A stretch of 64,000 nt of DNA from Brevibacillus agri (GTDB taxonomy: Bacteria > Bacillota > Bacilli > Brevibacillales > Brevibacillaceae). The number at the start of each line of letters is the position of its first letter. Within the stretch, counting starts at the first letter, position 1. Below, in pieces: positions 1 through 64,000 of this stretch. Where the stretch lies: positions 1,727,501 through 1,791,500 of the forward strand of contig NZ_CP026363.1 of assembly GCF_004117055.1 (NCBI RefSeq), written 5' to 3'. The notes beneath the pieces were generated by a model that saw nothing but the letters and a program-made list of their open reading frames with translations, did no database searches and was not told where the DNA came from. The position numbers and the translations under genes were made by a program.

Positions 1-66
1 TAGGTTCGGTGTGGAAGCGCGGCAACGCGTGGAGCTGACGAATACTAATCGGTCGAGGACTTATCC
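1..66 (+). rRNA. 23S ribosomal RNA, 3' end (partial)
   Basis: The first 66 bases match the conserved 3' end of bacterial 23S rRNA, including the terminal GACGAATACTAATCGGTCGA stretch followed by GGACTTATCC. The gene starts outside the window on the left. The sequence after it (CCAGTTTTCAGGGAATGAA) is the kind of trailer usually seen after 23S genes in Bacillus relatives. No 5S gene follows before the terminator at 126-161. The exact 3' end is judged from the conserved end only. Confidence 0.93.
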
Positions 67-125
67 ACACATCTCTTAGCAAGCATGCAGATCCAGTTTT
101 CAGGGAATGAACGAAATAATTGCGT

Positions 126-161
126 AAAAAGCCGTGCAGATACTATTGCGTGGCTTTTTTT
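126..161 (+). terminator. Rho-independent terminator of the rrn operon
   Basis: AAAAAGCC pairs with GGCTTTTT and the stem extends inward through GTGCA/TGCGT with wobble pairs. The right arm ends in a run of T. It closes the rRNA operon directly after the 23S trailer. Confidence 0.85.
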
Positions 162-240
162 GCATATAGCCGCCCAAACTCGTCTGGATTTATAGCTATG
201 CTAGATGAAGAACAAAACAGTCGCGAAAAAGGAGAAGCCC

Positions 241-1020
241 ATGAAGCAAAAGCCGGTCAAACGATATGAAGCAGACATGTACGCGCCCATTCGCGACTAT
301 TTTGTCGGGCAGGGTTATGAGGTCTTTGGAGAGGTCAATCATTGCGATTTGACAGCGATCAAGGAAGACGAGCTGATTATCGTCGAGTTCAAGCGCAACT
401 TGAGTGTAGAGCTGCTCATCCAGGCCGCCAAGCGGCAGCGCTTTACCGACCATGTGTACGTCGCCATTCCGAAGCCTAAATACAAATTGTTTTCGAAAAA
501 GTGGCAAGACGTCGTTTATCTCATCAGAAGACTGGAGCTTGGCTTGATCCTCGTCTCTTTTCCCAAAAAAGGCGCTGTCATGGAGCTGAGCATTGCTCCT
601 GCGCCGTTTGATCGGGAAAGAAGCAAGCAGTTCAACAAAAGAAAACGGGCACGCATTATTCAGGAGATGCGGGGGAGATACGGCGATTACAATGTGGGGG
701 GCAGCAACCAGACAAAGATCATGACGGCGTACAAACAAGGCTGCATTCAGATCGCCGCACTGCTTCAGCACTATGGCCCACTCGCGCCCAAGGCGTTGAA
801 AGAAAAAGGAGCGACAGACAAAGCGTCATCCATCCTCAGCAAAAATTATTACGGCTGGTTCACGCGGATCAAGCGAGGCGTGTACGCTCTCACCCCTACA
901 GGAGAGAAGGAGCTGGCAGCTTATCCAGAGCTTGTCGACCATTACATAAGCATGGCAGAAGACACCATTTCCCCTTCCGATGGGGAAATGGGCCAGTCCA
1001 ACCCTGCTGCAGCACAATGA
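241..1020 (+). CDS. DUF2161-family protein (PD-(D/E)XK-like)
   Basis: This is a roughly 260-residue cytoplasmic protein that I recognise as the DUF2161 family, whose members are predicted PD-(D/E)XK-type phosphodiesterases of unknown substrate. The N-terminal half contains a nuclease-like core: CDLTAIKED, then IIVEFKRNLS, which resembles the E-x-K signature. The C-terminal part (TGEKELAAYPELV region) looks like a small winged-helix domain. An in-frame ATG lies at 205, but AAAAGGAG stands six bases before the ATG at 241, so 241 is preferred. The gene stands alone between two terminators. The nuclease reading is a family-level inference. Confidence 0.8.
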   Translation: MKQKPVKRYEADMYAPIRDYFVGQGYEVFGEVNHCDLTAIKEDELIIVEFKRNLSVELLIQAAKRQRFTDHVYVAIPKPKYKLFSKKWQDVVYLIRRLELGLILVSFPKKGAVMELSIAPAPFDRERSKQFNKRKRARIIQEMRGRYGDYNVGGSNQTKIMTAYKQGCIQIAALLQHYGPLAPKALKEKGATDKASSILSKNYYGWFTRIKRGVYALTPTGEKELAAYPELVDHYISMAEDTISPSDGEMGQSNPAAAQ

Positions 1021-1027
1021 GCAGCAA

Positions 1028-1074
1028 AAAAGAGCAGACCCATCCGCAACGGTAAGCGAATGGGCTGCTCTTTT
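1028..1074. terminator. Bidirectional terminator
   Basis: AAAAGAGCAG pairs with CTGCTCTTTT, continued inside by CCCAT/ATGGG with one bulged base. A/T runs on both sides let it serve the DUF2161 gene (plus) and the dehydrogenase operon ending at 1107 (minus). Confidence 0.85.
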
Positions 1075-1106
1075 CGTTTCGGCACCGAGGCATGATGCCA
1101 AAACCC

Positions 1107-2312
1107 TTACCGCCCAGCCCACGCAGCGGCCATTTTCCCGACCTGCGCGCGTCCAGCCGCAATATCCGGGTGGAACTGGATCGTGGCGTTTTTGCGCACA
1201 TGGTTGACATGGTGGAGCGCCTGCGTGAGCAAAGAATCGTCGGCGAGCAGCCCGGCCGCTTTCGCCATCGCCAGGCCTGCGACGGTTCCCTGGCTCATGG
1301 CGACTTTGGCGCTCTCGATTCCGGTAATATTGCCTGCGACGTACAGTCCGGGCAAAGGCGATTGCATGCATTCGTTGTGCAACGGAACGTGCCCGCCCAA
1401 TGCCGGGATGTAAGCGAACGGGCACCCGGCAATCGCGGCCAGCTCCGCCAGCGGGCTTAACCCGCCTGCGATGCAGACGAAATCGGCAGAAAGGAATCGC
1501 TCGCTGCCAGGAACGGGCGTGCCGTCTGGCGAGATGCGCGCAGCCCGGACCCCTTCGACCTGTGAGGTGCCCACGATCTCCAAGGCAGCCGTCCGCAGAT
1601 GAATCGGTATATCCCACATGGGCACGCCCTGTGCAGGATAGAGCGAAACGGCCAGCCGCTGCATCCACGCGCTGCCCATCAGCTTGCTGCCCCAGCGAAT
1701 CAACGGCGAGGGGGCGAGATGGGCAACGCGCAGCAAAGACCGCATGATTTCGTGCGGGTGACCGGCATTGCCGCTTACAGCAGACTGGAGAGGCAGAATC
1801 ATTTGCTCGACGTGTACGCCAGCGAGCTGCAGCTCTCGCGCGATGGCGACGGACAAAATGTTGACGCCGATCACGATGCCTTTTTTGCCTACGCGAACGC
1901 GCTGCACGTTCGTCATCACCTGGGCCGCTCCGATCGACATCACGCCGGGCAGCGTCCAGCCGGGGACGGGAACGGCAGTCTCTGACGCCCCGGTAGCGAT
2001 CAGAAGCAGGGGAGCTTCCCATTCGCCTTCTGTCGTAGAAATACGCCAGCGATCTTCACAGCGGGCAATGTCGTAGACGGAGACCCCACAGCACATTTGG
2101 ACGCCAAGCTCTTTTGCCTCCTGATCGAGACGTGCGGCTTCGGCCAGCCCGTTCCACCACACTCCGTCCGGTTCCTCGTGCAACTGTCCCAGCAGCCTGC
2201 CGCCAGGCCGATAAAATTCGTCTACGACTCGAACAGAAAGTCCTTGCCGGGCGCTGGCGATTGCAGCGGCCAAGCCAGCGGGACCTGCGCCGATGATGAG
2301 AGCGTCGATCAA
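1107..2312 (-). CDS. FAD-binding subunit of a D-hydroxyproline dehydrogenase (HcnB-like)
   Basis: A roughly 401-residue FAD/NAD(P)-binding oxidoreductase of the HcnB/opine-oxidase A family. The N-terminal Rossmann motif GAGPAG is at residues 8-13. A second dinucleotide-type segment (GKKGIVIG) and the C-terminal GLYVAGNITG-type FAD motif follow. In characterised three-part dehydrogenases this subunit pairs with a small 2Fe-2S subunit and a D-amino-acid-oxidase-like subunit. Here they are the next gene upstream and 8659-9852. The start is a TTG that overlaps the stop of the upstream gene (TTGA), with AAAGGAGG nine bases before it, which implies translational coupling. Substrate assignment rests on the neighbouring hydroxyproline genes. 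Confidence 0.86.
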   Translation of the reverse strand: MIDALIIGAGPAGLAAAIASARQGLSVRVVDEFYRPGGRLLGQLHEEPDGVWWNGLAEAARLDQEAKELGVQMCCGVSVYDIARCEDRWRISTTEGEWEAPLLLIATGASETAVPVPGWTLPGVMSIGAAQVMTNVQRVRVGKKGIVIGVNILSVAIARELQLAGVHVEQMILPLQSAVSGNAGHPHEIMRSLLRVAHLAPSPLIRWGSKLMGSAWMQRLAVSLYPAQGVPMWDIPIHLRTAALEIVGTSQVEGVRAARISPDGTPVPGSERFLSADFVCIAGGLSPLAELAAIAGCPFAYIPALGGHVPLHNECMQSPLPGLYVAGNITGIESAKVAMSQGTVAGLAMAKAAGLLADDSLLTQALHHVNHVRKNATIQFHPDIAAGRAQVGKMAAAWAGR

Positions 2313-2644
2313 TTCGCATGCCCTCCTTTTTTCAACGGGGTCGGCAAAACGGAACCTGCTGTCACCCGCATGCCTTCCTGCACGAGCGTCATGCACGCCC
2401 GCACCGTGGGAACTCCGTCCACGTGCACGCGACATTCGTAGCAGTGGCCGATGTTGCAGTAAATTCCGCGCGGGCTGCCCGTTTCTTCATGCACTCGAAG
2501 CGTGCGCACGCCAGCGGCCAAAAGCGCTCCGGCAATCGTTTCCCCTTCGTAAGCCGTGTAGACAGAACCGTTAAATTCAAACTGGACGGAATGCCTCTCT
2601 TCCAAGGAACCAAGCACAGGGTGATGGAGGATGCGCTGGCTCAT
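2309..2644 (-). CDS. Small 2Fe-2S subunit of the dehydrogenase (HcnA-like)
   Basis: A 111-residue ferredoxin-like protein. Cys63, Cys68, Cys71 and Cys84 follow the plant-type C-x4-C-x2-C-x12-C spacing seen in HcnA and sarcosine-oxidase-alpha N-terminal domains. It should pass electrons from the flavin subunits. The ATG start overlaps the stop of the upstream BFD-like gene (ATGA), and GGAGGGAG precedes it. Its own stop overlaps the start of the FAD subunit, so the three genes form one tightly coupled minus-strand operon. Confidence 0.86.
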   Translation of the reverse strand: MSQRILHHPVLGSLEERHSVQFEFNGSVYTAYEGETIAGALLAAGVRTLRVHEETGSPRGIYCNIGHCYECRVHVDGVPTVRACMTLVQEGMRVTAGSVLPTPLKKGGHAN

Positions 2645-2913
2645 GAGCTTCTCCCTCCAAGCGCTTGAAACGAGATCGGCCGCACAGGCGGCTGGTAGCC
2701 AAGCGGGATTGTATGAGTAGGCACTTGGCCTGTGGCTTGCGCGACAATTTGGTCGACGAGAATCCGGCACGTTCTTCCGCCGCAGCAGCCCATGCCGGCT
2801 CTGGTCCGCAATTTCAACTCGCGCGCCGTGCATTGGTACTCACGGGCAGTCGTGAGCAGTTCTTCCAGAGATACTTCCTCGCAGCGGCAAACGATCAACT
2901 GCTGTGTGTCCAT
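2641..2913 (-). CDS. BFD-like [2Fe-2S]-binding protein
   Basis: A 90-residue protein of the BFD-like [2Fe-2S] family. It has an N-terminal CRC pair (Cys9, Cys11) and a GMGCCGGRTC segment (Cys43/44 and Cys49), the usual four-cysteine cluster. Such domains are often fused to, or encoded beside, HcnB-type FAD subunits. It is the first gene of the minus-strand operon, with AAAGGAGG before its ATG and a sigma-54 promoter about 40 bases upstream. It probably supplies the second iron-sulfur centre of the hydroxyproline dehydrogenase. Confidence 0.85.
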   Translation of the reverse strand: MDTQQLIVCRCEEVSLEELLTTAREYQCTARELKLRTRAGMGCCGGRTCRILVDQIVAQATGQVPTHTIPLGYQPPVRPISFQALGGRSS

Positions 2914-2951
2914 GCTGAAAGCCTCCTTTTCGTTGGTACGGTTAGCAAAAT

Positions 2952-2966
2952 GCAAGTGTCGTGCCA
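2952..2966 (-). promoter_or_regulatory. Sigma-54 (-24/-12) promoter for the dehydrogenase small-subunit operon
   Basis: On the minus strand the sequence reads TGGCACGACACTTGC, a full match to TGGCAC-N5-TTGC with the invariant GG and GC 12 bases apart. Transcription would start about 25 bases before the BFD-like gene. It is divergent from the sigma-54 promoter at 3033-3047. Confidence 0.88.
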
Positions 2967-3032
2967 TATTTGCCCGCAGAATGCTAAAATAAAGACGAGG
3001 CACAGAAGCAAACAGAGGGTGGCCTGCGCGCT

Positions 3033-3047
3033 TGGCACGAGGATTGC
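3033..3047 (+). promoter_or_regulatory. Sigma-54 (-24/-12) promoter for the M24 peptidase
   Basis: TGGCACGAGGATTGC matches the -24/-12 consensus exactly, with GG at 3034-3035 and GC at 3046-3047. Transcription would begin near 3059, about 35 bases before the peptidase start. Confidence 0.88.
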
Positions 3048-3095
3048 TTGCATAAAAGAACGAAAATGACACAGAGGCTGAAAGGGATGACCAGA

Positions 3096-4163
3096 ATGGA
3101 CAAATTGACGCGACTGCGCGCACAATTCGATGCATGGGGAATAGACGGAATACTCATAACAAACGGGCAAAATCGCCGCTATTTGACCAACTTTACCGGA
3201 ACGTACGGCGTCGTACTCATTTCCCGGGATGAGGCCAAGCTGTTTACGGATTTTCGCTATACCGAGCAGGCAAAAGCCCAGGCAACGGACTTCGAGATCG
3301 TGTTTTTGCCGACGAAAGACGCTGTTTACGGAGAAATCGCCCGCCAGGCCCAGGAGCTGGGCATCCACACATTGGGCTTTGAAGAGGAGAACATGACGTT
3401 TGCCCTGCACCGCAAATACGCCGACGTCGTCAAGGCACGCCTGCTGCCTACCGCGGGGGTGATCGAGGGCATTCGCATGAGAAAGACCCCGGACGAGCTG
3501 GGAAAAATCAAGACGGCGGCGCAGATTGCGGACGCCGCTTTCGCACATATTTTAACTGTTTTGCGTCCAGGCATCACCGAGCTCGATGTGTCTAATGAGC
3601 TGGAAATGTTCATGCGCAAGGAAGGAGCGACAGGCTCTGCTTTTGACATCATTATCGCCTCCGGTCATCGTTCCGCTCTGCCTCACGGGGTAGCAAGCGA
3701 CAAAAAGATCGAAGCTGGCGACATGGTAACGATGGATTTCGGCGCGCTGTATCAAGGGTATCGTTCGGACATTACCCGTACAGTGGCGGTCGGAGAGCCG
3801 AATGAACAGCTCAAAGAAATTTACGCCATCGTCCTGGAGGCGCGCAACCGCGCAGTGGCGGGCATTCGCCCCGGAATCTCGGGAAAAGCAGCAGACGCCC
3901 TCGCCCGGGACTATATTGCGCAGCACGGATATGGCGAGCGTTTCGGCCACGGGATGGGGCATGGCGTCGGACTGGACATTCATGAGGAGCCATTCATGTC
4001 TGTACGCTGCGAGGCAATTCTCGCACCAGGCATGGTCCTGACCGTCGAGCCGGGCATTTACATCCCGGGGCTGGGCGGCGTCCGCATCGAGGACGATCTC
4101 GTTGTGACCGAAACAGGCAACGATGTGCTGACCCATTCGCCGCGCGAACTCATCATTTTGTAG
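3096..4163 (+). CDS. M24-family Xaa-Pro dipeptidase/aminopeptidase
   Basis: A 355-residue creatinase/aminopeptidase-P-type protein: an N-terminal creatinase-like domain (about 1-130) and a pita-bread metallopeptidase domain. The five metal ligands are visible as Asp214, Asp225, His289, Glu318 and Glu332, within MDFGALYQGYRSDITRT, GHGMGHGVGLDIHEE and the VEPGIYI/RIEDD segments. The family cleaves peptide bonds next to proline, fitting collagen-derived Xaa-Hyp or Xaa-Pro peptides. ATG 3096 has AAAGGG nine bases upstream; ATG 3087 is also possible. It is cytoplasmic (no signal peptide) and transcribed from a sigma-54 promoter shared in style with the hydroxyproline genes. Confidence 0.9.
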   Translation: MDKLTRLRAQFDAWGIDGILITNGQNRRYLTNFTGTYGVVLISRDEAKLFTDFRYTEQAKAQATDFEIVFLPTKDAVYGEIARQAQELGIHTLGFEEENMTFALHRKYADVVKARLLPTAGVIEGIRMRKTPDELGKIKTAAQIADAAFAHILTVLRPGITELDVSNELEMFMRKEGATGSAFDIIIASGHRSALPHGVASDKKIEAGDMVTMDFGALYQGYRSDITRTVAVGEPNEQLKEIYAIVLEARNRAVAGIRPGISGKAADALARDYIAQHGYGERFGHGMGHGVGLDIHEEPFMSVRCEAILAPGMVLTVEPGIYIPGLGGVRIEDDLVVTETGNDVLTHSPRELIIL

Positions 4164-4174
4164 AAAAGAACCAG

Positions 4175-4210
4175 GACCCTTGACTGCGGCAAAAAGTCGA
4201 GGGTCTTTTT
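4175..4210 (+). terminator. Rho-independent terminator after the peptidase
   Basis: GACCCT and AGGGTC form a stem, extended by GACT/AGTC with one unpaired base on each strand, followed by a T run. It ends the peptidase transcript before the oppA-like gene. Confidence 0.85.
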
Positions 4211-4273
4211 GTATGCGCGAACGCTGCCAGTTCCAGCGTGTGTGTCTAATAGCTGAAACAGTCTTTTTATCAG

Positions 4274-4293
4274 GTGTATAAAAATATGTACAG
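4274..4293 (+). promoter_or_regulatory. Putative activator site upstream of the peptide-binding protein gene
   Basis: GTGTATAAAAATATGTACAG resembles the palindrome GTGTATA-N6-TAAACAC found upstream of the hydroxyproline operon at 8477-8496. It lies about 40 bases before the sigma-54 promoter. Its role as the binding site of the sigma-54 activator is inferred. Confidence 0.45.
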
Positions 4294-4331
4294 TCAGTTG
4301 GCGCGTGTCGAAGTTTTCCGCTTTTTCCTGT

Positions 4332-4346
4332 TGGCACACATTTTGC
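4332..4346 (+). promoter_or_regulatory. Sigma-54 (-24/-12) promoter for the peptide-binding lipoprotein
   Basis: TGGCACACATTTTGC fits TGGCAC-N5-TTGC with the GG (4333-4334) and GC (4345-4346) 12 bases apart. It lies about 55 bases before the GTG start at 4400. Confidence 0.88.
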
Positions 4347-4399
4347 AAATTCAGTATTTTGTGAAATGTTAATCATTTTCGAGACAAGGGGTTGATCGC

Positions 4400-6064
4400 G
4401 TGAAAAAAAGTATGTTCGCATTAATCAGCAGTATCGCGGTACTAGGGACGGCGCTGGCAGGATGTGGAGGGGGACAGCAGGCAGCACAGACAACGAGCGA
4501 GCCAGCGGCTTCTGGACAAGCACAAGGAAACGCTCAGCCAGCCCCAGCGGAAAAATCTTCAGGGTCACAAGTGTTGCGCTGGAACCTGCACTCTGAGCCG
4601 CCGACAGGCGATCCGGGACTGGCGGAGGACACGACTTCTGCGGCAATCGTGAAGGCTCTTTTTGACGGGCTGACACGGATTGGGCCTTCCGGGAAGCCGG
4701 AGGAGGCAGTTGCGGAAAAAATCGAGGTGTCTCCCGATCTGAAAACGTACACCTTCAAGCTGCGCGACTCGCACTGGAGCAACGGCGATCCGGTCACCGC
4801 CCACGATTTTGAATACGCCTGGAAGCGTGCCCTGGACCCTAAGACCGCTTCCAACTACGCCTACCAGCTCTACTACATCAAAAACGCCGAGAAAGCGAAC
4901 AAAGGAAACGGCAGCCTGGACGAAGTCGGAGTCAAAGCGCTTGACGACAAAACTTTGCAAGTAGAGCTGGCCAATCCGACTCCGTTCTTTTTGGAGCTGA
5001 CAGCTTTCCAGACTTATTTCCCGGTAAATAAAAAAGTGGTCGAGTCAGCGGACAACTGGGCTGGCGACGCCAAGACGCATATCGGAAACGGTCCGTTCAA
5101 AATGGAGAGCTGGGAGCACAAGAACAAGATGGTATTGGTCAAAAACGACCACTACTGGGACAAAGACAGCGTCAAGCTGGACAAAATCGAATTTTCCATG
5201 GTAGAGGACGAAAATACAGAGCTGTCGATGTTTGAAAATGGCGAGATCGACTGGGCTGGTGCGCCGCTCAGTTCGCTGCCGATTGATGCCATGCCTGTTT
5301 TGAAAGACAGCGGGAAACTGCAAGTAAAGCCAGTCGGTGCGACCTACTGGTACAAGTTCAACACAGAAAAACCCCCGTTTAACAATGTAAAAATCCGCAA
5401 AGCTTTTGCCTACTCGATCAACCGCCAAACGCTGATTGACAACGTTCTCCAAGCCAATCAGCAGCCTGCCATGGGCGCTGTTCCTCCCACGATGGCATTG
5501 AACCCGGATGGTTACTTCAAGGACAACGATCAGGAAGCCGCCAAAAAGCTGCTGGAAGAAGGCATGAAAGAGCTCGGCCTCTCCAAGCTGCCGCCGATTA
5601 CGCTCGTGTACAACACGTCGGAAGGACATAAAAAAATTGCCGAGGCGATTCAGGACCAGTGGCGCAAATATCTCGGCGTCGAAGTGAAGCTGGAAAATCA
5701 GGAGTGGAAAGTTTACCTGGAAACGATGCACGAAGGGAATTACCAGGTGGGACGTCTCGGCTGGTCCGGCGACTTCAACGACCCGATCAACTTCCTGGAG
5801 CTGTTCAAGGAAAAGGACGGCGGAAACAACGACACGCGCTGGGAAAATCCGAAGTTCAAGGAGCTTTTGAACCAGTCCGCGACAGAGAAAGATCCGGAAA
5901 AGCGCAAGGCGATCTTGCGGGAAGCCGAGCAAATCATGATGGATGAAATGCCGATCGTGCCGATTTACTTTTACACGCATACGTGGGTGAAAAACGACAA
6001 AGTAAAAGGCGTCTTCCAGGACGGCTTGGGCGCCATCGACTGGAAATGGACGTCTGTCGAGTAA
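4400..6064 (+). CDS. Oligopeptide ABC transporter substrate-binding lipoprotein (OppA/DppE-like)
   Basis: A 554-residue SBP_bac_5 family protein. The N-terminus is a lipoprotein signal (LGTALAGC, lipidated Cys22) followed by a Q/A/P-rich linker. The mature part has typical OppA features, for example the FKLRDSHWSNGDPVTAHDFEYAW and RKAFAYSINRQ regions. It should capture oligopeptides outside the membrane. No permease or ATPase genes are beside it, so it would borrow an Opp system elsewhere. The GTG start has AAGGGG upstream. The sigma-54 promoter and the neighbouring peptidase suggest proline/hydroxyproline-rich peptides as ligands (inference). Confidence 0.9.
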   Translation: MKKSMFALISSIAVLGTALAGCGGGQQAAQTTSEPAASGQAQGNAQPAPAEKSSGSQVLRWNLHSEPPTGDPGLAEDTTSAAIVKALFDGLTRIGPSGKPEEAVAEKIEVSPDLKTYTFKLRDSHWSNGDPVTAHDFEYAWKRALDPKTASNYAYQLYYIKNAEKANKGNGSLDEVGVKALDDKTLQVELANPTPFFLELTAFQTYFPVNKKVVESADNWAGDAKTHIGNGPFKMESWEHKNKMVLVKNDHYWDKDSVKLDKIEFSMVEDENTELSMFENGEIDWAGAPLSSLPIDAMPVLKDSGKLQVKPVGATYWYKFNTEKPPFNNVKIRKAFAYSINRQTLIDNVLQANQQPAMGAVPPTMALNPDGYFKDNDQEAAKKLLEEGMKELGLSKLPPITLVYNTSEGHKKIAEAIQDQWRKYLGVEVKLENQEWKVYLETMHEGNYQVGRLGWSGDFNDPINFLELFKEKDGGNNDTRWENPKFKELLNQSATEKDPEKRKAILREAEQIMMDEMPIVPIYFYTHTWVKNDKVKGVFQDGLGAIDWKWTSVE

Positions 6065-6729
6065 CGGGCGAACGGGGCGAGATCGTGCAGATCGGGAAGA
6101 TTGTCGTAGCCGCACAGGTGTGATGGATGCTTTTTGCGGATAGAGGGAGGCAGCGTGGTCGGGGGGCTTTTTTTGCGAGTAGCGGCAATCGTATGCAGTC
6201 GCGGCGACGGGTACGGGTAGCAAGCGCGCGCCTGTGATCTGCCGCACGCAGACGCTGGCGCGTCCCGAAGCTGCGGACAAAGCTGTGCCACAACGACAAA
6301 GGAGGAATCAACCGTGGAATTGATTCGCATTTTGTCTGAGGTGTTGCCGCCCAAAAAGGGGCGAAGCTGCCGGGAGCTGCGCCTGCGCTTTTGCAGCTTT
6401 TTTCTCCGGAAAAACACGAGCAGGCGCCGCCGTTAGGGGACAGCAGCTTCGAGTGAACAGAGGCGAGGCTGGCATGACGGCGCTGCTGCCGAGCCAAAAC
6501 GTCCCGTTTCGCGGTCCGAGGGTGAGACGGGATATTTCATGCTTGCACAGCGTTGGTGTATAAGGAGGCTGGAGAGGCCGAGCTGCTTGGCAGTTGATAC
6601 GTGCTTGTTCCCTGCTTGGTGCCGCTTCAGCAGAGTCAGCATACAGACTGCGTTCAGCTTCGTGAGCGTAATCGAGTGAAAGAGGCCCCCTGGCTCCCCT
6701 TGCGCGTTGCTTTTGTATCCAAGCCAGGC
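6065..6729. other. Long intergenic stretch without a recognised gene
   Basis: There are 665 bases between the peptide-binding lipoprotein and the end of the sigma-54 regulator. The only translation signal I see is AGGAGG before a GTG at 6314, opening a 40-codon arginine-rich reading frame that ends at 6436 and matches nothing I know. The reading frames on both strands look like GC-driven shadows. It may be the remains of a gene. Confidence 0.5.
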
Positions 6730-8454
6730 TCAAGACTGCTTATTCAACTTGTTATACAAAGTCGCCCTTGAGATGCCGAGCCGTTTGGCTGCCGCCTGCT
6801 TGTTGCCGTTTTCCAGCTCGATGGCCCGCTGGATGACGCGGCGTTCGTGGGCTTCCAGCTCCTCCTGCAAAGAGAAGAGATCGTCCGGGAGTTGGACGGG
6901 CGACTGTTTGGCCTTCGTTTGCAGCGAGTACGGCAAATCCTCTTCCTTGATGATCCCGTCCGTCGCGAAGACGACCAGCCGTTCGATGGCGTTGCGCAGC
7001 TCGCGAATGTTGCCCGGCCAGTCGTATTGCAAAAGGTTTTGCATGACGTTTTGCGAGATCGCGTGGATGGGCCGATTGTAGCGCAAGGAAAACTCGTAGA
7101 GGAAAAAATGGGCAAGCTCGACCGTGTCCTCGATCCGGTGGCGGAGAGGCGGGATGGCGAGAGTGACGACGTTGAGCCGATAATACAAGTCCTCGCGAAA
7201 CTTCCCTTCGCGGATCATTTCTTCCAGGTTTTTGTTCGTGGCCGCGACCACGCGAAAATCGGCTTCGATCTGCTTCGTGCCGCCGACCGGATAATACTTT
7301 TTCTCTTGCAGCACGCGCAGCAGCTTCACCTGCATCTCGAGCGGCATTTCGCCTACTTCGTCGAGAAACAGCGTCCCACCCCGGGCCAGCTCGATCATTC
7401 CTTTTTTCCCTTTTTGATCGGCGCCGGAAAAGGCTCCTTTTTCGTAGCCGAACAGCTCGCTCTCAAACAGAGTGGGAGAGATCGCGCCGCAGTTGATGGC
7501 GATAAACGGGGCGTTTGCGCCTTCCCGCACGTCGTGCACCGCCTTGGCGAACAGCTCCTTGCCGACGCCGCTTTCCCCGATAATCAGGACGGTCGCCTGG
7601 GTGGCGCCGAGCTTTTGAATCATTGCTTTGATCTGGCGAATGGCGAGGCTCGTGCCTTTGATTTGCCGGAACGGATCGGGCGCGGAGCTGAGCTTGGCCA
7701 CTTCCTGCTGCAAATGGTTCACTTTTTTGTTCGCGTTCAACAGCTCCTGGTTCAGCCGAACCTGGCTGGTGATATCGGTTTCGGCTGCGACGGCGCCGAT
7801 GATTTTCTCATGCAGGTAGATCGGCTTGGTGTTGATGAGCACGACGAGGTCCTCGCGCGGCTGGTGCTGGTGACGGTACAGCGCCTGGCCGTTTTGCAGC
7901 GACCGGAGCGTCTCCAGCATGTCGCGCGGGAAAAAGTCGGTGATCGGGCGGCCGAGGATGTCTTTTGCCTTCAACGAAAAAATGCGCTCGGCCCCCTCGG
8001 TCCAGACCATGACCCGCGCCTGTTCGTCGATGACGGATATCGAGGCGTCCATCGTCTGGATCATCGTATCGAAGTACGCCTCCAGCACTTCGTAAGCGGT
8101 GAAAACCGCTTGCAGGACAGAAGCGCGTTCAAGATAGCCGACAGGCTCGCCCGCTGCATCGGCAACGAGAAGGTAGCTGTATGTGTCGAGCAGGCGGATG
8201 GCTTGGGGGAGCGTGCTGTCGCAGGCGACCACGACCGTCTTTGCCCAATGGAGCGGCGTGCTGTCGCCGGGTGAGCCGGCAGCATCATCCGCGTTTGCGT
8301 GCGCGGGACAGGCGACGTGCCAGCCTGCAGGCAACAGAGCAAACACGGGAATGTCTTTTGCTGCTTGCCGAAAACGAAAGGCTTGGTTGTGCTCGCGGCA
8401 AATCTGCATATTCGTCTGCATCAGCTCTGTCAAGGCTGGCAGCTTGTGGTTCAT
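6730..8454 (-). CDS. Sigma-54-dependent transcriptional activator with PAS domain
   Basis: A 574-residue NtrC-type activator. An N-terminal ligand or CBS-like region (1-120) is followed by a PAS domain (about 125-235) and an AAA+ core with Walker A GESGVGKE (293-300), a GAFSGA sigma-54 contact loop (340-345; GAFTGA in most relatives) and Walker B TLFLDE (361-366). A Fis-type helix-turn-helix occupies 553-572. The start MNHKLP at 8454 has AAAGGA nine bases upstream and is preferred over an ATG 28 codons earlier. It lies between the four sigma-54 promoters and is the obvious activator of the hydroxyproline regulon. The palindrome at 8477 suggests it may also control itself. Confidence 0.92.
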   Translation of the reverse strand: MNHKLPALTELMQTNMQICREHNQAFRFRQAAKDIPVFALLPAGWHVACPAHANADDAAGSPGDSTPLHWAKTVVVACDSTLPQAIRLLDTYSYLLVADAAGEPVGYLERASVLQAVFTAYEVLEAYFDTMIQTMDASISVIDEQARVMVWTEGAERIFSLKAKDILGRPITDFFPRDMLETLRSLQNGQALYRHQHQPREDLVVLINTKPIYLHEKIIGAVAAETDITSQVRLNQELLNANKKVNHLQQEVAKLSSAPDPFRQIKGTSLAIRQIKAMIQKLGATQATVLIIGESGVGKELFAKAVHDVREGANAPFIAINCGAISPTLFESELFGYEKGAFSGADQKGKKGMIELARGGTLFLDEVGEMPLEMQVKLLRVLQEKKYYPVGGTKQIEADFRVVAATNKNLEEMIREGKFREDLYYRLNVVTLAIPPLRHRIEDTVELAHFFLYEFSLRYNRPIHAISQNVMQNLLQYDWPGNIRELRNAIERLVVFATDGIIKEEDLPYSLQTKAKQSPVQLPDDLFSLQEELEAHERRVIQRAIELENGNKQAAAKRLGISRATLYNKLNKQS

Positions 8455-8476
8455 TCCGATCAGTCCTTTGCAGGGA

Positions 8477-8496
8477 GTGTATAAAAATGTAAACAC
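8477..8496. promoter_or_regulatory. Palindromic putative activator (enhancer) site
   Basis: GTGTATA-N6-TAAACAC is an inverted repeat with one mismatch, about 80-100 bases upstream of the sigma-54 promoter at 8577. That is the usual distance for an NtrC-type activator site. A related sequence lies at 4274-4293. It also sits just in front of the regulator gene itself. Confidence 0.6.
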
Positions 8497-8576
8497 ATTC
8501 TCAGTAATTATACAGTTGCTCATCAGGTTGTAAAACAATTTAGACAGAAATTTTGCGAATCTTCGCTATACGGGTT

Positions 8577-8591
8577 TGGCACGGCATTTGC
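8577..8591 (+). promoter_or_regulatory. Sigma-54 (-24/-12) promoter for the hydroxyproline operon
   Basis: TGGCACGGCATTTGC matches the consensus exactly (GG 8578-8579, GC 8590-8591) and lies about 67 bases before the first gene of the five-gene operon. Confidence 0.9.
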
Positions 8592-8658
8592 AAAAAGGAA
8601 CAGGTGAAACGATTTGATGAGAAGCTGTTGAGCAAAAAGCTGTTGAGGAGAATCAGCC

Positions 8659-9852
8659 ATGACACGACAAACCCATGCGCAGATTGCGGTAATCGGCGGC
8701 GGCATCATCGGCGCGGCGATTGCCTACTACACGGCCAAGGCCGGACTGGATGTGGTCGTTCTCGAAAAAGGCGAGCTGGCGTCAGGCACGTCCTCGCGCT
8801 GCGACGGGAACATTTTGGCGATTGACAAGGACCCCGGCTTTGACAGCCAGATGTCCCTGCAAAGCCAGATGCTCGTCGCCCAACTGACCCGGGAGCTGGA
8901 GCATTCGTTTGAATACCGGGCGTTGGGCAGTATTCTCGTGTGCGAGTCGGAGGCGGAGATGGAGGCGGCGAACGAATGGGTGCGGCGGCAAAAGGAAGCG
9001 GGCCTGCCGTTTCGGATGCTCGACCGCGCAGACATCAGGCAGGAGTCGCCCTACTTCGCCGACGATTTGCCCGGCGGATTGGAGTGCGCCACAGACTCGA
9101 CGGTTAATCCGTACATGCTGACCTTTGCCCTGTTTGAAGGGGCGAAAAAGCACGGGGCCAAAATTATGCGGCGCACCGAGGTCAAAGCGCTTCGCCGCGA
9201 CGAGGCGACGGGAGCGTTTCAGCTTGAACTGAGCACAGGCAGCATGACGGCGCGGCAGGTGGTAAATGCGGCGGGCGTGTGGGCGCCTGTCATCGGGCAG
9301 ATGGTCGGCGTCGATATTCCGATCGTGCCGCGAAAAGGACATCTGCTCGTCGCCTCCCGCCAGCTTCCGGTCGGGCTTCGCAAGGTGATGGAGTTTGGCT
9401 ATTTGATTTCCAAGTTCGGCGGGGTGCGGCAGGTCGACGCCGAGACGGAAAAGTACGGGGTGGCGCTGGTGTTTGAACCGACGGAAAGCCAAAACTTTTT
9501 GATCGGCTCCAGCCGCCAGTTCGTCGGCTTCGACACGCGCATTGATCTGAATGTCGTGCGGTGCATGGCGAGAAGGGCGCTCCGCTTTTATCCGAAGATC
9601 GCCGACTTTGCGATGATTCGCACTTATTGCGGCTTGCGTCCGTGGACAGAGGACCATTTGCCGATCATCTCCCGCGTCGAGGAAGTTCCCGGCTTTTTCA
9701 TTGCGGCGGGGCATGAAGGGGACGGCATCAGCCTGGCGGCGGTCACGGGCAAGCTGATGTCCGAGCTGCTTCAGGAGCAGACGGACACGATTATCCCCAC
9801 CGAGCCGCTGCGCTACGACCGATTCACGAGAAAAGAGGTGCTGCAGCGATGA
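8659..9852 (+). CDS. D-amino-acid-oxidase-like subunit of D-hydroxyproline dehydrogenase (HcnC-like)
   Basis: A 397-residue FAD-dependent oxidoreductase of the DAO/glycine-oxidase family. It has an N-terminal GGGIIGAAIAYYTA dinucleotide-binding motif, a VVNAAGVWA segment and a C-terminal GHEGDGISLA FAD contact. It is the probable catalytic beta subunit that oxidises cis-4-hydroxy-D-proline to pyrroline-4-hydroxy-2-carboxylate, with partners at 1107-2913. It is the first gene of the operon. Its stop overlaps the next start (ATGA). The three subunits are split between two units, each with its own sigma-54 promoter. Confidence 0.87.
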   Translation: MTRQTHAQIAVIGGGIIGAAIAYYTAKAGLDVVVLEKGELASGTSSRCDGNILAIDKDPGFDSQMSLQSQMLVAQLTRELEHSFEYRALGSILVCESEAEMEAANEWVRRQKEAGLPFRMLDRADIRQESPYFADDLPGGLECATDSTVNPYMLTFALFEGAKKHGAKIMRRTEVKALRRDEATGAFQLELSTGSMTARQVVNAAGVWAPVIGQMVGVDIPIVPRKGHLLVASRQLPVGLRKVMEFGYLISKFGGVRQVDAETEKYGVALVFEPTESQNFLIGSSRQFVGFDTRIDLNVVRCMARRALRFYPKIADFAMIRTYCGLRPWTEDHLPIISRVEEVPGFFIAAGHEGDGISLAAVTGKLMSELLQEQTDTIIPTEPLRYDRFTRKEVLQR

Positions 9853-10874
9853 AAGCAGCGAGAGTGTTTACGACGGTGGACACGCACACCGGGGGCAACC
9901 CGACCCGCACCGTCATCAGCGGCCTGCCGAAGCTCCAAGGGGAGACGATGGCAGAGAAGATGCTGCACATGCAAAAGGAATACGACTGGATTCGCACCCT
10001 GCTGATGTACGAGCCGCGCGGCCATGACGTCATGTCAGGCGCTCTCGTGGTGGAGCCGTGCCATCCCGAGGCCGACGTAGGCGTGATCTACATCGAAACC
10101 GGCGGCTATTTGCCGATGTGCGGCCACGACACGATCGGGCTGTGCACAGCCTTGGTGGAGACCGGGATGATCCCCGTGAGCGAGCCGCTGACGAGGCTCA
10201 AGCTCGATACCCCGGCAGGGTTGGTCGAGGTGGATATCGAGGTCGAGCAGGGCAAGGCGAAAGAAGTTTCGTTTACGAACATCCCCGCTTTTCTGTACAA
10301 GCAGGACGTGACCGTCACAGTGGAGGGCATCGGTCCGGTTACGTGCGATCTCGCCTACGGCGGAAATTTTTACGCCATCACGGACGCGCGGGCGCTCGGG
10401 CTTGAGCTGGTGCCAGCCAATGCCGCTACGATTGTCGACACGGCTGTACGCATCCGCAAAGCGATCAATCAGGCGGTAGAAGTCGTCCATCCGGCGAAGC
10501 CGTTTATCCGCGGGCTGACCCATGTGGAGTTTTACACAAACCCGAGCACGCAAGGGGCGGATGTGAAAAATACAGTCGTCGTGCCGCCGGGCGGAATCGA
10601 CCGTTCGCCGTGCGGCACAGGCACGTCCGCCAAGCTGGCGACGCTGTTTGCCAAGGGGCAGATCGGCATAGGCGAGCCGTTTGTCCACGAGAGCATTGTC
10701 GGCTCGCTGTTTACCGGGACTGTACTTGCGACTGCCGAGGAAGGCGGCCTGCAAGCTGTCGTGACGCGGATCGCGGGCAGCGCCTGGCTGACGGGCAAGC
10801 ACACGATTTTTTACCATCCCGAAGACGAGCTGGCACACGGCTTTTTGCTGATTCCGGCCGCCACGGACCATTGA
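9849..10874 (+). CDS. Proline racemase family, probable 4-hydroxyproline 2-epimerase
   Basis: A 341-residue proline-racemase-fold protein. Both catalytic cysteines are present: Cys91 in MCGHDTIG and Cys255 in [11 protein letters not shown] Cys/Cys pair is the signature of racemases and epimerases, while dehydratases of the family carry Thr at the second site. With the dehydrogenase before it and the deaminase after it, the likely reaction is trans-4-hydroxy-L-proline to cis-4-hydroxy-D-proline. Proline racemase activity cannot be excluded from sequence. Confidence 0.88.
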   Translation: MKAARVFTTVDTHTGGNPTRTVISGLPKLQGETMAEKMLHMQKEYDWIRTLLMYEPRGHDVMSGALVVEPCHPEADVGVIYIETGGYLPMCGHDTIGLCTALVETGMIPVSEPLTRLKLDTPAGLVEVDIEVEQGKAKEVSFTNIPAFLYKQDVTVTVEGIGPVTCDLAYGGNFYAITDARALGLELVPANAATIVDTAVRIRKAINQAVEVVHPAKPFIRGLTHVEFYTNPSTQGADVKNTVVVPPGGIDRSPCGTGTSAKLATLFAKGQIGIGEPFVHESIVGSLFTGTVLATAEEGGLQAVVTRIAGSAWLTGKHTIFYHPEDELAHGFLLIPAATDH

Positions 10875-10901
10875 AACCGAGAGTTGAGAGGAGAATGAAC
10901 G

Positions 10902-11786
10902 ATGGGCAGATTTGAAGGGGTATATGTAGCGATCGTCACGCCATTTACGCACGATTACGAGGTAGATTACAAGCGCCTGACAGAGTTGTGCGACTGGTTG
11001 ATCCAGGAAGGCGTAAACGGCCTCGTGCCATCCGGTTCCTTGGGCGAATACGCCACGATGACAGGCGAAGAGCGGGCGAAAGTCATCCATACAGTCATCG
11101 CCGCCGCAAAAAACCGCGTCCCGGTCGTAGTCGGCTCGGCGGCGCCTTCGACCCGCCAGGCGGTGGAGTGGGTGCAATTTTCCAAAGATGCGGGAGCAGA
11201 GGGCGTCATGGCGCTGCCGCCGATCAACTACAAGCCGCTGGAAAACGAAGTGTTTGCCCACTACGAGGCGCTGAACACCGTCGGCTTGCCGATCATCGCC
11301 TACAACAACCCGCACGACTACAAGATCGACCTGACCCCGGATATATTGGCCCGGCTCGCGAAGCTGGAAAACATCGTGGCCGTCAAAGAGTTTTCCGGGG
11401 ACGTGCGCCGCATGCAGGACATTCTCGCCCAGACGGACCTGGAAGTGATGGTCGGCGTGGACGATCTGGTCATGGAAGGCGGGCTGATCGGGGCGACAGG
11501 CTGGATCGCGGGCGTGCCGAATGCCTTGCCAAAAGAAGGCGTGGAGCTGTTCCGCCTGGCGCGGGCAGGCAAGCTCGCGGAGGCGCAAACGCTGTACCGC
11601 AGGCTGCTGCCGCTGTTCCACTACGATGCGAGCCCGCAGCTCGTTCAGTCGATCAAGTACATGATGGAGCTGGCCGGATTCCCTGTCGGACCGACTCGTC
11701 CGCCGCGCCTCCCGCTCGCAGACGACTACTATGCGGGCATCAAAAAGGCGTTTGACTACGCAGTCGGCGCAGCCAGCGGACGATAA
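10902..11786 (+). CDS. DapA-family enzyme, probable pyrroline-4-hydroxy-2-carboxylate deaminase
   Basis: A 294-residue dihydrodipicolinate synthase/N-acetylneuraminate lyase family TIM barrel. The Schiff-base lysine is Lys162 (VAVKEFSGD) and the helper tyrosine lies in YNNP (Tyr134). The phosphate-loop-like motif is PSGSLGEYATM rather than the TTGE of true DapA, as in catabolic members. By position it should convert pyrroline-4-hydroxy-2-carboxylate to 2-oxoglutarate semialdehyde plus ammonia. GAGAGGAG precedes its ATG, 27 bases after the epimerase stop. Confidence 0.88.
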   Translation: MGRFEGVYVAIVTPFTHDYEVDYKRLTELCDWLIQEGVNGLVPSGSLGEYATMTGEERAKVIHTVIAAAKNRVPVVVGSAAPSTRQAVEWVQFSKDAGAEGVMALPPINYKPLENEVFAHYEALNTVGLPIIAYNNPHDYKIDLTPDILARLAKLENIVAVKEFSGDVRRMQDILAQTDLEVMVGVDDLVMEGGLIGATGWIAGVPNALPKEGVELFRLARAGKLAEAQTLYRRLLPLFHYDASPQLVQSIKYMMELAGFPVGPTRPPRLPLADDYYAGIKKAFDYAVGAASGR

Positions 11787-11801
11787 GGAGGCAGGTCAGG
11801 C

Positions 11802-13241
11802 ATGCATAGCAAAAACTGGATCGGCGGCGAATGGATGACGCCGAAAGGAGCAGAGGCGACGGTGAAAAACCCGTCGCGTTTCGCAGAAGAAGTGGGAGTC
11901 TTGCACTTGTCCGACCGCTCGCATGCGTTCGCGGCGGCTGACGCAGCCCGCGCGGCGCAAGGCAAGTGGGCACGGCAAACAGGCGCTTTTCGCGGGGAAG
12001 TGCTGTATCAGATGGCTAGCGCCCTGGAGGCTCACGCAGACAGCCTGGCGCGACTCGCCAGCCGGGAGATGGGCAAGCAGCTTGGCGAAATGCGCGGAGA
12101 GGTGGCGCGCGGCATCAGTCTGCTGCGCTACTACGCCGGGGAAGGCATGCGCGCTCATGGCAGCCTGATTCCGTCTGCGGATACGGATGTTTTGCAGTAC
12201 AGCCGCCGCGTACCGCTCGGTGTCGTGGCTGTCATTACGCCATGGAATTTTCCCGTCGCGATCCCGCTCTGGAAAATCGCTCCGGCGCTGATCTGCGGCA
12301 ACGCCGTGATCTGGAAGCCGGCTGAAAACGGCTCTTTGACCGCGACGCGGCTGGCGGAGATTTTTGCCGAGACGAAGCTGCCAGCAGGGGTGCTCAATCT
12401 GGTGATCGGCAAAGGCAGGGAAATCGGGGCGGCTCTGACGGAGGAAGCGGCGGTGGACGCTGTCAGCTTCACAGGCTCGTCTGCGACAGGCAGACAGATC
12501 GCCATCGCCTGCGCGGGCCGCAACATCAAATACCAGACCGAGATGGGCGGAAAAAATGCGGCGGTCGTGCTGGCCGACGCCGATCTGGACAAAACCGTGC
12601 CGATTCTGCTCAGCGGCGCCTTTCGCTCGGCCGGGCAAAAATGCACGGCGACGAGCCGGATCATTGTAGAAAAAGCAATCTACGAGCCGCTGGTCGAGCG
12701 CTTGCAGGCTGCGATCTCGCTTTGCAAGGTCGGGGATGCCTCCGATCTGGACGCCTACCTGGGACCTGTATCTTCCGCGGCCCAGTACGAGACAGTCGGG
12801 CGGTACGTGTCTCTCGCGGCAGCCGAAGCGAGGCTGGTGGCAGAAAGCCCGGCCTATGCAGAGGCGGAGCGGGGCTACTACATTCGCCCGCAGATCGTCG
12901 AGGGAGTGGCCGCCGATCATCCGCTGGTTCAGGAGGAAGTGTTCGGGCCTTTGGCCGTGCTTTTGACCGCAGATGGCTTTGACGAGGCCATCGAGCTGTG
13001 CAACCAGTCGGTGTACGGGCTGAGCGCATCGCTGTTCACCCGCGATCTGGCGAGTGCCCACCGCTTTTTGGACGTGGCGCAGGCAGGCATGGTTCGCGTC
13101 AATCAGGAGACGGCTGGCGTGGAATACCAGGCCCCGTTTGGCGGGATGAAGCAGTCCAGTTCGCATACGCGCGAGCAGGGGCAGGCGGCGCTCGACTTCT
13201 ACAGCGCGACGAAAACGTGCGCGATCAAATACGCGTGGTAA
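11802..13241 (+). CDS. Aldehyde dehydrogenase, probable 2-oxoglutarate semialdehyde dehydrogenase
   Basis: A 479-residue NAD(P)-dependent aldehyde dehydrogenase. The cofactor region has PWNFP (Asn149), the general base is Glu247 (QTEMGGKN) and the nucleophile Cys281 lies in [11 protein letters not shown]. In this operon it would oxidise 2,5-dioxopentanoate to 2-oxoglutarate, ending the hydroxyproline pathway in the TCA cycle. It starts 15 bases after the deaminase with AAGGAGG upstream. The length is normal for the family. Confidence 0.9.
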
Positions 13242-13275
13242 ACAGCGAAAACGAGCAGACAAAGGGGGGAGGACG

Positions 13276-14280
13276 ATGAACATCCAGCAGTTGTTTACGA
13301 CCATCGACGCCCACACCGGAGGGGAGCCGCTGCGGATCATCACGGGCGGCATCCCGCCGCTCAAGGGCGAGACGATTTTGGAGCAGCGTCGTTATTTTCG
13401 CGAGGAGCTGGATCACATCCGCCGCGTGCTGATGTACGAGCCGCGCGGCCACCACGGCATGTACGGCTGCGTCATGACGGCCCCGGTCAGCCCGGATGCG
13501 GCCTTTGGCGTGCTGTTCATGCACAACGAAGGCTACAGCACGATGTGCGGCCACGGAATTATCGCGGTGGTGACGGCGGCGATCGAGACCGGGCTGCTGC
13601 GGCTGGCTGACCCGGCGGAGCGCATCGTGATCGACAGCCCCGCAGGCCAGATCGTCGCACGCGCCCAGACAGAAGGGACGCGCGTCAAGTCAGTCGCATT
13701 TGAAAACGTCCCGTCCTTCGTCTTCGCAAAGGACGTGTCGATCGAGTGGGAGGGGCGTACGTTCCACGTCGATATCGCCTTTGGCGGCGCTTTTTACGCG
13801 GTCGTGCAGGCAAAAGACATCGGCGTCCAGGTCGAAATCGAGCAACTGGCGGCGCTGCAAGAGTGGGGCAGCCGGATCAAGGAGCAGATCGAGGCGCAGC
13901 TTGCGGTCGTTCATCCGCTTGAACCTGAGCTGGCGGGCATATACGGGGTAATTATTTCCGACGATCCGCGCGTGGAAGGCTCCGACCTGCGCAACGTGAC
14001 CGTTTTCGCCGACAAGCAGATCGACCGCTCTCCGTGCGGCACAGGTACGGCGGCGCGGGTAGCGACGCTCTATGCCAGAGGGAAGCTCGTGGTCGGGGAA
14101 CGGTTTGTGCACGAAGGGATCGTCGGCAGCCAGTTCGTCGGCACTGTGCTGGAAACGACGCAGGTTGGCGACTACCCGGCGGTCATTCCGTCCATCGCAG
14201 GCCGGGCTTTCATTACCGGCTTGCACCAGTTTGTCGTGGACCCGAGCGATCCGCTGAAAGACGGCTTCCTGCTGCGGTGA
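13276..14280 (+). CDS. Second proline racemase family protein (L3HYPDH-like, Cys/Cys type)
   Basis: A 334-residue protein. Its N-terminal [10 protein letters not shown] and the [16 protein letters not shown] and [14 protein letters not shown] segments look more like the trans-3-hydroxyproline dehydratase (L3HYPDH) branch than like the paralogue at 9849. Yet the second active-site residue is Cys254 ([10 protein letters not shown]) where dehydratases have Thr, so epimerase activity, perhaps on 3- or 4-hydroxyproline, is more likely. AAAGGGGGGAGG precedes the ATG. It is the last gene of the operon, followed by a terminator. Confidence 0.85.
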
Positions 14281-14314
14281 CGAGAGGCGAAGATAGATAA
14301 AGATAGGCAGAGGC

Positions 14315-14346
14315 AAAGAGGCTGCACGCTGTGGCGGCCTCTTTTG
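14315..14346 (+). terminator. Terminator of the hydroxyproline operon
   Basis: AAAGAGGC pairs with GCCTCTTT around a 14-base interior, ending in T residues, 35 bases after the last stop. Confidence 0.8.
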
Positions 14347-14478
14347 CACGCGGTTTGTTTATGTGGGGGCTACACTACACGTGTTCCAGCGGCGCGACGG
14401 TTTCCAGTCAGCCCGGCATATAACCGTGTCACAATACTGCCACGCATCGGGGCATCTGCTTTTTACCGACACTTCTGT

Positions 14479-14484
14479 TATAAT
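14479..14484 (+). promoter_or_regulatory. Extended -10 element for yisL
   Basis: TATAAT preceded by TG one base upstream (TGTTATAAT), 43 bases before the proposed start. No good -35 is seen. Confidence 0.45.
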
Positions 14485-14526
14485 GGCTGGGACAAGTATA
14501 AATGAGGGAAAAAGGGGTTGAATGCT

Positions 14527-14883
14527 GTGCCGTATAAAGCGTTGCTCGAGTCCCACGTAGGTGGCTGGGAAGTCGCGATTGTGCTGTTGATCGTAGCCTA
14601 CTTCCTGTACCGCGCGGGCAAGGAAAAGGCCGGAAAAATCGTACATATGCTGCTCAGACTCATGATGGTCATCATTCTCGTATCCGGCGCGTGGATGCTG
14701 TTCACCGTCCATGCCAGCGAAGTTTATTTTTACGTGAAAGGCTTGCTCGCGATCATCGCCTTCGGCTTGATCGAAATGTCGCTCGGCCGGGCGAAGAGAC
14801 AGGAAGGCAGCATTGGCTTTTTCATCGGCTGTTTGGTCGTGCTGGTAGTCGTCATCATGCTTGGCTACCGCGTGTTCTCGTAA
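14527..14883 (+). CDS. yisL: YisL family (DUF1516/UPF0344) membrane protein
   Basis: A roughly 118-residue protein with four hydrophobic segments (WEVAIVLLIVAYFLY; IVHMLLRLMMVIILVSGAWMLF; VKGLLAIIAFGLIEM; SIGFFIGCLVVLVVVIMLGY). I recognise it as the YisL/UPF0344 family of small integral membrane proteins of unknown role in Bacillus relatives. A TTG at 14518 is in frame but touches the AAAGGGG site; the GTG at 14527 has the right nine-base spacing and gives MPYKALLESH. It is a single-gene unit with its own promoter and terminator. Confidence 0.85.
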   Translation: MPYKALLESHVGGWEVAIVLLIVAYFLYRAGKEKAGKIVHMLLRLMMVIILVSGAWMLFTVHASEVYFYVKGLLAIIAFGLIEMSLGRAKRQEGSIGFFIGCLVVLVVVIMLGYRVFS

Positions 14884-14904
14884 AAAACAAAACGGATGTT
14901 CGAC

Positions 14905-14949
14905 AAAGCTTTCTCTTGCAGGCGGCGCTTGCGGGGGAAAGCTTTTTTG
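14905..14949 (+). terminator. Terminator after yisL
   Basis: AAAGCTTTC pairs with GGAAAGCTTT and is followed by TTTT. Confidence 0.8.
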
Positions 14950-15242
14950 TTGGCAATGGAAGCTTTAGCAATATCGCAGCTTCAGGAGGCGAACGGCGTT
15001 TTTTGTGGAGAACAGTATGTTTTCAGGGGGAGCGAACTGCTGTCTGTTGACAAAAACATTACAACATTATTGCAACTTTACTTTAACGCCCGGTTTATGG
15101 CAACAACTTAAGAAAATATACTCTTGTTGTTTAATACTGGATTAGATAAGACCAAGGGTATAGATTTTACCTGTCCTCACAATTATTTGGGATCCCAAAG
15201 TCCTATCTGTAAGTGCACAGGTAATTTCATTCAATTCAAATG

Positions 15243-15282
15243 AACTTCAGCTCATGAAATGTTGTTTTCATGAACTGAAGTT
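15243..15282. repeat. Near-perfect 17-bp stem hairpin inside the transposon left end
   Basis: AACTTCAGCTCATGAAA (15243-15259) pairs with TTTCATGAACTGAAGTT (15266-15282) with one G-T pair. No T run follows on either side, so it is not a classical terminator. The 395 bases between the left terminal repeat and the first cargo gene otherwise hold nothing I recognise. Confidence 0.6.
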
Positions 15283-15454
15283 TATAGGATTAATACGAAA
15301 CCTTCGCGCATATCCGACTAAGGATCTCCTCAGACTTCAATTCTTACAGAAACGATACCTGTCGAAAAGCCAAGATATCTGTTAATTTTGAATCCGATCT
15401 CGGAGACATCCCTGTTCTCTTTCTGATCGATTCTCCATTGACGTGCGATTCTAT

Positions 15455-16453
15455 TCAAGGAGTTATTGTAGGATATATTTCTATCACTTGCTGAAAGTTG
15501 GTCGATACATTTTTAAATTTACTATTAACGGCTAAATAATCTGATAACATTTCTTCATTTCTATTGTTCAGCACTAAAACGAAATGCCTAGAGTTTTTCT
15601 TTAAGAGCTTTTTAATCTTATCATTTTTGAATTCGATAATTTTCTTTGTATTCGGTTGTAAAGTTATGTTTTCAGCTAATAATTCTGTTTCTCCTTGATC
15701 ATTAATGTACATTAGGTCAATTTTTGTTTCATAAGAAATTGCGCTTATTTCTAACTTTTGATAATCATCGGTAGTATATGCCATTCCATCTTCAGTCATA
15801 TTGATTTTGATTTTTGAATTATTAGAGTTCAACCATTCTAATACAGGCACATATTTTGTATTTTTGTTTTCAACTATTTTGTGTTTCATTATATCTGCGG
15901 TTGTAAAGTTATATTCTTTATCTTGTGCAATAAATAGCCGAACAATTCCGGCACTTACCCCTGAGTAGTAAGTTCCAATTTTATCTATTATAGGGAATAA
16001 AATCAGTTCTTCTTCTCCATTTCTATCCCAATTAACATAAAATTCTAATACACCCTTTGATTTGTTTGGTATTGGTAATACTGCTGCTGAATACCAAGTA
16101 TCTCCATCAACACTTACATTTAATCGTTTATTTCCTTGTAAAGCTATAATGCTTACATTCGTATCAGTAATATCATTTTCCAAAAAAAGTTGTACCTTAA
16201 TTTTTGTCTTGTTGCCGTTAAGCTTGTAATAAGGATATTTAATCTCGTTCAGTTTAATTACATCGTTATCATCTAATTCAAATCTAAACATAAAGTTGTA
16301 ATTCTCAGTGAGTTTATTAGGTATATTTTGTATTTCCTTTAATGCACTTTTTTCTAAATGCAATACTTGATCTGTTTTTTGGTTACAGGAAATACACAAA
16401 ACACACATAAGAACAATCAACATGGCTAGTCTAGTTTTTACATTAGTAATCAT
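15455..16453 (-). CDS. Unknown AT-rich lipoprotein (transposon cargo)
   Basis: A 332-residue protein. The N-terminus is a lipoprotein signal peptide (IVLMCVLCISC, lipobox Cys at about residue 23). No family is recognised. The mature part is rich in K, N, I and beta-type segments and has no cysteine pairs or catalytic motifs that I can name. AAGGGAGAGA precedes the ATG. Base and codon use are strikingly AT-rich compared with genes outside the transposon, which marks it as acquired. It probably sits on the outer face of the cytoplasmic membrane. Confidence 0.75.
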   Translation of the reverse strand: MITNVKTRLAMLIVLMCVLCISCNQKTDQVLHLEKSALKEIQNIPNKLTENYNFMFRFELDDNDVIKLNEIKYPYYKLNGNKTKIKVQLFLENDITDTNVSIIALQGNKRLNVSVDGDTWYSAAVLPIPNKSKGVLEFYVNWDRNGEEELILFPIIDKIGTYYSGVSAGIVRLFIAQDKEYNFTTADIMKHKIVENKNTKYVPVLEWLNSNNSKIKINMTEDGMAYTTDDYQKLEISAISYETKIDLMYINDQGETELLAENITLQPNTKKIIEFKNDKIKKLLKKNSRHFVLVLNNRNEEMLSDYLAVNSKFKNVSTNFQQVIEIYPTITP

Positions 16454-16600
16454 TATTCTCTCCCTTGTTTATTGAATGTTTTCTTAAACACTTATAAGTC
16501 GATCGTAGTATGTAAAATAATGCCCATCCAGTGTTAAAAAATAAAACGTCAGATTTCAACCGCAATTTGCGTTGAGTTGACGCACTATCGACATTCAATA

Positions 16601-16636
16601 AATATATCAGAGAGAGGAATTTCTCTCTGATATATT
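16601..16636. terminator. Perfect 15-bp hairpin terminator
   Basis: AATATATCAGAGAGA pairs perfectly with TCTCTCTGATATATT around a six-base loop. T or A runs on both sides let it end the minus-strand gene at 16657. Confidence 0.85.
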
Positions 16637-16656
16637 TTTCCTAGCTATTAGTTATG

Positions 16657-17187
16657 TTATAGTTGGTCATCCATGGTGTATACAAGAAAAACTTCACCTG
16701 CATATGCAACAGAGTGCTGAGAAACGCCACGATATGTTTGAGCTAATCCATCAAAGGCATCTGCGTTAGATTTAGCAGTTTGCCCAATTCTAAAATCTTT
16801 CTTTCCAGCATCCTTTTCTACCCATTTCCCCCCTTCGTATTTGAAAATTGATGTAAGTGCTGTCACTGAATACAGTACACTGTCTGGATCTGTAGTTCCC
16901 TCCGAGTAATAGTTGTAAATTAAATTGTCAACCTTTACAGATCCATAGTTAGTTGCTGCAGTGGCCATTGTATCGAAGCTTAGCGTAGAAACTGCCCCAT
17001 CATTCTCAGAAGGTGCTCGTCCAAACTCAACTTGACTAGGAAGTTCATCAACATTGATTGTTTCAACAGCTTCAGCAATACTGATGTCGACAATGTCCTT
17101 GTTTGATTCCGTCGCAAACGAAACCGGGACTCCTAGGGATGCTACTAATGCGAGGCAGGGGATAAATCCAAGAATTTGCTTTTTCAT
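16657..17187 (-). CDS. Unknown secreted protein (transposon cargo)
   Basis: A 176-residue protein with a clear signal peptide (positively charged start, hydrophobic core, likely cleavage near VSFATES). The mature part contains an NYYSEGTTDPDSVLYSVTALTSIF segment and no known domain. AGGGAGAG precedes the ATG, and a perfect terminator follows. It lies between two other AT-rich genes of unknown function in the transposon, on the same strand as the lipoprotein. Confidence 0.75.
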   Translation of the reverse strand: MKKQILGFIPCLALVASLGVPVSFATESNKDIVDISIAEAVETINVDELPSQVEFGRAPSENDGAVSTLSFDTMATAATNYGSVKVDNLIYNYYSEGTTDPDSVLYSVTALTSIFKYEGGKWVEKDAGKKDFRIGQTAKSNADAFDGLAQTYRGVSQHSVAYAGEVFLVYTMDDQL

Positions 17188-17496
17188 TTGTTTCTCTCCC
17201 TTTTCTTGTAATAACTTACATATGTAAAATATATCAACCTAAATTGGATGTAAACGGAAAATTTCGGTTTAAATTGGAAATAAGTATATAGACCCACATA
17301 TTTATGGATTAACTAAAACTTCTAAATCGATAGTTCAATTATTATTTTCCTATTTCCATAAATGGTATATTATGCCATGATTCGACCTCCGATACTAAAT
17401 TATTCTTGGCGCACAGGCAACTGATAATTCTACTGATCACACTTTTAACCTATAACAATCTGAGAAATATTTTAACCGTGTAGATAACTCTCGATA
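17188..17496. other. AT-rich intergenic stretch in the transposon
   Basis: No gene, RNA or clear promoter is recognised in these roughly 300 bases. The sequence is low complexity and AT-rich. Confidence 0.5.
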
Positions 17497-17540
17497 ATAA
17501 AAACCAGCCCCAAAACACTGAAAGTGTTAGGACTGGTCTA
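17497..17540 (-). terminator. Terminator of the 83-residue cargo gene
   Basis: On the minus strand ACCAG/CTGGT and AACACT/AGTGTT form a two-part stem followed by GGTTTTTATT, 60 bases after the stop at 17601. Confidence 0.7.
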
Positions 17541-17600
17541 TGATTATTTTGACAATATTGAGCGAGTAGAAATAGTTTATAGGTTGTGTCTTAAGCAAGA

Positions 17601-17852
17601 TTATTCTTGTTTATTAATTTGGGTTTCTAATTCTAATAACTTTTCTTTTATATGCCTGTCATAGCTGTTTAAAACATTTATGAAAGCACTTAAACTAGCA
17701 TTTATTGCAGCAACGGCTATTATCATATCGTTATCCGCGATTGGAAATTCAGGGTTTTTTTCATTTTTTGCTCTTTTAATAAGTTCCGGTAATGATGAAA
17801 TGACTTTCTGATGCTGAACAGATAATTCCTTTTCGAATGCAAAAGTTTTCAT
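17601..17852 (-). CDS. Unknown 83-residue protein (transposon cargo)
   Basis: A small, charged, mostly helical protein starting MKTFAFEKEL, with no signal peptide or membrane segment. TTAGGAGG stands eight bases before the ATG, which supports real translation. No family is recognised. Its upstream region ends at the broken tnsB gene, so it may be the first gene after a deletion in the transposon core. Confidence 0.7.
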   Translation of the reverse strand: MKTFAFEKELSVQHQKVISSLPELIKRAKNEKNPEFPIADNDMIIAVAAINASLSAFINVLNSYDRHIKEKLLELETQINKQE

Positions 17853-17941
17853 TTGTTAATACCTCCTAACGATTCTTCTATTTTTCTGTATACGTTCCCT
17901 TATGGTGAGAGTTTCATTTGTAAGTACGTTATTCACTTCCT

Positions 17942-18195
17942 CCCCCCTGACCATCTTCGGTGAGACATCGTTTTACCAGCCGCCAGATCTGCGTTCTTTC
18001 TATACCAGTTAAAGCCTCAATCTGTTGCATATCTTTTCATTACTCATTCATGTATAGTTCGACGGCTGTCTTCCTCTTTAGAAGCAGTTCTTTTGCTTCA
18101 CCTTGTAATGCATCTGGGTTTACGGTGGGCCAATTACACAGATTTTTGTTGGAAGAAGCGATGAGGTCACTTTCAGTGATTTTCCTTCTGGACAT
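17942..18195 (-). pseudogene. tnsB: TnsB-like transposase, 5' remnant with stop codons
   Basis: The reading begins MSRRKITESDL, overlapping the end of tnsA by about 22 bases, and continues through PTVNPDALQGEAKELLLKRK, typical of the N-terminus of Tn7-like TnsB. After LYMNE come two consecutive stop codons (TAA TGA). The same frame then continues as QQIEALTGIERTQIWRLVKR, the TnsB DNA-binding helix-turn-helix. The frame is lost near 17945, so the DDE catalytic domain and the rest of the gene are deleted. Confidence 0.78.
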
Positions 18196-19109
18196 ACGGC
18201 CACACTTCCGTATCCAAATCAAAAGGAGTAGAACTTAGATCAGCGTGTATTTGGTTTTCATAAATCAACCGAAACAAGGTCTCATTGATTCTTGATTTTC
18301 CTAAATGCTGAAGACAACGATAGATATCCTGAACTGAGATACGGTTCGCTCCAATAATACTAAACAAGTAGAGATCATCGATTTCTGTCAGGTTTCTCTT
18401 TGGTTGTAGATAGGAAACCATTTGTTTCATATTGGAGAGAAACACAGCATTACCACGGACAGTACGATCTGTTATCACTTTGTGATGATATCCATTCAAT
18501 TCGCACCACAATTTTTGTGCCTCGATCTGACGTTTCGTTCGAAGGTACTTGGAGCTTGTCCCATAGAGTTACTTCTCATACTTAACCTCAAAAAATGACT
18601 CGTTTGTAAATTGCATAGTAAAAGTGCTTAATTTTGCAGCAATTACTTATGCATGTTAAAGTAACTGGGTTTGACATGGAGAGGTGGGTATGATAGGCTT
18701 GTCAGCCGTTACGAATCCTTTGGTAGCGCCCTTCGTAACAAATCATACCCATAGAGGCTCCATGTCAAACCCATGCATAAAAGCTACTTATTGCTGCATA
18801 TTGATAAAAATTATCGCAGCAAAATTCGGCACTTTTCGATTGCCGAACACACTCGTTGCCATTCTTGTAGCGAACCCACATATCCGGAACAGATTTGACA
18901 TGTGAACCATCTACCAGTACAGAAGTTTCTAGTGGTTGCTCACAAAAGTCCACAATATCGGAGTTTGTTTCTACAAGAATCCAGTGGTCGTGTTCAAGAT
19001 CACTAAAAAGCCGGACGTTTCGTCCTATTTTCGGGCCGAATTGCTCCCAATAATTACTTCCATACTTCATGCTCCTCTTCATTAGAACAGGAGTATACAA
19101 TACGATCAC
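18173..19109 (-). pseudogene. tnsA: TnsA-like transposon endonuclease, broken
   Basis: The N-terminal part (GRNVRLFSDLEHDHWILVET, then SVPDMWVRYKNG) and the later FFEVKY segment contain the restriction-endonuclease-fold residues of TnsA (Glu, Asp, Glu/Gln-x-Lys). The C-terminal part (LSNMKQMVSYLQ onward) matches the TnsA winged-helix domain. Two lesions break it: a 217-bp inverted-repeat element at 18620-18836 inserted just before the catalytic FFEVKY motif, and an in-frame TAA directly after VKYEK. TnsA cuts the 5' ends of the transposon in Tn7-like elements. Confidence 0.83.
18620..18836. repeat. 217-bp inverted-repeat (MITE-like) element inside tnsA
   Basis: Outer arms AAAAGTGCTTAATTTTGC (18620-18637) and its inverted counterpart GCAAAATTCGGCACTTTT (18819-18836) differ at two positions. 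Inside are further inverted blocks: TTTGACATGGAG with CTCCATGTCAAA, GGGTATGAT with ATCATACCC, and a central GTTACGAA/TTCGTAAC hairpin. It has no coding capacity. It interrupts the tnsA reading frame, so it is a later insertion; no clear target duplication is seen. Confidence 0.75.
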
Positions 19110-19354
19110 TTTTTTCTTACCAAATTGTTCCTATCGTCATTTAATTACAAATGTTTTCCTATTTCAAGTAATTCTGTTACAAAAGCACTTTCACTGACTA
19201 AGAATTCAAGATAGATGGTTATGTAGGAATGTTTTTGTCAACAGGCAACTGCTCTTTTTGGTCAGAATAGCCGGTGTTAGAAAAGAGGACTGTTTTGGTT
19301 TTGGAGAAATACTCCACTTTTAGAAAATACAATGGCGGATAACTCCATTTTTGA

Positions 19355-19360
19355 TATAAT
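19355..19360 (+). promoter_or_regulatory. Possible -10 element for the MurR/RpiR gene
   Basis: TATAAT within TTGATATAATGG, about 80 bases before the regulator start. No convincing -35 accompanies it. The 133 bases between the transposon end-side tnsA start and the right terminal repeat (19110-19227) contain no gene. Confidence 0.35.
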
Positions 19361-19442
19361 GGCGGTAGAAAGCAAGCTTCGATCCGAAAAATTCGGCAAT
19401 CATACGAACGAGACCGGGCTTATGACCCAAGGGGGGAGCGAC

Positions 19443-20324
19443 ATGGCAGGACACACCGAGGAGCTGTCCAATCCGGGGCTGAAAAACAATACGCTTTTGC
19501 ATATCCAAAGTCTTCTGCCTTCCTTTACGAAATCGGAGCAAAAAGTCGCGAGCATCGTCTTGCAGCAGACAGACAGCGTCATCTACTCATCCGTGATCGA
19601 CCTCGCGGAAAAGGCGGGCGTGGGCGAGACGACCGTGCTGCGCTTTTGCCGGAAGATCGGTTTTCGCGGCTATCAGGAGTTCAAGCTGGCGCTGGCGCAG
19701 GAGCTGGTTGCGCCGGTGAAAAACTTGCACGGCGAAGTAGGCGAGGACGATTCGCTGGAGACGATGGCGCAAAAAGTAACGGCGACGAATCAGCAGGCGA
19801 TTGCCGATACGGCGGCCTTGTTTGATCCGGAGCAGGTGGAGCGCTGCGTGGAGCTGTTGCAACAGGCGGACACGATTCACTTTTACGGAGTGGGAACATC
19901 CGCTGTGACGGCACAGGACGCCAAGTACGCGTTTTTGCGGATCGGACTGCGGGTCGATGCGATGAGCGAGTCGCACCTGCAGGCGATGGCGGCGGCGACA
20001 TTGGGACCGGGAGACGTGGCGGTCGGGCTGTCCGTGTCAGGCAGCACCAAGGACACGATCGACTCGCTGAAAGTCGCCAAGGAAGCCGGCGCGACGATCA
20101 TTTGCATCACGCATTACCGCCGCTCGCCGATTACGAACGTGGCCGATATTACGCTTTTGACCGCCGCACAGGAAGGCCCGCTGCAAGGCGGCTCGCTGGC
20201 GGCGAAAATCGCCCAGTTGCACGTGCTGGACGTCATCTGCACGACGATTGCCTTGCGCAACAAGGAAAAAGCGCTCACGTACAAGGAACGGACGGCCAAG
20301 GCCGTGCTGGAGAGAAAATATTGA
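19443..20324 (+). CDS. MurR/RpiR family transcriptional regulator
   Basis: A 293-residue regulator with an N-terminal RpiR helix-turn-helix (GVGETTVLRFCRKIGFRGYQEF) and a C-terminal SIS sugar-phosphate-binding domain (FYGVGTSAVTAQDAKYAF; GLSVSGSTKDT). AAGGGGGGAG precedes the ATG at 19443; 37 extra in-frame codons upstream lack a good site. It stands 15 bases before nagB, so it probably controls amino-sugar phosphate metabolism in response to a hexosamine phosphate. It lies just outside the transposon. Confidence 0.88.
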   Translation: MAGHTEELSNPGLKNNTLLHIQSLLPSFTKSEQKVASIVLQQTDSVIYSSVIDLAEKAGVGETTVLRFCRKIGFRGYQEFKLALAQELVAPVKNLHGEVGEDDSLETMAQKVTATNQQAIADTAALFDPEQVERCVELLQQADTIHFYGVGTSAVTAQDAKYAFLRIGLRVDAMSESHLQAMAAATLGPGDVAVGLSVSGSTKDTIDSLKVAKEAGATIICITHYRRSPITNVADITLLTAAQEGPLQGGSLAAKIAQLHVLDVICTTIALRNKEKALTYKERTAKAVLERKY

Positions 20325-20339
20325 CTGAGGTGAGATGAG

Positions 20340-21098
20340 TTGAAGCTCGTAATTGTCAAAGACTATCAGGAGATGAGCCGCAAAGCGGCGGAACTGCTCG
20401 CTCGGGAAGTGAAAAACCACCCGCAGACCGTCCTGGGGCTGGCGACGGGCGGCACTCCCGTAGGCATGTACCGGGAGCTGGTGAAGCTGCATCAGGAGGA
20501 GGGGATTGATTTTTCCCAGGCGAGCAGCTTTAACCTGGATGAATACGTCGGCCTGTCCTCTGCCCATCCGCAAAGCTATCGCGCCTACATGCAGGAAAAC
20601 TTGTTCCGCCATATCAATCTGCCGCAGGAAAAAACGCACGTTCCGGCAGGCGATGCGAAAGATTTGGCGAAAGAATGCGCGCGCTACGAGGAAGCGATTC
20701 GCGAAGCGGGCGGAATCGACATTCAGGTGCTCGGGATCGGCAACAACGGGCACATCGGCTTTAATGAGCCAGGCTCATCCGCCGAGTCGACGACGCGCGT
20801 GGTCCAACTGACGCAGAGCACGATCGAAGCGAATGCCCGTTATTTTGCAAGCGTCGAGGAAGTGCCTACGCAAGCTGTCTCAATGGGGATCAAGACGATT
20901 CTCGGCGCGAAAAAAGTCGTGCTTTTGGCGAGCGGCGAGGCGAAGGCAGAAGCTGTGCGGCTGATGCTGGAAGGCGAGCCGACAGCGGATGTGCCCGCTT
21001 CCTTGCTCCAGCTTCACCCGGATGTGACAGTGATCGTAGACGAGGCTGCGGCGAGCCAGCTTGGCGTGGCCGCAGCGAGCAGCGAAGACAAGCGGTAG
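20340..21098 (+). CDS. nagB: Glucosamine-6-phosphate deaminase
   Basis: A 252-residue NagB. Visible family motifs are GLATGGTPVGMYRE, NLDEYVGL and GIGNNGHIGFNEPG, the sugar-phosphate and catalytic segments of glucosamine-6-phosphate isomerase/deaminase. It converts glucosamine-6-phosphate to fructose-6-phosphate and ammonia. The start is TTG with TGAGGTGAG upstream, 15 bases after the regulator, so the two genes form an operon. The matching deacetylase gene nagA is 40 kb away at 61611. Confidence 0.94.
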   Translation: MKLVIVKDYQEMSRKAAELLAREVKNHPQTVLGLATGGTPVGMYRELVKLHQEEGIDFSQASSFNLDEYVGLSSAHPQSYRAYMQENLFRHINLPQEKTHVPAGDAKDLAKECARYEEAIREAGGIDIQVLGIGNNGHIGFNEPGSSAESTTRVVQLTQSTIEANARYFASVEEVPTQAVSMGIKTILGAKKVVLLASGEAKAEAVRLMLEGEPTADVPASLLQLHPDVTVIVDEAAASQLGVAAASSEDKR

Positions 21099-21165
21099 CC
21101 GCCGGGCGCCGCTTGTTTCTTTGTTGTTCACCAATCTGTTCCGAATATATGCTCGTCCCTTATGC

Positions 21166-21171
21166 TATACT
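21166..21171 (+). promoter_or_regulatory. -10 element for hemQ
   Basis: TATACT 52 bases before the hemQ start. The -35 region is weak. Confidence 0.4.
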
Positions 21172-21222
21172 GGGAGTGTTGCCATGAGGTTGACCAGATT
21201 TTTCTAGAGGAGCTGATTTTCG

Positions 21223-21975
21223 ATGAGCGCAAACGAAGCGTTGCTTACATTAGAAGGTTGGTACACGTATCATAATTTCCGCACCATCAATTGGGAAAAG
21301 TGGAGAGCGGCTTCGGCTGAAGAGCGTCAAGCAGCGCTGGACGAGCTGAACGGCCTGATCCAAACATGGGAAGCCAACGAAGCCGAGAACCAGGGCAGCA
21401 CCGCTTTTTACTCCATCCTCGGACACAAGGCAGACCTCGTGTTCATGTTCCTGCGTCCGACCATGCAAGAACTCGACGAGATCAAGACTGCTTTCAATAA
21501 AACCCGCTTTGCTTCCTATACAGAAGCTCCTTACTCGTATGTATCTGTCGTCGAGCTGAGCAACTACGTACATAACCCGGGAGAAGATCCAAAAGCGAAC
21601 CCGCATGTCCGCGACCGCCTGTATCCGATCCTGCCAAAATGGGAGCACATCTGCTTCTATCCGATGAACAAAAAGCGCGACCTGCAAGACAACTGGTACA
21701 TGCTGAGCATGCAGGAGCGCCAGGAAATGATGCGCTCCCACGGCATGATCGGCCGCTCCTACGCTGGCCGCGTGAAGCAAATTATCGGCGGCTCCATCGG
21801 CTTCGACGATTGGGAGTGGGGCGTCACCTTGTTCGCCAACGATCCGCTGGAGTTCAAGCATATCGTCTACGAAATGCGCTTTGACGAAGTGAGTGCGCGC
21901 TTTGGCGAGTTCGGCAACTTCCTGGTTGGAAACGTGCTGAACAAAGAGACGCTCGCGAAAAAACTGGAAGTCTAG
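21223..21975 (+). CDS. hemQ: Coproheme decarboxylase HemQ/ChdC
   Basis: A 250-residue protein of the chlorite-dismutase-like family that oxidatively decarboxylates iron-coproporphyrin to heme b in Gram-positive bacteria. The proximal heme ligand is His173 (RSHGMIGRSYAG), and Tyr146, Met148 and Lys150 lie in the FYPMNKK substrate loop known in ChdC. AGAGGAG precedes the ATG. It is a single-gene unit bounded by a promoter and a terminator, and is cytoplasmic. Confidence 0.93.
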   Translation: MSANEALLTLEGWYTYHNFRTINWEKWRAASAEERQAALDELNGLIQTWEANEAENQGSTAFYSILGHKADLVFMFLRPTMQELDEIKTAFNKTRFASYTEAPYSYVSVVELSNYVHNPGEDPKANPHVRDRLYPILPKWEHICFYPMNKKRDLQDNWYMLSMQERQEMMRSHGMIGRSYAGRVKQIIGGSIGFDDWEWGVTLFANDPLEFKHIVYEMRFDEVSARFGEFGNFLVGNVLNKETLAKKLEV

Positions 21976-21985
21976 CAATCCGTCC

Positions 21986-22028
21986 AAAAGACCTGCTGTG
22001 CGGCCTGTCGCATCGGCGGGTCTTTTTT
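21986..22028 (+). terminator. Terminator after hemQ
   Basis: AAAAGACC pairs with GGGTCTTTT and a T run follows. Confidence 0.78.
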
Positions 22029-22096
22029 TACTGCATTTTCCAGATAAGATGGTAGAATAAGGAGGGACGTCCAAAGAAAGAGAGGAGAGGGTAGTT

Positions 22097-24343
22097 TTGC
22101 TACGAGGCACAAAATCGTGGGGGCTGGCAATGGCCATGTCGTCGTCTTTGCTGCTGACCACGCTGTTTGCAAATGCGGGGACAATCGGGGGAGCGCCGTT
22201 GGTTTACGCGGCCGAGCAGCCGACAGCGAAGACGTTGACGCAGGAAGAAGCGCTCAAGCAGGCGCAAAAATGGGTGGCGGTTCCGGCGGACTACAGGCTT
22301 TTGCGGGCGCGCTATGTCGGCGCAAACGAAGCGTATTCAACCGCGCCGATCTGGCGGGTGGTCTGGGAAAAAGCAAACGAAGCAAGTCTTTCTGTAACAA
22401 TTGATGCGGTATCGGGAAAATTGTTGGACTATTCCAAGTATGGAGAAAACGAGAGCGGCGGAGGCTCAGCGCAAATTTCCAGAGAGCAAGCGGAAAAAGC
22501 GGCCACCGCATTTCTCGAGCGGGTAACGACAGCAGACGAGCGGGCACGCCTGTCCAAAGCAAATGAGTATGTGCCCCCTAATCAGCCTATGTTCCGCGGC
22601 GAACAGCGGGAATTTGTCACCTTTACCCGCGTGGAAAACGAGATTCCTTTTTTGGAAAACGGTTTTCGGTTCATCGTGGACCACAACGGGGAAGTGATGA
22701 GCTTCAGCCGGGAGTGGTACGAAGGCAAGCTGCCTGATGCCGCAAAGGTGATCGACAGCGCCGAAGCCGCGAAAAAGTGGGACGAGCAGGCTGCTCCTAC
22801 TTTGCTGTTCAGCGACATGTCCGTGTTCGGACGATCGCAGCGTCTGGCTCCCTTCCAGCTTGCGTACAAATACGAAGCGGACGATCCGCAATTCGTGGAT
22901 GCAGCAACCGGACAACTGCTCAATGCGCTTGGCAAAGAGGCGAGCGCGAAAAACATCGAGCCGTTGGGAAATACGCATGCCAAAGCAGAGGAAAAACCGC
23001 TGATTTCAAAAGAAGAGGCGCAGCGAATTGCCGAGCAATACATCAAGAAGCTGCCGGGGTCATACCGCTCTGAGGGCAGCAACGGGGGCGGCACCAGCTC
23101 CGGCGTGGATGGGGTCGAGGTGCGCAGATGGAGTTTCAGCTTCACGCCGCTTCAAGGAAACGGTTCGGGTGAGGAGCAGACAGAACTCAGTATCAACGAC
23201 CGCGGCGAGCTGGTGGAATACAGTGTCAACGAGAATGCGCGATTCCAGAGATCAGGACAAAAATGGGAAAAGGCAGTCACCTGGGAGCAAGCAGAGGCAT
23301 CCGCGCTCAAGCTGGTGCGTACCTTGTATGCGGACAGGCTCGGCGACATTTACCTGGTCAAACAATCCCCGTCAAAGGAGACGCTCCAGAGCATGCAGGA
23401 GAAGGGTCTGCCGTACGAGATTACGTTTGGCTGGCTGCAAGACGGCATCCCGATTGAATATGCGCAGTTCGCGGTAGAGGTCAATCCCGAGACCGGGGTA
23501 GCCGAGACACTGGACAACCGCAGCCGTTGGGACGGGACGCCGTTTGTCGGGGCAGTGGGCAAGGACATCGTGGACCGCGCTGCTGCGAAAAAGGCCGAGC
23601 AGAAGCAAAAAACGCTACAGTTGACCTATTATTTGCCGCAGGAAGAACCATTTCCGGTGCCGCCGCAGCCGCGCGAGCCGATTCTCGTGTATCGCTACGT
23701 AGGCGATGCGGGAGTTGTCCTGGCAGAGACGGGCGAATGGCTCAGCTTTGCCGAGGCGAAAAAACAGCAGAAGCCGAGCGACATCGAAGGCCATCCGCAG
23801 CAGGCGGCACTGGAACTGGCGCTGCGCATGAATTGGCTGAGCGCTGAAGACGGAAAATTGGAGCCGGATAAAGCCGTGACGCGCGGCGAGCTGATCCAGA
23901 TGATCGGCCGTTTGACGAACCGGATCGAGTTCAACTACCTCCGGCCGCGTTTCTCCAGCGACGAACAACAGAAGCCTTACCCGTTTGCCGACGTGGATGT
24001 CAAACACCCGAATTACGCCGCGATCCAGAAAGGGCTGCAATACGGACTGATTCCGAAAACGGGCCAGACGTTTGCGCCAGACCGGACGGCGACGCGCGCC
24101 GATGCAGCAGATATCGTCGCCCGCCTGCTCGGCTACGGGGATGTGCTGGACAAGCCGGAGTTTTTTACAGTGCCGTATCAGGACGTGCCGAAAAAGCAGG
24201 TGCCGGCAGTGGCGTTGGCGACGGCTCACGGCCTGTTGAAAGGAAAGTCGGCAGCCTCGTTCGCGCCTGAGGGAACCGTATCGCGGGGAGACGTTGCGGA
24301 GGTAATGCAAGCCCTTTACGAGCTGAAAAAGACAAAGCAGTAG
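22097..24343 (+). CDS. Secreted YcdB/YcdC-repeat protein with S-layer homology domains
   Basis: A 748-residue exported protein. A signal peptide (hydrophobic AMAMSSSLLLTTLFANA, cleavage near VYAAEQ) is followed by repeated YcdB/YcdC or PepSY-like modules (ALKQAQKWVAVPADYRLLRA and similar, about 45-590). Three SLH motifs occupy the last 190 residues (VTRGELIQMIGRLTN, ATRADAADIVARLLG and VSRGDVAEVMQALYEL anchor the end of each). It should be held on the cell wall or S-layer. The start is TTG after AGGAGAGGG. The role is not known; related proteins are linked with germination or envelope functions. Confidence 0.87.
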   Translation: MLRGTKSWGLAMAMSSSLLLTTLFANAGTIGGAPLVYAAEQPTAKTLTQEEALKQAQKWVAVPADYRLLRARYVGANEAYSTAPIWRVVWEKANEASLSVTIDAVSGKLLDYSKYGENESGGGSAQISREQAEKAATAFLERVTTADERARLSKANEYVPPNQPMFRGEQREFVTFTRVENEIPFLENGFRFIVDHNGEVMSFSREWYEGKLPDAAKVIDSAEAAKKWDEQAAPTLLFSDMSVFGRSQRLAPFQLAYKYEADDPQFVDAATGQLLNALGKEASAKNIEPLGNTHAKAEEKPLISKEEAQRIAEQYIKKLPGSYRSEGSNGGGTSSGVDGVEVRRWSFSFTPLQGNGSGEEQTELSINDRGELVEYSVNENARFQRSGQKWEKAVTWEQAEASALKLVRTLYADRLGDIYLVKQSPSKETLQSMQEKGLPYEITFGWLQDGIPIEYAQFAVEVNPETGVAETLDNRSRWDGTPFVGAVGKDIVDRAAAKKAEQKQKTLQLTYYLPQEEPFPVPPQPREPILVYRYVGDAGVVLAETGEWLSFAEAKKQQKPSDIEGHPQQAALELALRMNWLSAEDGKLEPDKAVTRGELIQMIGRLTNRIEFNYLRPRFSSDEQQKPYPFADVDVKHPNYAAIQKGLQYGLIPKTGQTFAPDRTATRADAADIVARLLGYGDVLDKPEFFTVPYQDVPKKQVPAVALATAHGLLKGKSAASFAPEGTVSRGDVAEVMQALYELKKTKQ

Positions 24344-24378
24344 CCGCCCGAGCAATCGCCCGGTAGGCAGGACAAGCG

Positions 24379-24410
24379 GACACCATCATGGAGACGATGG
24401 TGTCTTTTTT
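24379..24410 (+). terminator. Terminator after the SLH protein gene
   Basis: GACACCATC pairs with GATGGTGTC and is followed by six T. Confidence 0.88.
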
Positions 24411-24521
24411 CTTGGAAACCGATTTGTCATCAAAACGTACTTGTAATAGGATGGGAGAAATGCGTGGAACAAGAGAAACGCTTCCGGCAAAAACGTCCGG
24501 GAGGCGAGGGAGAGGGTGCGG

Positions 24522-24935
24522 ATGAAAAGTATCAAGCCAGGAAGAGGGCCGTCGGCAATGGGGGCGGCCGGAAGCATCGCAGCCGTTGTTTTCGGCATTT
24601 TTTGGACGATCATGGCGTTTGTGATTACACAAGATTCGCCGTTTCCTATGGTCGGGACCATTTTTCCGCTGTTTGGCGTCGTGTTCGTCATTATAGGCAT
24701 TGCGCAAGGTGTCTATCACTATAAAAACGCCACCGGAAAAGAACGGATGTCGCTCTACGATATTACCGATGCGAGCGAAGAAGGCGATCCGCTGAACCGC
24801 AAGTACGGCGGCGAGCGCGCAGCAGGGAAGCCGACAAGGACAGAAGCAGCGGGCGAAAAAGCGTTTTGCCCGTACTGCGGACAGCGCGTGCAGGCCGACT
24901 ACCAATACTGTCCAGGCTGCGGGAAAAAAGTGTGA
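24522..24935 (+). CDS. Zinc-ribbon membrane protein
   Basis: A roughly 137-residue protein with two membrane segments (SIAAVVFGIFWTIMAFVIT and GTIFPLFGVVFVIIGIAQGVY) and a C-terminal zinc ribbon (CPYCGQRV then CPGCGKKV). The family is unnamed to me. The ATG at 24522 has GGGAGAGGG upstream; a GTG two codons earlier is possible. A single gene with no informative neighbours. Confidence 0.75.
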   Translation: MKSIKPGRGPSAMGAAGSIAAVVFGIFWTIMAFVITQDSPFPMVGTIFPLFGVVFVIIGIAQGVYHYKNATGKERMSLYDITDASEEGDPLNRKYGGERAAGKPTRTEAAGEKAFCPYCGQRVQADYQYCPGCGKKV

Positions 24936-25091
24936 CGGCGACAGCCTTTTGCCGACTGTGCACTACGCTTGCAAGCCGCTTCGCTTCATGCAACGTTTAC
25001 TTTTTTTAACAAAGTCTTGTCTTTGGTTCGCGGGCGCTTTTTGGTACAGTAAAGGAAAAGGGAAGCGACATCAGAGCGGAGGGGAACAAGA

Positions 25092-26099
25092 CTGAGCTTT
25101 CTCAAACTGAAAATCGGCTATCGTACATTAAAAACGGCGATTGGGACGGCGATCTCGATCTTTTTGGCCCAGCAGCTTGATCTGATGTATCCGGCATCGG
25201 CGGGAATCATTACGATTCTTTGCATCCAGGTGACGGTCAAGCAGTCGTTTCGCACGGCGTGGAACCGGATCATGGCCAGCTTTCTCGGGCTGGGGATCGG
25301 GATGGCGCTGTTTTATTTTTTGGGCTACTCGCCGTTGGCTATCTTGCTTGCGATTCTTTTGTTTTTGCCGCTGGCCGTGCGCTTCGGGATTCAGGAAGGC
25401 TTCGTCAGCAGCATGGTCGTGCTCATGCATCTGTACTCGTCCGAGCGAATGGATCTCCCGCTGCTCTTGAACGAAGCGGGGCTGTTGGTGATCGGCGTGG
25501 GCGTCGCGCTGCTCGTGAACTTGTACATGCCGAGCCTGGACAAAGATTTGCGCGCGATGCAAAAGCAGGTGGAGCAGTTGTTCCGGCAAATTTTGCGGGA
25601 GTTCAGCTACTATTTGCGACACGGCGAGAGCGAGTGGGACGGAAAAGAGATGATCGAGGCGCCCGGTCTGCTGGAAAAAGCGATTCGGCTGGCGTCGCGC
25701 GACATCGACAACCGGCTGGGACGCCGGGATGATTCGTACTACCAGTATTTTGTCATGCGCGAAAAGCAGTTTGAGCTGCTGGAGCGGATGATGCCGATCG
25801 TGTCGTCGCTGGACACGCAGGTGCCGCAGAGCCACCGCATCGCGGACTTTCTCGAACAAATCAGCGCATCGGTGCATCCGGGCAATACGGCGTACCGCTT
25901 TATCGACCAACTTCGCCAGATGCGCGAGGAGATCAAAGAGTCGGAGCTGCCGCGCACGCGCGAGGAGTTCGAGACGCGGGCGTCGCTGTTTTACTTGTTG
26001 CGCGAGATCGAAAACTATTTATTCATCAAGCATGAGCTGGGCAAGAACAGTGACGACAAGAAGACAGCAGCCGTAAACAAGGCGAAGCCAGGCGCGTAA
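25092..26099 (+). CDS. ArAE/DUF939-type (FUSC-like) membrane protein, apparent CTG start
   Basis: A roughly 335-residue protein of the aromatic-acid-exporter family: about six N-terminal membrane helices (ASAGIITILCIQ; GLGIGMALFYFLGYSPLAIL; AGLLVIGVGVALLVNLYMP) and a long soluble helical C-terminus. The reading frame begins well upstream of the first standard start (TTG 25164): the 24 codons before it encode the conserved KIGYRTLKTAIGTAISIF opening. In that extension there is no ATG, GTG or TTG; a CTG at 25092 has GGAGGGG seven bases upstream. Substrate is unknown. Confidence 0.78.
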   Translation: MSFLKLKIGYRTLKTAIGTAISIFLAQQLDLMYPASAGIITILCIQVTVKQSFRTAWNRIMASFLGLGIGMALFYFLGYSPLAILLAILLFLPLAVRFGIQEGFVSSMVVLMHLYSSERMDLPLLLNEAGLLVIGVGVALLVNLYMPSLDKDLRAMQKQVEQLFRQILREFSYYLRHGESEWDGKEMIEAPGLLEKAIRLASRDIDNRLGRRDDSYYQYFVMREKQFELLERMMPIVSSLDTQVPQSHRIADFLEQISASVHPGNTAYRFIDQLRQMREEIKESELPRTREEFETRASLFYLLREIENYLFIKHELGKNSDDKKTAAVNKAKPGA

Positions 26100-26118
26100 A
26101 GCCTGGCACAGCGACAGT

Positions 26119-26158
26119 GGCTTCCTCTGGTTGAAGAGCCGGAGGAAGCCGCTTTTTT
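26119..26158 (+). terminator. Terminator after the ArAE-like gene
   Basis: GGCTTCCTC pairs with GAGGAAGCC and is followed by T8. Confidence 0.85.
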
Positions 26159-26197
26159 TGGCGTTCATGCATATTTATTCAGCAAATTAAATTTTTC

Positions 26198-26226
26198 TTG
26201 AATATCTGAAAATATACAATTATAAT
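26198..26226 (+). promoter_or_regulatory. Sigma-A promoter of the amino-acid ABC transporter operon
   Basis: TTGAAT (26198-26203) and TATAAT (26221-26226) are 17 bases apart in an AT-rich stretch. Confidence 0.78.
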
Positions 26227-26241
26227 TTAAATCAGAAATCA

Positions 26242-26258
26242 TTTCCGATATTCGGAAA
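26242..26258. promoter_or_regulatory. Palindromic operator downstream of the -10
   Basis: TTTCCGA-TAT-TCGGAAA is a perfect palindrome placed about 15 bases after the -10 element, a classic repressor position. The IclR-type gene at the end of this operon is the likely binder (inference). Confidence 0.65.
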
Positions 26259-26308
26259 AAGTATAAGGGGCAATCCATCCGGCAGCAGATAGATAGGGGG
26301 ATAGCAGG

Positions 26309-27031
26309 ATGATTGAGGTTAAGCAGCTTGTCAAATCTTTCGGCTCGCTCACGGTACTGAAAGGGGTAACGCTCAAGGTCGAGGAGAAAGAAGTCGTCGT
26401 CTTGCTCGGGGCCAGCGGTTCAGGCAAAAGTACGTTGCTGCGTTGCCTGAATTTTCTGGAGTTTCACGATGGCGGCGAAATCTGGATCAGCGGGCAGAAG
26501 ATTGACCCGCACAAGACCAACCTGAACCATTTTCGCGAGAATGTGGGCATGGTCTTCCAGCACTTCAACCTGTTCCCGCACAAGACGGTACTGGAAAACG
26601 TGATCGAAGCGCCGGTGCACGTCAAAGGAATGAAGGCGGCGGAAGCGAAAGAGCTGGCGTACGAACTGCTGAAAAAAGTAAACATGCAGGATAAGGCGGA
26701 TGTCTACCCGGACATGCTCTCGGGCGGACAGAAGCAGCGCGTGGCGATTGCGCGGGCGCTTGCGATGAAGCCGAAAATCATGCTTTTCGATGAACCTACC
26801 TCCGCACTTGACCCTGAGCTGGTCGGCGAAGTGTTGCAGGTAATGAAGCAGTTGGCAAAAGAAGGAATGACCATGATCGTCGTGACCCATGAGATGGGCT
26901 TCGCCCGCGAGGTTGCCGACCGGGCGGTGTTCATGCACGATGGTCAAATTTTGGAGCAAGGGCCGCCTAGTGCGTTCTTTGAAAACCCGCAGCATGAGAG
27001 AACAAAACAGTTTTTGGGCAGTATCCGCTAA
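26309..27031 (+). CDS. Amino-acid ABC transporter ATP-binding protein
   Basis: A 240-residue polar-amino-acid-type ABC ATPase: Walker [11 protein letters not shown]-loop [11 protein letters not shown], signature MLSGGQKQR and Walker [13 protein letters not shown]. It powers uptake together with the binding protein and permease that follow. It is the first gene of a four-gene transcript that also includes the IclR regulator. The preceding palindromic operator suggests substrate-induced expression. Confidence 0.92.
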
Positions 27032-27056
27032 AAAAGAGAAACAGGGGGAATTTCAG

Positions 27057-27872
27057 ATGAAAAAACGTGCAAAATGGTCAGGAGTTTTGTTGTCGACCGT
27101 ACTGTTGGGCTCGCTTTTGCTCGCGGCATGCGGCTCGCAGGAGAGCAGCGCGCCAGCAGGCGGCGGACAGGCAGCGGGCGGCGAAGGCAAAAAAGATTTT
27201 ACGTACGCGATGAGCGGAGTGTACAAGCCGTTCAGCTTTAAAGAAAACGGAGAACTGACAGGCTTTGACGTGGAAATCGGCAAGGCTTTGGCGGAAAAAA
27301 TGGGCATGAATCCGGTGCCGATCACAAACCCGTTTGAGACGATCATCCCTGGTCTGGAAGCGAAAAAATACGATACGATCATCGGCAGCTTGACGGTGAC
27401 GCCAGAGCGGCAAAAGGTAGTTTCCTTCACGAACCCGTACTATCGCTCCGGCTCGCAAATTTTCGTCCAGGAGGGCAATACGACGATCAAGAGCAAGGAA
27501 GACCTGAAAGGCAAAAAGATCGGCGTCGTGAAGGCTTCCAACTACCTCGACTGGGCGAGAAAGCTGACGGATGAAGACAAGATCACGCAGTACGACAGCG
27601 ATATTACGGCGTTGCTCGACTTGCCGACAGGACGCCTCGATGCGGTCATTACCGACCAGGTAGTAGGCTTGCGCTTTATTAAAGAGGGCGGCGGCAAAGT
27701 GATCGACGTCGGCGAACCGCTCAGCTACGATGAACAGGCGATTGCCGTGCGACTGGGCGACCAGGAGGCAGTCGACCGGATCAACAAGGCACTGGACGAA
27801 ATCATTAAAGACGGCACCTATGAAACAATCAGCCAAAAATGGTTTGGCCGCAATATCCTGCAAAAACAATAA
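27057..27872 (+). CDS. Amino-acid ABC transporter substrate-binding lipoprotein
   Basis: A 271-residue SBP_bac_3 protein with a lipoprotein signal (LLGSLLLAACGS). The family signature TGFDVEIGKALAEKMG and the IGSLTVTPERQK segment are visible. It binds an amino acid or similar small zwitterion outside the membrane. AACAGGGGG precedes the ATG at 27057. A terminator-like hairpin follows it, which may make it more abundant than the permease. Confidence 0.92.
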   Translation: MKKRAKWSGVLLSTVLLGSLLLAACGSQESSAPAGGGQAAGGEGKKDFTYAMSGVYKPFSFKENGELTGFDVEIGKALAEKMGMNPVPITNPFETIIPGLEAKKYDTIIGSLTVTPERQKVVSFTNPYYRSGSQIFVQEGNTTIKSKEDLKGKKIGVVKASNYLDWARKLTDEDKITQYDSDITALLDLPTGRLDAVITDQVVGLRFIKEGGGKVIDVGEPLSYDEQAIAVRLGDQEAVDRINKALDEIIKDGTYETISQKWFGRNILQKQ

Positions 27873-27882
27873 AGTGGGCAAC

Positions 27883-27911
27883 GGGGTGTCCGGTCTGGAC
27901 GCCCCCCTTTT
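27883..27911 (+). terminator. Intercistronic terminator-like hairpin
   Basis: GGGGTGTCC pairs with GGACGCCCC and CCTTTTT follows, in the 65-base gap between binding protein and permease. It probably gives partial termination or 3'-end protection of the binding-protein mRNA. Confidence 0.65.
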
Positions 27912-27937
27912 TCCGCTTCATGTGAGGAGGATCTCCA

Positions 27938-28624
27938 ATGATTATTGATATTTTCCTATCCAGTTATCCCCTTTTCCTTAAAGCGACATGGCTGACCGTG
28001 CAGCTTACGGCAGTCGCCCTCTTGCTCGGGTGCATCGTCGGTCTGGTCATTGCCTTTTTCCGCATATCCGATTCCAAGCCGCTCAACTACTTCGCGCACG
28101 TGTACATTACCGTCATTCGCGGTACGCCGCTGATCGTGCAAATTTGTATTTTGTACTTCGGGCTGGCGAACATGGTGACGCTCTCCCAGTTCTGGGCGGG
28201 GGCTATCGCGCTTGCGGTCCACAACGGCGCGTACATCGCCGAAATTTTCCGCGGCTCGATCCAGTCGATTGACCGCGGACAGATGGAAGCGTCGCGCTCG
28301 CTCGGGATGTCGTATCCGCTGGCGATGCGCCGGATTATTTTGCCGCAGGCGTTCCGCAGGGCGATTCCGGCGCTAGGCAACCAGTTCATCATCGGGCTGA
28401 AAGACTCGTCGCTGGTCGCGTACGTAGGAATGCAAGATTTGTGGGGGACCGGTCTCGGCGAGGCGGCTTCCAACTACAAGCAGTTGGAAACGTACATGGT
28501 TGTCGGCTTGTACTATCTCGTGCTGATTATGCTGTTCACTTATTTTGTCAACCGATTGGAAGCCAGGCTGGCCCGGGGAAGGGCGCCGAAAAAGCAAGAC
28601 AAAGGGACGAGTGTTGCAGCGTAA
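27938..28624 (+). CDS. Amino-acid ABC transporter permease
   Basis: A 228-residue HisMQ-type permease with about five membrane helices and the EAA loop (GQMEASRSLGMSYPLAMRRIILP region). GAGGAGG precedes the ATG. A single permease gene suggests a homodimeric channel. It is transcribed after the binding protein. Confidence 0.92.
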   Translation: MIIDIFLSSYPLFLKATWLTVQLTAVALLLGCIVGLVIAFFRISDSKPLNYFAHVYITVIRGTPLIVQICILYFGLANMVTLSQFWAGAIALAVHNGAYIAEIFRGSIQSIDRGQMEASRSLGMSYPLAMRRIILPQAFRRAIPALGNQFIIGLKDSSLVAYVGMQDLWGTGLGEAASNYKQLETYMVVGLYYLVLIMLFTYFVNRLEARLARGRAPKKQDKGTSVAA

Positions 28625-28651
28625 CGCACTTTTACGGAGGACGAAGCAATT

Positions 28652-29383
28652 ATGGTTCAATCTATCGAGCGGACGATGAAAATTATCAGAGTGCTGATAT
28701 CTGACGAAAAACCTGCCTGGCCGATTTCGGAGCTAGCTGACGCAACTGGCCTGCCCATCAGCACGCTCCATCGTTTTCTCGACTCGATGATCCAGTTCGG
28801 CCTGGTTGAGCAGGAGCCTGCGACCAAGCATTACAAGCCGGGATATACCTGGATGGAAATCGGCTTTATTCTGCATGAAAAGCTGAATTTGCGCGCCGTG
28901 GCGCGGCCGTTCATGGAGGAGCTGGCAAACGAGGTCGAGGAGAGCATTTTCCTCAACGTGCCGGCGGGGACAGATTCGATGCCGATCGAAAAGGTCGAAA
29001 GCCCGCTGAAAATCCGCATCGACGAGAATTTGGGGGAGCGCATTCCTCTCACGATTGGCGCTCCCAGCAAAATGATTCTCGCTCATGCCAAGGCGGCTGA
29101 AATCGCCAAGGTCGTCTCCGCGCAACTGCCCGAGCAGCGGCAGCAGGCATTTGTAGAGCAACTGGCAGCAGCGAAGCAGAGCGGCTATGCCATCAGCTAC
29201 GGGGAGAAAACGGAAGGGACGATGGCAGTCGCAGCCCCGGTCTTCGGCTACGGCAACCAGCTCGTGGCAGCCTTGTCGATCAATGCGCCGATCTTCCGGG
29301 TCCCGGAGGAAAGGCTGCCGCAGCTCATTGAAAAAGTAAAAGAGAAGGCCACCGCGATTTCGGCAAGAATCGGCGGAGCCTAG
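28652..29383 (+). CDS. IclR family transcriptional regulator
   Basis: A 243-residue IclR protein: an N-terminal winged helix (ISELADATGLPISTLHRFLDSM) and a C-terminal effector domain (VPAGTDSMPIEKVES to APVFGYGNQLVAALSINAP). It follows the permease by 27 bases and ends at a strong terminator, so it belongs to the transporter operon. It could repress it through the palindrome at 26242-26258 and perhaps also act on the catabolic genes that follow. Confidence 0.9.
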   Translation: MVQSIERTMKIIRVLISDEKPAWPISELADATGLPISTLHRFLDSMIQFGLVEQEPATKHYKPGYTWMEIGFILHEKLNLRAVARPFMEELANEVEESIFLNVPAGTDSMPIEKVESPLKIRIDENLGERIPLTIGAPSKMILAHAKAAEIAKVVSAQLPEQRQQAFVEQLAAAKQSGYAISYGEKTEGTMAVAAPVFGYGNQLVAALSINAPIFRVPEERLPQLIEKVKEKATAISARIGGA

Positions 29384-29386
29384 ATC

Positions 29387-29422
29387 AAACCTCCATTTCC
29401 GGATGAACGGATGGAGGTTTTA
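29387..29422 (+). terminator. Terminator after the IclR gene
   Basis: AAACCTCCAT pairs with ATGGAGGTTT and T residues follow. Confidence 0.88.
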
Positions 29423-29513
29423 TTTTTTCTAATGTTTACTATTGGAACTTTCAATTTTTTTGCCTCAAAAAGTTGTGGTAGTGTGAAGGGAATCGAGAGG
29501 AGGCACACAAGAC

Positions 29514-30563
29514 ATGTTTCCATTTCGCGTCATCAATCAGGAAACCACGGAAGACTTACTGGATATGGCCAGCGTGATCGAAGTGGTCGAGCAAGCCTAC
29601 CAGATGAAGTCGGCGCAGCAAGCGACGCTGTTTCCGATGATCTTTCACGAATTTGAACCGGGGAAAGCAGACATGGACATCAAATCCGGTCATTTGCCCC
29701 AGGCGGACGTGTTTGGACTGAAGCTCGTCTCCTGGTTTGGGGACAACGATCAGAAAGGCTTGCCGCAACTGCTCGGGACTGTGATGGTGCTGGACAGCCG
29801 CACAGGCGTCCCGCAGGGGATTTTGAGCGGCGAACACATCACCTGCATGCGGACAGGCGCGGCAGGGGGGATCGGAGCGAAGTATTTGGCCCGCCCGGAA
29901 TCGGAGCATTTGCTGATGATCGGGACGGGGCACCAGGCGCCTTTTCAGATCATGGCAACATTGATGGCGATTCCAAACATCAAGCGAGTCTCCATCAGCA
30001 ACCCGCGTTCCCATGCAAAAGCAGAGAAGTTCGCAGCAGAGATCAAAGACAAGCTGCTCGCCAAGTTCGTCTCGAAGTACAAGGGCGACGAATACGAGCG
30101 GTACGCACAAAAATGCGAAGTAGAATTTGTGGCGGTAGACGACCTCGAAGCGGCAACAGGACAAGCGGACGTCATCATTACCGCGACACCAGCGCGGGAG
30201 CCGTTCATCCGCCGCGAATGGGTCCGGCCTGGCACGCACATTACGTGCATCGGCGCCGACATGGAAGGCAAGCAGGAAATTGACGAGCGCCTTTTCGCTG
30301 TCGGACGCGTCTTTACCGACGATATCGGGCAGGCTGTACGCGTGGGCGAAACCGAGATTCCGCTGAAAAAAGGACTGATAACAGAAGCAGACATCGCGGC
30401 GGAGATCGGGAGTGTTATTTCCGGGCATGCCGCCGGGCGACAGTCTGCGGAAGAAATCACGATTTTTGACAGCACAGGGATTGCCATTCAAGATTTGCTG
30501 ACGGCGCAACATATTTTGCGGATGGCCGAAAGCCGCGGCGCAGGAGCCATCGTCGACCTGTAG
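29514..30563 (+). CDS. Ornithine cyclodeaminase/mu-crystallin family protein
   Basis: A 349-residue NAD(P)-binding protein of the OCD/mu-crystallin fold: GEHITCMRTGAAGGIGAKYLA is the family hallmark and MIGTGHQAPFQIMA the dinucleotide loop. Members act as ornithine cyclodeaminase, ketimine or pyrroline-2-carboxylate reductase, or alanine dehydrogenase, so function cannot be set from sequence. It begins a unit with an aminotransferase and broken permease and peptidase genes. GAGAGGAGG precedes the ATG. An EutC-like role in ectoine breakdown is one alternative. Confidence 0.85.
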   Translation: MFPFRVINQETTEDLLDMASVIEVVEQAYQMKSAQQATLFPMIFHEFEPGKADMDIKSGHLPQADVFGLKLVSWFGDNDQKGLPQLLGTVMVLDSRTGVPQGILSGEHITCMRTGAAGGIGAKYLARPESEHLLMIGTGHQAPFQIMATLMAIPNIKRVSISNPRSHAKAEKFAAEIKDKLLAKFVSKYKGDEYERYAQKCEVEFVAVDDLEAATGQADVIITATPAREPFIRREWVRPGTHITCIGADMEGKQEIDERLFAVGRVFTDDIGQAVRVGETEIPLKKGLITEADIAAEIGSVISGHAAGRQSAEEITIFDSTGIAIQDLLTAQHILRMAESRGAGAIVDL

Positions 30564-30617
30564 AGAGTCAGAAGCGGTACTGGACTTGGACTGGATGAAC
30601 AAAGGAGAGGAACAGCA

Positions 30618-31739
30618 ATGAGAATTGCCCCTTTTAAAGTGGAAGAATGGATGAACGCCTACGAGCTGGAGGCCGTGTACAATATCGCGGAAACGTGCGT
30701 CGATTCGCTCACCGTGGAAGAACTGATCCGGCTCTCTGCGGAACCGGAAGACTTTTTTCGCGAGATGGCGCAAAAGAAGCTGACGTACGGCCACATCGAA
30801 GGCTCGCCGGAGTTCCGCAGCCTTGTTGCGGGGATGTACGAGACGATGAAGCCGGAAAACATTTTGGCGATGAACGGAGCGATCGGCGCCAACTTTTTGA
30901 CCTTGTTTTCGCTCGTAAACCCCGGCGATGAGGTCGTTGCCGTCCACCCGACCTACCAGCAAATTTACGAGGTGCCTGCGGCTTTCGGAGCAGAGGTGAA
31001 GCATTTGCGCCTGGTGCCGGAAAAGCAGTTTTTGCCTGACCTGGACGAGCTGCGCGCGCTGGTCACCGACAAGACCAAGCTGATCTGCATCAACAACCCG
31101 AACAATCCGTCCGGGGCCTTGATGGACGAAGCTTTGCTGCGGGAGATTGTGGAGATTGCCCGTTCGGTTGACGCCTATTTGCTGTGTGACGAGGTGTACC
31201 GCCACTTGCACCAGGACCCGGAGATCGTCGTGCCGTCCATTGTGGATTTGTATGAAAAAGGGATCGCGACGAGCAGCATGTCCAAAGTGTTTTCGCTCGC
31301 CGGGCTGCGTCTGGGCTGGATCGCAGCGCCGCTCGACGTCATCAAAAACTGCATCTCGCACCGCGACTACACGACGATCAGTTGCGGGATGCTCGACGAC
31401 ATGCTGGCTGTGCACGCGTTGAAAAACCGGGACAAGATCATGGAGCGCAACCTGAAAATCGTGCGGGACAACCTGCAAATTCTCGACGACTGGGTGGCGA
31501 GCGAGCCGCTCATCTCCTACGTCAAGCCGCAGGCAGGCACGACTGCGATGCTGAAATACGAGCTGGATATGCCATCGGAAACGTTTTGCATCGACTTGTT
31601 CAAATCGACGGGAGCCTTTTTGACGCCAGGAAGCTGCTTCGACATGGAAGGCTGGGTGCGGATCGGGTACGCTTGCGATACAGAGGTGCTCAAGGCTGGT
31701 CTGGCGCAGGTTTCGAAGTTTTTGCAGGCGCAAAAGTAA
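30618..31739 (+). CDS. PLP-dependent class I/II aminotransferase
   Basis: A 373-residue fold-type I aminotransferase. The PLP lysine lies in SSMSKVFSLAGLRLGW, and NNPNNPSGALM and LLCDEVYRHL are the other cofactor contacts. Substrate is unknown. It follows the OCD-family gene by 54 bases with AGGAGAGG upstream, so the two are probably co-expressed to convert one amino or keto acid. Confidence 0.88.
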   Translation: MRIAPFKVEEWMNAYELEAVYNIAETCVDSLTVEELIRLSAEPEDFFREMAQKKLTYGHIEGSPEFRSLVAGMYETMKPENILAMNGAIGANFLTLFSLVNPGDEVVAVHPTYQQIYEVPAAFGAEVKHLRLVPEKQFLPDLDELRALVTDKTKLICINNPNNPSGALMDEALLREIVEIARSVDAYLLCDEVYRHLHQDPEIVVPSIVDLYEKGIATSSMSKVFSLAGLRLGWIAAPLDVIKNCISHRDYTTISCGMLDDMLAVHALKNRDKIMERNLKIVRDNLQILDDWVASEPLISYVKPQAGTTAMLKYELDMPSETFCIDLFKSTGAFLTPGSCFDMEGWVRIGYACDTEVLKAGLAQVSKFLQAQK

Positions 31740-31859
31740 GCGGCGGGAAAAAGCGGGGAGAGTCTCTTTTGCCAGCGGAGTGAGGGAGACTCGCCTGCCT
31801 CGCGCTTGCGCTTCTGGGGTTACAGGACTTGGATTTGCTATCGAACAGGGGGGGATATC

Positions 31860-32494
31860 ATGAGTCAGCCACATGCAGAAGCGCAGCCGAAAAAACCGAA
31901 AAAGCTGCGGGAAATCAACGTGTTTGCCCTGCTTTTTGCCGTCATTGCCGTGGCGGTCGTTTTGACGTATGTGTAGCCTGCCGGAGAGTACGGGCGGGTG
32001 GAAGTGAACGGGCGGAGCGTCATTGATCCTCAGTCGTTTCAATGGCTGGAATCCGCGCCAGTCAAGCCGCTTGGGCTTGTGAACAGCGTGCATACAGGCT
32101 TGGTGAAGCTTCGGGCATTATCTTTTTTGTACTTATAATTGGCGGAACATTCGGTATTTTGGCGGCGACAGGGGCGATTGAAGCGCTGATCGTCACGCTT
32201 TCCAGGCTGCTTCGGAACCAGGAAAAATGGCTGATTCCGATCATGATGCTGTTTTTTGCCGCGGGAGGCTCCCTCATGGGGATGGCGGAGGAGACGATCC
32301 CTATATTGCAGTTCGGGGACGGCATCTCCAACATTTTTATTCCGACCTCGGGGTATTTCATGGCAGGGCTTGCTCTTGCAGGCATTCCGTGGATTCGCTG
32401 GATGAAGTGGATTTTGCCGCTGATTTTGCTGCAGTATGCAATCGCGGCGGTAGCGGTCATCGGCGCTCATCTGATCGGGTACGGACCGTTTTGA
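31860..32494 (+). pseudogene. YfcC-family (basic amino acid/dicarboxylate) permease, broken
   Basis: The product begins MSQPHAEAQPKK and runs into the first membrane helix (FALLFAVIAVAVVLTYV), then meets TAG; the frame continues PAGEYGRVEVNG as in YfcC proteins. A one-base frameshift follows near 32107 (GLVK, then ASGIIFFVLIIGG in the next frame). After MGMAEETIP the sequence jumps straight to the C-terminal ILQFGDGISNIFIPTSG, so roughly half of the expected 450-500 residues are deleted. GGGGGG precedes the ATG. The intact gene would have been the carrier of this catabolic unit. Confidence 0.85.
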
Positions 32495-32512
32495 TCGAGG
32501 GGAGGAAACGAC

Positions 32513-33527
32513 ATGACAGCAGACACAAAAACGCTCGCCGAGTGGGCCGTCCATGAACGCCGCTATTTGCACCAGTACCCGGAATTGTCGGGGCAGGAAT
32601 ACCAGACGGCTGCCCATATCCGAAGCCGGTTGCAGGAGTGGCAGCTCGAGCTGCTTACTTGTCCGGCTCCCAGCGTCGTCGGACTGCTGCGCGGGACCGA
32701 CGGGAAAAAGACGATTGCCTTGCGCGCAGACATAGACGCGTTGCCCGTCAACGAAGAGGGGGACAAGCCGTATTTGTCGAAGCATCCCGGCATCGCGCAC
32801 GTCTGCGGTCCGGCATGGCGTGCTGGAACAGGTGGACGCGGTATTCGGCCTGCACCTCTGGCAGCCTTTGGAAAAGGGCAAAATCGGGATCAGCAACGGG
32901 GCGATGATGGCTTCATCCGACGATGTGCGAATCGTCATCACGGGCCGGGGCCGGCACGGCTCGATGCCGCACGAGACGATTGATCCGATCTATGTCGCGG
33001 GCCAGGTGATCGCGGCTGTGCAAGGGATCGTCTCCCGGCGGATCAATCCGGTCGAGCCTGCCGTCATCTCCATTTGTCGGCTGGAGGCGGGCACGACCTA
33101 CAACATCATTCCGAACCAGGCTGTGCTCTACGGGACGCTGCGTGCCCAGTCCGAGCAGACCAGACAGTTGCTGGCCCGTGAGCTGAAGCAGACGGTCGAG
33201 GCATTGTGCGCGGCGTGGGGAGCGAACGGAGAAGTCGTCGTGGACTGGGGGACGCCGCCCGTGGTCAACGATGAGCGGATGAGCCGCTACGCCGCAGAAG
33301 TCGCCGTCCGGCAGTTTGGCAGGGAAAGTGTTGCCTATGTCAAACCTGTCATGGGGGGCTAAGATTTTTCCTATTACTTGCAGGAAAAGCCCGGTGCCTT
33401 CCTGTTCGTAGGGATGGGAGGCGAAAACAGCAAGTATCCGCACCATCACCCCCGCTTTGATCTCGACGAAGAGGCCATTCCGGTGGGCATCGAGCTGTTT
33501 GTTCAATTGGTGAAGCATTTTTCCTGA
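32513..33527 (+). pseudogene. M20-family amidohydrolase/peptidase, broken
   Basis: The N-terminal part (MTADTKTLAEWAV to IALRADIDALPVNEE, with the metal-binding Asp) is intact up to HVCG, where the CGHDGH metal motif should follow. Instead the sequence jumps with a frameshift to LEQVDAVFGLHLWQ, losing about 45-50 residues with metal ligands. The dimerisation domain is intact, then VMGG is followed by TAA where these enzymes have MGGEDFSYY. The last segment (PHHHPRFDLDEEA) is still readable. It is certainly inactive. Confidence 0.86.
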
Positions 33528-33534
33528 GGAGGGA

Positions 33535-34506
33535 ATGAAGTTGTTAACTGTATCGTTTCTGGATATTGTCAAAGCACACAAAAAGTTGCAGGGGCAGGTG
33601 CTCCACACCCCGTTGATTTCATCCGCGGCCCTGTCCGCCCTGGCTGGGGCTGACGTTTGGCTGAAGCTGGAGTGCCAGCAAAAGACAGGTTCGTTCAAGG
33701 TGCGCGGCGCCTTGAACAAGATCGCTTCGCTTACAGCGGAGGAGCTGGCGCGAGGCGTCATTACGGCGTCTGCGGGCAATCACGCGCAAGGGGTGGCCTA
33801 TGCGGCGGCACTGCGGGGAGTGTCCGCCCTGATTGTTGTACCAAGCACAGCGCCGGAGACGAAAAAAGCGGGAATCAGACGCTACGGCGCAGAGCTGGTC
33901 GAGCATGGCAACAGCTATGACGAGGCGGAGAGCTACGCCTACGAGCTGGCAAAAGCAACGGGCCGTACATTCGTGCACGCTTTTGAAGACGACCACATCA
34001 TTGCGGGACAAGGAACCGCAGGGTTGGAGGCCATGCTTGCGGAGCCGGACTTTGACGCGATTCTCGTGCCTGCGGGCGGAGGCGGGCTGATTTGCGGAGT
34101 GGCACTGGCGGCAAAGGCGATCAACCCGCAGGTGCAGGTGATCGGAGTCCAGACGCACGCTTCGCCGCCGTGGTACTACTCGTTTCGGGAAAAGCGGCTG
34201 GCAGACGTCGTGTACAACGACTCGCTGGCAGACGGTCTGCACGGCGGCATTTCCCAGGGCAATCTCGACCTGGCGCTTGAGATCGTCGACGACTTCGTGC
34301 TCGTCGAGGAGGAGCATGTCGCCCAGGCGATGTACTGGCTGGCAAAAGAGCACCATCTGATGGTCGAAGGCTCAGGAGTTGTCGGAGTCGCTGCGCTGAT
34401 GCAAGGCGTCGTGGGCGAGCTGGCCGGAAAAAAGGTGCTGACCATCGTGAGCGGCAGCAATGTGGACGCCGCCAAGCTGGCGGGGATCGTGGCCCGCTAC
34501 TCCTAG
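33535..34506 (+). CDS. Threonine/serine dehydratase-like PLP enzyme (fold type II)
   Basis: A 323-residue catabolic threonine-dehydratase-type protein without a regulatory ACT domain. The PLP lysine lies in KTGSFKVRGA, the cofactor loop is SAGNHAQGVA and the phosphate clamp GGGGLICG. Possible activities are threonine or serine ammonia-lyase or an EutB-like role. ATG 33535 lies immediately after GAGGAGGGA, so the TTG at 33541 may be the true start. It closes the unit that contains the broken amidohydrolase 8 bases upstream. Confidence 0.86.
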   Translation: MKLLTVSFLDIVKAHKKLQGQVLHTPLISSAALSALAGADVWLKLECQQKTGSFKVRGALNKIASLTAEELARGVITASAGNHAQGVAYAAALRGVSALIVVPSTAPETKKAGIRRYGAELVEHGNSYDEAESYAYELAKATGRTFVHAFEDDHIIAGQGTAGLEAMLAEPDFDAILVPAGGGGLICGVALAAKAINPQVQVIGVQTHASPPWYYSFREKRLADVVYNDSLADGLHGGISQGNLDLALEIVDDFVLVEEEHVAQAMYWLAKEHHLMVEGSGVVGVAALMQGVVGELAGKKVLTIVSGSNVDAAKLAGIVARYS

Positions 34507-34600
34507 CACGCAGCGTGCAGCCCGCAGGTTGAACTTCATGTCCACTCTCGGCTACACTTTTCCCTAGAGAGGCAGAAACGGCGGGAGGGTGATAGCGAAC

Positions 34601-35482
34601 ATGGAGTTGCGCAATTTGAAAACGTTTCAGGTCGTAGCCGAGCATCTGAACTTGACGAAGGCGGCCGAGCTGCTCGGCTACAGCCAGCCGACGATTACGC
34701 TGCAGATTCAGGCGCTGGAGCGGGAGCTGGGCCATCCGCTGTTGAACCGGGTGGGCAAGCGCACGTTTTTGACCCCGGCAGGGAAAACGGTGAAGCAGCA
34801 TACCGACCAGCTTTTCTCTGTGCTGCAGCATATGGAGGAAGGGCTGAACCACCTGGATTTGCCTGTGGGGCCGCTCGTCGTGGCCGCTCCCGAATTTTAC
34901 TGTACCCAGTACATGCCGCAAATGCTCAAGGCGTACGTCGAGACACATCCGCAGGTGAATTTGCAGGTCATCTCGTGCACGAGCCAGGAAGCGCTGAAAA
35001 AAATTCAGGCGCACGAGGCGGATATCGGGATCATTGCCGGAGTCAGCTCGCAGCCGGGGATTTATTCGATGGTGGTCGATTTGGAGGAATTCGCCCTGGT
35101 TGCCGCGCCGGAAATGGTAAAAGGACGCTCGATGGCAGAAGCGCTGGCCGTATTTCCGTTTTTGTCCTACCAGGAGGGCTGCAATCTGGACGGGTTTATT
35201 ACCCAATGCTTGCTGGAGATCGGCTACGTTCCGCCCTCCGTCATCAAGTGCAGCAGCGAGGAAACGATCAAGCGCTCCGTGCTCAATCAGACGGGGATCG
35301 CCCTGCTCAGCACGGCATTGGTGGAAAAAGAGCTGCGCACGGGCGAGCTGGTCCAGTTGTACCGTTTTTCCAAAAAGGCGGAAACATCGCTCGTCTGCCT
35401 GGAGCGCCGCCGGGACGAGCCGGCGATTGAAACTTTCATGGAACTGGTGAAGGACGTGTGGCTGTCGGTGCGAGAAGAGTAG
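34601..35482 (+). CDS. LysR family transcriptional regulator
   Basis: A 293-residue LysR regulator: winged helix MELRNLKTFQVVAEHLNLTK followed by SQPTITLQIQALERELG, and a C-terminal periplasmic-binding-type effector domain. GGGAGGG lies 11 bases before the ATG; a GTG four codons upstream is less likely. It follows the dehydratase on the same strand, unlike the usual divergent LysR layout, and ends at a terminator. The target is probably the preceding amino-acid genes. Confidence 0.9.
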   Translation: MELRNLKTFQVVAEHLNLTKAAELLGYSQPTITLQIQALERELGHPLLNRVGKRTFLTPAGKTVKQHTDQLFSVLQHMEEGLNHLDLPVGPLVVAAPEFYCTQYMPQMLKAYVETHPQVNLQVISCTSQEALKKIQAHEADIGIIAGVSSQPGIYSMVVDLEEFALVAAPEMVKGRSMAEALAVFPFLSYQEGCNLDGFITQCLLEIGYVPPSVIKCSSEETIKRSVLNQTGIALLSTALVEKELRTGELVQLYRFSKKAETSLVCLERRRDEPAIETFMELVKDVWLSVREE

Positions 35483-35540
35483 CGGGAGCGCGTTTTGATA
35501 CGGGAAAGGAAAGCGAAATGGGAATAAGCCGTGCGCAACG

Positions 35541-35572
35541 AGACACTTCATGAGGCAGAAGTGTCTTTTTTT
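35541..35572 (+). terminator. Terminator after the LysR gene
   Basis: AGACACTTC pairs with GAAGTGTCT and a T7 run follows. Confidence 0.88.
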
Positions 35573-35578
35573 AATGGG

Positions 35579-35765
35579 CATCATTTTGGATGGACAGTTT
35601 TACCCGTGGAGCGGGGAAGCGGCAGGCGAGATTGGCAGCATGATGATCGGCCCGGTACATAACTGCCCGAATGGCGTGTCAGAGTTTGGCAGCAGGGCCA
35701 GGTCAAGTCAAGGGATTTCTCTCTGACCTTCAGGAAGGGGCGAGTGTCATAGAAGAGCTCATTTT
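35579..35765 (+). pseudogene. ROK-gene fragment, diverged partial copy
   Basis: About 187 bases repeat the interior of the ROK gene at 36624-36835 (beginning CATCATTTTGGATGGACAG in both) with scattered substitutions and a roughly 31-base deletion. No start, no full reading frame. It is the relic of a tandem duplicate. The neighbouring bases up to 35862 are AT-rich and hold no gene. Confidence 0.85.
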
Positions 35766-35862
35766 AGTAGCTTTATTTTTTACTTTAATTGAAAATACAT
35801 ACACAAAAGTAAAAGTAATAAGCAAACATCCAGAAAATATCTGAAAGACAAGAGCAAATTAT

Positions 35863-35891
35863 TTGACTATTCCGAAGGGTGTAGGTATAAT
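35863..35891 (+). promoter_or_regulatory. Sigma-A promoter of the ROK operon
   Basis: TTGACT (35863-35868) and TATAAT (35886-35891) with 17-base spacing. Confidence 0.88.
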
Positions 35892-35903
35892 TTGCTTATC
35901 TTT

Positions 35904-35922
35904 GTTAGTAAACTTAACTAAC
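35904..35922. promoter_or_regulatory. Palindromic ROK/XylR-type operator
   Basis: GTTAGT-N7-ACTAAC is a perfect inverted repeat starting 12 bases after the -10. The GTTAGT/ACTAAC half-sites resemble the operator of B. subtilis XylR, a ROK repressor. It implies autoregulation and substrate induction of the whole locus. Confidence 0.75.
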
Positions 35923-35946
35923 TGCTGTGGTGGTGATTGTATAGGC

Positions 35947-37131
35947 GTGCGAGCTCCGAGAAAAACAGGCAACAGTAAACTCGTCAAGAAACTGAACAAG
36001 GAAGAAGTTTTACAGCAGGTCATTCAGCACGGTCAGATTTCCCGCGCCGATATTGCCAAGCAGACCATGCTCAGCCGCCCGTGTGTCTCTGCCCTGGTCG
36101 ATGAAATGATCCAGGAAGGACTGCTGCAGGAAGTGGGCATGGGCGATTCCAAAGGCGGCCGCAAGCCGATTTTGCTGGAGTACAACTACCAGGCTTACGC
36201 CATTGCCGGAGCGATCTTCGAAGGCTCGACGCTGGACATGGCGATTGCGGACATGAAGGGGGAGTTTCTCGCCCGGCATCGCAAGCGGCTGGCGCAGCCG
36301 GCGAATGGCGAGACCGTCATTGAGGATTTGGCAGCGGGTCTGGAGCGGCTGCTCGCCGAGAGCGGAATCCCGCGAGAGCGACTGCTCGGGATGGGTGTCG
36401 GCTTGCAGGGGGTTACACAGCGGGGAAGCGGTACGGTCAGCTTTTCGCCGAGCACCGGATGGATGGGGTCGCCGATTTTGCAAACCATCGAGGCGCGTCT
36501 GGGCGTGCCTGTCATTATCGACAACGATGTCAACATGATGACGCTGGGCGAATACGTTCGCGGGGCAGGCGTCGGCCACTCCAACGTCGTCTACATGTAC
36601 GTCGGTACAGGCATCGGTGCGGGCATCATTTTGGATGGACAGTTTTACCGGGGGAGCCGGGAAGCGGCAGGCGAGATCGGCTTCATGATAATCGGCCCGG
36701 TACATAACCGCCCGAATGGCGCGTCAGGGGTGTTCGAGACGCATTATTCCATACCGGGCATTTGGCAGCAGGGCCAGGCCAAGGGATTTCTCTCTGACCT
36801 TCAGGAAGGGTCGAGTGTCATAGAAGAGCTCATTTTCCACGCCAAACAAAACAGCGAAGCCAGGCAGCTTCTTCTGGATGTGTACCGGCATTGGGCGTAC
36901 GGGATGGCGAATATCATCAGCATCTTGAACCCGGAAATTTTGATCCTGAGCGGAGAGATGGTCCACGTCGATGATGAAGGGGTGAAGCAGATTCACGAGT
37001 GGCTGACCGAGTGGGTGCCGGAAGTGCCTTGCCTCGAAAAAGCCAGTCTGGGGGAGAGAGCAGGTCTGATTGGCGCCGTCCACAGTGTCTTGGAAGCGTT
37101 TCCGTTCACACGACTGCTTGACAAAGAGTGA
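35947..37131 (+). CDS. ROK family (XylR/NagC-type) transcriptional repressor
   Basis: A 394-residue ROK regulator: N-terminal winged helix (ISRADIAKQTMLSRPCVSALVDEM) and an ASKHA sugar-kinase-like domain with IDNDVNMMTLGEY and YVGTGIGAGIILDGQF. The zinc motif of most ROK proteins (C-x-C-G-x2-G-C) is replaced by HNRPNGASGVFE, so metal-supported sugar binding may be altered. The GTG at 35947 is taken as start because the frame upstream crosses the promoter. It heads the locus of ABC importer, PIG-L, lyase and kinase genes. Confidence 0.88.
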   Translation: MRAPRKTGNSKLVKKLNKEEVLQQVIQHGQISRADIAKQTMLSRPCVSALVDEMIQEGLLQEVGMGDSKGGRKPILLEYNYQAYAIAGAIFEGSTLDMAIADMKGEFLARHRKRLAQPANGETVIEDLAAGLERLLAESGIPRERLLGMGVGLQGVTQRGSGTVSFSPSTGWMGSPILQTIEARLGVPVIIDNDVNMMTLGEYVRGAGVGHSNVVYMYVGTGIGAGIILDGQFYRGSREAAGEIGFMIIGPVHNRPNGASGVFETHYSIPGIWQQGQAKGFLSDLQEGSSVIEELIFHAKQNSEARQLLLDVYRHWAYGMANIISILNPEILILSGEMVHVDDEGVKQIHEWLTEWVPEVPCLEKASLGERAGLIGAVHSVLEAFPFTRLLDKE

Positions 37132-37154
37132 GAAAACAAAAGGGGGAGTCAGTT

Positions 37155-38285
37155 TTGAAAAAGGTCAATCACAAGCTGAAAACTTGGATGAAAGGTGTAT
37201 TCGTCAGCTCCTTGGCGCTGACGGTGGCCGCGTGCTCAGGTGGAGGACAGGAAGCAAAGCCTGCCGACAACGGCGCAGGCGGCCAAGCGGGCACACAGCC
37301 AGCGGCCGAAACGCCGGCTCCATCCGGCGAGCCGCAAAAGCTGGTCATTTACACCGGACGGGATAAAAACATTTTCGAAATCGTGTTGCCGAAGTTCAAG
37401 GAAAAGTACCCGAACATCGAAGTGGAGACGCTGGAGATGGGCGCGCAGCAAATTTTGGAGCGCGTTCGCGCCGAAAAAGCCAATCCGCAAGCAGACTTCT
37501 GGTGGGGCGGCACGCAATCCGCTCTGAGCACGGCCGCTGACGAAGGATTGCTTGCGCCGTACAAGCCGACGTTTGCCGACAAGATTCCGGACTTGTACAA
37601 AGACCCGCAAGATCGCTGGTACGGCGAGATGCTGCTGCCAGAGGTCATCATGTACAACTCGCAGGCGCTCAAGCCAGAGGAAGCGCCCCAAGATTGGGAT
37701 GAGCTGCTCGATCCGAAGTTCAAGGACAAAATCGTCATCCGCAACGTCCTGCCGTCCGGCACGATGCGCACGATCTACTCCGCGATGATCTACCGCCAAG
37801 GCCCAGACACGCCGGAAAAAGGCTACGACTGGCTGCTGAAGCTGGACGCCAACACAAAAGAGTACACGCAAGACCCGACAAACCTCTACCTGAAGCTTGA
37901 CCGTCAAGAGGGCGTCATCTCCTTGTGGAACTTGCAAGACGTCCTGATTCAGAGCAAAAAGAACAACCATCCGTACGACTTCATCTATCCGAAGAGCGGA
38001 GCACCGATTCTCGTAGACGGAATCGCGCTTGTCAAAGGCGCGAAAAACCTGGATGCAGCGAAAAACTTTATGGAATTTTTGATGAGTCCTGAGATTGCTT
38101 CCCAGTTGGCGAAGGAGCGCTTCCAGTTCCCTGCCCGCACTGATATCAGCAAGGACGATCTGCCAGACTTCATGAAAAACCTGGAGCTGAAGCCGCTGGA
38201 GCTCGATTGGGGCGTCATGGCCGCCAAAGAGAAAGAGTGGATGCAGCACTGGGACGAAAACATCAAGGGCAAAGGCAAGAAGTAA
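37155..38285 (+). CDS. ABC transporter substrate-binding lipoprotein (Fbp/2-AEP-type)
   Basis: A 376-residue extracellular solute-binding protein with a lipoprotein signal (LALTVAAC, Cys27) and a linker rich in A, G and P. The mature part (QKLVIYTGRDKNIFEIVLPKF; ADFWWGGTQSAL) belongs to the FbpA-like class used for ferric iron, thiamine, phosphonates or small organic solutes. The start is TTG after GGGGGAG. With an amino-sugar gene set downstream, an organic ligand is more likely than iron (inference). Confidence 0.88.
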   Translation: MKKVNHKLKTWMKGVFVSSLALTVAACSGGGQEAKPADNGAGGQAGTQPAAETPAPSGEPQKLVIYTGRDKNIFEIVLPKFKEKYPNIEVETLEMGAQQILERVRAEKANPQADFWWGGTQSALSTAADEGLLAPYKPTFADKIPDLYKDPQDRWYGEMLLPEVIMYNSQALKPEEAPQDWDELLDPKFKDKIVIRNVLPSGTMRTIYSAMIYRQGPDTPEKGYDWLLKLDANTKEYTQDPTNLYLKLDRQEGVISLWNLQDVLIQSKKNNHPYDFIYPKSGAPILVDGIALVKGAKNLDAAKNFMEFLMSPEIASQLAKERFQFPARTDISKDDLPDFMKNLELKPLELDWGVMAAKEKEWMQHWDENIKGKGKK

Positions 38286-38379
38286 GCGGCAGTCGGCTAG
38301 ACGGGAAGGAGCGTTCCTTTCCGTCTAGCTGCTTATGCCAAGCAAGAATGATTTGCCACGAAGGAGGAAACAAAACCGG

Positions 38380-39456
38380 ATGAGCAGCGTAACACTCGAT
38401 CACGTCCACAAAAGGTTTGGCAATGCAAAAGGAGTAGAAGACGTCCACATTCACATCGAGTCAGGTGAATTTTTTACGTTCCTCGGTCCGAGTGGTTGCG
38501 GCAAAACGACGACCTTGCGGATGATTGCCGGCTTTTACTACCCGACAGAAGGACAAATTCGCTTCGGGTCCCAGGAGGTTACGTCCGTTCCTCCGCACAA
38601 GCGCAACACAGGCATGGTTTTTCAAAACTATGCGCTGTTCCCGCACATGACCGTGTTCGAAAATATCGCGTTCGGCTTGCAGGTAAGATCCGTCAGCAAG
38701 ACAGAGACAAAGGAGCGCGTAGAGCGAATCATGAAGCTCGTTCGACTGGAGGGCTACGGCGAGCGGCGCATCGACCAGCTTTCCGGCGGACAGCAGCAAC
38801 GGGTGGCACTGGCGCGGGCGCTGGTCATCGAGCCGCAGATTCTGCTGTTGGATGAGCCGCTGTCCAATCTGGATGCCAAGCTGAGGGAAGAGACGCGCTT
38901 TGAGATCAAACGGCTTCAGTTGGAACTGGGAATTACGACGATCTACGTCACGCACGACCAGGCCGAAGCGATGTCGATGTCCGACCGGATCATGGTCATG
39001 CAAGGCGGGGAAGTGCAGCAAGTCGGCACTCCGCACGAAATCTACCACCGCCCTGTGAACCGCTTTGTCGCTTCGTTTATCGGGGAGACGAATCTGTGGG
39101 AAGGAACCGTGGTCGGCCTCGACCAGGAGGAAGTGCACGTGCGAATTTCCTCGGGCCAAGTGCTCAGCGGGCTTGTAAAAAATGCTTCGCCGCGCGCCAA
39201 GCTGGCTGTCGGGGAGCAGGTCACGCTATCCATCCGCCCCGAATCGGTTCAGGAGAGCAGCGAGCGGGAAGGGACGAACATCGTCGCAGGCACTGTCGTC
39301 CTGTCTGAGTTTACCGGGGCGTGCGTCAATTACGTCACGGCAGTCGGGCAGGAGCAGTTGCGCAGCATGTCCATCAACCTGGGACGCCCCATCAAGCAGC
39401 GCGGCGATACCATCGGACTGCACATACCGAAGGAGAGCATCTACTTCGCGGGATAA
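38380..39456 (+). CDS. ABC transporter ATP-binding protein (PotA/FbpC-type)
   Basis: A 358-residue ATPase: Walker [12 protein letters not shown]-loop [12 protein letters not shown], signature [15 protein letters not shown], Walker [14 protein letters not shown], and a C-terminal TOBE-like domain (about 240-358). AAGGAGG stands ten bases before the ATG at 38380. It drives the importer with the permease that follows 14 bases later. Confidence 0.92.
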
Positions 39457-39470
39457 GGGGGAAAAAGCTT

Positions 39471-41198
39471 TTGAGAGCACAATTGCAGCAAGCGCCGGCA
39501 TCGGTCAGACGAAAGTCGATCACCGCTTCACCCGCCTTCGTCTATGTGCTGGTCTCGCCACTCTTTTTGATTTTGCTGGCTTATGTCATCTATCCGTTGT
39601 TTGAAACGTTCGTCGCCAGCATCCATGTCGACGAGCAGATTACGTGGAAAAACTACACGCGCTTCTTCAGCCTGGAGCATACCGCCAATCTGGAGGCGCT
39701 GTGGACGAGTGTGTACATCTCCGTGCTCAGCGTCATCACTTGCGGAATCGTCGGCGTGACGATGGCGTTTTTGCTGGAGCGCTACGAGTTTCCAGGGCGA
39801 AAAATTCTTTCGGTGCTGGCGCTCGTCCCGATGGCTTTGCCCCCGTTGATCGGCGTTCTGTCTTTTACTTTTTTGTACGGCGAGAGCGGCATCTTCCCGC
39901 GCGCGATCAAGGAGCTGTTCGGGCTGGCCCAGGTGCCGTTTTCGCTCAAAGGCATCTGGGGCGTCGTCGTCGTTCATACGTTCACGATGTACACGTACTT
40001 TTTCATGACCGCGACCGCCGCGATCAAAGGGCTTGACCCGTCTTTGGAGGAAGCGGCCGCGAGTCTGGGCGCCAACCGCTTTACCGTATGGCGCCGCATC
40101 ATTTTGCCGATGCTCACGCCGGCGATGGTTGCCTCTTCGCTACTCGTGTTCATGATTTCCATGGCTTCGTACACCGCACCGCTCATCTTCGGCATCGACC
40201 GGACGATGACGATGCAAATCTATTTGTCCCGCACCAATGGCGACCTCGACATGGCTGCGGCGCAGTCGACGATTTTGTCGATCGTCTCGATCGCGTTTCT
40301 GTTAATCATGCGCTGGTATCAGGGCGCGCGCAACTATCAAAACTTGAGCAAAGGCGTCAGCGTGCACCGGACGGAAATCAAGAGCAAAGCCGGGCGTTAC
40401 GCCACGATTGTGCTGTCCTTCATCGGCACGGTCATTTTGATGCTGCCGATTCTCGTGCTGGTGCTCATCTCCTTTTCGGTGGATGGAACCTGGACGGTGC
40501 AAATATTGCCTCCGCAGTACACGCTGGAGCATTACGTAGACTTGTTTACCGACAGCAAGACGTGGCGTCCGATTGTCAACAGCTTGCAGTTGTCGGCGAT
40601 TGCGTCGATCGGGATTGTCCTGTTCGGCGTGGCGGCGGCTTACGCCATGGTGCGCCTGAAGTTCCGCGGAAAGACGCTGCTGGATGTGCTGATTATGCTG
40701 CCGTGGGCTTTGCCGGGCACAGTTGTCGCGGTGAACCTGATCGCGGCGTTCAGCGAGCCGACCGTGTTCAGCTTTGGGCAAGTTTTGATCGGAACATTCT
40801 GGATTATTCCGCTCGCTTATTTTGTCCGCCACCTGCCGCTCGTCTTCCGGTCCACCTCGGCGACCTTGATGCAGATGGACCCGTCCGTCGAGGAAGCGGC
40901 GCGCAACCTGGGCGCATCGTGGTGGTACAGCTTCAGGCGGGTCGTGTTTCCGATGGCGTTGGGCGGAATCCTCGCCGGAACGCTGCTGGCGTTCGTGCAG
41001 TGTATCGGGGAATTTGTCGCCTCGATCCTGATCTTTACCCCGCGGACGACGCCGCTATCCGTCGCCATTTTCCAGCGCATGTACAGCTTCGAATTCGGCA
41101 CTGCCTGCGCCTATGGCGTTTTGCAAATCGTCGTCATCATCCTCGTGCTGTTCATCTCTAGCAAGCTGACCAAAGACAAGGCCGGTACAGCGATCTAG
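39471..41198 (+). CDS. ABC transporter permease, fused two-domain (FbpB-type)
   Basis: A 575-residue permease with about 12 membrane helices, made of two BPD_transp_1 units in one chain. Each has an EAA loop (EEAAASLGANRFTVWRRI and EEAARNLGASWWYSFRRV). The start is TTG with AAGGGGG nine bases upstream. Fused permeases are usual in Fbp-like importers. Together with the two genes before it, it forms a complete importer. Confidence 0.92.
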   Translation: MRAQLQQAPASVRRKSITASPAFVYVLVSPLFLILLAYVIYPLFETFVASIHVDEQITWKNYTRFFSLEHTANLEALWTSVYISVLSVITCGIVGVTMAFLLERYEFPGRKILSVLALVPMALPPLIGVLSFTFLYGESGIFPRAIKELFGLAQVPFSLKGIWGVVVVHTFTMYTYFFMTATAAIKGLDPSLEEAAASLGANRFTVWRRIILPMLTPAMVASSLLVFMISMASYTAPLIFGIDRTMTMQIYLSRTNGDLDMAAAQSTILSIVSIAFLLIMRWYQGARNYQNLSKGVSVHRTEIKSKAGRYATIVLSFIGTVILMLPILVLVLISFSVDGTWTVQILPPQYTLEHYVDLFTDSKTWRPIVNSLQLSAIASIGIVLFGVAAAYAMVRLKFRGKTLLDVLIMLPWALPGTVVAVNLIAAFSEPTVFSFGQVLIGTFWIIPLAYFVRHLPLVFRSTSATLMQMDPSVEEAARNLGASWWYSFRRVVFPMALGGILAGTLLAFVQCIGEFVASILIFTPRTTPLSVAIFQRMYSFEFGTACAYGVLQIVVIILVLFISSKLTKDKAGTAI

Positions 41199-41280
41199 CG
41201 AAAAGCGCTGTGCGCAAACGGCTTTTGTGGCAAGTCTCGTGGCATCACACTCTACCTGGCGAAAAAGGAGGCGCTTCACG

Positions 41281-42324
41281 TGGAGTGCAGCGAATCAAGG
41301 CCCGACCTACAATTACCGTGCTCCCGCCGTATTCCTTGACGCTGACTCTTTCAGCCGTCGTGCGCAACACGCTGCATACGGAGCAGCCTATTCCGGTAAA
41401 AGTAACATTGAAGCAGTATCGGCCAGGTAGCACGACGGCAAAAGTCTCGCTTGTCGTACCGGAAGGCTGGACGGCAGAACCGGAGTGTATCGACGTGCCG
41501 TTTGCTTTTCGCGGCGAAACGAGGACGATTGCGTTTACGGTGCAGACGGGACCACAGGTCGAAAACGGCAAGTACGAAGTTTTCGCGCAAGTAACCCGGC
41601 CGGACGGCGCGGCAGAGAGTGCCCGGGACGTCCAGGTGATCGAGTATCCGCATGTCGGCCGGACGTATTTTATTCGCCCGACGAAGCTTACCGTCCAGGC
41701 TTTCGACTTGGCGATCCCCGAAAATCGGCGGATTGGCTACGTCGCAAGCGGCTTTGACAGCATGGACAAATATTTGCGCGCAGTCGGCGTGCATTGTCTC
41801 AACCTCGACGCAGACGAGATCCAGTCGGGCGATTTGTCCCGCTACGACACGATTGTGCTCGGCATTCGCGCTTACGGCTTCCGCAGGGAGCTGATCGAGA
41901 ACAATCATCGTCTCTTGCAATATGTAGAAAACGGCGGCAATCTCGTCGTGCAGTACCACAAGCCCGAGGACAAGTGGAAGCCCAGCCTCGCGCCGTACCC
42001 GATCTTCATCGGCGAATCGCTGATCGACTGGCGGGTCACCAATGAACAGTCAGACGTCCGCATGCTCGCGCCCGAACACCCGATGTTTTGCGAGCCGAAT
42101 CGGATCACCCAGGCAGACTGGGACGGCTGGGTGCATACAATCCTTCGCGCTGGGGCAGCGAATACACGGAGCTGATCGCCACCAGCGATCCGGGCGAGCC
42201 GGAGTTTCGCGGCATTTTTTTGACCGCCCGCTATGGTAAAGGCATCTACACCTACAGCTCTCTCGCCTGGTTCCGCGAGATTCTGCAGCTTGTGCCAGGG
42301 GCGTTCCGCCTGTTCGCAACATGA
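41281..42324 (+). pseudogene. Truncated, frameshifted copy of the secreted PIG-L protein gene
   Basis: The sequence repeats the last 350 codons of the gene at 42476: a NEW3-like domain (VLPPYSLTLTLSAVV; IPVKVTLKQYRPG) and the flavodoxin/GATase-like end (IGYVASGFDSMDKYLRA; GGNLVVQYHKPEDKWKP). The catalytic PIG-L half is missing. A ribosome site and GTG at 41281 survive but lead into another frame. A frameshift near 42135 separates DWDGWV from SRWGSEYTELIA. It is a tandem duplicate inactivated by a 5' deletion. Confidence 0.85.
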
Positions 42325-42475
42325 TTAGCCAGAAGCAGTAAGCCCAAAAGGCCATTCGTCTGAACAGCTCCAATCTATCGTGGGTCGATCCATGGCAGCA
42401 GCAACGAAGCACTCGCGTACAGACCGCCATGATTGATATAGACATCAATCGTAAAAGGGAATGGAGGAGAGTTCA

Positions 42476-45007
42476 TTGAGGAAGGGGAAACTTGCCAAGC
42501 TTTACACGATTGCGGCCGCGGCCGCGCTTGCCACCAGTCTGGTCATCCCGCTGGCGCCGCAGACTGCGCACGCCGATCGGGGAGTCGTCGACCTGTGGAA
42601 AGCGATCAAGCCGCTCACCACGATTGCCAGCGCGATGAATACCGGAGCCCATCCGGACGACGAGCACAGTGCCATGCTCGCCTATTTGTCGCTCGGCAAA
42701 GGGGTAGACACATCCAGTGTCATCGCCAACCGTGGTGAAGGAGGACAAAACGAGATTGGCAGCGAGCTGGGCAACGCGCTGGGGATCATTCGTACCCGCG
42801 AATTGCAGGAAGCTTCCAAAATCACGAACATCCATCTGGAGAACCTCAGCGAGAAGATTGACGACCCCATTTTCGACTTCGGCTTTTCCAAAAGCCCTGA
42901 CGAAACGTTGGAAAAGTGGGGCGAGGATGTCGCTTACGAAAGGCTGATCCGCAAAATCCGCACCCTGAGACCCGATGTCGTGATTCCCGCATTTTTGAAC
43001 GAACCTTCGACTCACGGCCATCATCGCGCGATTAACGTCATTACCGTTCGGGCATTCAAGGATGCCGCAGATCCAAACGTTTTCCCCGAGCAGTTGAAAG
43101 AAGGTCTGTCCCCGTGGCAGGTGAAAAAGCTGTATGTGCCCGCCCAGGAAAAAGACTACTCCGTGAGTGTCCCTGTCGGAGCCTACGACGAGATTTACGG
43201 CGCTTCCTACGTACAACTGGGCGAAGAGTCCCGCTTCATGCACAAGAGCCAGGGCATGGGCCGCCACTATGACGAAGGGCCGAGCTTCAGCTACTACAAG
43301 CTGGATCAGTCCATCGTCGAGACGAAGGCCAAGGAAGCCGACTTTTTCGCAGGCATCGCCTACACCTTCGACGATTTGGCCAAAGAAACGGCCAGTCAGT
43401 CCGGCGGCGAAAAAGTCGCCAATGAATTGAAAAAGCTGCAAACAGACGCAGAAGAAGTCATTGCCGCCTACCCGAGCTTTGCCGCGGTAGCCAAGGAAGC
43501 GCACGAAATGCTCGCTGACGTGCAAAAAGCGCTGCGCGATGTCGAGTCGTCCTCGCTTCCCGCCGCTGCCAAAACGGATTTGCTCCACCGTCTGGGCGTA
43601 AAGCAGGCGCAACTGAACAAGGCGAGTGCAGAAGCGCTCTCGCTCGTGACAAAAGTGAAGCCGGAGACGAATGAGCTGGTCGCAGGCCAAACGACAAAAG
43701 TCACAGTGAGCGCGTACAACGGCGGCCAGGCCAAGGTGAACAACGTGAAGTTGGCGCTGAACGTACCGAAAGGCTGGCAGGCGAGGGCGCTTTCCGCCAC
43801 CAGCTTCCCGTCGCTCGGCTACAACCAGACGGTGAAAACGACCTATGAAGTAACGGTGCCTGGCCATGCGGAGTTGTTCCAGCCGTACGCAGCTCCGGCC
43901 ATCACGGCGGATGTCAGCTACAGCTTTGCAGGCTCGACAGCAAACAGCCATGTGCTGCCAGCCGATGCGGTCGCGGTGCTCCCGGCATTCGCCATGACGC
44001 TCGATCCGAACGCAACCGTGCTGAACACGCTGAAGCCGCAAGATCCGATTCCGGTGAAAGTGACAGTGAAAAACTACAATCCGGGTGCGGCCCAGACGAG
44101 CATTTCGCTGGAAGCGCCAGAGGGGTGGAGCGTTGAGCCGAAAGCGGCGCCGCTCGCCTTTGACGCCAAAGGAGAAACGAAGTCGGTAGCCTTTACAATC
44201 AAAGCGTCCGCTTCCGTCAAGCCGGCTCCTTACACGATTACGGCGGTGGCGGCAGGCGGCGGCAAAGAAAGCCGTCACGGGGCGCAAGTCATCCGTTACC
44301 CGCACATCGGCACGACGTATTTCGTACAGCCAGCGACACTCAACGTTCAGGCGTTTGACCTGAAAGTTCCAGCGGGACTCAAGGTCGGGTATGTTTCCAG
44401 CGGCTTTGACAACATCGATCAGTATTTGTCCCAGTTGGGCGTCGATGTGACGAACCTGACGGCCAAAGACATCGAATCCGGCGACCTCGGCCAGTACGAC
44501 ACGATTGTGCTGGGCATCCGCGCCTACGGCTTCCGGCCAGAGCTGATTCCGAGCAACGCCCGTTTGCTGAAATACGTGGAAAACGGCGGCAACCTCGTCG
44601 TGCAATACCACAAGCCGGAAGACAAGTGGAAGCCGGAGCTGGCGCCGTATCCGATCAAGATCGGCACGCCGCTGATCCAGTGGCGCGTCACGGACGAAAA
44701 TTCGCCGGTGACGATGCTCGCACCGGATCACGCCTTGTTCAACACGCCGAATAAAATAACCGAAGAAGACTGGAACAACTGGATTCAGGACCGCTCGGCC
44801 TACAACCCGTCCGAGTGGGGCAAGGAATACACCGAGCTGATCGCAAACGGCGATCCGGGAGAAAAAGAGTTTACGGGCACATTCCTCACCGCCAAGTACG
44901 GAAAAGGAACGTACACGTACAGCTCGCTGGTCTGGTACCGCGAAATTCCTTCGCTCGTGCCGGGAGCGATCCGCATGTTCGTCAACATGGTCAGCTTGCA
45001 GCAGTAG
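42476..45007 (+). CDS. Secreted PIG-L/LmbE deacetylase with NEW3 domains
   Basis: A roughly 843-residue exported protein: signal peptide (YTIAAAAALATSLVIPLAPQ, cleavage near AHA), a PIG-L zinc deacetylase domain (GAHPDDEHSAML with the HPDD metal motif; STHGHHRA supplying a later His), two NPCBM-associated NEW3 beta domains (about 415-490 and 520-580) and a C-terminal ThuA/GATase-like domain (KVGYVSSGFDNIDQYL onward). It should remove N-acyl groups from an amino sugar or glycoconjugate outside the cell. TTG 42476 with GGAGGAG upstream gives the better signal peptide than ATG 42461. It lies in the ROK locus. Confidence 0.87.
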   Translation: MRKGKLAKLYTIAAAAALATSLVIPLAPQTAHADRGVVDLWKAIKPLTTIASAMNTGAHPDDEHSAMLAYLSLGKGVDTSSVIANRGEGGQNEIGSELGNALGIIRTRELQEASKITNIHLENLSEKIDDPIFDFGFSKSPDETLEKWGEDVAYERLIRKIRTLRPDVVIPAFLNEPSTHGHHRAINVITVRAFKDAADPNVFPEQLKEGLSPWQVKKLYVPAQEKDYSVSVPVGAYDEIYGASYVQLGEESRFMHKSQGMGRHYDEGPSFSYYKLDQSIVETKAKEADFFAGIAYTFDDLAKETASQSGGEKVANELKKLQTDAEEVIAAYPSFAAVAKEAHEMLADVQKALRDVESSSLPAAAKTDLLHRLGVKQAQLNKASAEALSLVTKVKPETNELVAGQTTKVTVSAYNGGQAKVNNVKLALNVPKGWQARALSATSFPSLGYNQTVKTTYEVTVPGHAELFQPYAAPAITADVSYSFAGSTANSHVLPADAVAVLPAFAMTLDPNATVLNTLKPQDPIPVKVTVKNYNPGAAQTSISLEAPEGWSVEPKAAPLAFDAKGETKSVAFTIKASASVKPAPYTITAVAAGGGKESRHGAQVIRYPHIGTTYFVQPATLNVQAFDLKVPAGLKVGYVSSGFDNIDQYLSQLGVDVTNLTAKDIESGDLGQYDTIVLGIRAYGFRPELIPSNARLLKYVENGGNLVVQYHKPEDKWKPELAPYPIKIGTPLIQWRVTDENSPVTMLAPDHALFNTPNKITEEDWNNWIQDRSAYNPSEWGKEYTELIANGDPGEKEFTGTFLTAKYGKGTYTYSSLVWYREIPSLVPGAIRMFVNMVSLQQ

Positions 45008-45203
45008 CTGCGCGCCGCTTTGCCAAAATAATAGCGCTTTGCCTGGGAAGAGCGAGACGACCGGGAGCGGTCGTCTCCTAGGCCCGAGGTGAAAAATGGG
45101 CTCTGCCGAGGGCGAGAGGCACACGAAATCAAGCAGAGAGACACGAATCCGTCGCAGAAAAATGAGTAGCTGAACAATCGGCAGGGAAGGAGATGCGAGT
45201 AGG

Positions 45204-46712
45204 ATGGATTACAGAGAACGCATATTTTTGCAGGAGGGAGCCAGTTTCCCGGGGAAGACGTACGTAGAGGCGGTTTTGGAGCCGGCATTCAACGAGGCCA
45301 AACACCACCTGTTGCAGCCGATGATGGCGATCAACAAGGCGCATCTAATCATGCTGCGCGAGACGGAATTGATTACAGACGACGAGGCCAAGCAGATTGC
45401 CCGCGCGCTCTGCGGGATCGAGCCGGAAGAGTTGCGTCGCTCGGCCTATACCGGGCAGTTTGAAGATTTGTTCTTTCAGGTAGAGAGCCGTTTGCTGGAG
45501 CTGGCCCCCGATGTGGCTGGCAACCTGCACCTGGCCCGCAGCCGCAATGACATGGGGATCACGATCTACCGCATGGTGCTGCGCGAAAAATTGCTGGTGA
45601 CGATCGCTTCTGCCCTCTATCTGAAAGAGCATTTGCTCCTTTTTGCGCAAGAACACGCCGAGACGGTCATGATCGGTTATACGCATACCCAGCAGGCGCA
45701 GCCAACGACCATGGCGCATTACATCATGGCGGCGACAGACCTGCTTGGCCGCGATATCAAGCGGCTGATCCAGGCGTATCAGACAGTCAACCGTTCCCCG
45801 ATGGGGGCCGCCGCCCTGACGACCTCCGGCTTTGCCATCAGCCGCGAGCGGATGCGCGAACTGCTCGGCTTTGACGAACTGGTGGAAAATTCGTATGACG
45901 CCGTCTGCGGCGCGGATTACTTGGGCGAGGTGGCGACGGCGGTACAACTGGCTGCGATCAACCTGGGGCGCACAGTCCAGGATATGCTGCTCTGGTGCAC
46001 GCAGGAGTTTGGCGCGCTGAAAGTCGCAAGCCCGTACGTGCAGATCAGCTCGATCATGCCGCAAAAACGCAATCCGGTTTCGTTTGAACATATGCGCTCG
46101 CTGTTGTCCAGCAGCGCCGGAAATGCAACGACTGTGTTGACGATGATGCACAACACGCCGTTTGGCGACATCGTCGACACCGAAGACGACATGCAGCCGT
46201 ACGCCTGGAAAAGCATGGCCGTGCTGGAGCAGATGTACCGCCTGATGGCGTGCGTCGTCGGGACGATGGAAGTCAACAAGGACGTTTTGCTGGAACGAGC
46301 CAAAGGCAGCTTCGCAACCGTGACGGAGCTTGCGGATACACTGGTGCGCACAGATCGCCTCTCGTTCCGCAAGGCGCATCACATCGTGAGCCGCGTGGTC
46401 AAGGAAGCGACCAGCGCCAACCTTTTGGCCAACCAGATCAGCCTTGCGCTGGTCAACCGTGCGGCGGTGGACGTGATTGGACGAGAGCTGTCGATTACGG
46501 CAGAAGAGCTGCGACTGGCACTCGATCCGGTGCACTTTGTCATGATCCGCAAGCTGCCGGGCGGCCCGAATCCGGAAGAAATCAAGCGGCAAATCGCTGA
46601 GCGCAGAGCCGTTCTCCAGCAGGAAAACGCATGGCTTGTCGCGAAAAAACAAGCCTGCACAGATGTAATGAACAGGCTCGACCAGATGACAGCCGAATGG
46701 AGTGTGGGGTAA
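45204..46712 (+). CDS. Argininosuccinate-lyase-like (fumarase/aspartase superfamily) enzyme
   Basis: A 502-residue lyase. The superfamily signature SSIMPQKRNP (282-291, catalytic serine) and the HTQQAQP segment (His161) are intact, so it should be active. True ArgH normally sits with argG; here the context is PIG-L deacetylases and a sugar kinase. A reaction that eliminates fumarate or a related acid from an amino-sugar or amino-acid adduct is plausible but unproven. AAGGAG precedes the ATG. The next gene starts inside its stop codon (TAATG). Confidence 0.85.
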   Translation: MDYRERIFLQEGASFPGKTYVEAVLEPAFNEAKHHLLQPMMAINKAHLIMLRETELITDDEAKQIARALCGIEPEELRRSAYTGQFEDLFFQVESRLLELAPDVAGNLHLARSRNDMGITIYRMVLREKLLVTIASALYLKEHLLLFAQEHAETVMIGYTHTQQAQPTTMAHYIMAATDLLGRDIKRLIQAYQTVNRSPMGAAALTTSGFAISRERMRELLGFDELVENSYDAVCGADYLGEVATAVQLAAINLGRTVQDMLLWCTQEFGALKVASPYVQISSIMPQKRNPVSFEHMRSLLSSSAGNATTVLTMMHNTPFGDIVDTEDDMQPYAWKSMAVLEQMYRLMACVVGTMEVNKDVLLERAKGSFATVTELADTLVRTDRLSFRKAHHIVSRVVKEATSANLLANQISLALVNRAAVDVIGRELSITAEELRLALDPVHFVMIRKLPGGPNPEEIKRQIAERRAVLQQENAWLVAKKQACTDVMNRLDQMTAEWSVG

Positions 46713-47722
46713 TGGCAGTGGTGCGAATACCTCTTCTGGCAGTGGACGGAGGGGGCACCAAATGCTTGGCGGTGCTCGCGGACCGAGCGGCAAGAGAAGT
46801 CGGCCAAGGCCGTTCTGGCTCTTGCAATTATCAAGGAATCGGAGAAGAAGCGGCTGCTCGCGAGCTGGTCGCAGCGATTCGCCAGGCGATGGAGGATGCG
46901 GCAGGGCGCGGCACCTTGCCCCCGTTTGTCTCGGGACAGGGCGCAGGCGAGCTGGAATGGGAAGTGGACTGCGCCGTTTTCGGGATCGCAGGTCTGGACA
47001 CGGAGCACGATCGGCGGGTGATCTCGCAAATGGTGAGTAAAGTGCTCGATCAGCTCGGCATTCGCGTCCACCAACTCATCGTGGAAAACGACGGGTTTGC
47101 CGCCTTGCTCGGCGCAACTGGCGGCAAGCCGGGCATCCTCGTCATCGCCGGGACAGGTTCCATCGCCTTTGGCGTCAACGAGGCGCAGGAAACGGCACGC
47201 GCCGGAGGCTGGGGCCATCGGGTCGGCGACGAGGGAAGCGGCTACTGGATCGGCAAGCAGGCGATCATGGCTGTGCTGCGGGCAGCAGACGGCCGCGGCG
47301 AGCCGACGCTTTTGAAGGAGCTGCTACTCCCGCACGTAGGGCTTGCGCGCGTCGACGAGCTGTTCAATTGGACCTACAGCGAGCACTATTCCGTAGAAAA
47401 AGTAGGCGAGCTGTCTCCTTTGGTCAGCCAGGCGGCGCTCGCGGGAGATCAGGTGGCAGCGCACATTTTGCAGGTGGCGGGCGAAGAGTTGTTTGCTGCG
47501 GCTCGCGCTGTCATTGAGGCGCTGGACATGAAGACGAAGCCGTTTCAGATGATTATGCAGGGCGGCGTCCTGCAAAACGACGATCGCGTCCGCAAAATCG
47601 TCGTGGAGCACGTCCAGCGCTACGCTGCCCAGGTCGTCATCGAAAACGCGCAAAACGAACCGATCTACGGTGTCATAGCAAAAGGATTGGCGTATTTGGA
47701 GCGTCAATCCGGCAGCAAGTGA
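46712..47722 (+). CDS. BadF/BadG-type ATPase, probable N-acetylglucosamine kinase
   Basis: A 336-residue ASKHA-fold protein: N-terminal phosphate loop LAVDGGGTKCLAVL, LVIAGTGSIAFG and a HRVGDEGSGYWIG segment, as in eukaryotic-type GlcNAc kinase and bacterial MurK-like enzymes. It probably phosphorylates an amino sugar produced by the surrounding deacetylases and lyase. Its start overlaps the lyase stop (TAATG), which means tight coupling. Confidence 0.87.
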   Translation: MAVVRIPLLAVDGGGTKCLAVLADRAAREVGQGRSGSCNYQGIGEEAAARELVAAIRQAMEDAAGRGTLPPFVSGQGAGELEWEVDCAVFGIAGLDTEHDRRVISQMVSKVLDQLGIRVHQLIVENDGFAALLGATGGKPGILVIAGTGSIAFGVNEAQETARAGGWGHRVGDEGSGYWIGKQAIMAVLRAADGRGEPTLLKELLLPHVGLARVDELFNWTYSEHYSVEKVGELSPLVSQAALAGDQVAAHILQVAGEELFAAARAVIEALDMKTKPFQMIMQGGVLQNDDRVRKIVVEHVQRYAAQVVIENAQNEPIYGVIAKGLAYLERQSGSK

Positions 47723-47732
47723 GGTGCCTGAA

Positions 47733-48470
47733 ATGAAAAAAGTGATGGTCGTTTTTCCCCACCCGGATGACGAATCGTTCGCCTGCGGGGGAACACTGGC
47801 CAAATGCAAGGCAAAAGGCCAGGAGACGCGCCTATTGTGCATTACGTCCGGCTGCAAGGGGCGCTCCGGACCGTTTGCGATTGAATGCAGGGAAAAGCTG
47901 GCCCGTCACCGGGAGCAGGAGCTGGCAAAGGCCGCGGAAGTGCTCGGCATCAAGCGCCTTGATTTGCTCCGCTATGCAGACGGCTCCCTGCAACATGCCG
48001 ATCTGCACGAGCTGACCGCCAAAATTCGCGACGCAATCGTGGAGTGGAAGCCTAACGTCGTCATCACGTTTCCGCCAGACGGCGTGACAGGCCACCCCGA
48101 TCACATTGTCACCTGCAAAGCGACGACGCTGGCTGTCGCGCAGGCAGAGGAGCAGCTTGCTTGCGGGGAATATCCGGATTTGTACTACGTCTCGATCCCG
48201 CATTACTACGACCATTGCCCGGATCGCGGCCCCGAGCCTGCTGTTCCCATCACCGGCAAAGTAGACATCACCGACTACCGGACGCAAAAAGGGGAAGCGC
48301 TGCGCGCCCACCAAAGCCAGGTCTATTCCGTCAACCGCGCCTATCCGGGCGTCATCGACGGCGATTTTTCGGTCATCGGCTGCTACGAGTATTACACGCT
48401 CGTCCGCTCGGCGGGCCAGCGAATCGAGCCAGTCCGGGGGACGAATGGCATTCCGGTAATGGAGCTGTAG
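47733..48470 (+). CDS. Cytosolic PIG-L/LmbE family deacetylase
   Basis: A 245-residue PIG-L protein without a signal peptide. The HPDDE metal motif is at residues 10-14 and GVTGHPDH supplies the third ligand. It resembles BshB-type enzymes, which deacetylate GlcNAc-malate in bacillithiol synthesis. Being the last gene of the ROK locus, 10 bases after the kinase, it more likely works in breakdown of an N-acetylated sugar conjugate. GTGAGGTG precedes the ATG. Confidence 0.87.
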   Translation: MKKVMVVFPHPDDESFACGGTLAKCKAKGQETRLLCITSGCKGRSGPFAIECREKLARHREQELAKAAEVLGIKRLDLLRYADGSLQHADLHELTAKIRDAIVEWKPNVVITFPPDGVTGHPDHIVTCKATTLAVAQAEEQLACGEYPDLYYVSIPHYYDHCPDRGPEPAVPITGKVDITDYRTQKGEALRAHQSQVYSVNRAYPGVIDGDFSVIGCYEYYTLVRSAGQRIEPVRGTNGIPVMEL

Positions 48471-48521
48471 AGCGGCTTTGCCCGCTCGTCCCGCAATCCG
48501 CAAGAACATGTCTGTTTATCC

Positions 48522-48563
48522 AGCGGCTGTTTTCCGTCATTGGGCGGAAGCAGCCGCTTTTTT
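48522..48563 (+). terminator. Terminator of the ROK locus
   Basis: AGCGGCTG pairs with CAGCCGCT, with an inner CCG/CGG, followed by a T run. Confidence 0.85.
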
Positions 48564-48686
48564 CAACCGTACATGTGACGGCGAATCTAGCTCAGCCATT
48601 TGATAGACTGCTTTCATCGGGCATATAATGAGGAGAGAAAAGGTTATTTTGCTTGAGCGCCTGATGAAGAGAAGAGGTGGCTTCTT

Positions 48687-49034
48687 ATCGCGAATCCGAC
48701 AAAAGGGCAAAAAGACAAAAAAGTTCTGAGATATATCAAGGCGTACAGGGAAATTTTGAACATGATCGAAAACGGCCTTTATCCTGAAAACAGCAAACTT
48801 CCGTCCGAATCAGAATTGTCCCACATGCGTGGCATCAGCCGGATGACTTTGCGGCAGGCGCTTTTGCTGCTTCAGGAAGACAGGTATATCGTCATGCGTC
48901 TCGGCTCCGGCAGCTATGTCAGCAAGGTGCCCAGCGAAAAACGTGCAGGACTGGAAAAAAAGACAAACCCGGTCTATACAAGCTCGCAGTATGGCAGCAA
49001 CGGGCTTGACCCAAGAAAGGAGCGGCAGCGATGA
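48687..49034 (+). CDS. GntR-type DNA-binding protein, truncated; start uncertain
   Basis: The frame encodes a GntR winged helix (VLRYIKAYREILNMIENGLY; SKLPSESELSHMRGISRMTL; GSGSYVSK) and then only about 35 further residues, so the effector domain of a normal GntR regulator is missing. The first standard start in frame is TTG at 48756, which would cut off the first helix. An ATC at 48687 with AGAGGTGG upstream could be a rare start; a damaged start is equally possible. The stop overlaps the next ATG (ATGA). Confidence 0.6.
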   Translation: MANPTKGQKDKKVLRYIKAYREILNMIENGLYPENSKLPSESELSHMRGISRMTLRQALLLLQEDRYIVMRLGSGSYVSKVPSEKRAGLEKKTNPVYTSSQYGSNGLDPRKERQR

Positions 49035-49285
49035 ATTTTTTCCTCACTCTCTTTTCCAAATACAAATGCCTGATCTATACGGCGTTTGGCCACGAGCAAT
49101 ATTTGCAAATCGTGCACAAGCTGTCTGCCCACGGAGTGCGGTTTCGGACCCGTTCGCATTCATATGGAAGCAATTATTTCGGTGACAGTGCGGGCATGCT
49201 TCCCCGCGACAATCGGACGCAGTACGATATTTACGTCAAAAAAGAAGACGTGGCCAAGGCTCATCAGGCGATTCATGCAAGGTGA
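49031..49285 (+). CDS. Unknown 84-residue protein
   Basis: A small soluble protein (MNFFLTLFSKYKCLIYTAFG) ending TQYDIYVKKEDVAKAHQAIH. The end is reminiscent of DUF2007-like signal-transducing domains, but I cannot assign it. AAGGAGCGGC precedes the ATG, which overlaps the GntR stop, so the two are cotranslated. The end of the gene is repeated 81 bases downstream. Confidence 0.65.
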   Translation: MNFFLTLFSKYKCLIYTAFGHEQYLQIVHKLSAHGVRFRTRSHSYGSNYFGDSAGMLPRDNRTQYDIYVKKEDVAKAHQAIHAR

Positions 49286-49371
49286 GGCGTCCGTTCTGAT
49301 GGCTCCCCAGCCGCGCTCGCTAGACGAGTTCGAAGCTAAGGCCGAGCGGGCAATCCATGCAAGGTGAGGCG
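49268..49371 (+). repeat. Direct repeat at the 3' end of the 84-residue gene
   Basis: GCGATTCATGCAAGGTGAGG (49268) recurs as GCAATCCATGCAAGGTGAGG (49350), with CG after both copies. The spacing of about 81-82 bases suggests a small tandem duplication covering the last codons and stop. Confidence 0.6.
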
Positions 49372-49481
49372 CCCAGGTCTTCCGGCGCAACTCGCCCCGC
49401 TTTCTATACGAATCGGCGAGCCATTATATATAATGAAATGGGAAATTTGTGCAAGCGAAAGAGAGCGAGGAGGAAACAGAC

Positions 49482-50039
49482 GTGTCCGTAGTAGAAGCAC
49501 TCAAAGAGAGAAGAGCCGTCCGCAACTATATTCCAAAAGAAGTCGAGACTGAAAAAATCAAGGCCTTGCTGGATTGCGCCGTATTGGCGCCGAATGACCG
49601 CTTGCGTCAGCCGTGGCATTTTTACGTCATCCGCGGAGAGGCGAAGCAACGGTTTGAGGCGATCGCCAAGGAGTTTTTGCTGGAGCGCTTTCCAACCAAG
49701 CCGAATCTCGTTCAGGATTCTTTGGCCGTTTTGGAAAAAACGCCGCTCGTTATCGTCGTGACAGCCGATGTGATTCCGGGCGACGAAGCTTCGTCGGAAG
49801 ACAACGAGTACGCGGTGTGCTGCGCGATTCATTCCATGTGGCTCGCTGCCCGGGAGCTCGGGCTGGGCATGGTGTGGCGCACGCGAGGCGTAGGACTGGT
49901 GCGTGACGAGCGCCTGATGCAATTCCTCGGCTCGCCAGAAAACAAAAAGGTCGTAGGCACGCTGTTCATCGGCTATCCGGAAGCGGATGCGCCTGTGACA
50001 AGCCGCGTCGCTGCGGAAGACAAGACGACCTGGCTGTAA
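49482..50039 (+). CDS. Nitroreductase family protein
   Basis: A 185-residue FMN-dependent nitroreductase: N-terminal KERRAVRNYIPKEV (FMN phosphate contact), CAVLAPNDRLRQPWHFYVI and the C-terminal GTLFIGYPE. It should reduce nitro or enone compounds with NAD(P)H. The GTG at 49482 has GAGGAGG eight bases upstream. It stands alone; the broken permease follows after about 80 bases. Confidence 0.87.
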   Translation: MSVVEALKERRAVRNYIPKEVETEKIKALLDCAVLAPNDRLRQPWHFYVIRGEAKQRFEAIAKEFLLERFPTKPNLVQDSLAVLEKTPLVIVVTADVIPGDEASSEDNEYAVCCAIHSMWLAARELGLGMVWRTRGVGLVRDERLMQFLGSPENKKVVGTLFIGYPEADAPVTSRVAAEDKTTWL

Positions 50040-50118
50040 AAGATGTAAAATACACCGGAAAACATGCGGCAACAGAAACGATCCATGCATAAGGCCACAG
50101 GCAGCTACAGGCTTCCTT

Positions 50119-51066
50119 TTGCTTGCGACAGGCACTGTGCTCGCCTGGGCATTCGGCCTGCAAGATCGGGCCGCGATTGCTGCTTCCATGCAGTCGTTTG
50201 GCTTCAATCCGCCGACGGTGCACATTGACAGCCTGATTCAAGGGATTCCGCACGCGCTGCCGTACTTGGCTTCTGCTGTGCCGCTCGGGCTGGCCAACTA
50301 TATTTTTGACCTGGAAAACATCGAGAGTGCGCATGCCGCAGGGGACGAGTACAAGACGAGACAGGTCATGCTCGCCAACGGCATTTCCTCGATCATCGGC
50401 TGCTTCTGCGGCAACCCGTACCCGGTCACGGTCTACGTCGGACATGCCGGCTGGAAGTCGCTCGGCGCAGGAATCGGCTACACGGTCGCGACAGGCTTGT
50501 CGATGTTCCTTATTTCCCTGTTCGGGATCGGCGCCTTTTTGCTCGCGGTCATCCCGGTGGCGGCGATCGTGCCGATTCTCGTCTACATCGGAATCGTCAC
50601 GGCGAATCAGGTCGTGCGCGAGACGCCGAAGCTGGAAGTTCCGGTCATTTTCACTTGCATGTTCCCGTGGATCGCAAACTGGGCGCTGACCTTGACCAAC
50701 AACGTGCTGTCTGCCGCCGGAACGACAGGCGCACAGGTCGGGGCTGCCGTCATGGCGAACAAAGGCGTGTACTACAACGGCCTGGTTCACCTCGGCAACG
50801 GCGCGCCGATCAGCAGCATGGTCTGGGGTTGCATCGCGATTTTTGCGATTACGGACAGGCCGTTGCGCGGCGCTGTCGCTGGTGCTGCGGGGGCGATTTT
50901 GTCCGTGTTCGGCATCATCCACTCCCCGACTGTCGGCTTCGCGCTGGAGCCGTCCATGCAGTTCGTCTACTCGTACCTGATGGTCGCCGCTATTTTCGTC
51001 GGCAAGTACATGATGGACAAAAACGCGCCGCACGCCCAACTGCAACAAACAGACGCAAAAGCTTGA
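50119..51066 (+). pseudogene. NCS2-like (xanthine/uracil-type) permease, 5'-truncated
   Basis: The 315-residue product starts inside a membrane helix (TGTVLAWAFGLQ) and contains the C-terminal half of a permease of the AzgA/NCS2 kind (GNPYPVTVYVGHAGWKSLGAG; IPVAAIVPILVYIGIVTANQ). The frame is open a few codons upstream (QAATGFLL) but has no start or ribosome site, and the expected first 200 or more residues are absent between it and the nitroreductase. The family assignment is moderate. Confidence 0.65.
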
Positions 51067-51087
51067 CCGTCCCGTCCGAAAAGCGAA

Positions 51088-51128
51088 GAAAGCCATGATC
51101 TGAAACAACTAGATCATGGCTTTCTTTT
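51088..51128. terminator. Strong bidirectional terminator
   Basis: GAAAGCCATGATCT pairs perfectly with AGATCATGGCTTTC. A/T runs flank it on both sides, so it can end the permease remnant and the small minus-strand gene. Confidence 0.9.
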
Positions 51129-51138
51129 TTGCAGTGGA

Positions 51139-51252
51139 TCAGTCGTCGCGGCCGCCGCGAACCGTTACAATCAGTCGGTCGCCGGGACGAAGCGTGAGCC
51201 GGAAAGTCCGCCTGCGGCGTTGTCTGGCCTTGTGCCGTCTTTTGCTGCTCAT
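51139..51252 (-). CDS. Small basic protein (37 residues)
   Basis: The minus-strand frame MSSKRRHKARQRRRRTFRL, ending in VRGGRDD, has GGGGGG seven bases before its ATG and a terminator right after its stop. The first half is almost entirely Arg/Lys, which suggests RNA or DNA binding, and the second half (TLRPGDRLIVTVRGG) is beta-like. It is shorter than ordinary gene-calling limits. No family is recognised. Confidence 0.5.
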   Translation of the reverse strand: MSSKRRHKARQRRRRTFRLTLRPGDRLIVTVRGGRDD

Positions 51253-51398
51253 TGGAAATCCCCCCTTGCTCTTTCGTTACCATACTTTATGCGAGCGACA
51301 GCGAGGTGCTTGGACAAGTGGCGTAGGGAGCTTGACCATTTTTGCGGACGAGGGGGCGATTTGGCGTGTGCTATGGTACGCAACGCGGCTGGCTTTTT

Positions 51399-51426
51399 TT
51401 GTTCACGCGGCCAGCAAAAGTATAGT
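51399..51426 (+). promoter_or_regulatory. Promoter of the RmlD-like gene
   Basis: TTGTTC and TATAGT with 16-base spacing, 42 bases before the gene start. Confidence 0.6.
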
Positions 51427-51467
51427 AGACTTGGATCATACTGGAAAAGGAAGAGAGGGGCGCTGGC

Positions 51468-52370
51468 ATGAACAAGCACCGCGTCTTGCTGCTGGGGGCA
51501 AGCGGTTATTTGGGGGCGCAGATTTGGCAGGAGCTGCGGCGGATTGGCACGTACGAGATCGTCGGGACGTACTGTTCCTCGCCAGCTTCAGATGCTGGCC
51601 TGGTGCAGATGGATGTGACCGATTCCGCGGCGTTTGCGGCATTGCTCGATGAGTTTGCGCCGGATGTCGCCATCTGGGCGCTGATGAGTACCGCCGATGA
51701 GCAGGCCATGATCGCAGCAGGCATGGAGACCTTGCTCGGCCGTTTGCCGGCAAAGAGCAGGCTGATTTACCTATCCACAGACGGCGTTTTCGGGCAAGGG
51801 ACAGGCTCTTTTGCGGAGGACGATCAGCCTGTGCTATTGGACGAGCGAAATCCGCTGGCAGGCTATTCGCATGCAAAATGGTTCGGAGAGACGCTCATCC
51901 GCGAGCGGCACGATCAGCACGTCATCGCCCGCATTGGGCCGATCTACGGCTGCAATTCCCGTGGCAGGTGGGACAAAAGAATCGCGGCGATTCGCCAGGA
52001 GCTGGAGGCTGGCCGTGAAGTCGTGCGCACGGGCAATTTGTACAAGACGTTTCTCCACGTGCAGGACGCGGGCCGAGCGATTGCGGAATTGGCGGGCAAC
52101 CCGTACGTCGGGACATTGCATCTCGGCCCTGCGCAAAAAGAAAGCTATTATTCGTTTGCGCGTAAAATGGCTGCCGCGCTGGGGCTTGATGCCGCTGCCG
52201 TAAAAGAAGATCGCCTGGACGATACAGAAGCAAGGGCAAAAGGCATTCCGCTGGACACTTCGCTGGATACGAGCAGGGCGCGGGAGATTTTGCACACGCG
52301 TTTTCGGCAGGTGGGCGCAGAAGGGACGGCGAGCGGGATGCCGCTGCGGGGAGAAGGGGCTGTTCGTTGA
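51468..52370 (+). CDS. RmlD-like NAD(P)-dependent sugar-nucleotide reductase/epimerase
   Basis: A 300-residue extended SDR. The Rossmann motif is LLGASGYLGAQIW, YLSTDGVFG carries the serine and YSHAKWFGE the YxxxK catalytic pair. It resembles dTDP-4-dehydrorhamnose reductase (RmlD) and related single-gene homologues. No nucleotide-sugar pathway genes are beside it, so the substrate is open. GAGAGGGG precedes the ATG. Confidence 0.82.
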   Translation: MNKHRVLLLGASGYLGAQIWQELRRIGTYEIVGTYCSSPASDAGLVQMDVTDSAAFAALLDEFAPDVAIWALMSTADEQAMIAAGMETLLGRLPAKSRLIYLSTDGVFGQGTGSFAEDDQPVLLDERNPLAGYSHAKWFGETLIRERHDQHVIARIGPIYGCNSRGRWDKRIAAIRQELEAGREVVRTGNLYKTFLHVQDAGRAIAELAGNPYVGTLHLGPAQKESYYSFARKMAAALGLDAAAVKEDRLDDTEARAKGIPLDTSLDTSRAREILHTRFRQVGAEGTASGMPLRGEGAVR

Positions 52371-52592
52371 ACCTCGGTTTTCTTATGGGCAGTCGTCCGG
52401 AAAAATAACTCGCTACGGAATTTCCTCAAAATGAACGCCGCCAAACCGATGCTCGCTATTCGTCAATTCCTTTTGCAACATAACCAGATGATAGCAGTAG
52501 TCGGTTTTGCTCGAGCGCAACCAATCGGTATGCGTAGCTGTTTCCGTAATTCGCGAAACCAGTATAAACCAAGCCCACAAGGAGGTAGCGCT

Positions 52593-52680
52593 ATGAAAAC
52601 TATCGGACTGATCGGCGGCATGAGTTGGGAGTCGTCGCTCGTTTACTACCGTCTGCTGAACGAAACGGTCAAGGAAAAGC
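52593..52680 (+). pseudogene. Aspartate racemase, 5' part (interrupted by an IS)
   Basis: The frame starts MKTIGLIGGMSWESSLVYY after AAGGAGG, the standard opening of Asp/Glu/hydantoin racemases, and is cut at AAGC (52680) by the IS3-family element. The continuation KLGGLHSAKTILYSVDF resumes at 53959. About 220 bases upstream of the start hold no recognised gene or element. Confidence 0.85.
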
Positions 52681-52723
52681 TGGTCATAGCCCCGTCAAGT
52701 AGACACTAAAAAAAGACGCTATC

Positions 52724-53680
52724 TTAAGCGGCGATCGATTCCCGGTATTGGACTGGGGAGAGGTCGCCGAGTTTTTTCTGGAACCGTTCTGTATTGTAGA
52801 ATTCGATGTATTCAGCGATCAGTTTGCGAGCGTGAGCTATATCTCTTGGTTTCTCCAGATACAACTTTTCCGTCTTCAGGTGTGAAAAAAACGATTCAAC
52901 ACAAGCGTTGTCGAAGCAGTTCCCCCGTCTGGAATGGCTTCCGGTTAGCCCTTGTTCTTGCAACAGATTTGCGTATGTCTTGGTAGTGTACTGGAATCCT
53001 TGGTCGGAGTGCAGGATCGCATCTCCATTACCCAGTTGCTTCACCGTAGACAGCACAAGATCAAGATCGTTTCTCTCCGACACTTCCCAAGCAACCGTTT
53101 CGTTATTATACAGATCCAGGACCACGGACAGATAAATGAAGTCATCGACGACTCGAATATAGGTAATATCGGTTACATATTTCTTTCTAGCCTCGTCCGC
53201 AGCGAACTGGCGATTAAGGACATTGTTGAACACGATGGAGGGCTTGCGGCCGGCAAATGGACGCTTTTTGCGGATCACTGAGCGGATGCCCAATTCTCGC
53301 ATCAGTCGGCGAACTTTCTTCGTATTTACTTGTAGTCCCTCTTTGCGTAGAGCCGTGCGCATTCGTTTATACCCAAAGTATGGGCGAATGCGGTGAATTG
53401 CCAGTATATGTTCCTTTAGGTCGGCATCCTGCTCCACACGTACCTTACGAACCTTCTCCGTCGACTTCCACTTGTAGTAGCCCGCCCGGGAGACCTCCGC
53501 TATTTCGCATAGCATGACCACAGCGTACTTGCGACTCATTTCTTCGATCGTCCTAAACCGGGTTTGCTTATCCAACTTCCCTCCCCGTGTAGATTTGGAT
53601 TGAGCTTTTTTAGGTATTCGACCTGCGCTTTCAAGTAGTTGTTCTCTTCCTCTAGACTGCTGAAATACTTCTTGATCCAT
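52724..53680 (-). CDS. IS3-family transposase OrfB (DDE integrase)
   Basis: Retroviral-integrase-type catalytic core with YVTDITYIRV (Asp), HSDQGFQYT (Asp) and NACVESFFSHLKTE (Glu), the DDE triad, preceded by an HTH_21-like segment (YGYKR-type RPYFGYKRMRTAL). The open frame overlaps orfA. The functional product is probably an OrfAB fusion made by -1 slippage at 53611-53605 (A AAA AAG). It appears intact, so the element may be active. Confidence 0.9.
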   Translation of the reverse strand: MDQEVFQQSRGREQLLESAGRIPKKAQSKSTRGGKLDKQTRFRTIEEMSRKYAVVMLCEIAEVSRAGYYKWKSTEKVRKVRVEQDADLKEHILAIHRIRPYFGYKRMRTALRKEGLQVNTKKVRRLMRELGIRSVIRKKRPFAGRKPSIVFNNVLNRQFAADEARKKYVTDITYIRVVDDFIYLSVVLDLYNNETVAWEVSERNDLDLVLSTVKQLGNGDAILHSDQGFQYTTKTYANLLQEQGLTGSHSRRGNCFDNACVESFFSHLKTEKLYLEKPRDIAHARKLIAEYIEFYNTERFQKKLGDLSPVQYRESIAA

Positions 53681-53874
53681 CGCCCTCTATAGTCTTCAAA
53701 CGTTTCACCGTTTTGCCGTTTCTGTACCCACTCCCGAATCTGCGTCTTACTTTTAATGCCTAATTTCTCCATTATCATTGGGTAGCTCCAATGCTCCTCA
53801 ACCCGCAAACGTACTGCTTCGCTCTTCGTTGCTTCGTCATATTGCTGCTGTTTTTGCCCTTTACGTGGCGGCAT
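53536..53874 (-). CDS. IS3-family transposase OrfA (helix-turn-helix subunit)
   Basis: A 112-residue protein with an HTH_Tnp_1 motif (AVRLRVEEHWSYPMIMEKLG; SKTQIREWVQKRQ) and a C-terminal leucine-zipper segment (LEEENNYLKAQVEYLKKL). GGAGGGG lies eight bases before the ATG at 53874. The -1 frameshift signal lies near its end. Confidence 0.88.
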   Translation of the reverse strand: MPPRKGQKQQQYDEATKSEAVRLRVEEHWSYPMIMEKLGIKSKTQIREWVQKRQNGETFEDYRGRWIKKYFSSLEEENNYLKAQVEYLKKLNPNLHGEGSWISKPGLGRSKK

Positions 53875-53958
53875 AAGAAAATCCCCTCCGGTCAACAGTG
53901 TTGATCTCATCATACCATGAGGTCTTTTTTCACTGTCTACCATGAGGGGATAATACCA

Positions 53959-54100
53959 AAGCTGGGCGGGCTGCACTCCGCCAAAACGATCCTCTACTCC
54001 GTCGATTTTGCCGAGATCGAGGAAATGCAGCGCGAAGGACGCTGGGCAGAAGCGGGCGAGCGCATGGCGCAGGCGGCGCAGGGTCTGGAGGCGGCGGGGG
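53959..54100 (+). pseudogene. Aspartate racemase, 3' fragment downstream of the IS
   Basis: The frame continues the racemase (KLGGLHSAKTILYSVDF; EGRWAEAGERMAQAAQGLEA) and stops matching near GLEAAGAE, where a DeoR-type sequence takes over in another frame. The C-terminal two thirds of the racemase, with the second catalytic cysteine, are missing. Confidence 0.78.
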
Positions 54101-54484
54101 CTGAACGGCCTGCTCAGCGCAGAGGTCTACTTTTTGGGCGGCAGGGTGAACGCCAAACATTACCGCGTTGGCGGTCCGTTTGCCGAGAAGATGATGAAGT
54201 CGTTTTACGTCGACAAAGCGTTTCTTTCCATGGATGGCGTGCTGCTGCACAAGGGCCTGACCTGCTATGACCCAGAGCGGGCTGAGCTGGCCAAGCATTT
54301 TATCGAAAATGCCAATGAGAGCATCGTGCTGGCCGACCATTCCAAAGTCGGGATCAGCACTTTGTGCAAAGTGGCGGACCTCAAGGAAATTGACATGGTC
54401 ATTAGCGATGCGGCCGCCCCGGAGGAATGGAACGAAGAGTTGCAGGCGAAGGGTGTCACTTGGCTGGTGGCAAAAGAGCTGTAG
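54101..54484 (+). pseudogene. DeoR-family regulator, C-terminal fragment
   Basis: The frame NGLLSAEVYFLGGRVN, then DKAFLSMDGVLLHKGLTC and ANESIVLADHSKVGISTLCK, is the sugar-phosphate sensor domain of DeoR/GlpR-type repressors up to its natural stop at 54484. The DNA-binding half is absent. It is joined directly to the racemase fragment, so a deletion has fused two unrelated genes. Confidence 0.8.
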
Positions 54485-54521
54485 GCGGGCACCAGCGAAA
54501 AAACGAATGAAACACGAACAG

Positions 54522-54554
54522 GCCGGATTGCTCCGTGGGGGAATCCGGCTTTTT
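54522..54554 (+). terminator. Terminator after the DeoR remnant
   Basis: GCCGGATT pairs with AATCCGGC and T5 follows. Confidence 0.85.
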
Positions 54555-54673
54555 GCGTTTTGTCCAAAAAGAGGCGCGAAAGCCGGGGCGCTGTCGCGAG
54601 TTTGGACAAAAAATAGTGGAGAACGTGCATTGTTTGTCCTCATGGAAGCACATAAGATGATGAAAAAGCTTGT

Positions 54674-54692
54674 GAGAATGATAATCATCATA
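54674..54692. promoter_or_regulatory. Fur box
   Basis: GAGAATGATAATCATCATA matches the 19-bp GATAATGATAATCATTATC consensus at 16 positions. It lies 35 bases before the siderophore-binding-protein pseudogene, indicating iron repression. Confidence 0.88.
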
Positions 54693-54726
54693 AGCTCATC
54701 AGCAGCAAAAGAAGAGAGGGTAAAAC

Positions 54727-55447
54727 ATGGGGAGAAATCGTCGGAAAATCGTATTCGCGTGGCTGGCAGTTTTGCTGATCGCAATGGCAGGACTCGCCGC
54801 GTGCGGGGAAAAAGCGCCGGAACAGCAGGCTGCAGGCACAGGCACAGAGAGCGGGCAGCAGCCAGCCGAGCAACAGCCAGCGGCCAGCAAGGAAGCATCG
54901 GCAGAAACGAGAGTCGTCCAAGATGCGTACGGTGACGTCACGATTCCGGCTCATCCGCAGCGAGTGGCGGCCATTTATCAGGAAGACTTTTTGCTGGCCC
55001 TGGGCGTGACGCCGATCGTCCAATGGTACCACCCGGCATGGGGCAAACAAGATTACCTTGGCCTGGATGTGCCGCCGTTTGACATTACAGGCAGCATGGA
55101 GGCGCTGATTGCCGCCAACCCTGACCTGATTATCGTCGACGGAGGCGCGGATAAAGAGAAATACGAGCAGTACAGCAAGGTAGCGCCTACCTATAAACTG
55201 CCGGACGAGCTGCGCAACGACACGATTGGCCGCCTGAAAAAGATCGCCGACCTGTTGGGCATCCCGGAAAAAGGATTCCCCGGAAAACAAAGAGGCGCTG
55301 AAAATTCTCCAGGACCCGCTCTGGCAATCCGTCCCGGCGGTGAAAAAAGGGCATGTGTACCAGATGAACCGGACGCACTGGCAATCTGGCGCGATCATTG
55401 CCAATATGATGAAAGCAGACGATCTTATCAACACGTTCGTCAAGTAA
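54727..55447 (+). pseudogene. Siderophore-binding lipoprotein (FeuA/FecB-like), internally deleted
   Basis: The product has a lipoprotein signal (IAMAGLAACGE), a Q/P-rich linker and the N-terminal lobe (VVQDAYGDVTIPAHPQRVAA; AANPDLIIVDGG). After IADLLGIPEKG the frame shifts and roughly 100 residues are missing. The true C-terminus (ALKILQDPLWQSVPAVKKGH to DDLINTFVK) is readable in the next frame and ends at 55447. The hinge and most of the second lobe are lost, so ligand binding is impossible. Fur box upstream. Confidence 0.85.
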
Positions 55448-55490
55448 AGCCAGCCGTTGTCTAGGCGAGCTGGGAGCCAGGCAGAAAGAG

Positions 55491-55544
55491 GGTGGCCCGG
55501 GGCAGATGAAACTGCGTCTCGGGCCGCCTTCTTCGCTTTTTTCC
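55491..55544. terminator. Probable terminator hairpin
   Basis: GGCCCG and CGGGCC with inner GCAG/CTGC form a stem, followed by a T-rich stretch (CTTCTTCGCTTTTTT). Confidence 0.5.
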
Positions 55545-55619
55545 ATTTTCCACAAGCGGCATTCGCCGTAGCCGAACCTGCTCTTTTGCTTGGCAAATCC
55601 CGTTTGTCCCCGTATAATA

Positions 55620-55638
55620 TATAATGATAATCATTCTC
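55620..55638. promoter_or_regulatory. Fur box
   Basis: TATAATGATAATCATTCTC matches the Fur consensus at 17 of 19 positions and overlaps the -10 region (TATAAT at 55613) of the AraC-type pseudogene. Confidence 0.9.
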
Positions 55639-55655
55639 ATGTGATGGGTGAGGAT

Positions 55656-56332
55656 ATGCACACTAACGGGACGAAGAAACAACTGTACCCATCAGCGATT
55701 TGCGTGCTGACGGGCATGGAACGAGGGGTTCTTGCATCGCATTCTTGCCAGGACAGCACGGAATCGAATGATTTTACCATGATCGTGACCACGGATGGAC
55801 TAGGCGTCCTGCAAGTCGACCAATCCCGCTTACGTCTTGGAAAAGAAAGCTGCTGGATCGCCGCGCCGGGCCAGCGTGTGCAAATTTGCGCCGCTGAGCG
55901 GGAACTCGAATACTATCGTTTGCCGCCCAAAACAAGCTGTCCCGCAGTCTGAAAGGACAGACGGTGGCGTTTTTGCGCATTTTGCCAGACAAGATCATCG
56001 TGGAGAAGACGTACACGGCTCCCGTGATGTTTGAGGATTTGCGCATGCAGCCGCACCCGCTGGTCAAAGCGCTTTCAATCGCCGAAGCAAGGGCAGGGGT
56101 GTCGCGGGAGTGGCTCGCCTCGCTTGACGCCGACCACATTTTTTACTCGTTCGACAAGTGGCACGAAGCGGACGAAGGCGCGGAAAAGCGGCTGATCGAC
56201 CAACCTGTCTGGCAGTCTCTGCGAGCCGTACGCAACAACTGTGCGTACGAGGTCGATTTCATCACCTGGATGAATCACGGAATCATTGCCAACGGGAAAA
56301 AAATTGACGAGATTCTCAGCGTGTTGGCCTAG
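55656..56332 (+). pseudogene. AraC-type siderophore regulator (Btr/YbbB-like), internally deleted
   Basis: The first part (to about 55950) is the arabinose-binding-like sensor (VTTDGLGVLQVDQSRLRLGK). The AraC helix-turn-helix that should follow is gone. After a frameshift the sequence resumes inside a periplasmic-binding-type domain (FEDLRMQPHPLVKAL; FYSFDKWHEADEGAEKR) ending at 56332. Btr-type activators combine AraC and FeuA-like domains and switch on siderophore uptake. Without its HTH this copy cannot bind DNA. Confidence 0.75.
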
Positions 56333-56381
56333 AGAGTTGGGAAATGTTTCAATCGTACAAAAAAGACCTCTCTTTTGTCCA

Positions 56382-56433
56382 TTGACACCTTTTTCGTCAA
56401 TCGCCTAAAATCCTACTATGATAATAAGAATCA
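56382..56433 (+). promoter_or_regulatory. Promoter with Fur-like site for the siderophore permeases
   Basis: TTGACA (56382-56387) and TAAAAT (56406-56411) are 18 bases apart. TGATAAT-A-AGAATCA (56419-56433) just after the -10 is a 7-1-7 Fur-type repeat with mismatches in the right arm. Confidence 0.65.
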
Positions 56434-56510
56434 ATTTCAGATTTTTGCCGGAAGGGAAGGAGAAAGCGTCGTTCAGTGCATTTACATAATGAATGGAAAA
56501 GGTGGCTAGC

Positions 56511-57566
56511 ATGGGTCAACAGGTACAATCTCTGAAACAAGGAGCCCAATCGAAAGCGGAACAGTTTCGTTCGCGTCCGTGGGCAGCAACGCTGATCCTG
56601 ACGGGCGGGGTCTTTGCATTGATATTCGGCATGTTTCTGTCCGTATCATTCGGGGCAGCAGACATCCGGTTTTCTGTCGTTTGGGATGCCATTTTTCATT
56701 TTAATCCAGATATTACTCAGCACCAGATTATTCAGGAGATACGTCTTCCCCGCTTACTCGGGGGCGCGATGGTCGGAGCCAGCTTCGCTGTTGCTGGCGC
56801 GATCATGCAAGGGATGACGCGCAACCCGCTGGCAGACTCCGGCTTGCTCGGGCTAAATGCCGGGGCGGGCTTCGTGATTGCGCTCTGCTTCGCGTTTTTT
56901 CCGGGATTGCCGTTCATGTACTTGATTTTGTACGGCTTTTTGGGCGCAGGCGTCGGCGCAGGATTGGTTTACGGGATCGGCTCGATGGCCAAAGGCGGGC
57001 TGACCCCTGTGCGGCTCGTGCTTGCCGGGGCGGCGCTCAGCGCGCTTTTGTCCGCGCTCAGCGAAGGGATTGCGCTGTACTTTAAAATCGGCCAAGACCT
57101 GGCTTTCTGGTACGCAGGCGGGGTAGCCGGAACGAAATGGTTCCAGTTGAAAGTGATGTTCCCCTGGATTGCGGCTGCCATCCTGGGGGCGATTGTTTTG
57201 TCCCGTTCGATTACGATGCTCAGTCTCGGCGAGGAGATCGCCAAAGGGCTGGGGCAGCGAACGGCGCTTGTCAAGCTGGCGGGTACCGTCATCGTTTTGA
57301 TTTTGGCAGGCTCGGCCGTTGCGGTTGTAGGCGCGGTTGGCTTTGTCGGCCTGATTATTCCTCACTTGACCCGCTATCTCGTCGGGGTCGACTATCGCTG
57401 GATTATTCCATGCTCGGCCGTTTTGGGCGCCTTGCTCGTCGTCTTTGCCGACCTGGCCGCGCGAATGGTGAATCCGCCGTACGAAACACCTCTGGGAGCA
57501 CTTATTGCGCTGATTGGCGTTCCGTTCTTCCTTTACCTCGCACGTAAAGAAAGAAGGGAGATGTAG
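56511..57566 (+). CDS. Iron-siderophore ABC permease (FecCD, FeuB-like)
   Basis: A 351-residue FecCD permease with about ten membrane helices. Family segments include EIRLPRLLGGAMVGASFAVAG, MTRNPLADSGLLGLNAGAGF and VGFVGLIIPHLTR. AAAAGGTGG precedes the ATG at 56511; ATG 56493 is an alternative. It pairs with the next permease two bases downstream. No ATPase gene is present, as in the Feu system, which uses a shared ATPase. Confidence 0.91.
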   Translation: MGQQVQSLKQGAQSKAEQFRSRPWAATLILTGGVFALIFGMFLSVSFGAADIRFSVVWDAIFHFNPDITQHQIIQEIRLPRLLGGAMVGASFAVAGAIMQGMTRNPLADSGLLGLNAGAGFVIALCFAFFPGLPFMYLILYGFLGAGVGAGLVYGIGSMAKGGLTPVRLVLAGAALSALLSALSEGIALYFKIGQDLAFWYAGGVAGTKWFQLKVMFPWIAAAILGAIVLSRSITMLSLGEEIAKGLGQRTALVKLAGTVIVLILAGSAVAVVGAVGFVGLIIPHLTRYLVGVDYRWIIPCSAVLGALLVVFADLAARMVNPPYETPLGALIALIGVPFFLYLARKERREM

Positions 57567-57568
57567 AT

Positions 57569-58600
57569 ATGCAACCAGCTACGGCTCATTTCGATGCCCG
57601 CAAGCGCAGCAGGGGCATCCTCGTCATGACCATTTTGTCCGTGCTCATCCTGATCGCTTTCATCATCAGCATGAACACGGGATACATCCGTCTGTCGCCT
57701 ATGGATCTGCTCATGACCTTGTTCGGGGCGGGGACAGAGAAGCAAAACCTGATTTTGTTTGATTTCCGTTTGCCGCGCATCGTCATTTCGATTTTGATCG
57801 GCGCTGGTCTGGCGGTTTCCGGCTGCATCATTCAAGGGATTTCCCGCAACGCTTTGGCCGACCCGGGGATTTTGGGGATCAACTCCGGCGCGGGCTTGAT
57901 GGTCATGCTGTTCATTTCGTTCTATCCGTCGACGGCTGCCGCGCCTGTATTTTTGCTGCCGGTATTGGCTTTGGTGGGCGCGAGCCTGACGGCGGCACTG
58001 ATTTTCGTTCTTTCCTATCAGCGGCACAAAGGCTTGTCGCCGATTCGCATCTTGCTGACCGGGATCGCGGTCGCTGCGGGCATGAGCGCGGCGATGATCG
58101 TGCTGACGCTCAAGCTGAGCCCGGACAAATACCAGTTCGTAGCCACCTGGCTTGCCGGAAGCATCTGGGGGACCAACTGGAAGTTCGTCCTGTCGCTCTT
58201 GCCGTGGATCGTCGTCCTGCTGCCTTTCGTCTTTTACAAGGCGCGGGTGATGAACGTCCTCAATCTGGGAGAGGAGCTGTCGATCGGCCTTGGCGCTCCG
58301 GTGGCGAGAGAGCAGCTCAAGCTGTTGGCCGCTTCGGTCGGACTTGCCGCATCGTGCGTAGCGGTCAGCGGCGGTATCGGCTTCGTCGGCCTGATTGGCC
58401 CGCACCTCGCCCGCAGGCTTGTCGGGCCGAAGCACGAGATGCTGCTGCCTACTTCTGCGTTGACAGGGGCGCTTCTGGTCATCGTCGCCGACACGATCGG
58501 ACGCTGGATTTTGCAGCCGTCCGAGATTCCGACCGGGATCGTGGTCGCTGTCATCGGGGCTCCGTACTTCTTGTACTTGCTTGCCCGTTCGAAGGCGTAG
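57569..58600 (+). CDS. Iron-siderophore ABC permease (FecCD, FeuC-like)
   Basis: A 343-residue FecCD permease: [41 protein letters not shown] and [17 protein letters not shown]. It should form a heterodimer with the preceding permease. The gene looks intact even though the binding protein of the same locus is destroyed, so the channel must use another binding protein or be on the way to loss. Confidence 0.91.
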
Positions 58601-58621
58601 AGAAAAGAGAGAGTCTGTCAC

Positions 58622-59046
58622 TGCGGGGGGAGAGATATGAGGAACTGTGGGAGGTGGCCAGACGAGCGCAGTTGGAAGAGATGATCCGTTCCATGCCGGA
58701 CGGGCTGGACACGCTGATCGGGGAGCGGGGAGTCAAGCTGTCCGGCGGTCAAAAGCAGCGTCTGTCCATCGCGCGGATGTTTTTGAAAAAGCCTCCGATA
58801 CTCATTCTCGATGAAGCGACCTCCGCTCTCGACACCGAGACGGAAGCGGCGATTCAGCAGGCTTTGGCGGAGCTTTCCCAAGGGCGTACAACGCTCGTGA
58901 TCGCTCACCGCCTGGCGACGATCAAAAACGCAGACCGGATCATTGTCGTCGCCGACCAGGGAATTGTCGAGCAAGGGCATCACGACGAGCTTTTGCAGAC
59001 GAAAGGCGTGTACAGCAGGCTGCACCAGGCGCAGTTCGGCTCGTAA
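58622..59046 (+). pseudogene. ABC exporter (MsbA/LmrA-type), C-terminal fragment
   Basis: About 140 codons encode the end of an ABC-exporter nucleotide-binding domain: [20 protein letters not shown] (signature), [14 protein letters not shown] (Walker B) and [15 protein letters not shown] (H-loop). The membrane domain and Walker A are absent and there is no start signal. The frame simply emerges from the end of the permease region. Another product of a large deletion. Confidence 0.8.
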
Positions 59047-59126
59047 GCGGGCAACTGCGTACACCTGGGCGCGGAAGCTTCGCTCTCCAGCGAAAACGAG
59101 CGAAAACGAATAAGGCCAAAAAAGTG

Positions 59127-59177
59127 GCGAGCGTATCTTTCGAACCAGTGGTTTCGGGAGGTGCGCTCGCTTTTTTG
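59127..59177. terminator. Terminator after the exporter fragment
   Basis: GCGAGCG pairs with CGCTCGC, flanked by A6 on the left and T6 on the right. Confidence 0.75.
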
Positions 59178-59412
59178 ATGGGCGACTGCGCTGTGTCCAG
59201 TCGGTCGGCCCCGCCTGGTAGGACAAGCGTTTCGGCCAGTTACGCCGGGCTGTTCTGTGCAAAAGAAACCGCCAGTCTCTCCTTTCGCGGTTGGTAATGC
59301 GCAGTTTGGTTGTATAATGGTGGTAGCAGAAAGGGTTTTCAGACAGCTTGGCTAACGGCAAGAAGAGGGGAGCCAGCAATCGTTCAGGGACGGGACAGGA
59401 CAGGAAGGAGTG

Positions 59413-60459
59413 ATGAGCGTGATCGACCGACTGGACCATCTGGTTTTGACTGTCCGTGATCTGGAAGCAACCTGCCAGTTTTACGAGCGCGTGCTTGGTA
59501 TGCAGGTTGTAACTTTTGACAATGGCAGGCGGGCATTGCACTTTGGACAGCAAAAAATCAACCTTCATCTGGCAGGACGCGAATTTGAGCCGAAAGCGCG
59601 GCACCCGCAACCTGGCTCTGCCGACATATGCCTGATCGCAGCAGTGCCACTGGAACAAGTCATCGAGAAAATAACCGCATGTGGAGTCGAGATCGAGGCG
59701 GGGCCTGTACAGCGGACGGGGGCTACCGGACCGATTCGCTCTGTCTACGTGCGCGACCCGGATCAAAACCTCATTGAAGTGGCGGAGTATGCGCAAGCTG
59801 CTGATCTGTTGGCGAAGGAAGCGGCCGTCCAGGCAATTTCCGACGTGCTCAAGCAGCGCGAGCCGGGGATCATGGGCGCACAGCAAGCAGGGGTGTTTGG
59901 CATTTTGCTCCCGTTGGTGAAAATGGACGACGGCAAGCTCGGGGTCTTGTTTGAAAAGCGGGCCAGCACGATGCGCAGACAGGCGAACGAAATTTGTTTT
60001 CCCGGCGGCCGCGCAGAGGAAGGCGACGCGTCGAGGTGGGCGACGGCGCGCCGGGAGACGAGCGAGGAGCTGGGCGTGCCGTTAGAGAAGATTCACTACG
60101 TCGGCGAGCTGGATCGGCTGATCGGGCCGGGACATGCCGCTATTTACCCGTTTGTAGGCTACGTGGAGGGGATCGCGGACATGAAGCCGAATCCCGACGA
60201 GGTCGGCGAGGTGTTCGTCATCGCGCTTGAGCGGCTGGCTGCCGCCGAGCCTTCCACGTACACCTCAGCGCTTGTCACCGAGCCGGAGGAAGACTTTCCT
60301 TACCATCTGATTCCCGGCGGCAAACGGTATCCGTGGCGCACAGGCACGGTCGAGCATCTGTTTTACGAGCTGGACGGACGAGTCATCTGGGGACTGACTG
60401 CCCGTGTGCTGGCGCATTTTCTCGAACGGCTGCAAAGCGAGGGCTGGTCTCGCAAGTAA
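59413..60459 (+). CDS. VOC (glyoxalase-like) - Nudix fusion protein
   Basis: A 348-residue two-domain protein. Residues 1-125 form a vicinal-oxygen-chelate domain ([36 protein letters not shown], with metal-ligand-type His and Glu). Residues 150-345 form a Nudix hydrolase of the CoA-pyrophosphatase type ([11 protein letters not shown] then [11 protein letters not shown], the Nudix box with Asp at the first acid). Both halves seem complete. GGAAGGAG lies just before ATG 59413; GTG 59419 is better spaced and may be the true start. The fusion could couple detoxification to CoA-ester cleavage (inference). Confidence 0.85.
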
Positions 60460-60490
60460 AAAAGCAACAGACAAAGGGAGTGGATGAAGC

Positions 60491-61561
60491 ATGTGGAAAG
60501 GAAATCCGGTTACGTCACGTCTGCAAATCAAATGGCCGATCATCCAGGCGCCGATGGCGGGGGGAGCAACTACGCCGGCACTGGTCGCAGCCGTCTCGGA
60601 AGCAGGCGGACTGGGCACGCTCGGAGCGGCCTACATGAGTCCGCAGCAAATCCGCGAAGCGATACACGCCATTCGCGAGCGGACAGACAAGCCTTTTGGT
60701 GTCAATCTGTTCATCCCGGAAGACTTCGACCAGGAGCAGCCGATCGCGGCGAATGTGGCTGCGGCGCTCAACGAGGTGCGGCGCGAGCTGGACATCCCGG
60801 AAAATCCTGAGGTCACGAGCTTCGCCGAAAATTTTGCCGAGCAGTTGGCCGTCGTGCTGGAAGAAGTGCCTGCGGTCTTCAGCTTTACGTTTGGCATGCT
60901 CGATGCGCGCTCGCTCCAGGCGTTGAAGCAAAAAGGGGTGACGGTCATCGGGACGGCTACGACGGTGCGCGAGGCAGTAGCTCTCGAAGCTTGCGGAGTG
61001 GACATGATTGCAGCGCAGGGCAGTGAAGCGGGCGGGCATCGCGGCTCGTTTTTGCCGGACGCTCCCAACAATCTGATCGGCACGATGGCATTGGTGCCGC
61101 AGATTGTGGATCGGGTGAAAATTCCTGTCATCGCGGCAGGCGGGATCATGGACGGACGGGGCATCGCCGCCGCTTTCGCGCTGGGAGCGCAGGCGGCACA
61201 GCTCGGAACGGCGTTTTTGACGTGTGCGGAAAGCGGAGCGCATCCTTTGCACAAGCAAGCCATCCGGGAGACGAGCGACGAGAGCCTCGTGTTGACGCGT
61301 GCCTTTTCCGGAAAATGGGCGAGAGGCATCCAGAACGACTTCATGCGAAAAATGGCGCCGCTGGAGCACGAACTGCCGACCTATCCGGTGCAAAATGCGC
61401 TGACCAAGGACATTCGCGCCGCTTCCGGCAAACAGCAGCAAACAGCGTACATGTCGATGTGGGCCGGGCAGGCAGCGCCACTTGGTAGAGAGCTGGGAGC
61501 GGGCGAGCTCGTCTTGCAGTTGGTGGAGGAAACGAAGCGGGTATGCGGCAGCCTCGTGTAG
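60491..61561 (+). CDS. Nitronate monooxygenase (2-nitropropane dioxygenase family)
   Basis: A 356-residue FMN-dependent TIM-barrel protein: IIQAPMAGGATTPALVAAVS at the N-terminus, AAQGSEAGGHRGSF (with the catalytic His and FMN contacts) and AAGGIMDGRGIAAAFALGA. It detoxifies alkyl nitronates such as propionate-3-nitronate. AAAGGGAG precedes the ATG, 31 bases after the VOC-Nudix gene, and nagA follows 49 bases later, so the three may share a transcript. Confidence 0.91.
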   Translation: MWKGNPVTSRLQIKWPIIQAPMAGGATTPALVAAVSEAGGLGTLGAAYMSPQQIREAIHAIRERTDKPFGVNLFIPEDFDQEQPIAANVAAALNEVRRELDIPENPEVTSFAENFAEQLAVVLEEVPAVFSFTFGMLDARSLQALKQKGVTVIGTATTVREAVALEACGVDMIAAQGSEAGGHRGSFLPDAPNNLIGTMALVPQIVDRVKIPVIAAGGIMDGRGIAAAFALGAQAAQLGTAFLTCAESGAHPLHKQAIRETSDESLVLTRAFSGKWARGIQNDFMRKMAPLEHELPTYPVQNALTKDIRAASGKQQQTAYMSMWAGQAAPLGRELGAGELVLQLVEETKRVCGSLV

Positions 61562-61610
61562 AGCAGCCCGATCAACAGACTACGGCAGTGCCGTGACGGA
61601 GGAAAGCAAC

Positions 61611-62780
61611 ATGAAACAGGAGTACGCTCTCAAAGGGAAAATCATCGCAGAGGGGCAAGCAATCGCAGACGGCTTGGTCGTAGTGGCGGACGGAACGATT
61701 GTGTATGCCGGGGACGCAGCGGGCTACGCCAAGCCGTTGCCGACAGAGGTGGTGGCAACAGGGACAGGCTGGATTTGCCCTGGCTTCGTAGATATGCACA
61801 TGCACGGCATTGACGGACACGATACGATGGACGGCACGCCTGAATCTTTGCAGGCGATTTCCACGGCGCTGGCGCGGTATGGCGTGACCTCGTTTTTGGC
61901 GACGACGATGACAGCGCCTTACGAGGAACTGGAGCCTGTGCTGGAAAACATCGCGCAGGTCAGCAGGCAGGGGCTTTTGGGGGCGCAGGTGATCGGCATT
62001 CATCTGGAAGGGCCGTGGATCAACCCGCGCTACAAAGGGGCACAAAAGGAAGAAAACATCGCGCTGCCCAAGCTGGAAGCCGTACAGCGGCTGTACGAAC
62101 TGGCGCAAGGTCTGATGAAGGTCGTGACGATCGCGCCGGAGCAGCCGGAGGCGCTCGAAGCGATTGCCTGGCTGAAGGAACAGGGCGTGATCGTCTCGGC
62201 AGGGCATACCGGAGCGACGTTTGCCCAGGCGGCTGAAGCGGTCGACGCAGGCGTGCGCCATTTCACGCACTGCTTCAACGCCATGACCGGACTGCATCAC
62301 CGGGAGCCGGGCGTCGTCGGAGCGGCGATGTATCACGAGCATCTGAGCACCGAGCTGATTGCAGACGGCATTCACGTTCATCCGGCGGTGATGCGCATTT
62401 TGTACCGGGTGAAAACGGCAGAGCGGCTCGCGCTGGTCAGCGACTCCATGCGGGCGGCGGCGCTGGGCGAAGGAACGTACGATCTCGGTGGGCAAGAGGT
62501 GCGCGTCCGTGAAAATCAGGCCAAGCTGGCCGACGGGACGCTCGCTGGAAGCATCCTGACGTTGAACAGGGCAGTCGGCAACATGGTGACGCTCAGCGGC
62601 GTGCCGCTGCCGGAAGCGGTAGAGATGGCCTCCCATACGCCTGCCTCGATTCTCGGCTACGGCGAGCGAAAAGGCCGCCTGGCAGCCGGCTACGATGCGG
62701 ACATTGCGGTGCTGGATGAAAATTTTGACGTGGTGATGACATTCGTTGCCGGAAAGAACGTGTACGCGCGCTCCAATTGA
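61611..62780 (+). CDS. nagA: N-acetylglucosamine-6-phosphate deacetylase
   Basis: A 389-residue amidohydrolase-fold NagA. Metal ligands and substrate contacts are in CPGFVDMHMHGIDGHD, IGIHLEGPWINPRYKGAQ (Glu), SAGHTGAT, HCFNAMTGLHHREPG and LVSDSMRAA (catalytic Asp). It removes acetate from GlcNAc-6-phosphate to feed NagB (20340). The ATG has GGAGGAAAG upstream. The gene is not linked to nagB, unlike in many Bacillota. Confidence 0.93.
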   Translation: MKQEYALKGKIIAEGQAIADGLVVVADGTIVYAGDAAGYAKPLPTEVVATGTGWICPGFVDMHMHGIDGHDTMDGTPESLQAISTALARYGVTSFLATTMTAPYEELEPVLENIAQVSRQGLLGAQVIGIHLEGPWINPRYKGAQKEENIALPKLEAVQRLYELAQGLMKVVTIAPEQPEALEAIAWLKEQGVIVSAGHTGATFAQAAEAVDAGVRHFTHCFNAMTGLHHREPGVVGAAMYHEHLSTELIADGIHVHPAVMRILYRVKTAERLALVSDSMRAAALGEGTYDLGGQEVRVRENQAKLADGTLAGSILTLNRAVGNMVTLSGVPLPEAVEMASHTPASILGYGERKGRLAAGYDADIAVLDENFDVVMTFVAGKNVYARSN

Positions 62781-62793
62781 AAAGGCAAGGGTG

Positions 62794-62842
62794 AAAAAAA
62801 GCAGTTCGAGCTGTCAGCTTCACAGCTCGGACTGCTTTTTGC
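62794..62842. terminator. Bidirectional terminator
   Basis: AAAAAGCAGT-T-CGAGCTGT pairs with ACAGCTCG-G-ACTGCTTTTT. It serves nagA (plus) and the SgrR-like gene (minus). Confidence 0.9.
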
Positions 62843-62856
62843 TTGGGGGACGACGC

Positions 62857-64000
62857 TTACGCTTTTGTTGGCTGCAAGGCATTGGGGCCAAACCAGATTT
62901 TTTGAAAGTCGAGCCAGCCGGACGGATGGATGGAGACGCCGCGAACCGATTTGTGATAGGAGGTTTGCGTTTTTTTCTGCACGAGATACAGCACGGCATG
63001 GTGTTCCTTGATGAGCGCTTCCACTCGTGCGGGCTGTTGCCGCCGCACAGACTCGTCAGCCTCCCGGAAGAGGGCAGACAGCTCTTTGTCGATCGTCTCG
63101 GCCAGGGCGGCATCGAAGGCGGGCAGGAAGTAGTTTTTTTGCATGTACATTTCTAGTTCACTGATTTCATCCTGGCTTAAAGCATTTCCGAAAAGCAGAC
63201 AGTCATGCGCGGGCAGAGTCCCGTGGTCCGCAAATCGAACGGTTCGCGGATGGCGACTTCGACCGGGATGCCGCAGGACTGGCAGCGCGCCTGAATCCAG
63301 CGGGCGTCCGGCTCATGGTAGGATGTCGTCACGAGCCGCAAAGTCTCTCCCTGATAACCGCTTTCTGCCAGCAATGCGGCAATGTCCGCGCGATTTTGAC
63401 GGGGAGCGCTGTCCGCAGCCAAAGTCGCCAGAGCGGGGGAGTACGGGCGAAAGCCTTTGGCCGGATAGATGCGATCTCCGCCCAATTCCGCCACTATCAG
63501 CTCGCGATCAATCAACAGATCGAGCGCCTGGCGAAACTTCGGGTGGTTTTGCGGGCCTGTCAGCCGCTGGTTGAAGATGAGCAGGTTGCAGCAGGAAAAC
63601 AGCGTCTCCAGATCACACCAGTCGCTGCTGGCGCGAACGGCTGCCTCCCGCAATGCCTCCGCCTTCGCCGCCGCTTCGTGCGACATCATGACAGCGGTCC
63701 AGTCCGGCTCCCGCAGGCTGCCTGTTTCCAGGTCGGGGAACAGCAGAATTTCCACGCGGTCGAGCTGCGGTCTGCCCTGAAAATGAGCCGGGAACGCCTC
63801 CAAAATACAAATCCCTTCGTCGAGGCGGACCAGTTGGAACGGGCCGGTGCCAACCGGATTTTTCCCAAACGTCTCCGCCGCCTCCTGGACGATCTCCTCT
63901 GGAACGATGCTGGCAGGAGGGGCCGCAAGCAGGCGCAAAAACAAGTAATTCGGCTCCTGCAGCACGATCCGCACCGTTCTGGCATCGACCGCCCCGATCT
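62857..64000 (-). pseudogene. SgrR-like regulator with SBP_bac_5 domain, frameshifted and partial
   Basis: The minus-strand product (PNYLFLRLLAAPPASIVPEE; GKNPVGTGPFQLVRLDEG; FRQALDLLIDRELIV) is the solute-binding half of SgrR-type regulators. The frame breaks near 63215: one frame reads FDLRTTG and ends in a stop at 63177, the next continues LPAHDCLLFGNALSQDEISE and runs to 62857 (WLDFQKIWFGPNALQ). One base change explains the split. The N-terminal DNA-binding half lies beyond the right edge of the window. Confidence 0.8.

Follow-up and report, generated by a model that had tools for sequence, protein, structure and literature searches.

A probable relic of a Tn7-like transposon in Brevibacillus agri, with tips resembling transposon ends beside dif

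From what kind of transposon does a 4.2-kb insertion with closely matching tips and broken tns genes in the chromosome of Brevibacillus agri descend, and can it still move? We examined the element within the window, the whole 64,000-nucleotide stretch of DNA that was analysed (contig NZ_CP026363.1, positions 1,727,501 to 1,791,500, forward strand), and all coordinates below refer to it.

The insertion and its empty site

The element occupies window positions 15041-19247 and is a 4.2-kb chromosomal insertion bounded by 20-bp inverted tips and a 5-bp duplication:

15036-15040, no strand: target duplication ACTGC, left copy, single in the G021 empty site
15041-15060, plus strand: left tip, terminal inverted repeat TGTCTGTTGACAAAAACATT, begins TGT
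19228-19247, minus strand: right tip, terminal inverted repeat TGCCTGTTGACAAAAACATT, begins TGC, not TGT
19248-19252, no strand: target duplication ACTGC, right copy, perfect 5/5 match to the left copy

Terminal inverted repeats with one mismatch had been claimed in a preliminary description, and the two tips are indeed identical at 19 of 20 positions. The left tip keeps TGT; the right has lost the third base of that motif and reads TGC. No further match to the tip occurs in the window at up to three mismatches, and none was obtained in 100 dinucleotide shuffles. The insertion point is intergenic, with a DUF1516 (YisL-type) gene on one side and a gene for an RpiR-type regulator on the other, in keeping with the intergenic location beside yisL originally assigned to it, and the G+C content of the insert is 35%, against 61% and 56% in the flanking 4 kb on either side.

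The same description held that ACTGC had been duplicated and that the empty site could be recovered. Among the loci of 24 relatives, one (L034 of G021) aligns unbroken across the junction with the window flanks as joined by script, with ACTGC in single copy there; the junction-bearing piece, 1140 bp in length, is 90% identical to the joined flanks. Alignments of the remaining 23 loci lie to the side of the junction without crossing it, and count neither for nor against an empty site. Both claims therefore stand, and the stretch is confirmed as a genuine insertion, as first observed. A short tandem repeat lies immediately left of the empty site in G021.

Remnant genes, TnsB-like sites and cargo

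Next to the right tip lie the remains of two transposition genes, and each end holds a single TnsB-like site:

15047-15067, plus strand: TnsB-like site of the left end, score 19.9, the sole one in the first 350 bp
17944-18195, minus strand: tnsB remnant, first ~84 codons, two adjacent stops, remainder missing
18179-18604, minus strand: tnsA remnant, 3' part, one in-frame stop
18605-18850, no strand: insert in tnsA, 246 bp, imperfect inverted repeats, ACTCGTT at both edges
18852-19109, minus strand: tnsA remnant, 5' part, 86 codons, match to Tn7_TnsA-like_N
19094-19189, minus strand: stretch around and upstream of the tnsA start, resembles DNA that precedes a quinone-oxidoreductase-like gene
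19221-19241, minus strand: TnsB-like site of the right end, score 22.1, the sole one in the right 350 bp

Read inwards from the right end, tnsA comes first and tnsB second, the Tn7 order that had been proposed for the remnants. tnsA is split by the 246-bp insert, which has a structured core of about 105 nt, present elsewhere in the genome and the family, and is further interrupted by its in-frame stop. Against PF08722 the TnsA remnant scores 26.4 bits, or 26.8 with its frame neighbours, at a cut-off of 26.5, and it is 49% identical to the TnsA proteins of G012 and G020 (over 86 and 80 aa). The TnsB remnant, N terminus only and carrying two stops, ends short of the DDE catalytic core. TnsC and TniQ of G020, compared with the interior of the element, found no match inside, in agreement with the proposed loss of tnsC and the targeting genes. 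Identification as Tn7-like with ruined machinery is thus upheld by the TnsA N-terminal domain match, the stops and the truncated tnsB. An Rfam scan of 14800-19500 returned one match, below its gathering score, which was disregarded.

The left-end site, at 19.9, compares with a 95% null of 8.2. At each end the outermost site stands alone, whereas at least two sites are found in 18 of 21 other ends, or in 14 of 17 without four entries from elements so short that the 350 bp take in both ends; a right end in G023, adjoining tnsA, also has a single site. The place that inner TnsB sites hold in relatives is taken at the right end by 19094-19189, the stretch whose counterpart in G003, G010 and G023 lies upstream of a quinone-oxidoreductase-like gene. 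A look for TnsB-binding repeats inside both ends had been suggested, and what exists is one TnsB-like site per end and no array. The description of the ends as intact must accordingly be withdrawn: the tips survive, the inner sites are absent, and the right tip reads TGC. Because there is one TnsB-like site per end, we count the element as a relic and not as a working member.

Between the tnsB remnant and the left end lies the cargo, a three-gene module of predicted proteins with no assigned family or function:

15455-16453, minus strand: ORF3, 332 aa, lipoprotein-like by eye, homologs in four other genomes of 398
16657-17187, minus strand: ORF2, 176 aa, signal-peptide-like N terminus by eye, homologs in three other genomes of 398
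17601-17852, minus strand: ORF1, 83 aa, weak homolog adjoining the ORF2-ORF3 pair in G002

Neither ORF3 nor ORF2 matches a Pfam or NCBIfam family above cut-off. Frames resembling ORF3 occur in two plasmid records, from Paenibacillus and Priestia, at 26-27%, and none resembling ORF2 was found in plasmid records. AlphaFold models had mean pLDDT values of 41 (ORF3) and 37 (ORF2) and were set aside, with no fold comparison drawn from them.

A search for TnsA in 398 genomes, the element's own included, found matches in 18. The sole match in the host genome is the remnant in the window, and since no second TnsA was found there, no helper is apparent in the host. Model PF06527 found no TniQ in the host, in a search that also missed the TniQ proteins of the related G020 and G002 elements. 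Among the 398 genomes TnsA matched best in G124 (55% over 88 aa) and G098 (62% over 60 aa), with a match in Lysinibacillus at 49%; phages gave none, and plasmids gave 11 records, the best-ranked at 43% over 73% of the query. Tips of the window kind were not recognised in the fetched stretches of Lysinibacillus, Pseudalkalibacillus and G124, and the exact tip had 0 matches in IMG/VR. The search for full-length relatives with the same ends, suggested at the outset, thus produced no close one. In a TnsA tree the element is not placed with the intact elements of the genus; its nearest sequence there is 43% identical and from another family, and that grouping has no support.

Related ends beside dif

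Copies of the same tips were expected elsewhere and do occur: tips with one mismatch (TGTCTGTTGACAAAAACATA) are found in G006 and G010, in both cases beside dif, at which XerCD resolves chromosome dimers. TnsB-like sites lie within 400 bp of dif on one side in 12 of 25 genomes (G001, G002, G004, G005, G006, G010, G012, G013, G016, G020, G022 and G023) and on the opposite side in none of the 25. In nine of the 12 the first TnsB-like site starts 51-57 bp from dif, and the left tips stand 44-50 bp from it, on that one side, with G006 (32 bp) and G016 (30 bp) as exceptions. In G012, G020 and G002 a right end whose tip is related adjoins an operon of tnsA, tnsB, tnsC and tniQ. Because related ends in the genus often adjoin dif, glmS is the less useful comparison for the element and dif the useful one; dif may be the landing site of its Tn7-like relatives in the genus. 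The element itself lies about 1.3 Mb from the dif of its host, and no dif-like sequence occurs within 200 bp of the insertion, the best candidate having 14 mismatches of 26 on the left and 12 on the right, where shuffles of the left flank give a best of 9-15.

The left end holds one more feature:

15246-15279, no strand: palindrome, 34 bp (14-bp arms, 6-bp spacer), also in related left ends

It begins 205 bp from the tip, as against 246-402 bp in 15 related left ends. The palindrome is found near dif in most genomes of the genus sampled and occurs outside transposon ends as well, in one setting just behind an Xer-like recombinase gene beside dif; in G019, G008 and G020 the Xer-like frame is open, and in G014 it is broken. 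Its hairpin is strong (z of -7.6 and -6.8). A role as intrinsic terminator was considered and provisionally set aside, the T-run behind the hairpin being absent in the window and in G020. One tentative proposal, which on balance we would not favour, is that the target selector of the genus's Tn7-like transposons homes to dif and fixes the left end 44-50 bp away, that the palindrome, built like the core site of a tyrosine recombinase, would serve as a recombination or binding site tied to terminus biology, and that the window element would be an escaped derivative that carried it 1.3 Mb from dif.

Mini-elements are found as well. One in G015, 151 bp long and flanked by a 5-bp duplication (GTTCA), lies away from dif and contains three TnsB-like sites, one towards one tip and two towards the other; it suggests that short derivatives move to places other than dif. 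A probable second, of 138 bp with ACATA in G019, has one variant tip and a palindrome-like sequence close by, and could be a piece of a larger end.

History of the element and comparison with known systems

The element is very probably a dead relic of a Tn7-like transposon related to the dif-side group, one that inserted with a 5-bp duplication and is now a stripped passenger. Such a transposon would have entered the DUF1516/RpiR gap by a staggered cut. Its tnsA is now split and stopped and its tnsB cut to the N terminus, with no tnsC or TniQ/TnsD gene found inside; the inner TnsB sites that relatives retain are missing from both ends, and two tips, the left-end palindrome and the cargo module are left. 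We infer that the ancestor belonged to the dif-side group and, since no second TnsA was found and the ends are stripped, that the element is immobile today; by itself it can probably no longer move. Points against this explanation are the placement in the TnsA tree, the palindromes outside transposon ends, an empty site in only one of 24 relatives, the insensitivity of the TniQ search to this group, and the chance that the inner sites were lost late.

Two rival accounts differ over the order of events. To the first, that a complete autonomous element landed off-target and decayed in place, deletions taking the inner TnsB sites, tnsC, tniQ and most of tnsB, we give an even chance. It accords with a tnsA and a tnsB N terminus still ordered beside the right end with few stops, and with the single-site right end beside tnsA in G023; unconstrained decay, however, should have hit the tips and the duplication, and both are nearly perfect. 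Their fresh appearance (19/20 and 5/5) against a ruined interior would suit an element already non-autonomous on arrival, one that a related TnsABC mobilised in trans and that could be mobilised again, as would the mini-elements of G015 and, probably, G019. This second course is possible but somewhat the less expected: 20-bp tips are too short for dating, the host has no second TnsA, the right tip is TGC, and the G019 case, with its variant tip and palindrome-like neighbour, may belong to a larger end. It is highly improbable that the element is instead an insertion sequence like IS1202, which hunts for dif with TnsB alone. Its end structure and the length of its duplication fit the account of IS1202 elements near dif in PMC10132070, but beside tnsB, in Tn7 order, stands a TnsA remnant that matches Tn7_TnsA-like_N, and relatives carry tnsA, tnsB, tnsC and tniQ. 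Chance, with unrelated repeats taken for a transposon, can be dismissed almost entirely in view of the 0 of 100 shuffles, the empty site and the remnant genes, nothing having been found in its favour.

By itself the element is one more decayed Tn7-like transposon, and its dif-side relatives matter more. One-sided clustering at a nearly constant spacing from dif would extend the targets of Tn7-like transposons to a non-coding, widespread chromosomal site, and would allow testing of what TniQ reads: dif itself, the DNA next to it, or XerC/XerD in the bound state. The mini-elements are a natural experiment on the minimum number of TnsB sites needed for movement. We found no description of TnsABC-TniQ elements at dif in the open-access literature searched, including the available parts of PMC10293859, PMC8649781, PMC10132070 and PMC8754128.

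A known parallel at dif is the IS1202 family of Acinetobacter, which, according to the part of PMC10132070 available, targets dif/pdif, has TGT/ACA ends and 5-bp duplications, and consists of elements with a single TnsB-like transposase gene lying 5 bp from the XerC half-site. The likeness extends to TGT/ACA-type ends, duplication length, a TnsB-like transposase and association with dif; IS1202, in the same partial source, lacks further Tn7 proteins, whereas the window element has a TnsA remnant. With the G015 mini-element it shares two tips of the same kind, a 5-bp duplication and a non-dif position; that element is too short for tns genes and has three TnsB-like sites, against one per end here. 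The dif-side Tn7-like group has the same kind of tips and the left-end palindrome, but its left tips lie 30-50 bp from dif and the window element is far from it. With Tn7 and Tn7-like transposons at large, the element has in common the 5-bp duplication, a TGT left tip, tnsA and tnsB running inwards from the right end, and related operons in the genus; it differs in having no tnsC or tniQ found inside, broken tnsA and tnsB, one TnsB-like site per end, a TGC right tip and no homing site.

The insertion and its ends

A Tn7-like insertion had been proposed for window 15041-19247 in the preliminary description, and the proposal is borne out. With up to three mismatches allowed, the 20-bp tip matches the window exactly twice, at 15041-15060 and 19228-19247 in opposite orientation, and no match arose in 100 shuffled sequences. 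ACTGC adjoins both tips. The flanks, once joined, give an unbroken alignment through the junction with G021, whose left flank is the closest among the relatives (91% over 523 bp) and in which ACTGC is single; none of the remaining 23 of the 24 loci tested aligns through the junction. G+C is 35% inside the element, compared with 61% and 56% over the 4 kb to either side. Tips, duplication, empty site and A+T-rich composition thus establish a real insertion.

The same description called the ends intact, which holds for the tips only. A weight matrix trained on 55 sites drawn from 21 other ends, with the window ends left out, finds one TnsB-like site per window end, scoring 19.9 and 22.1, where 95% of 500 left-end shuffles fell below 8.2. 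At least two sites lie within 350 bp in 18 of the 21 other ends, counts flattered by those ends having trained the matrix, as the window ends did not; the remaining three, with a single site, are the right end of G023, one end of G019 and the end of G016. For G015, G019 and two G005 entries, 350 bp covers both ends of a short stretch; without these four the count is 14 of 17. In the window right end, a stretch of about 95 bp takes the position of the relatives' inner sites. In three genus genomes (G003, G010, G023) the DNA upstream of a quinone-oxidoreductase-like gene is much like it, with local scores of 58-65, where 500 shuffles for each reached no more than 29; compared with the DNA before tnsA in seven other loci, it scores 16-20. 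The likeness spans window 19094-19189 (loci L099, L100 and L101).

Remnants of the transposition genes, and cargo

The remnants lie at the right end, as follows.

Inward of the right end, 86 codons: outer piece of the TnsA remnant, matching PF08722
Window 18605-18850: interruption of tnsA
Down to window 18179: continuation of the TnsA remnant, with one in-frame stop
Inward of TnsA: TnsB remnant, first ~84 codons, with two adjacent stops

The PF08722 match is the only one in the host genome. TnsA relatives occur in 6 of 26 genus genomes, host counted, and at a single place in the host; in a tree, the window TnsA shows no supported grouping with TnsA of the genus operons, its nearest relative being from G124 (43%). 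In G012, G020 and G002, tnsA, tnsB, tnsC and tniQ together adjoin right ends, while G023 lacks tnsC and parts of both tnsB and tniQ. TnsC and TniQ of G020 find no match inside the window element. The element is an ordinary relic, dead and stripped at its ends.

The TniQ model PF06527 matched 6 of 26 genus genomes and found nothing in the host. It also misses the TniQ of this Tn7-like group in G020, where the protein encoded next to tnsC reaches E 0.006, below the cut-off, and in G002, where there is no match at all. The null in the host therefore excludes no TniQ of this group, and surveys resting on PF06527 will miss such proteins.

The interruption of tnsA is a 246-bp insert, whose core of about 105 nt recurs in the host and related genera (L002, L003, L005 and others); its consensus fold has 23 pairs, six changed on both sides (14 copies, some not distinct). 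A similar stretch is present in a Heyndrickxia plasmid. Separately, Lysinibacillus cavernae (L025:10001-20071) carries a tnsA-tnsB-tnsC-tniQ-like set followed by four genes, which we take to resemble a QatABCD defence system.

The window element carries three cargo genes on the minus strand. Among 398 genomes searched, ORF3 has homologs in four others and ORF2 in three. Both homologs adjoin in G002, beside a gene resembling ORF1 (27% over 73 aa, E 2e-6) and, named by eye, a divergent helix-turn-helix regulator-like gene; the neighbours of an ORF2-like gene in G188 and G257 are, again by eye, a lipoprotein-like gene and a divergent TPR-like gene. We infer a secreted protein and lipoprotein module under signalling control.

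Related ends beside a dif-like sequence

Related left tips stand shortly behind GTCCGATAATATATATTATGTAAACT in 12 genomes, at 44-50 bp in ten (G001, G002, G004, G005, G010, G012, G013, G020, G022, G023), 32 in G006 and 30 in G016. We take GTCCGATAATATATATTATGTAAACT to be dif, the dimer-resolution site of the chromosome, from its likeness to known dif sites and its mid-assembly position: by hand-taken coordinates, 7 of the 10 well-assembled genomes examined place it 0.44-0.52 of the way along the assembly, and the other three are the host (0.57), G020 (0.29) and G011 (0.79).

A second matrix, trained solely on 13 sites from four right ends (G020, G002, G012, G010), was applied to 25 genomes. In the 400 bp behind dif, of which G010 offers 237 bp, it detects TnsB-like sites in 12 genomes; on the opposite side it detects them in none. 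The relic tips of G001 and G016 escape it. Nine of the 12 genomes have their first site beginning at +51 to +57, and G006, G025 and G011 at +39, +69 and +221. Some insertions counted here may be inherited, the species being related, but tip types and exact positions differ. The insertion point is uninterrupted in G003, G008, G014, G015 and G019. The second matrix detects no TnsB-like site in the dif region of the host itself, and no dif-like sequence lies within 200 bp of the window insertion (shuffle control on the left flank).

The G020 element, with all four tns genes, sits between dif and an Xer-like tyrosine recombinase gene; its flanks overlap, with no exact 5-bp duplication. A homolog of the gene to its left occurs in 17 of 26 genomes, often near these tips, and is absent from G001, G012 and G022. 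The G020 cargo includes arsenic-resistance-like genes (L059:9855-12095, named by eye from translations). The Xer-like gene lies directly beside dif, followed by the palindrome described below (L059:18264-19307, L219, L224, L211, L095, L221), and is stop-free in G020, G019 and G008 and broken in G014 (four stops), G003 and G015. Second, divergent dif-like sequences occur in G019 (four mismatches; L201/L220), with a transposon tip at the usual distance, and G014 (five; L192/L216). In tandem arrays, a right tip abuts or lies a few bases from the next Tn7-like left tip (L060:18066-18067, L061:17851-17856, L058:11957-11966).

The palindrome, short derivatives and possible homing

The palindrome, at window 15246-15279, matches TTCAGTTCATGAAA-N6-TTTCATGAACTGAA. 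When up to three mismatches are tolerated, 29 of 398 genomes contain it, including 24 of the 25 genus genomes sampled; its backward control turned up in none of the 398. Within 1.3 kb of dif lie 22 of 32 genus places, G020's second copy not among them. Fifteen left ends whose tips are visible have the outermost one 246-402 bp away, against 205 bp in the window; some tipless copies near dif may be relic left ends. The palindrome is not exclusive to transposons, since it also stands behind the Xer-like gene in G008, G014, G019 (four mismatches) and G020. Paired changes in its arms argue for a symmetric site, and our guess is a candidate recombinase or regulator site.

Short derivatives also occur. 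G015 has a 151-bp stretch with two tips facing outwards and GTTCA on each side, and G019 a 138-bp stretch with ACATA on each side and one variant tip; in G005, a comparable stretch of 179 bp lacks a 5-bp duplication. Exact 5-bp duplications were found in two different elements, those of the window and G015, among 16 tip pairs scripted from fetched loci, overlapping loci being counted repeatedly. These findings support, without proving, movement of small derivatives in trans to places away from dif. G005 also has three TTGAC-type tips within 300 bp, away from dif and with no exact duplication (L086:9943-10235).

A strict dif rule is weakened because this tip cluster, the mini-elements of G015 and G019 and the intact G012 operon all stand elsewhere. 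From the position and one-sidedness of the ends, TniQ would be the component that homes to dif, and the dif-side group of relatives is the part worth following. GTCCGATAATATATATTATGTAAACT resembles the dif of B. subtilis. It likewise resembles the dif sites quoted for Acinetobacter in PMC10132070.
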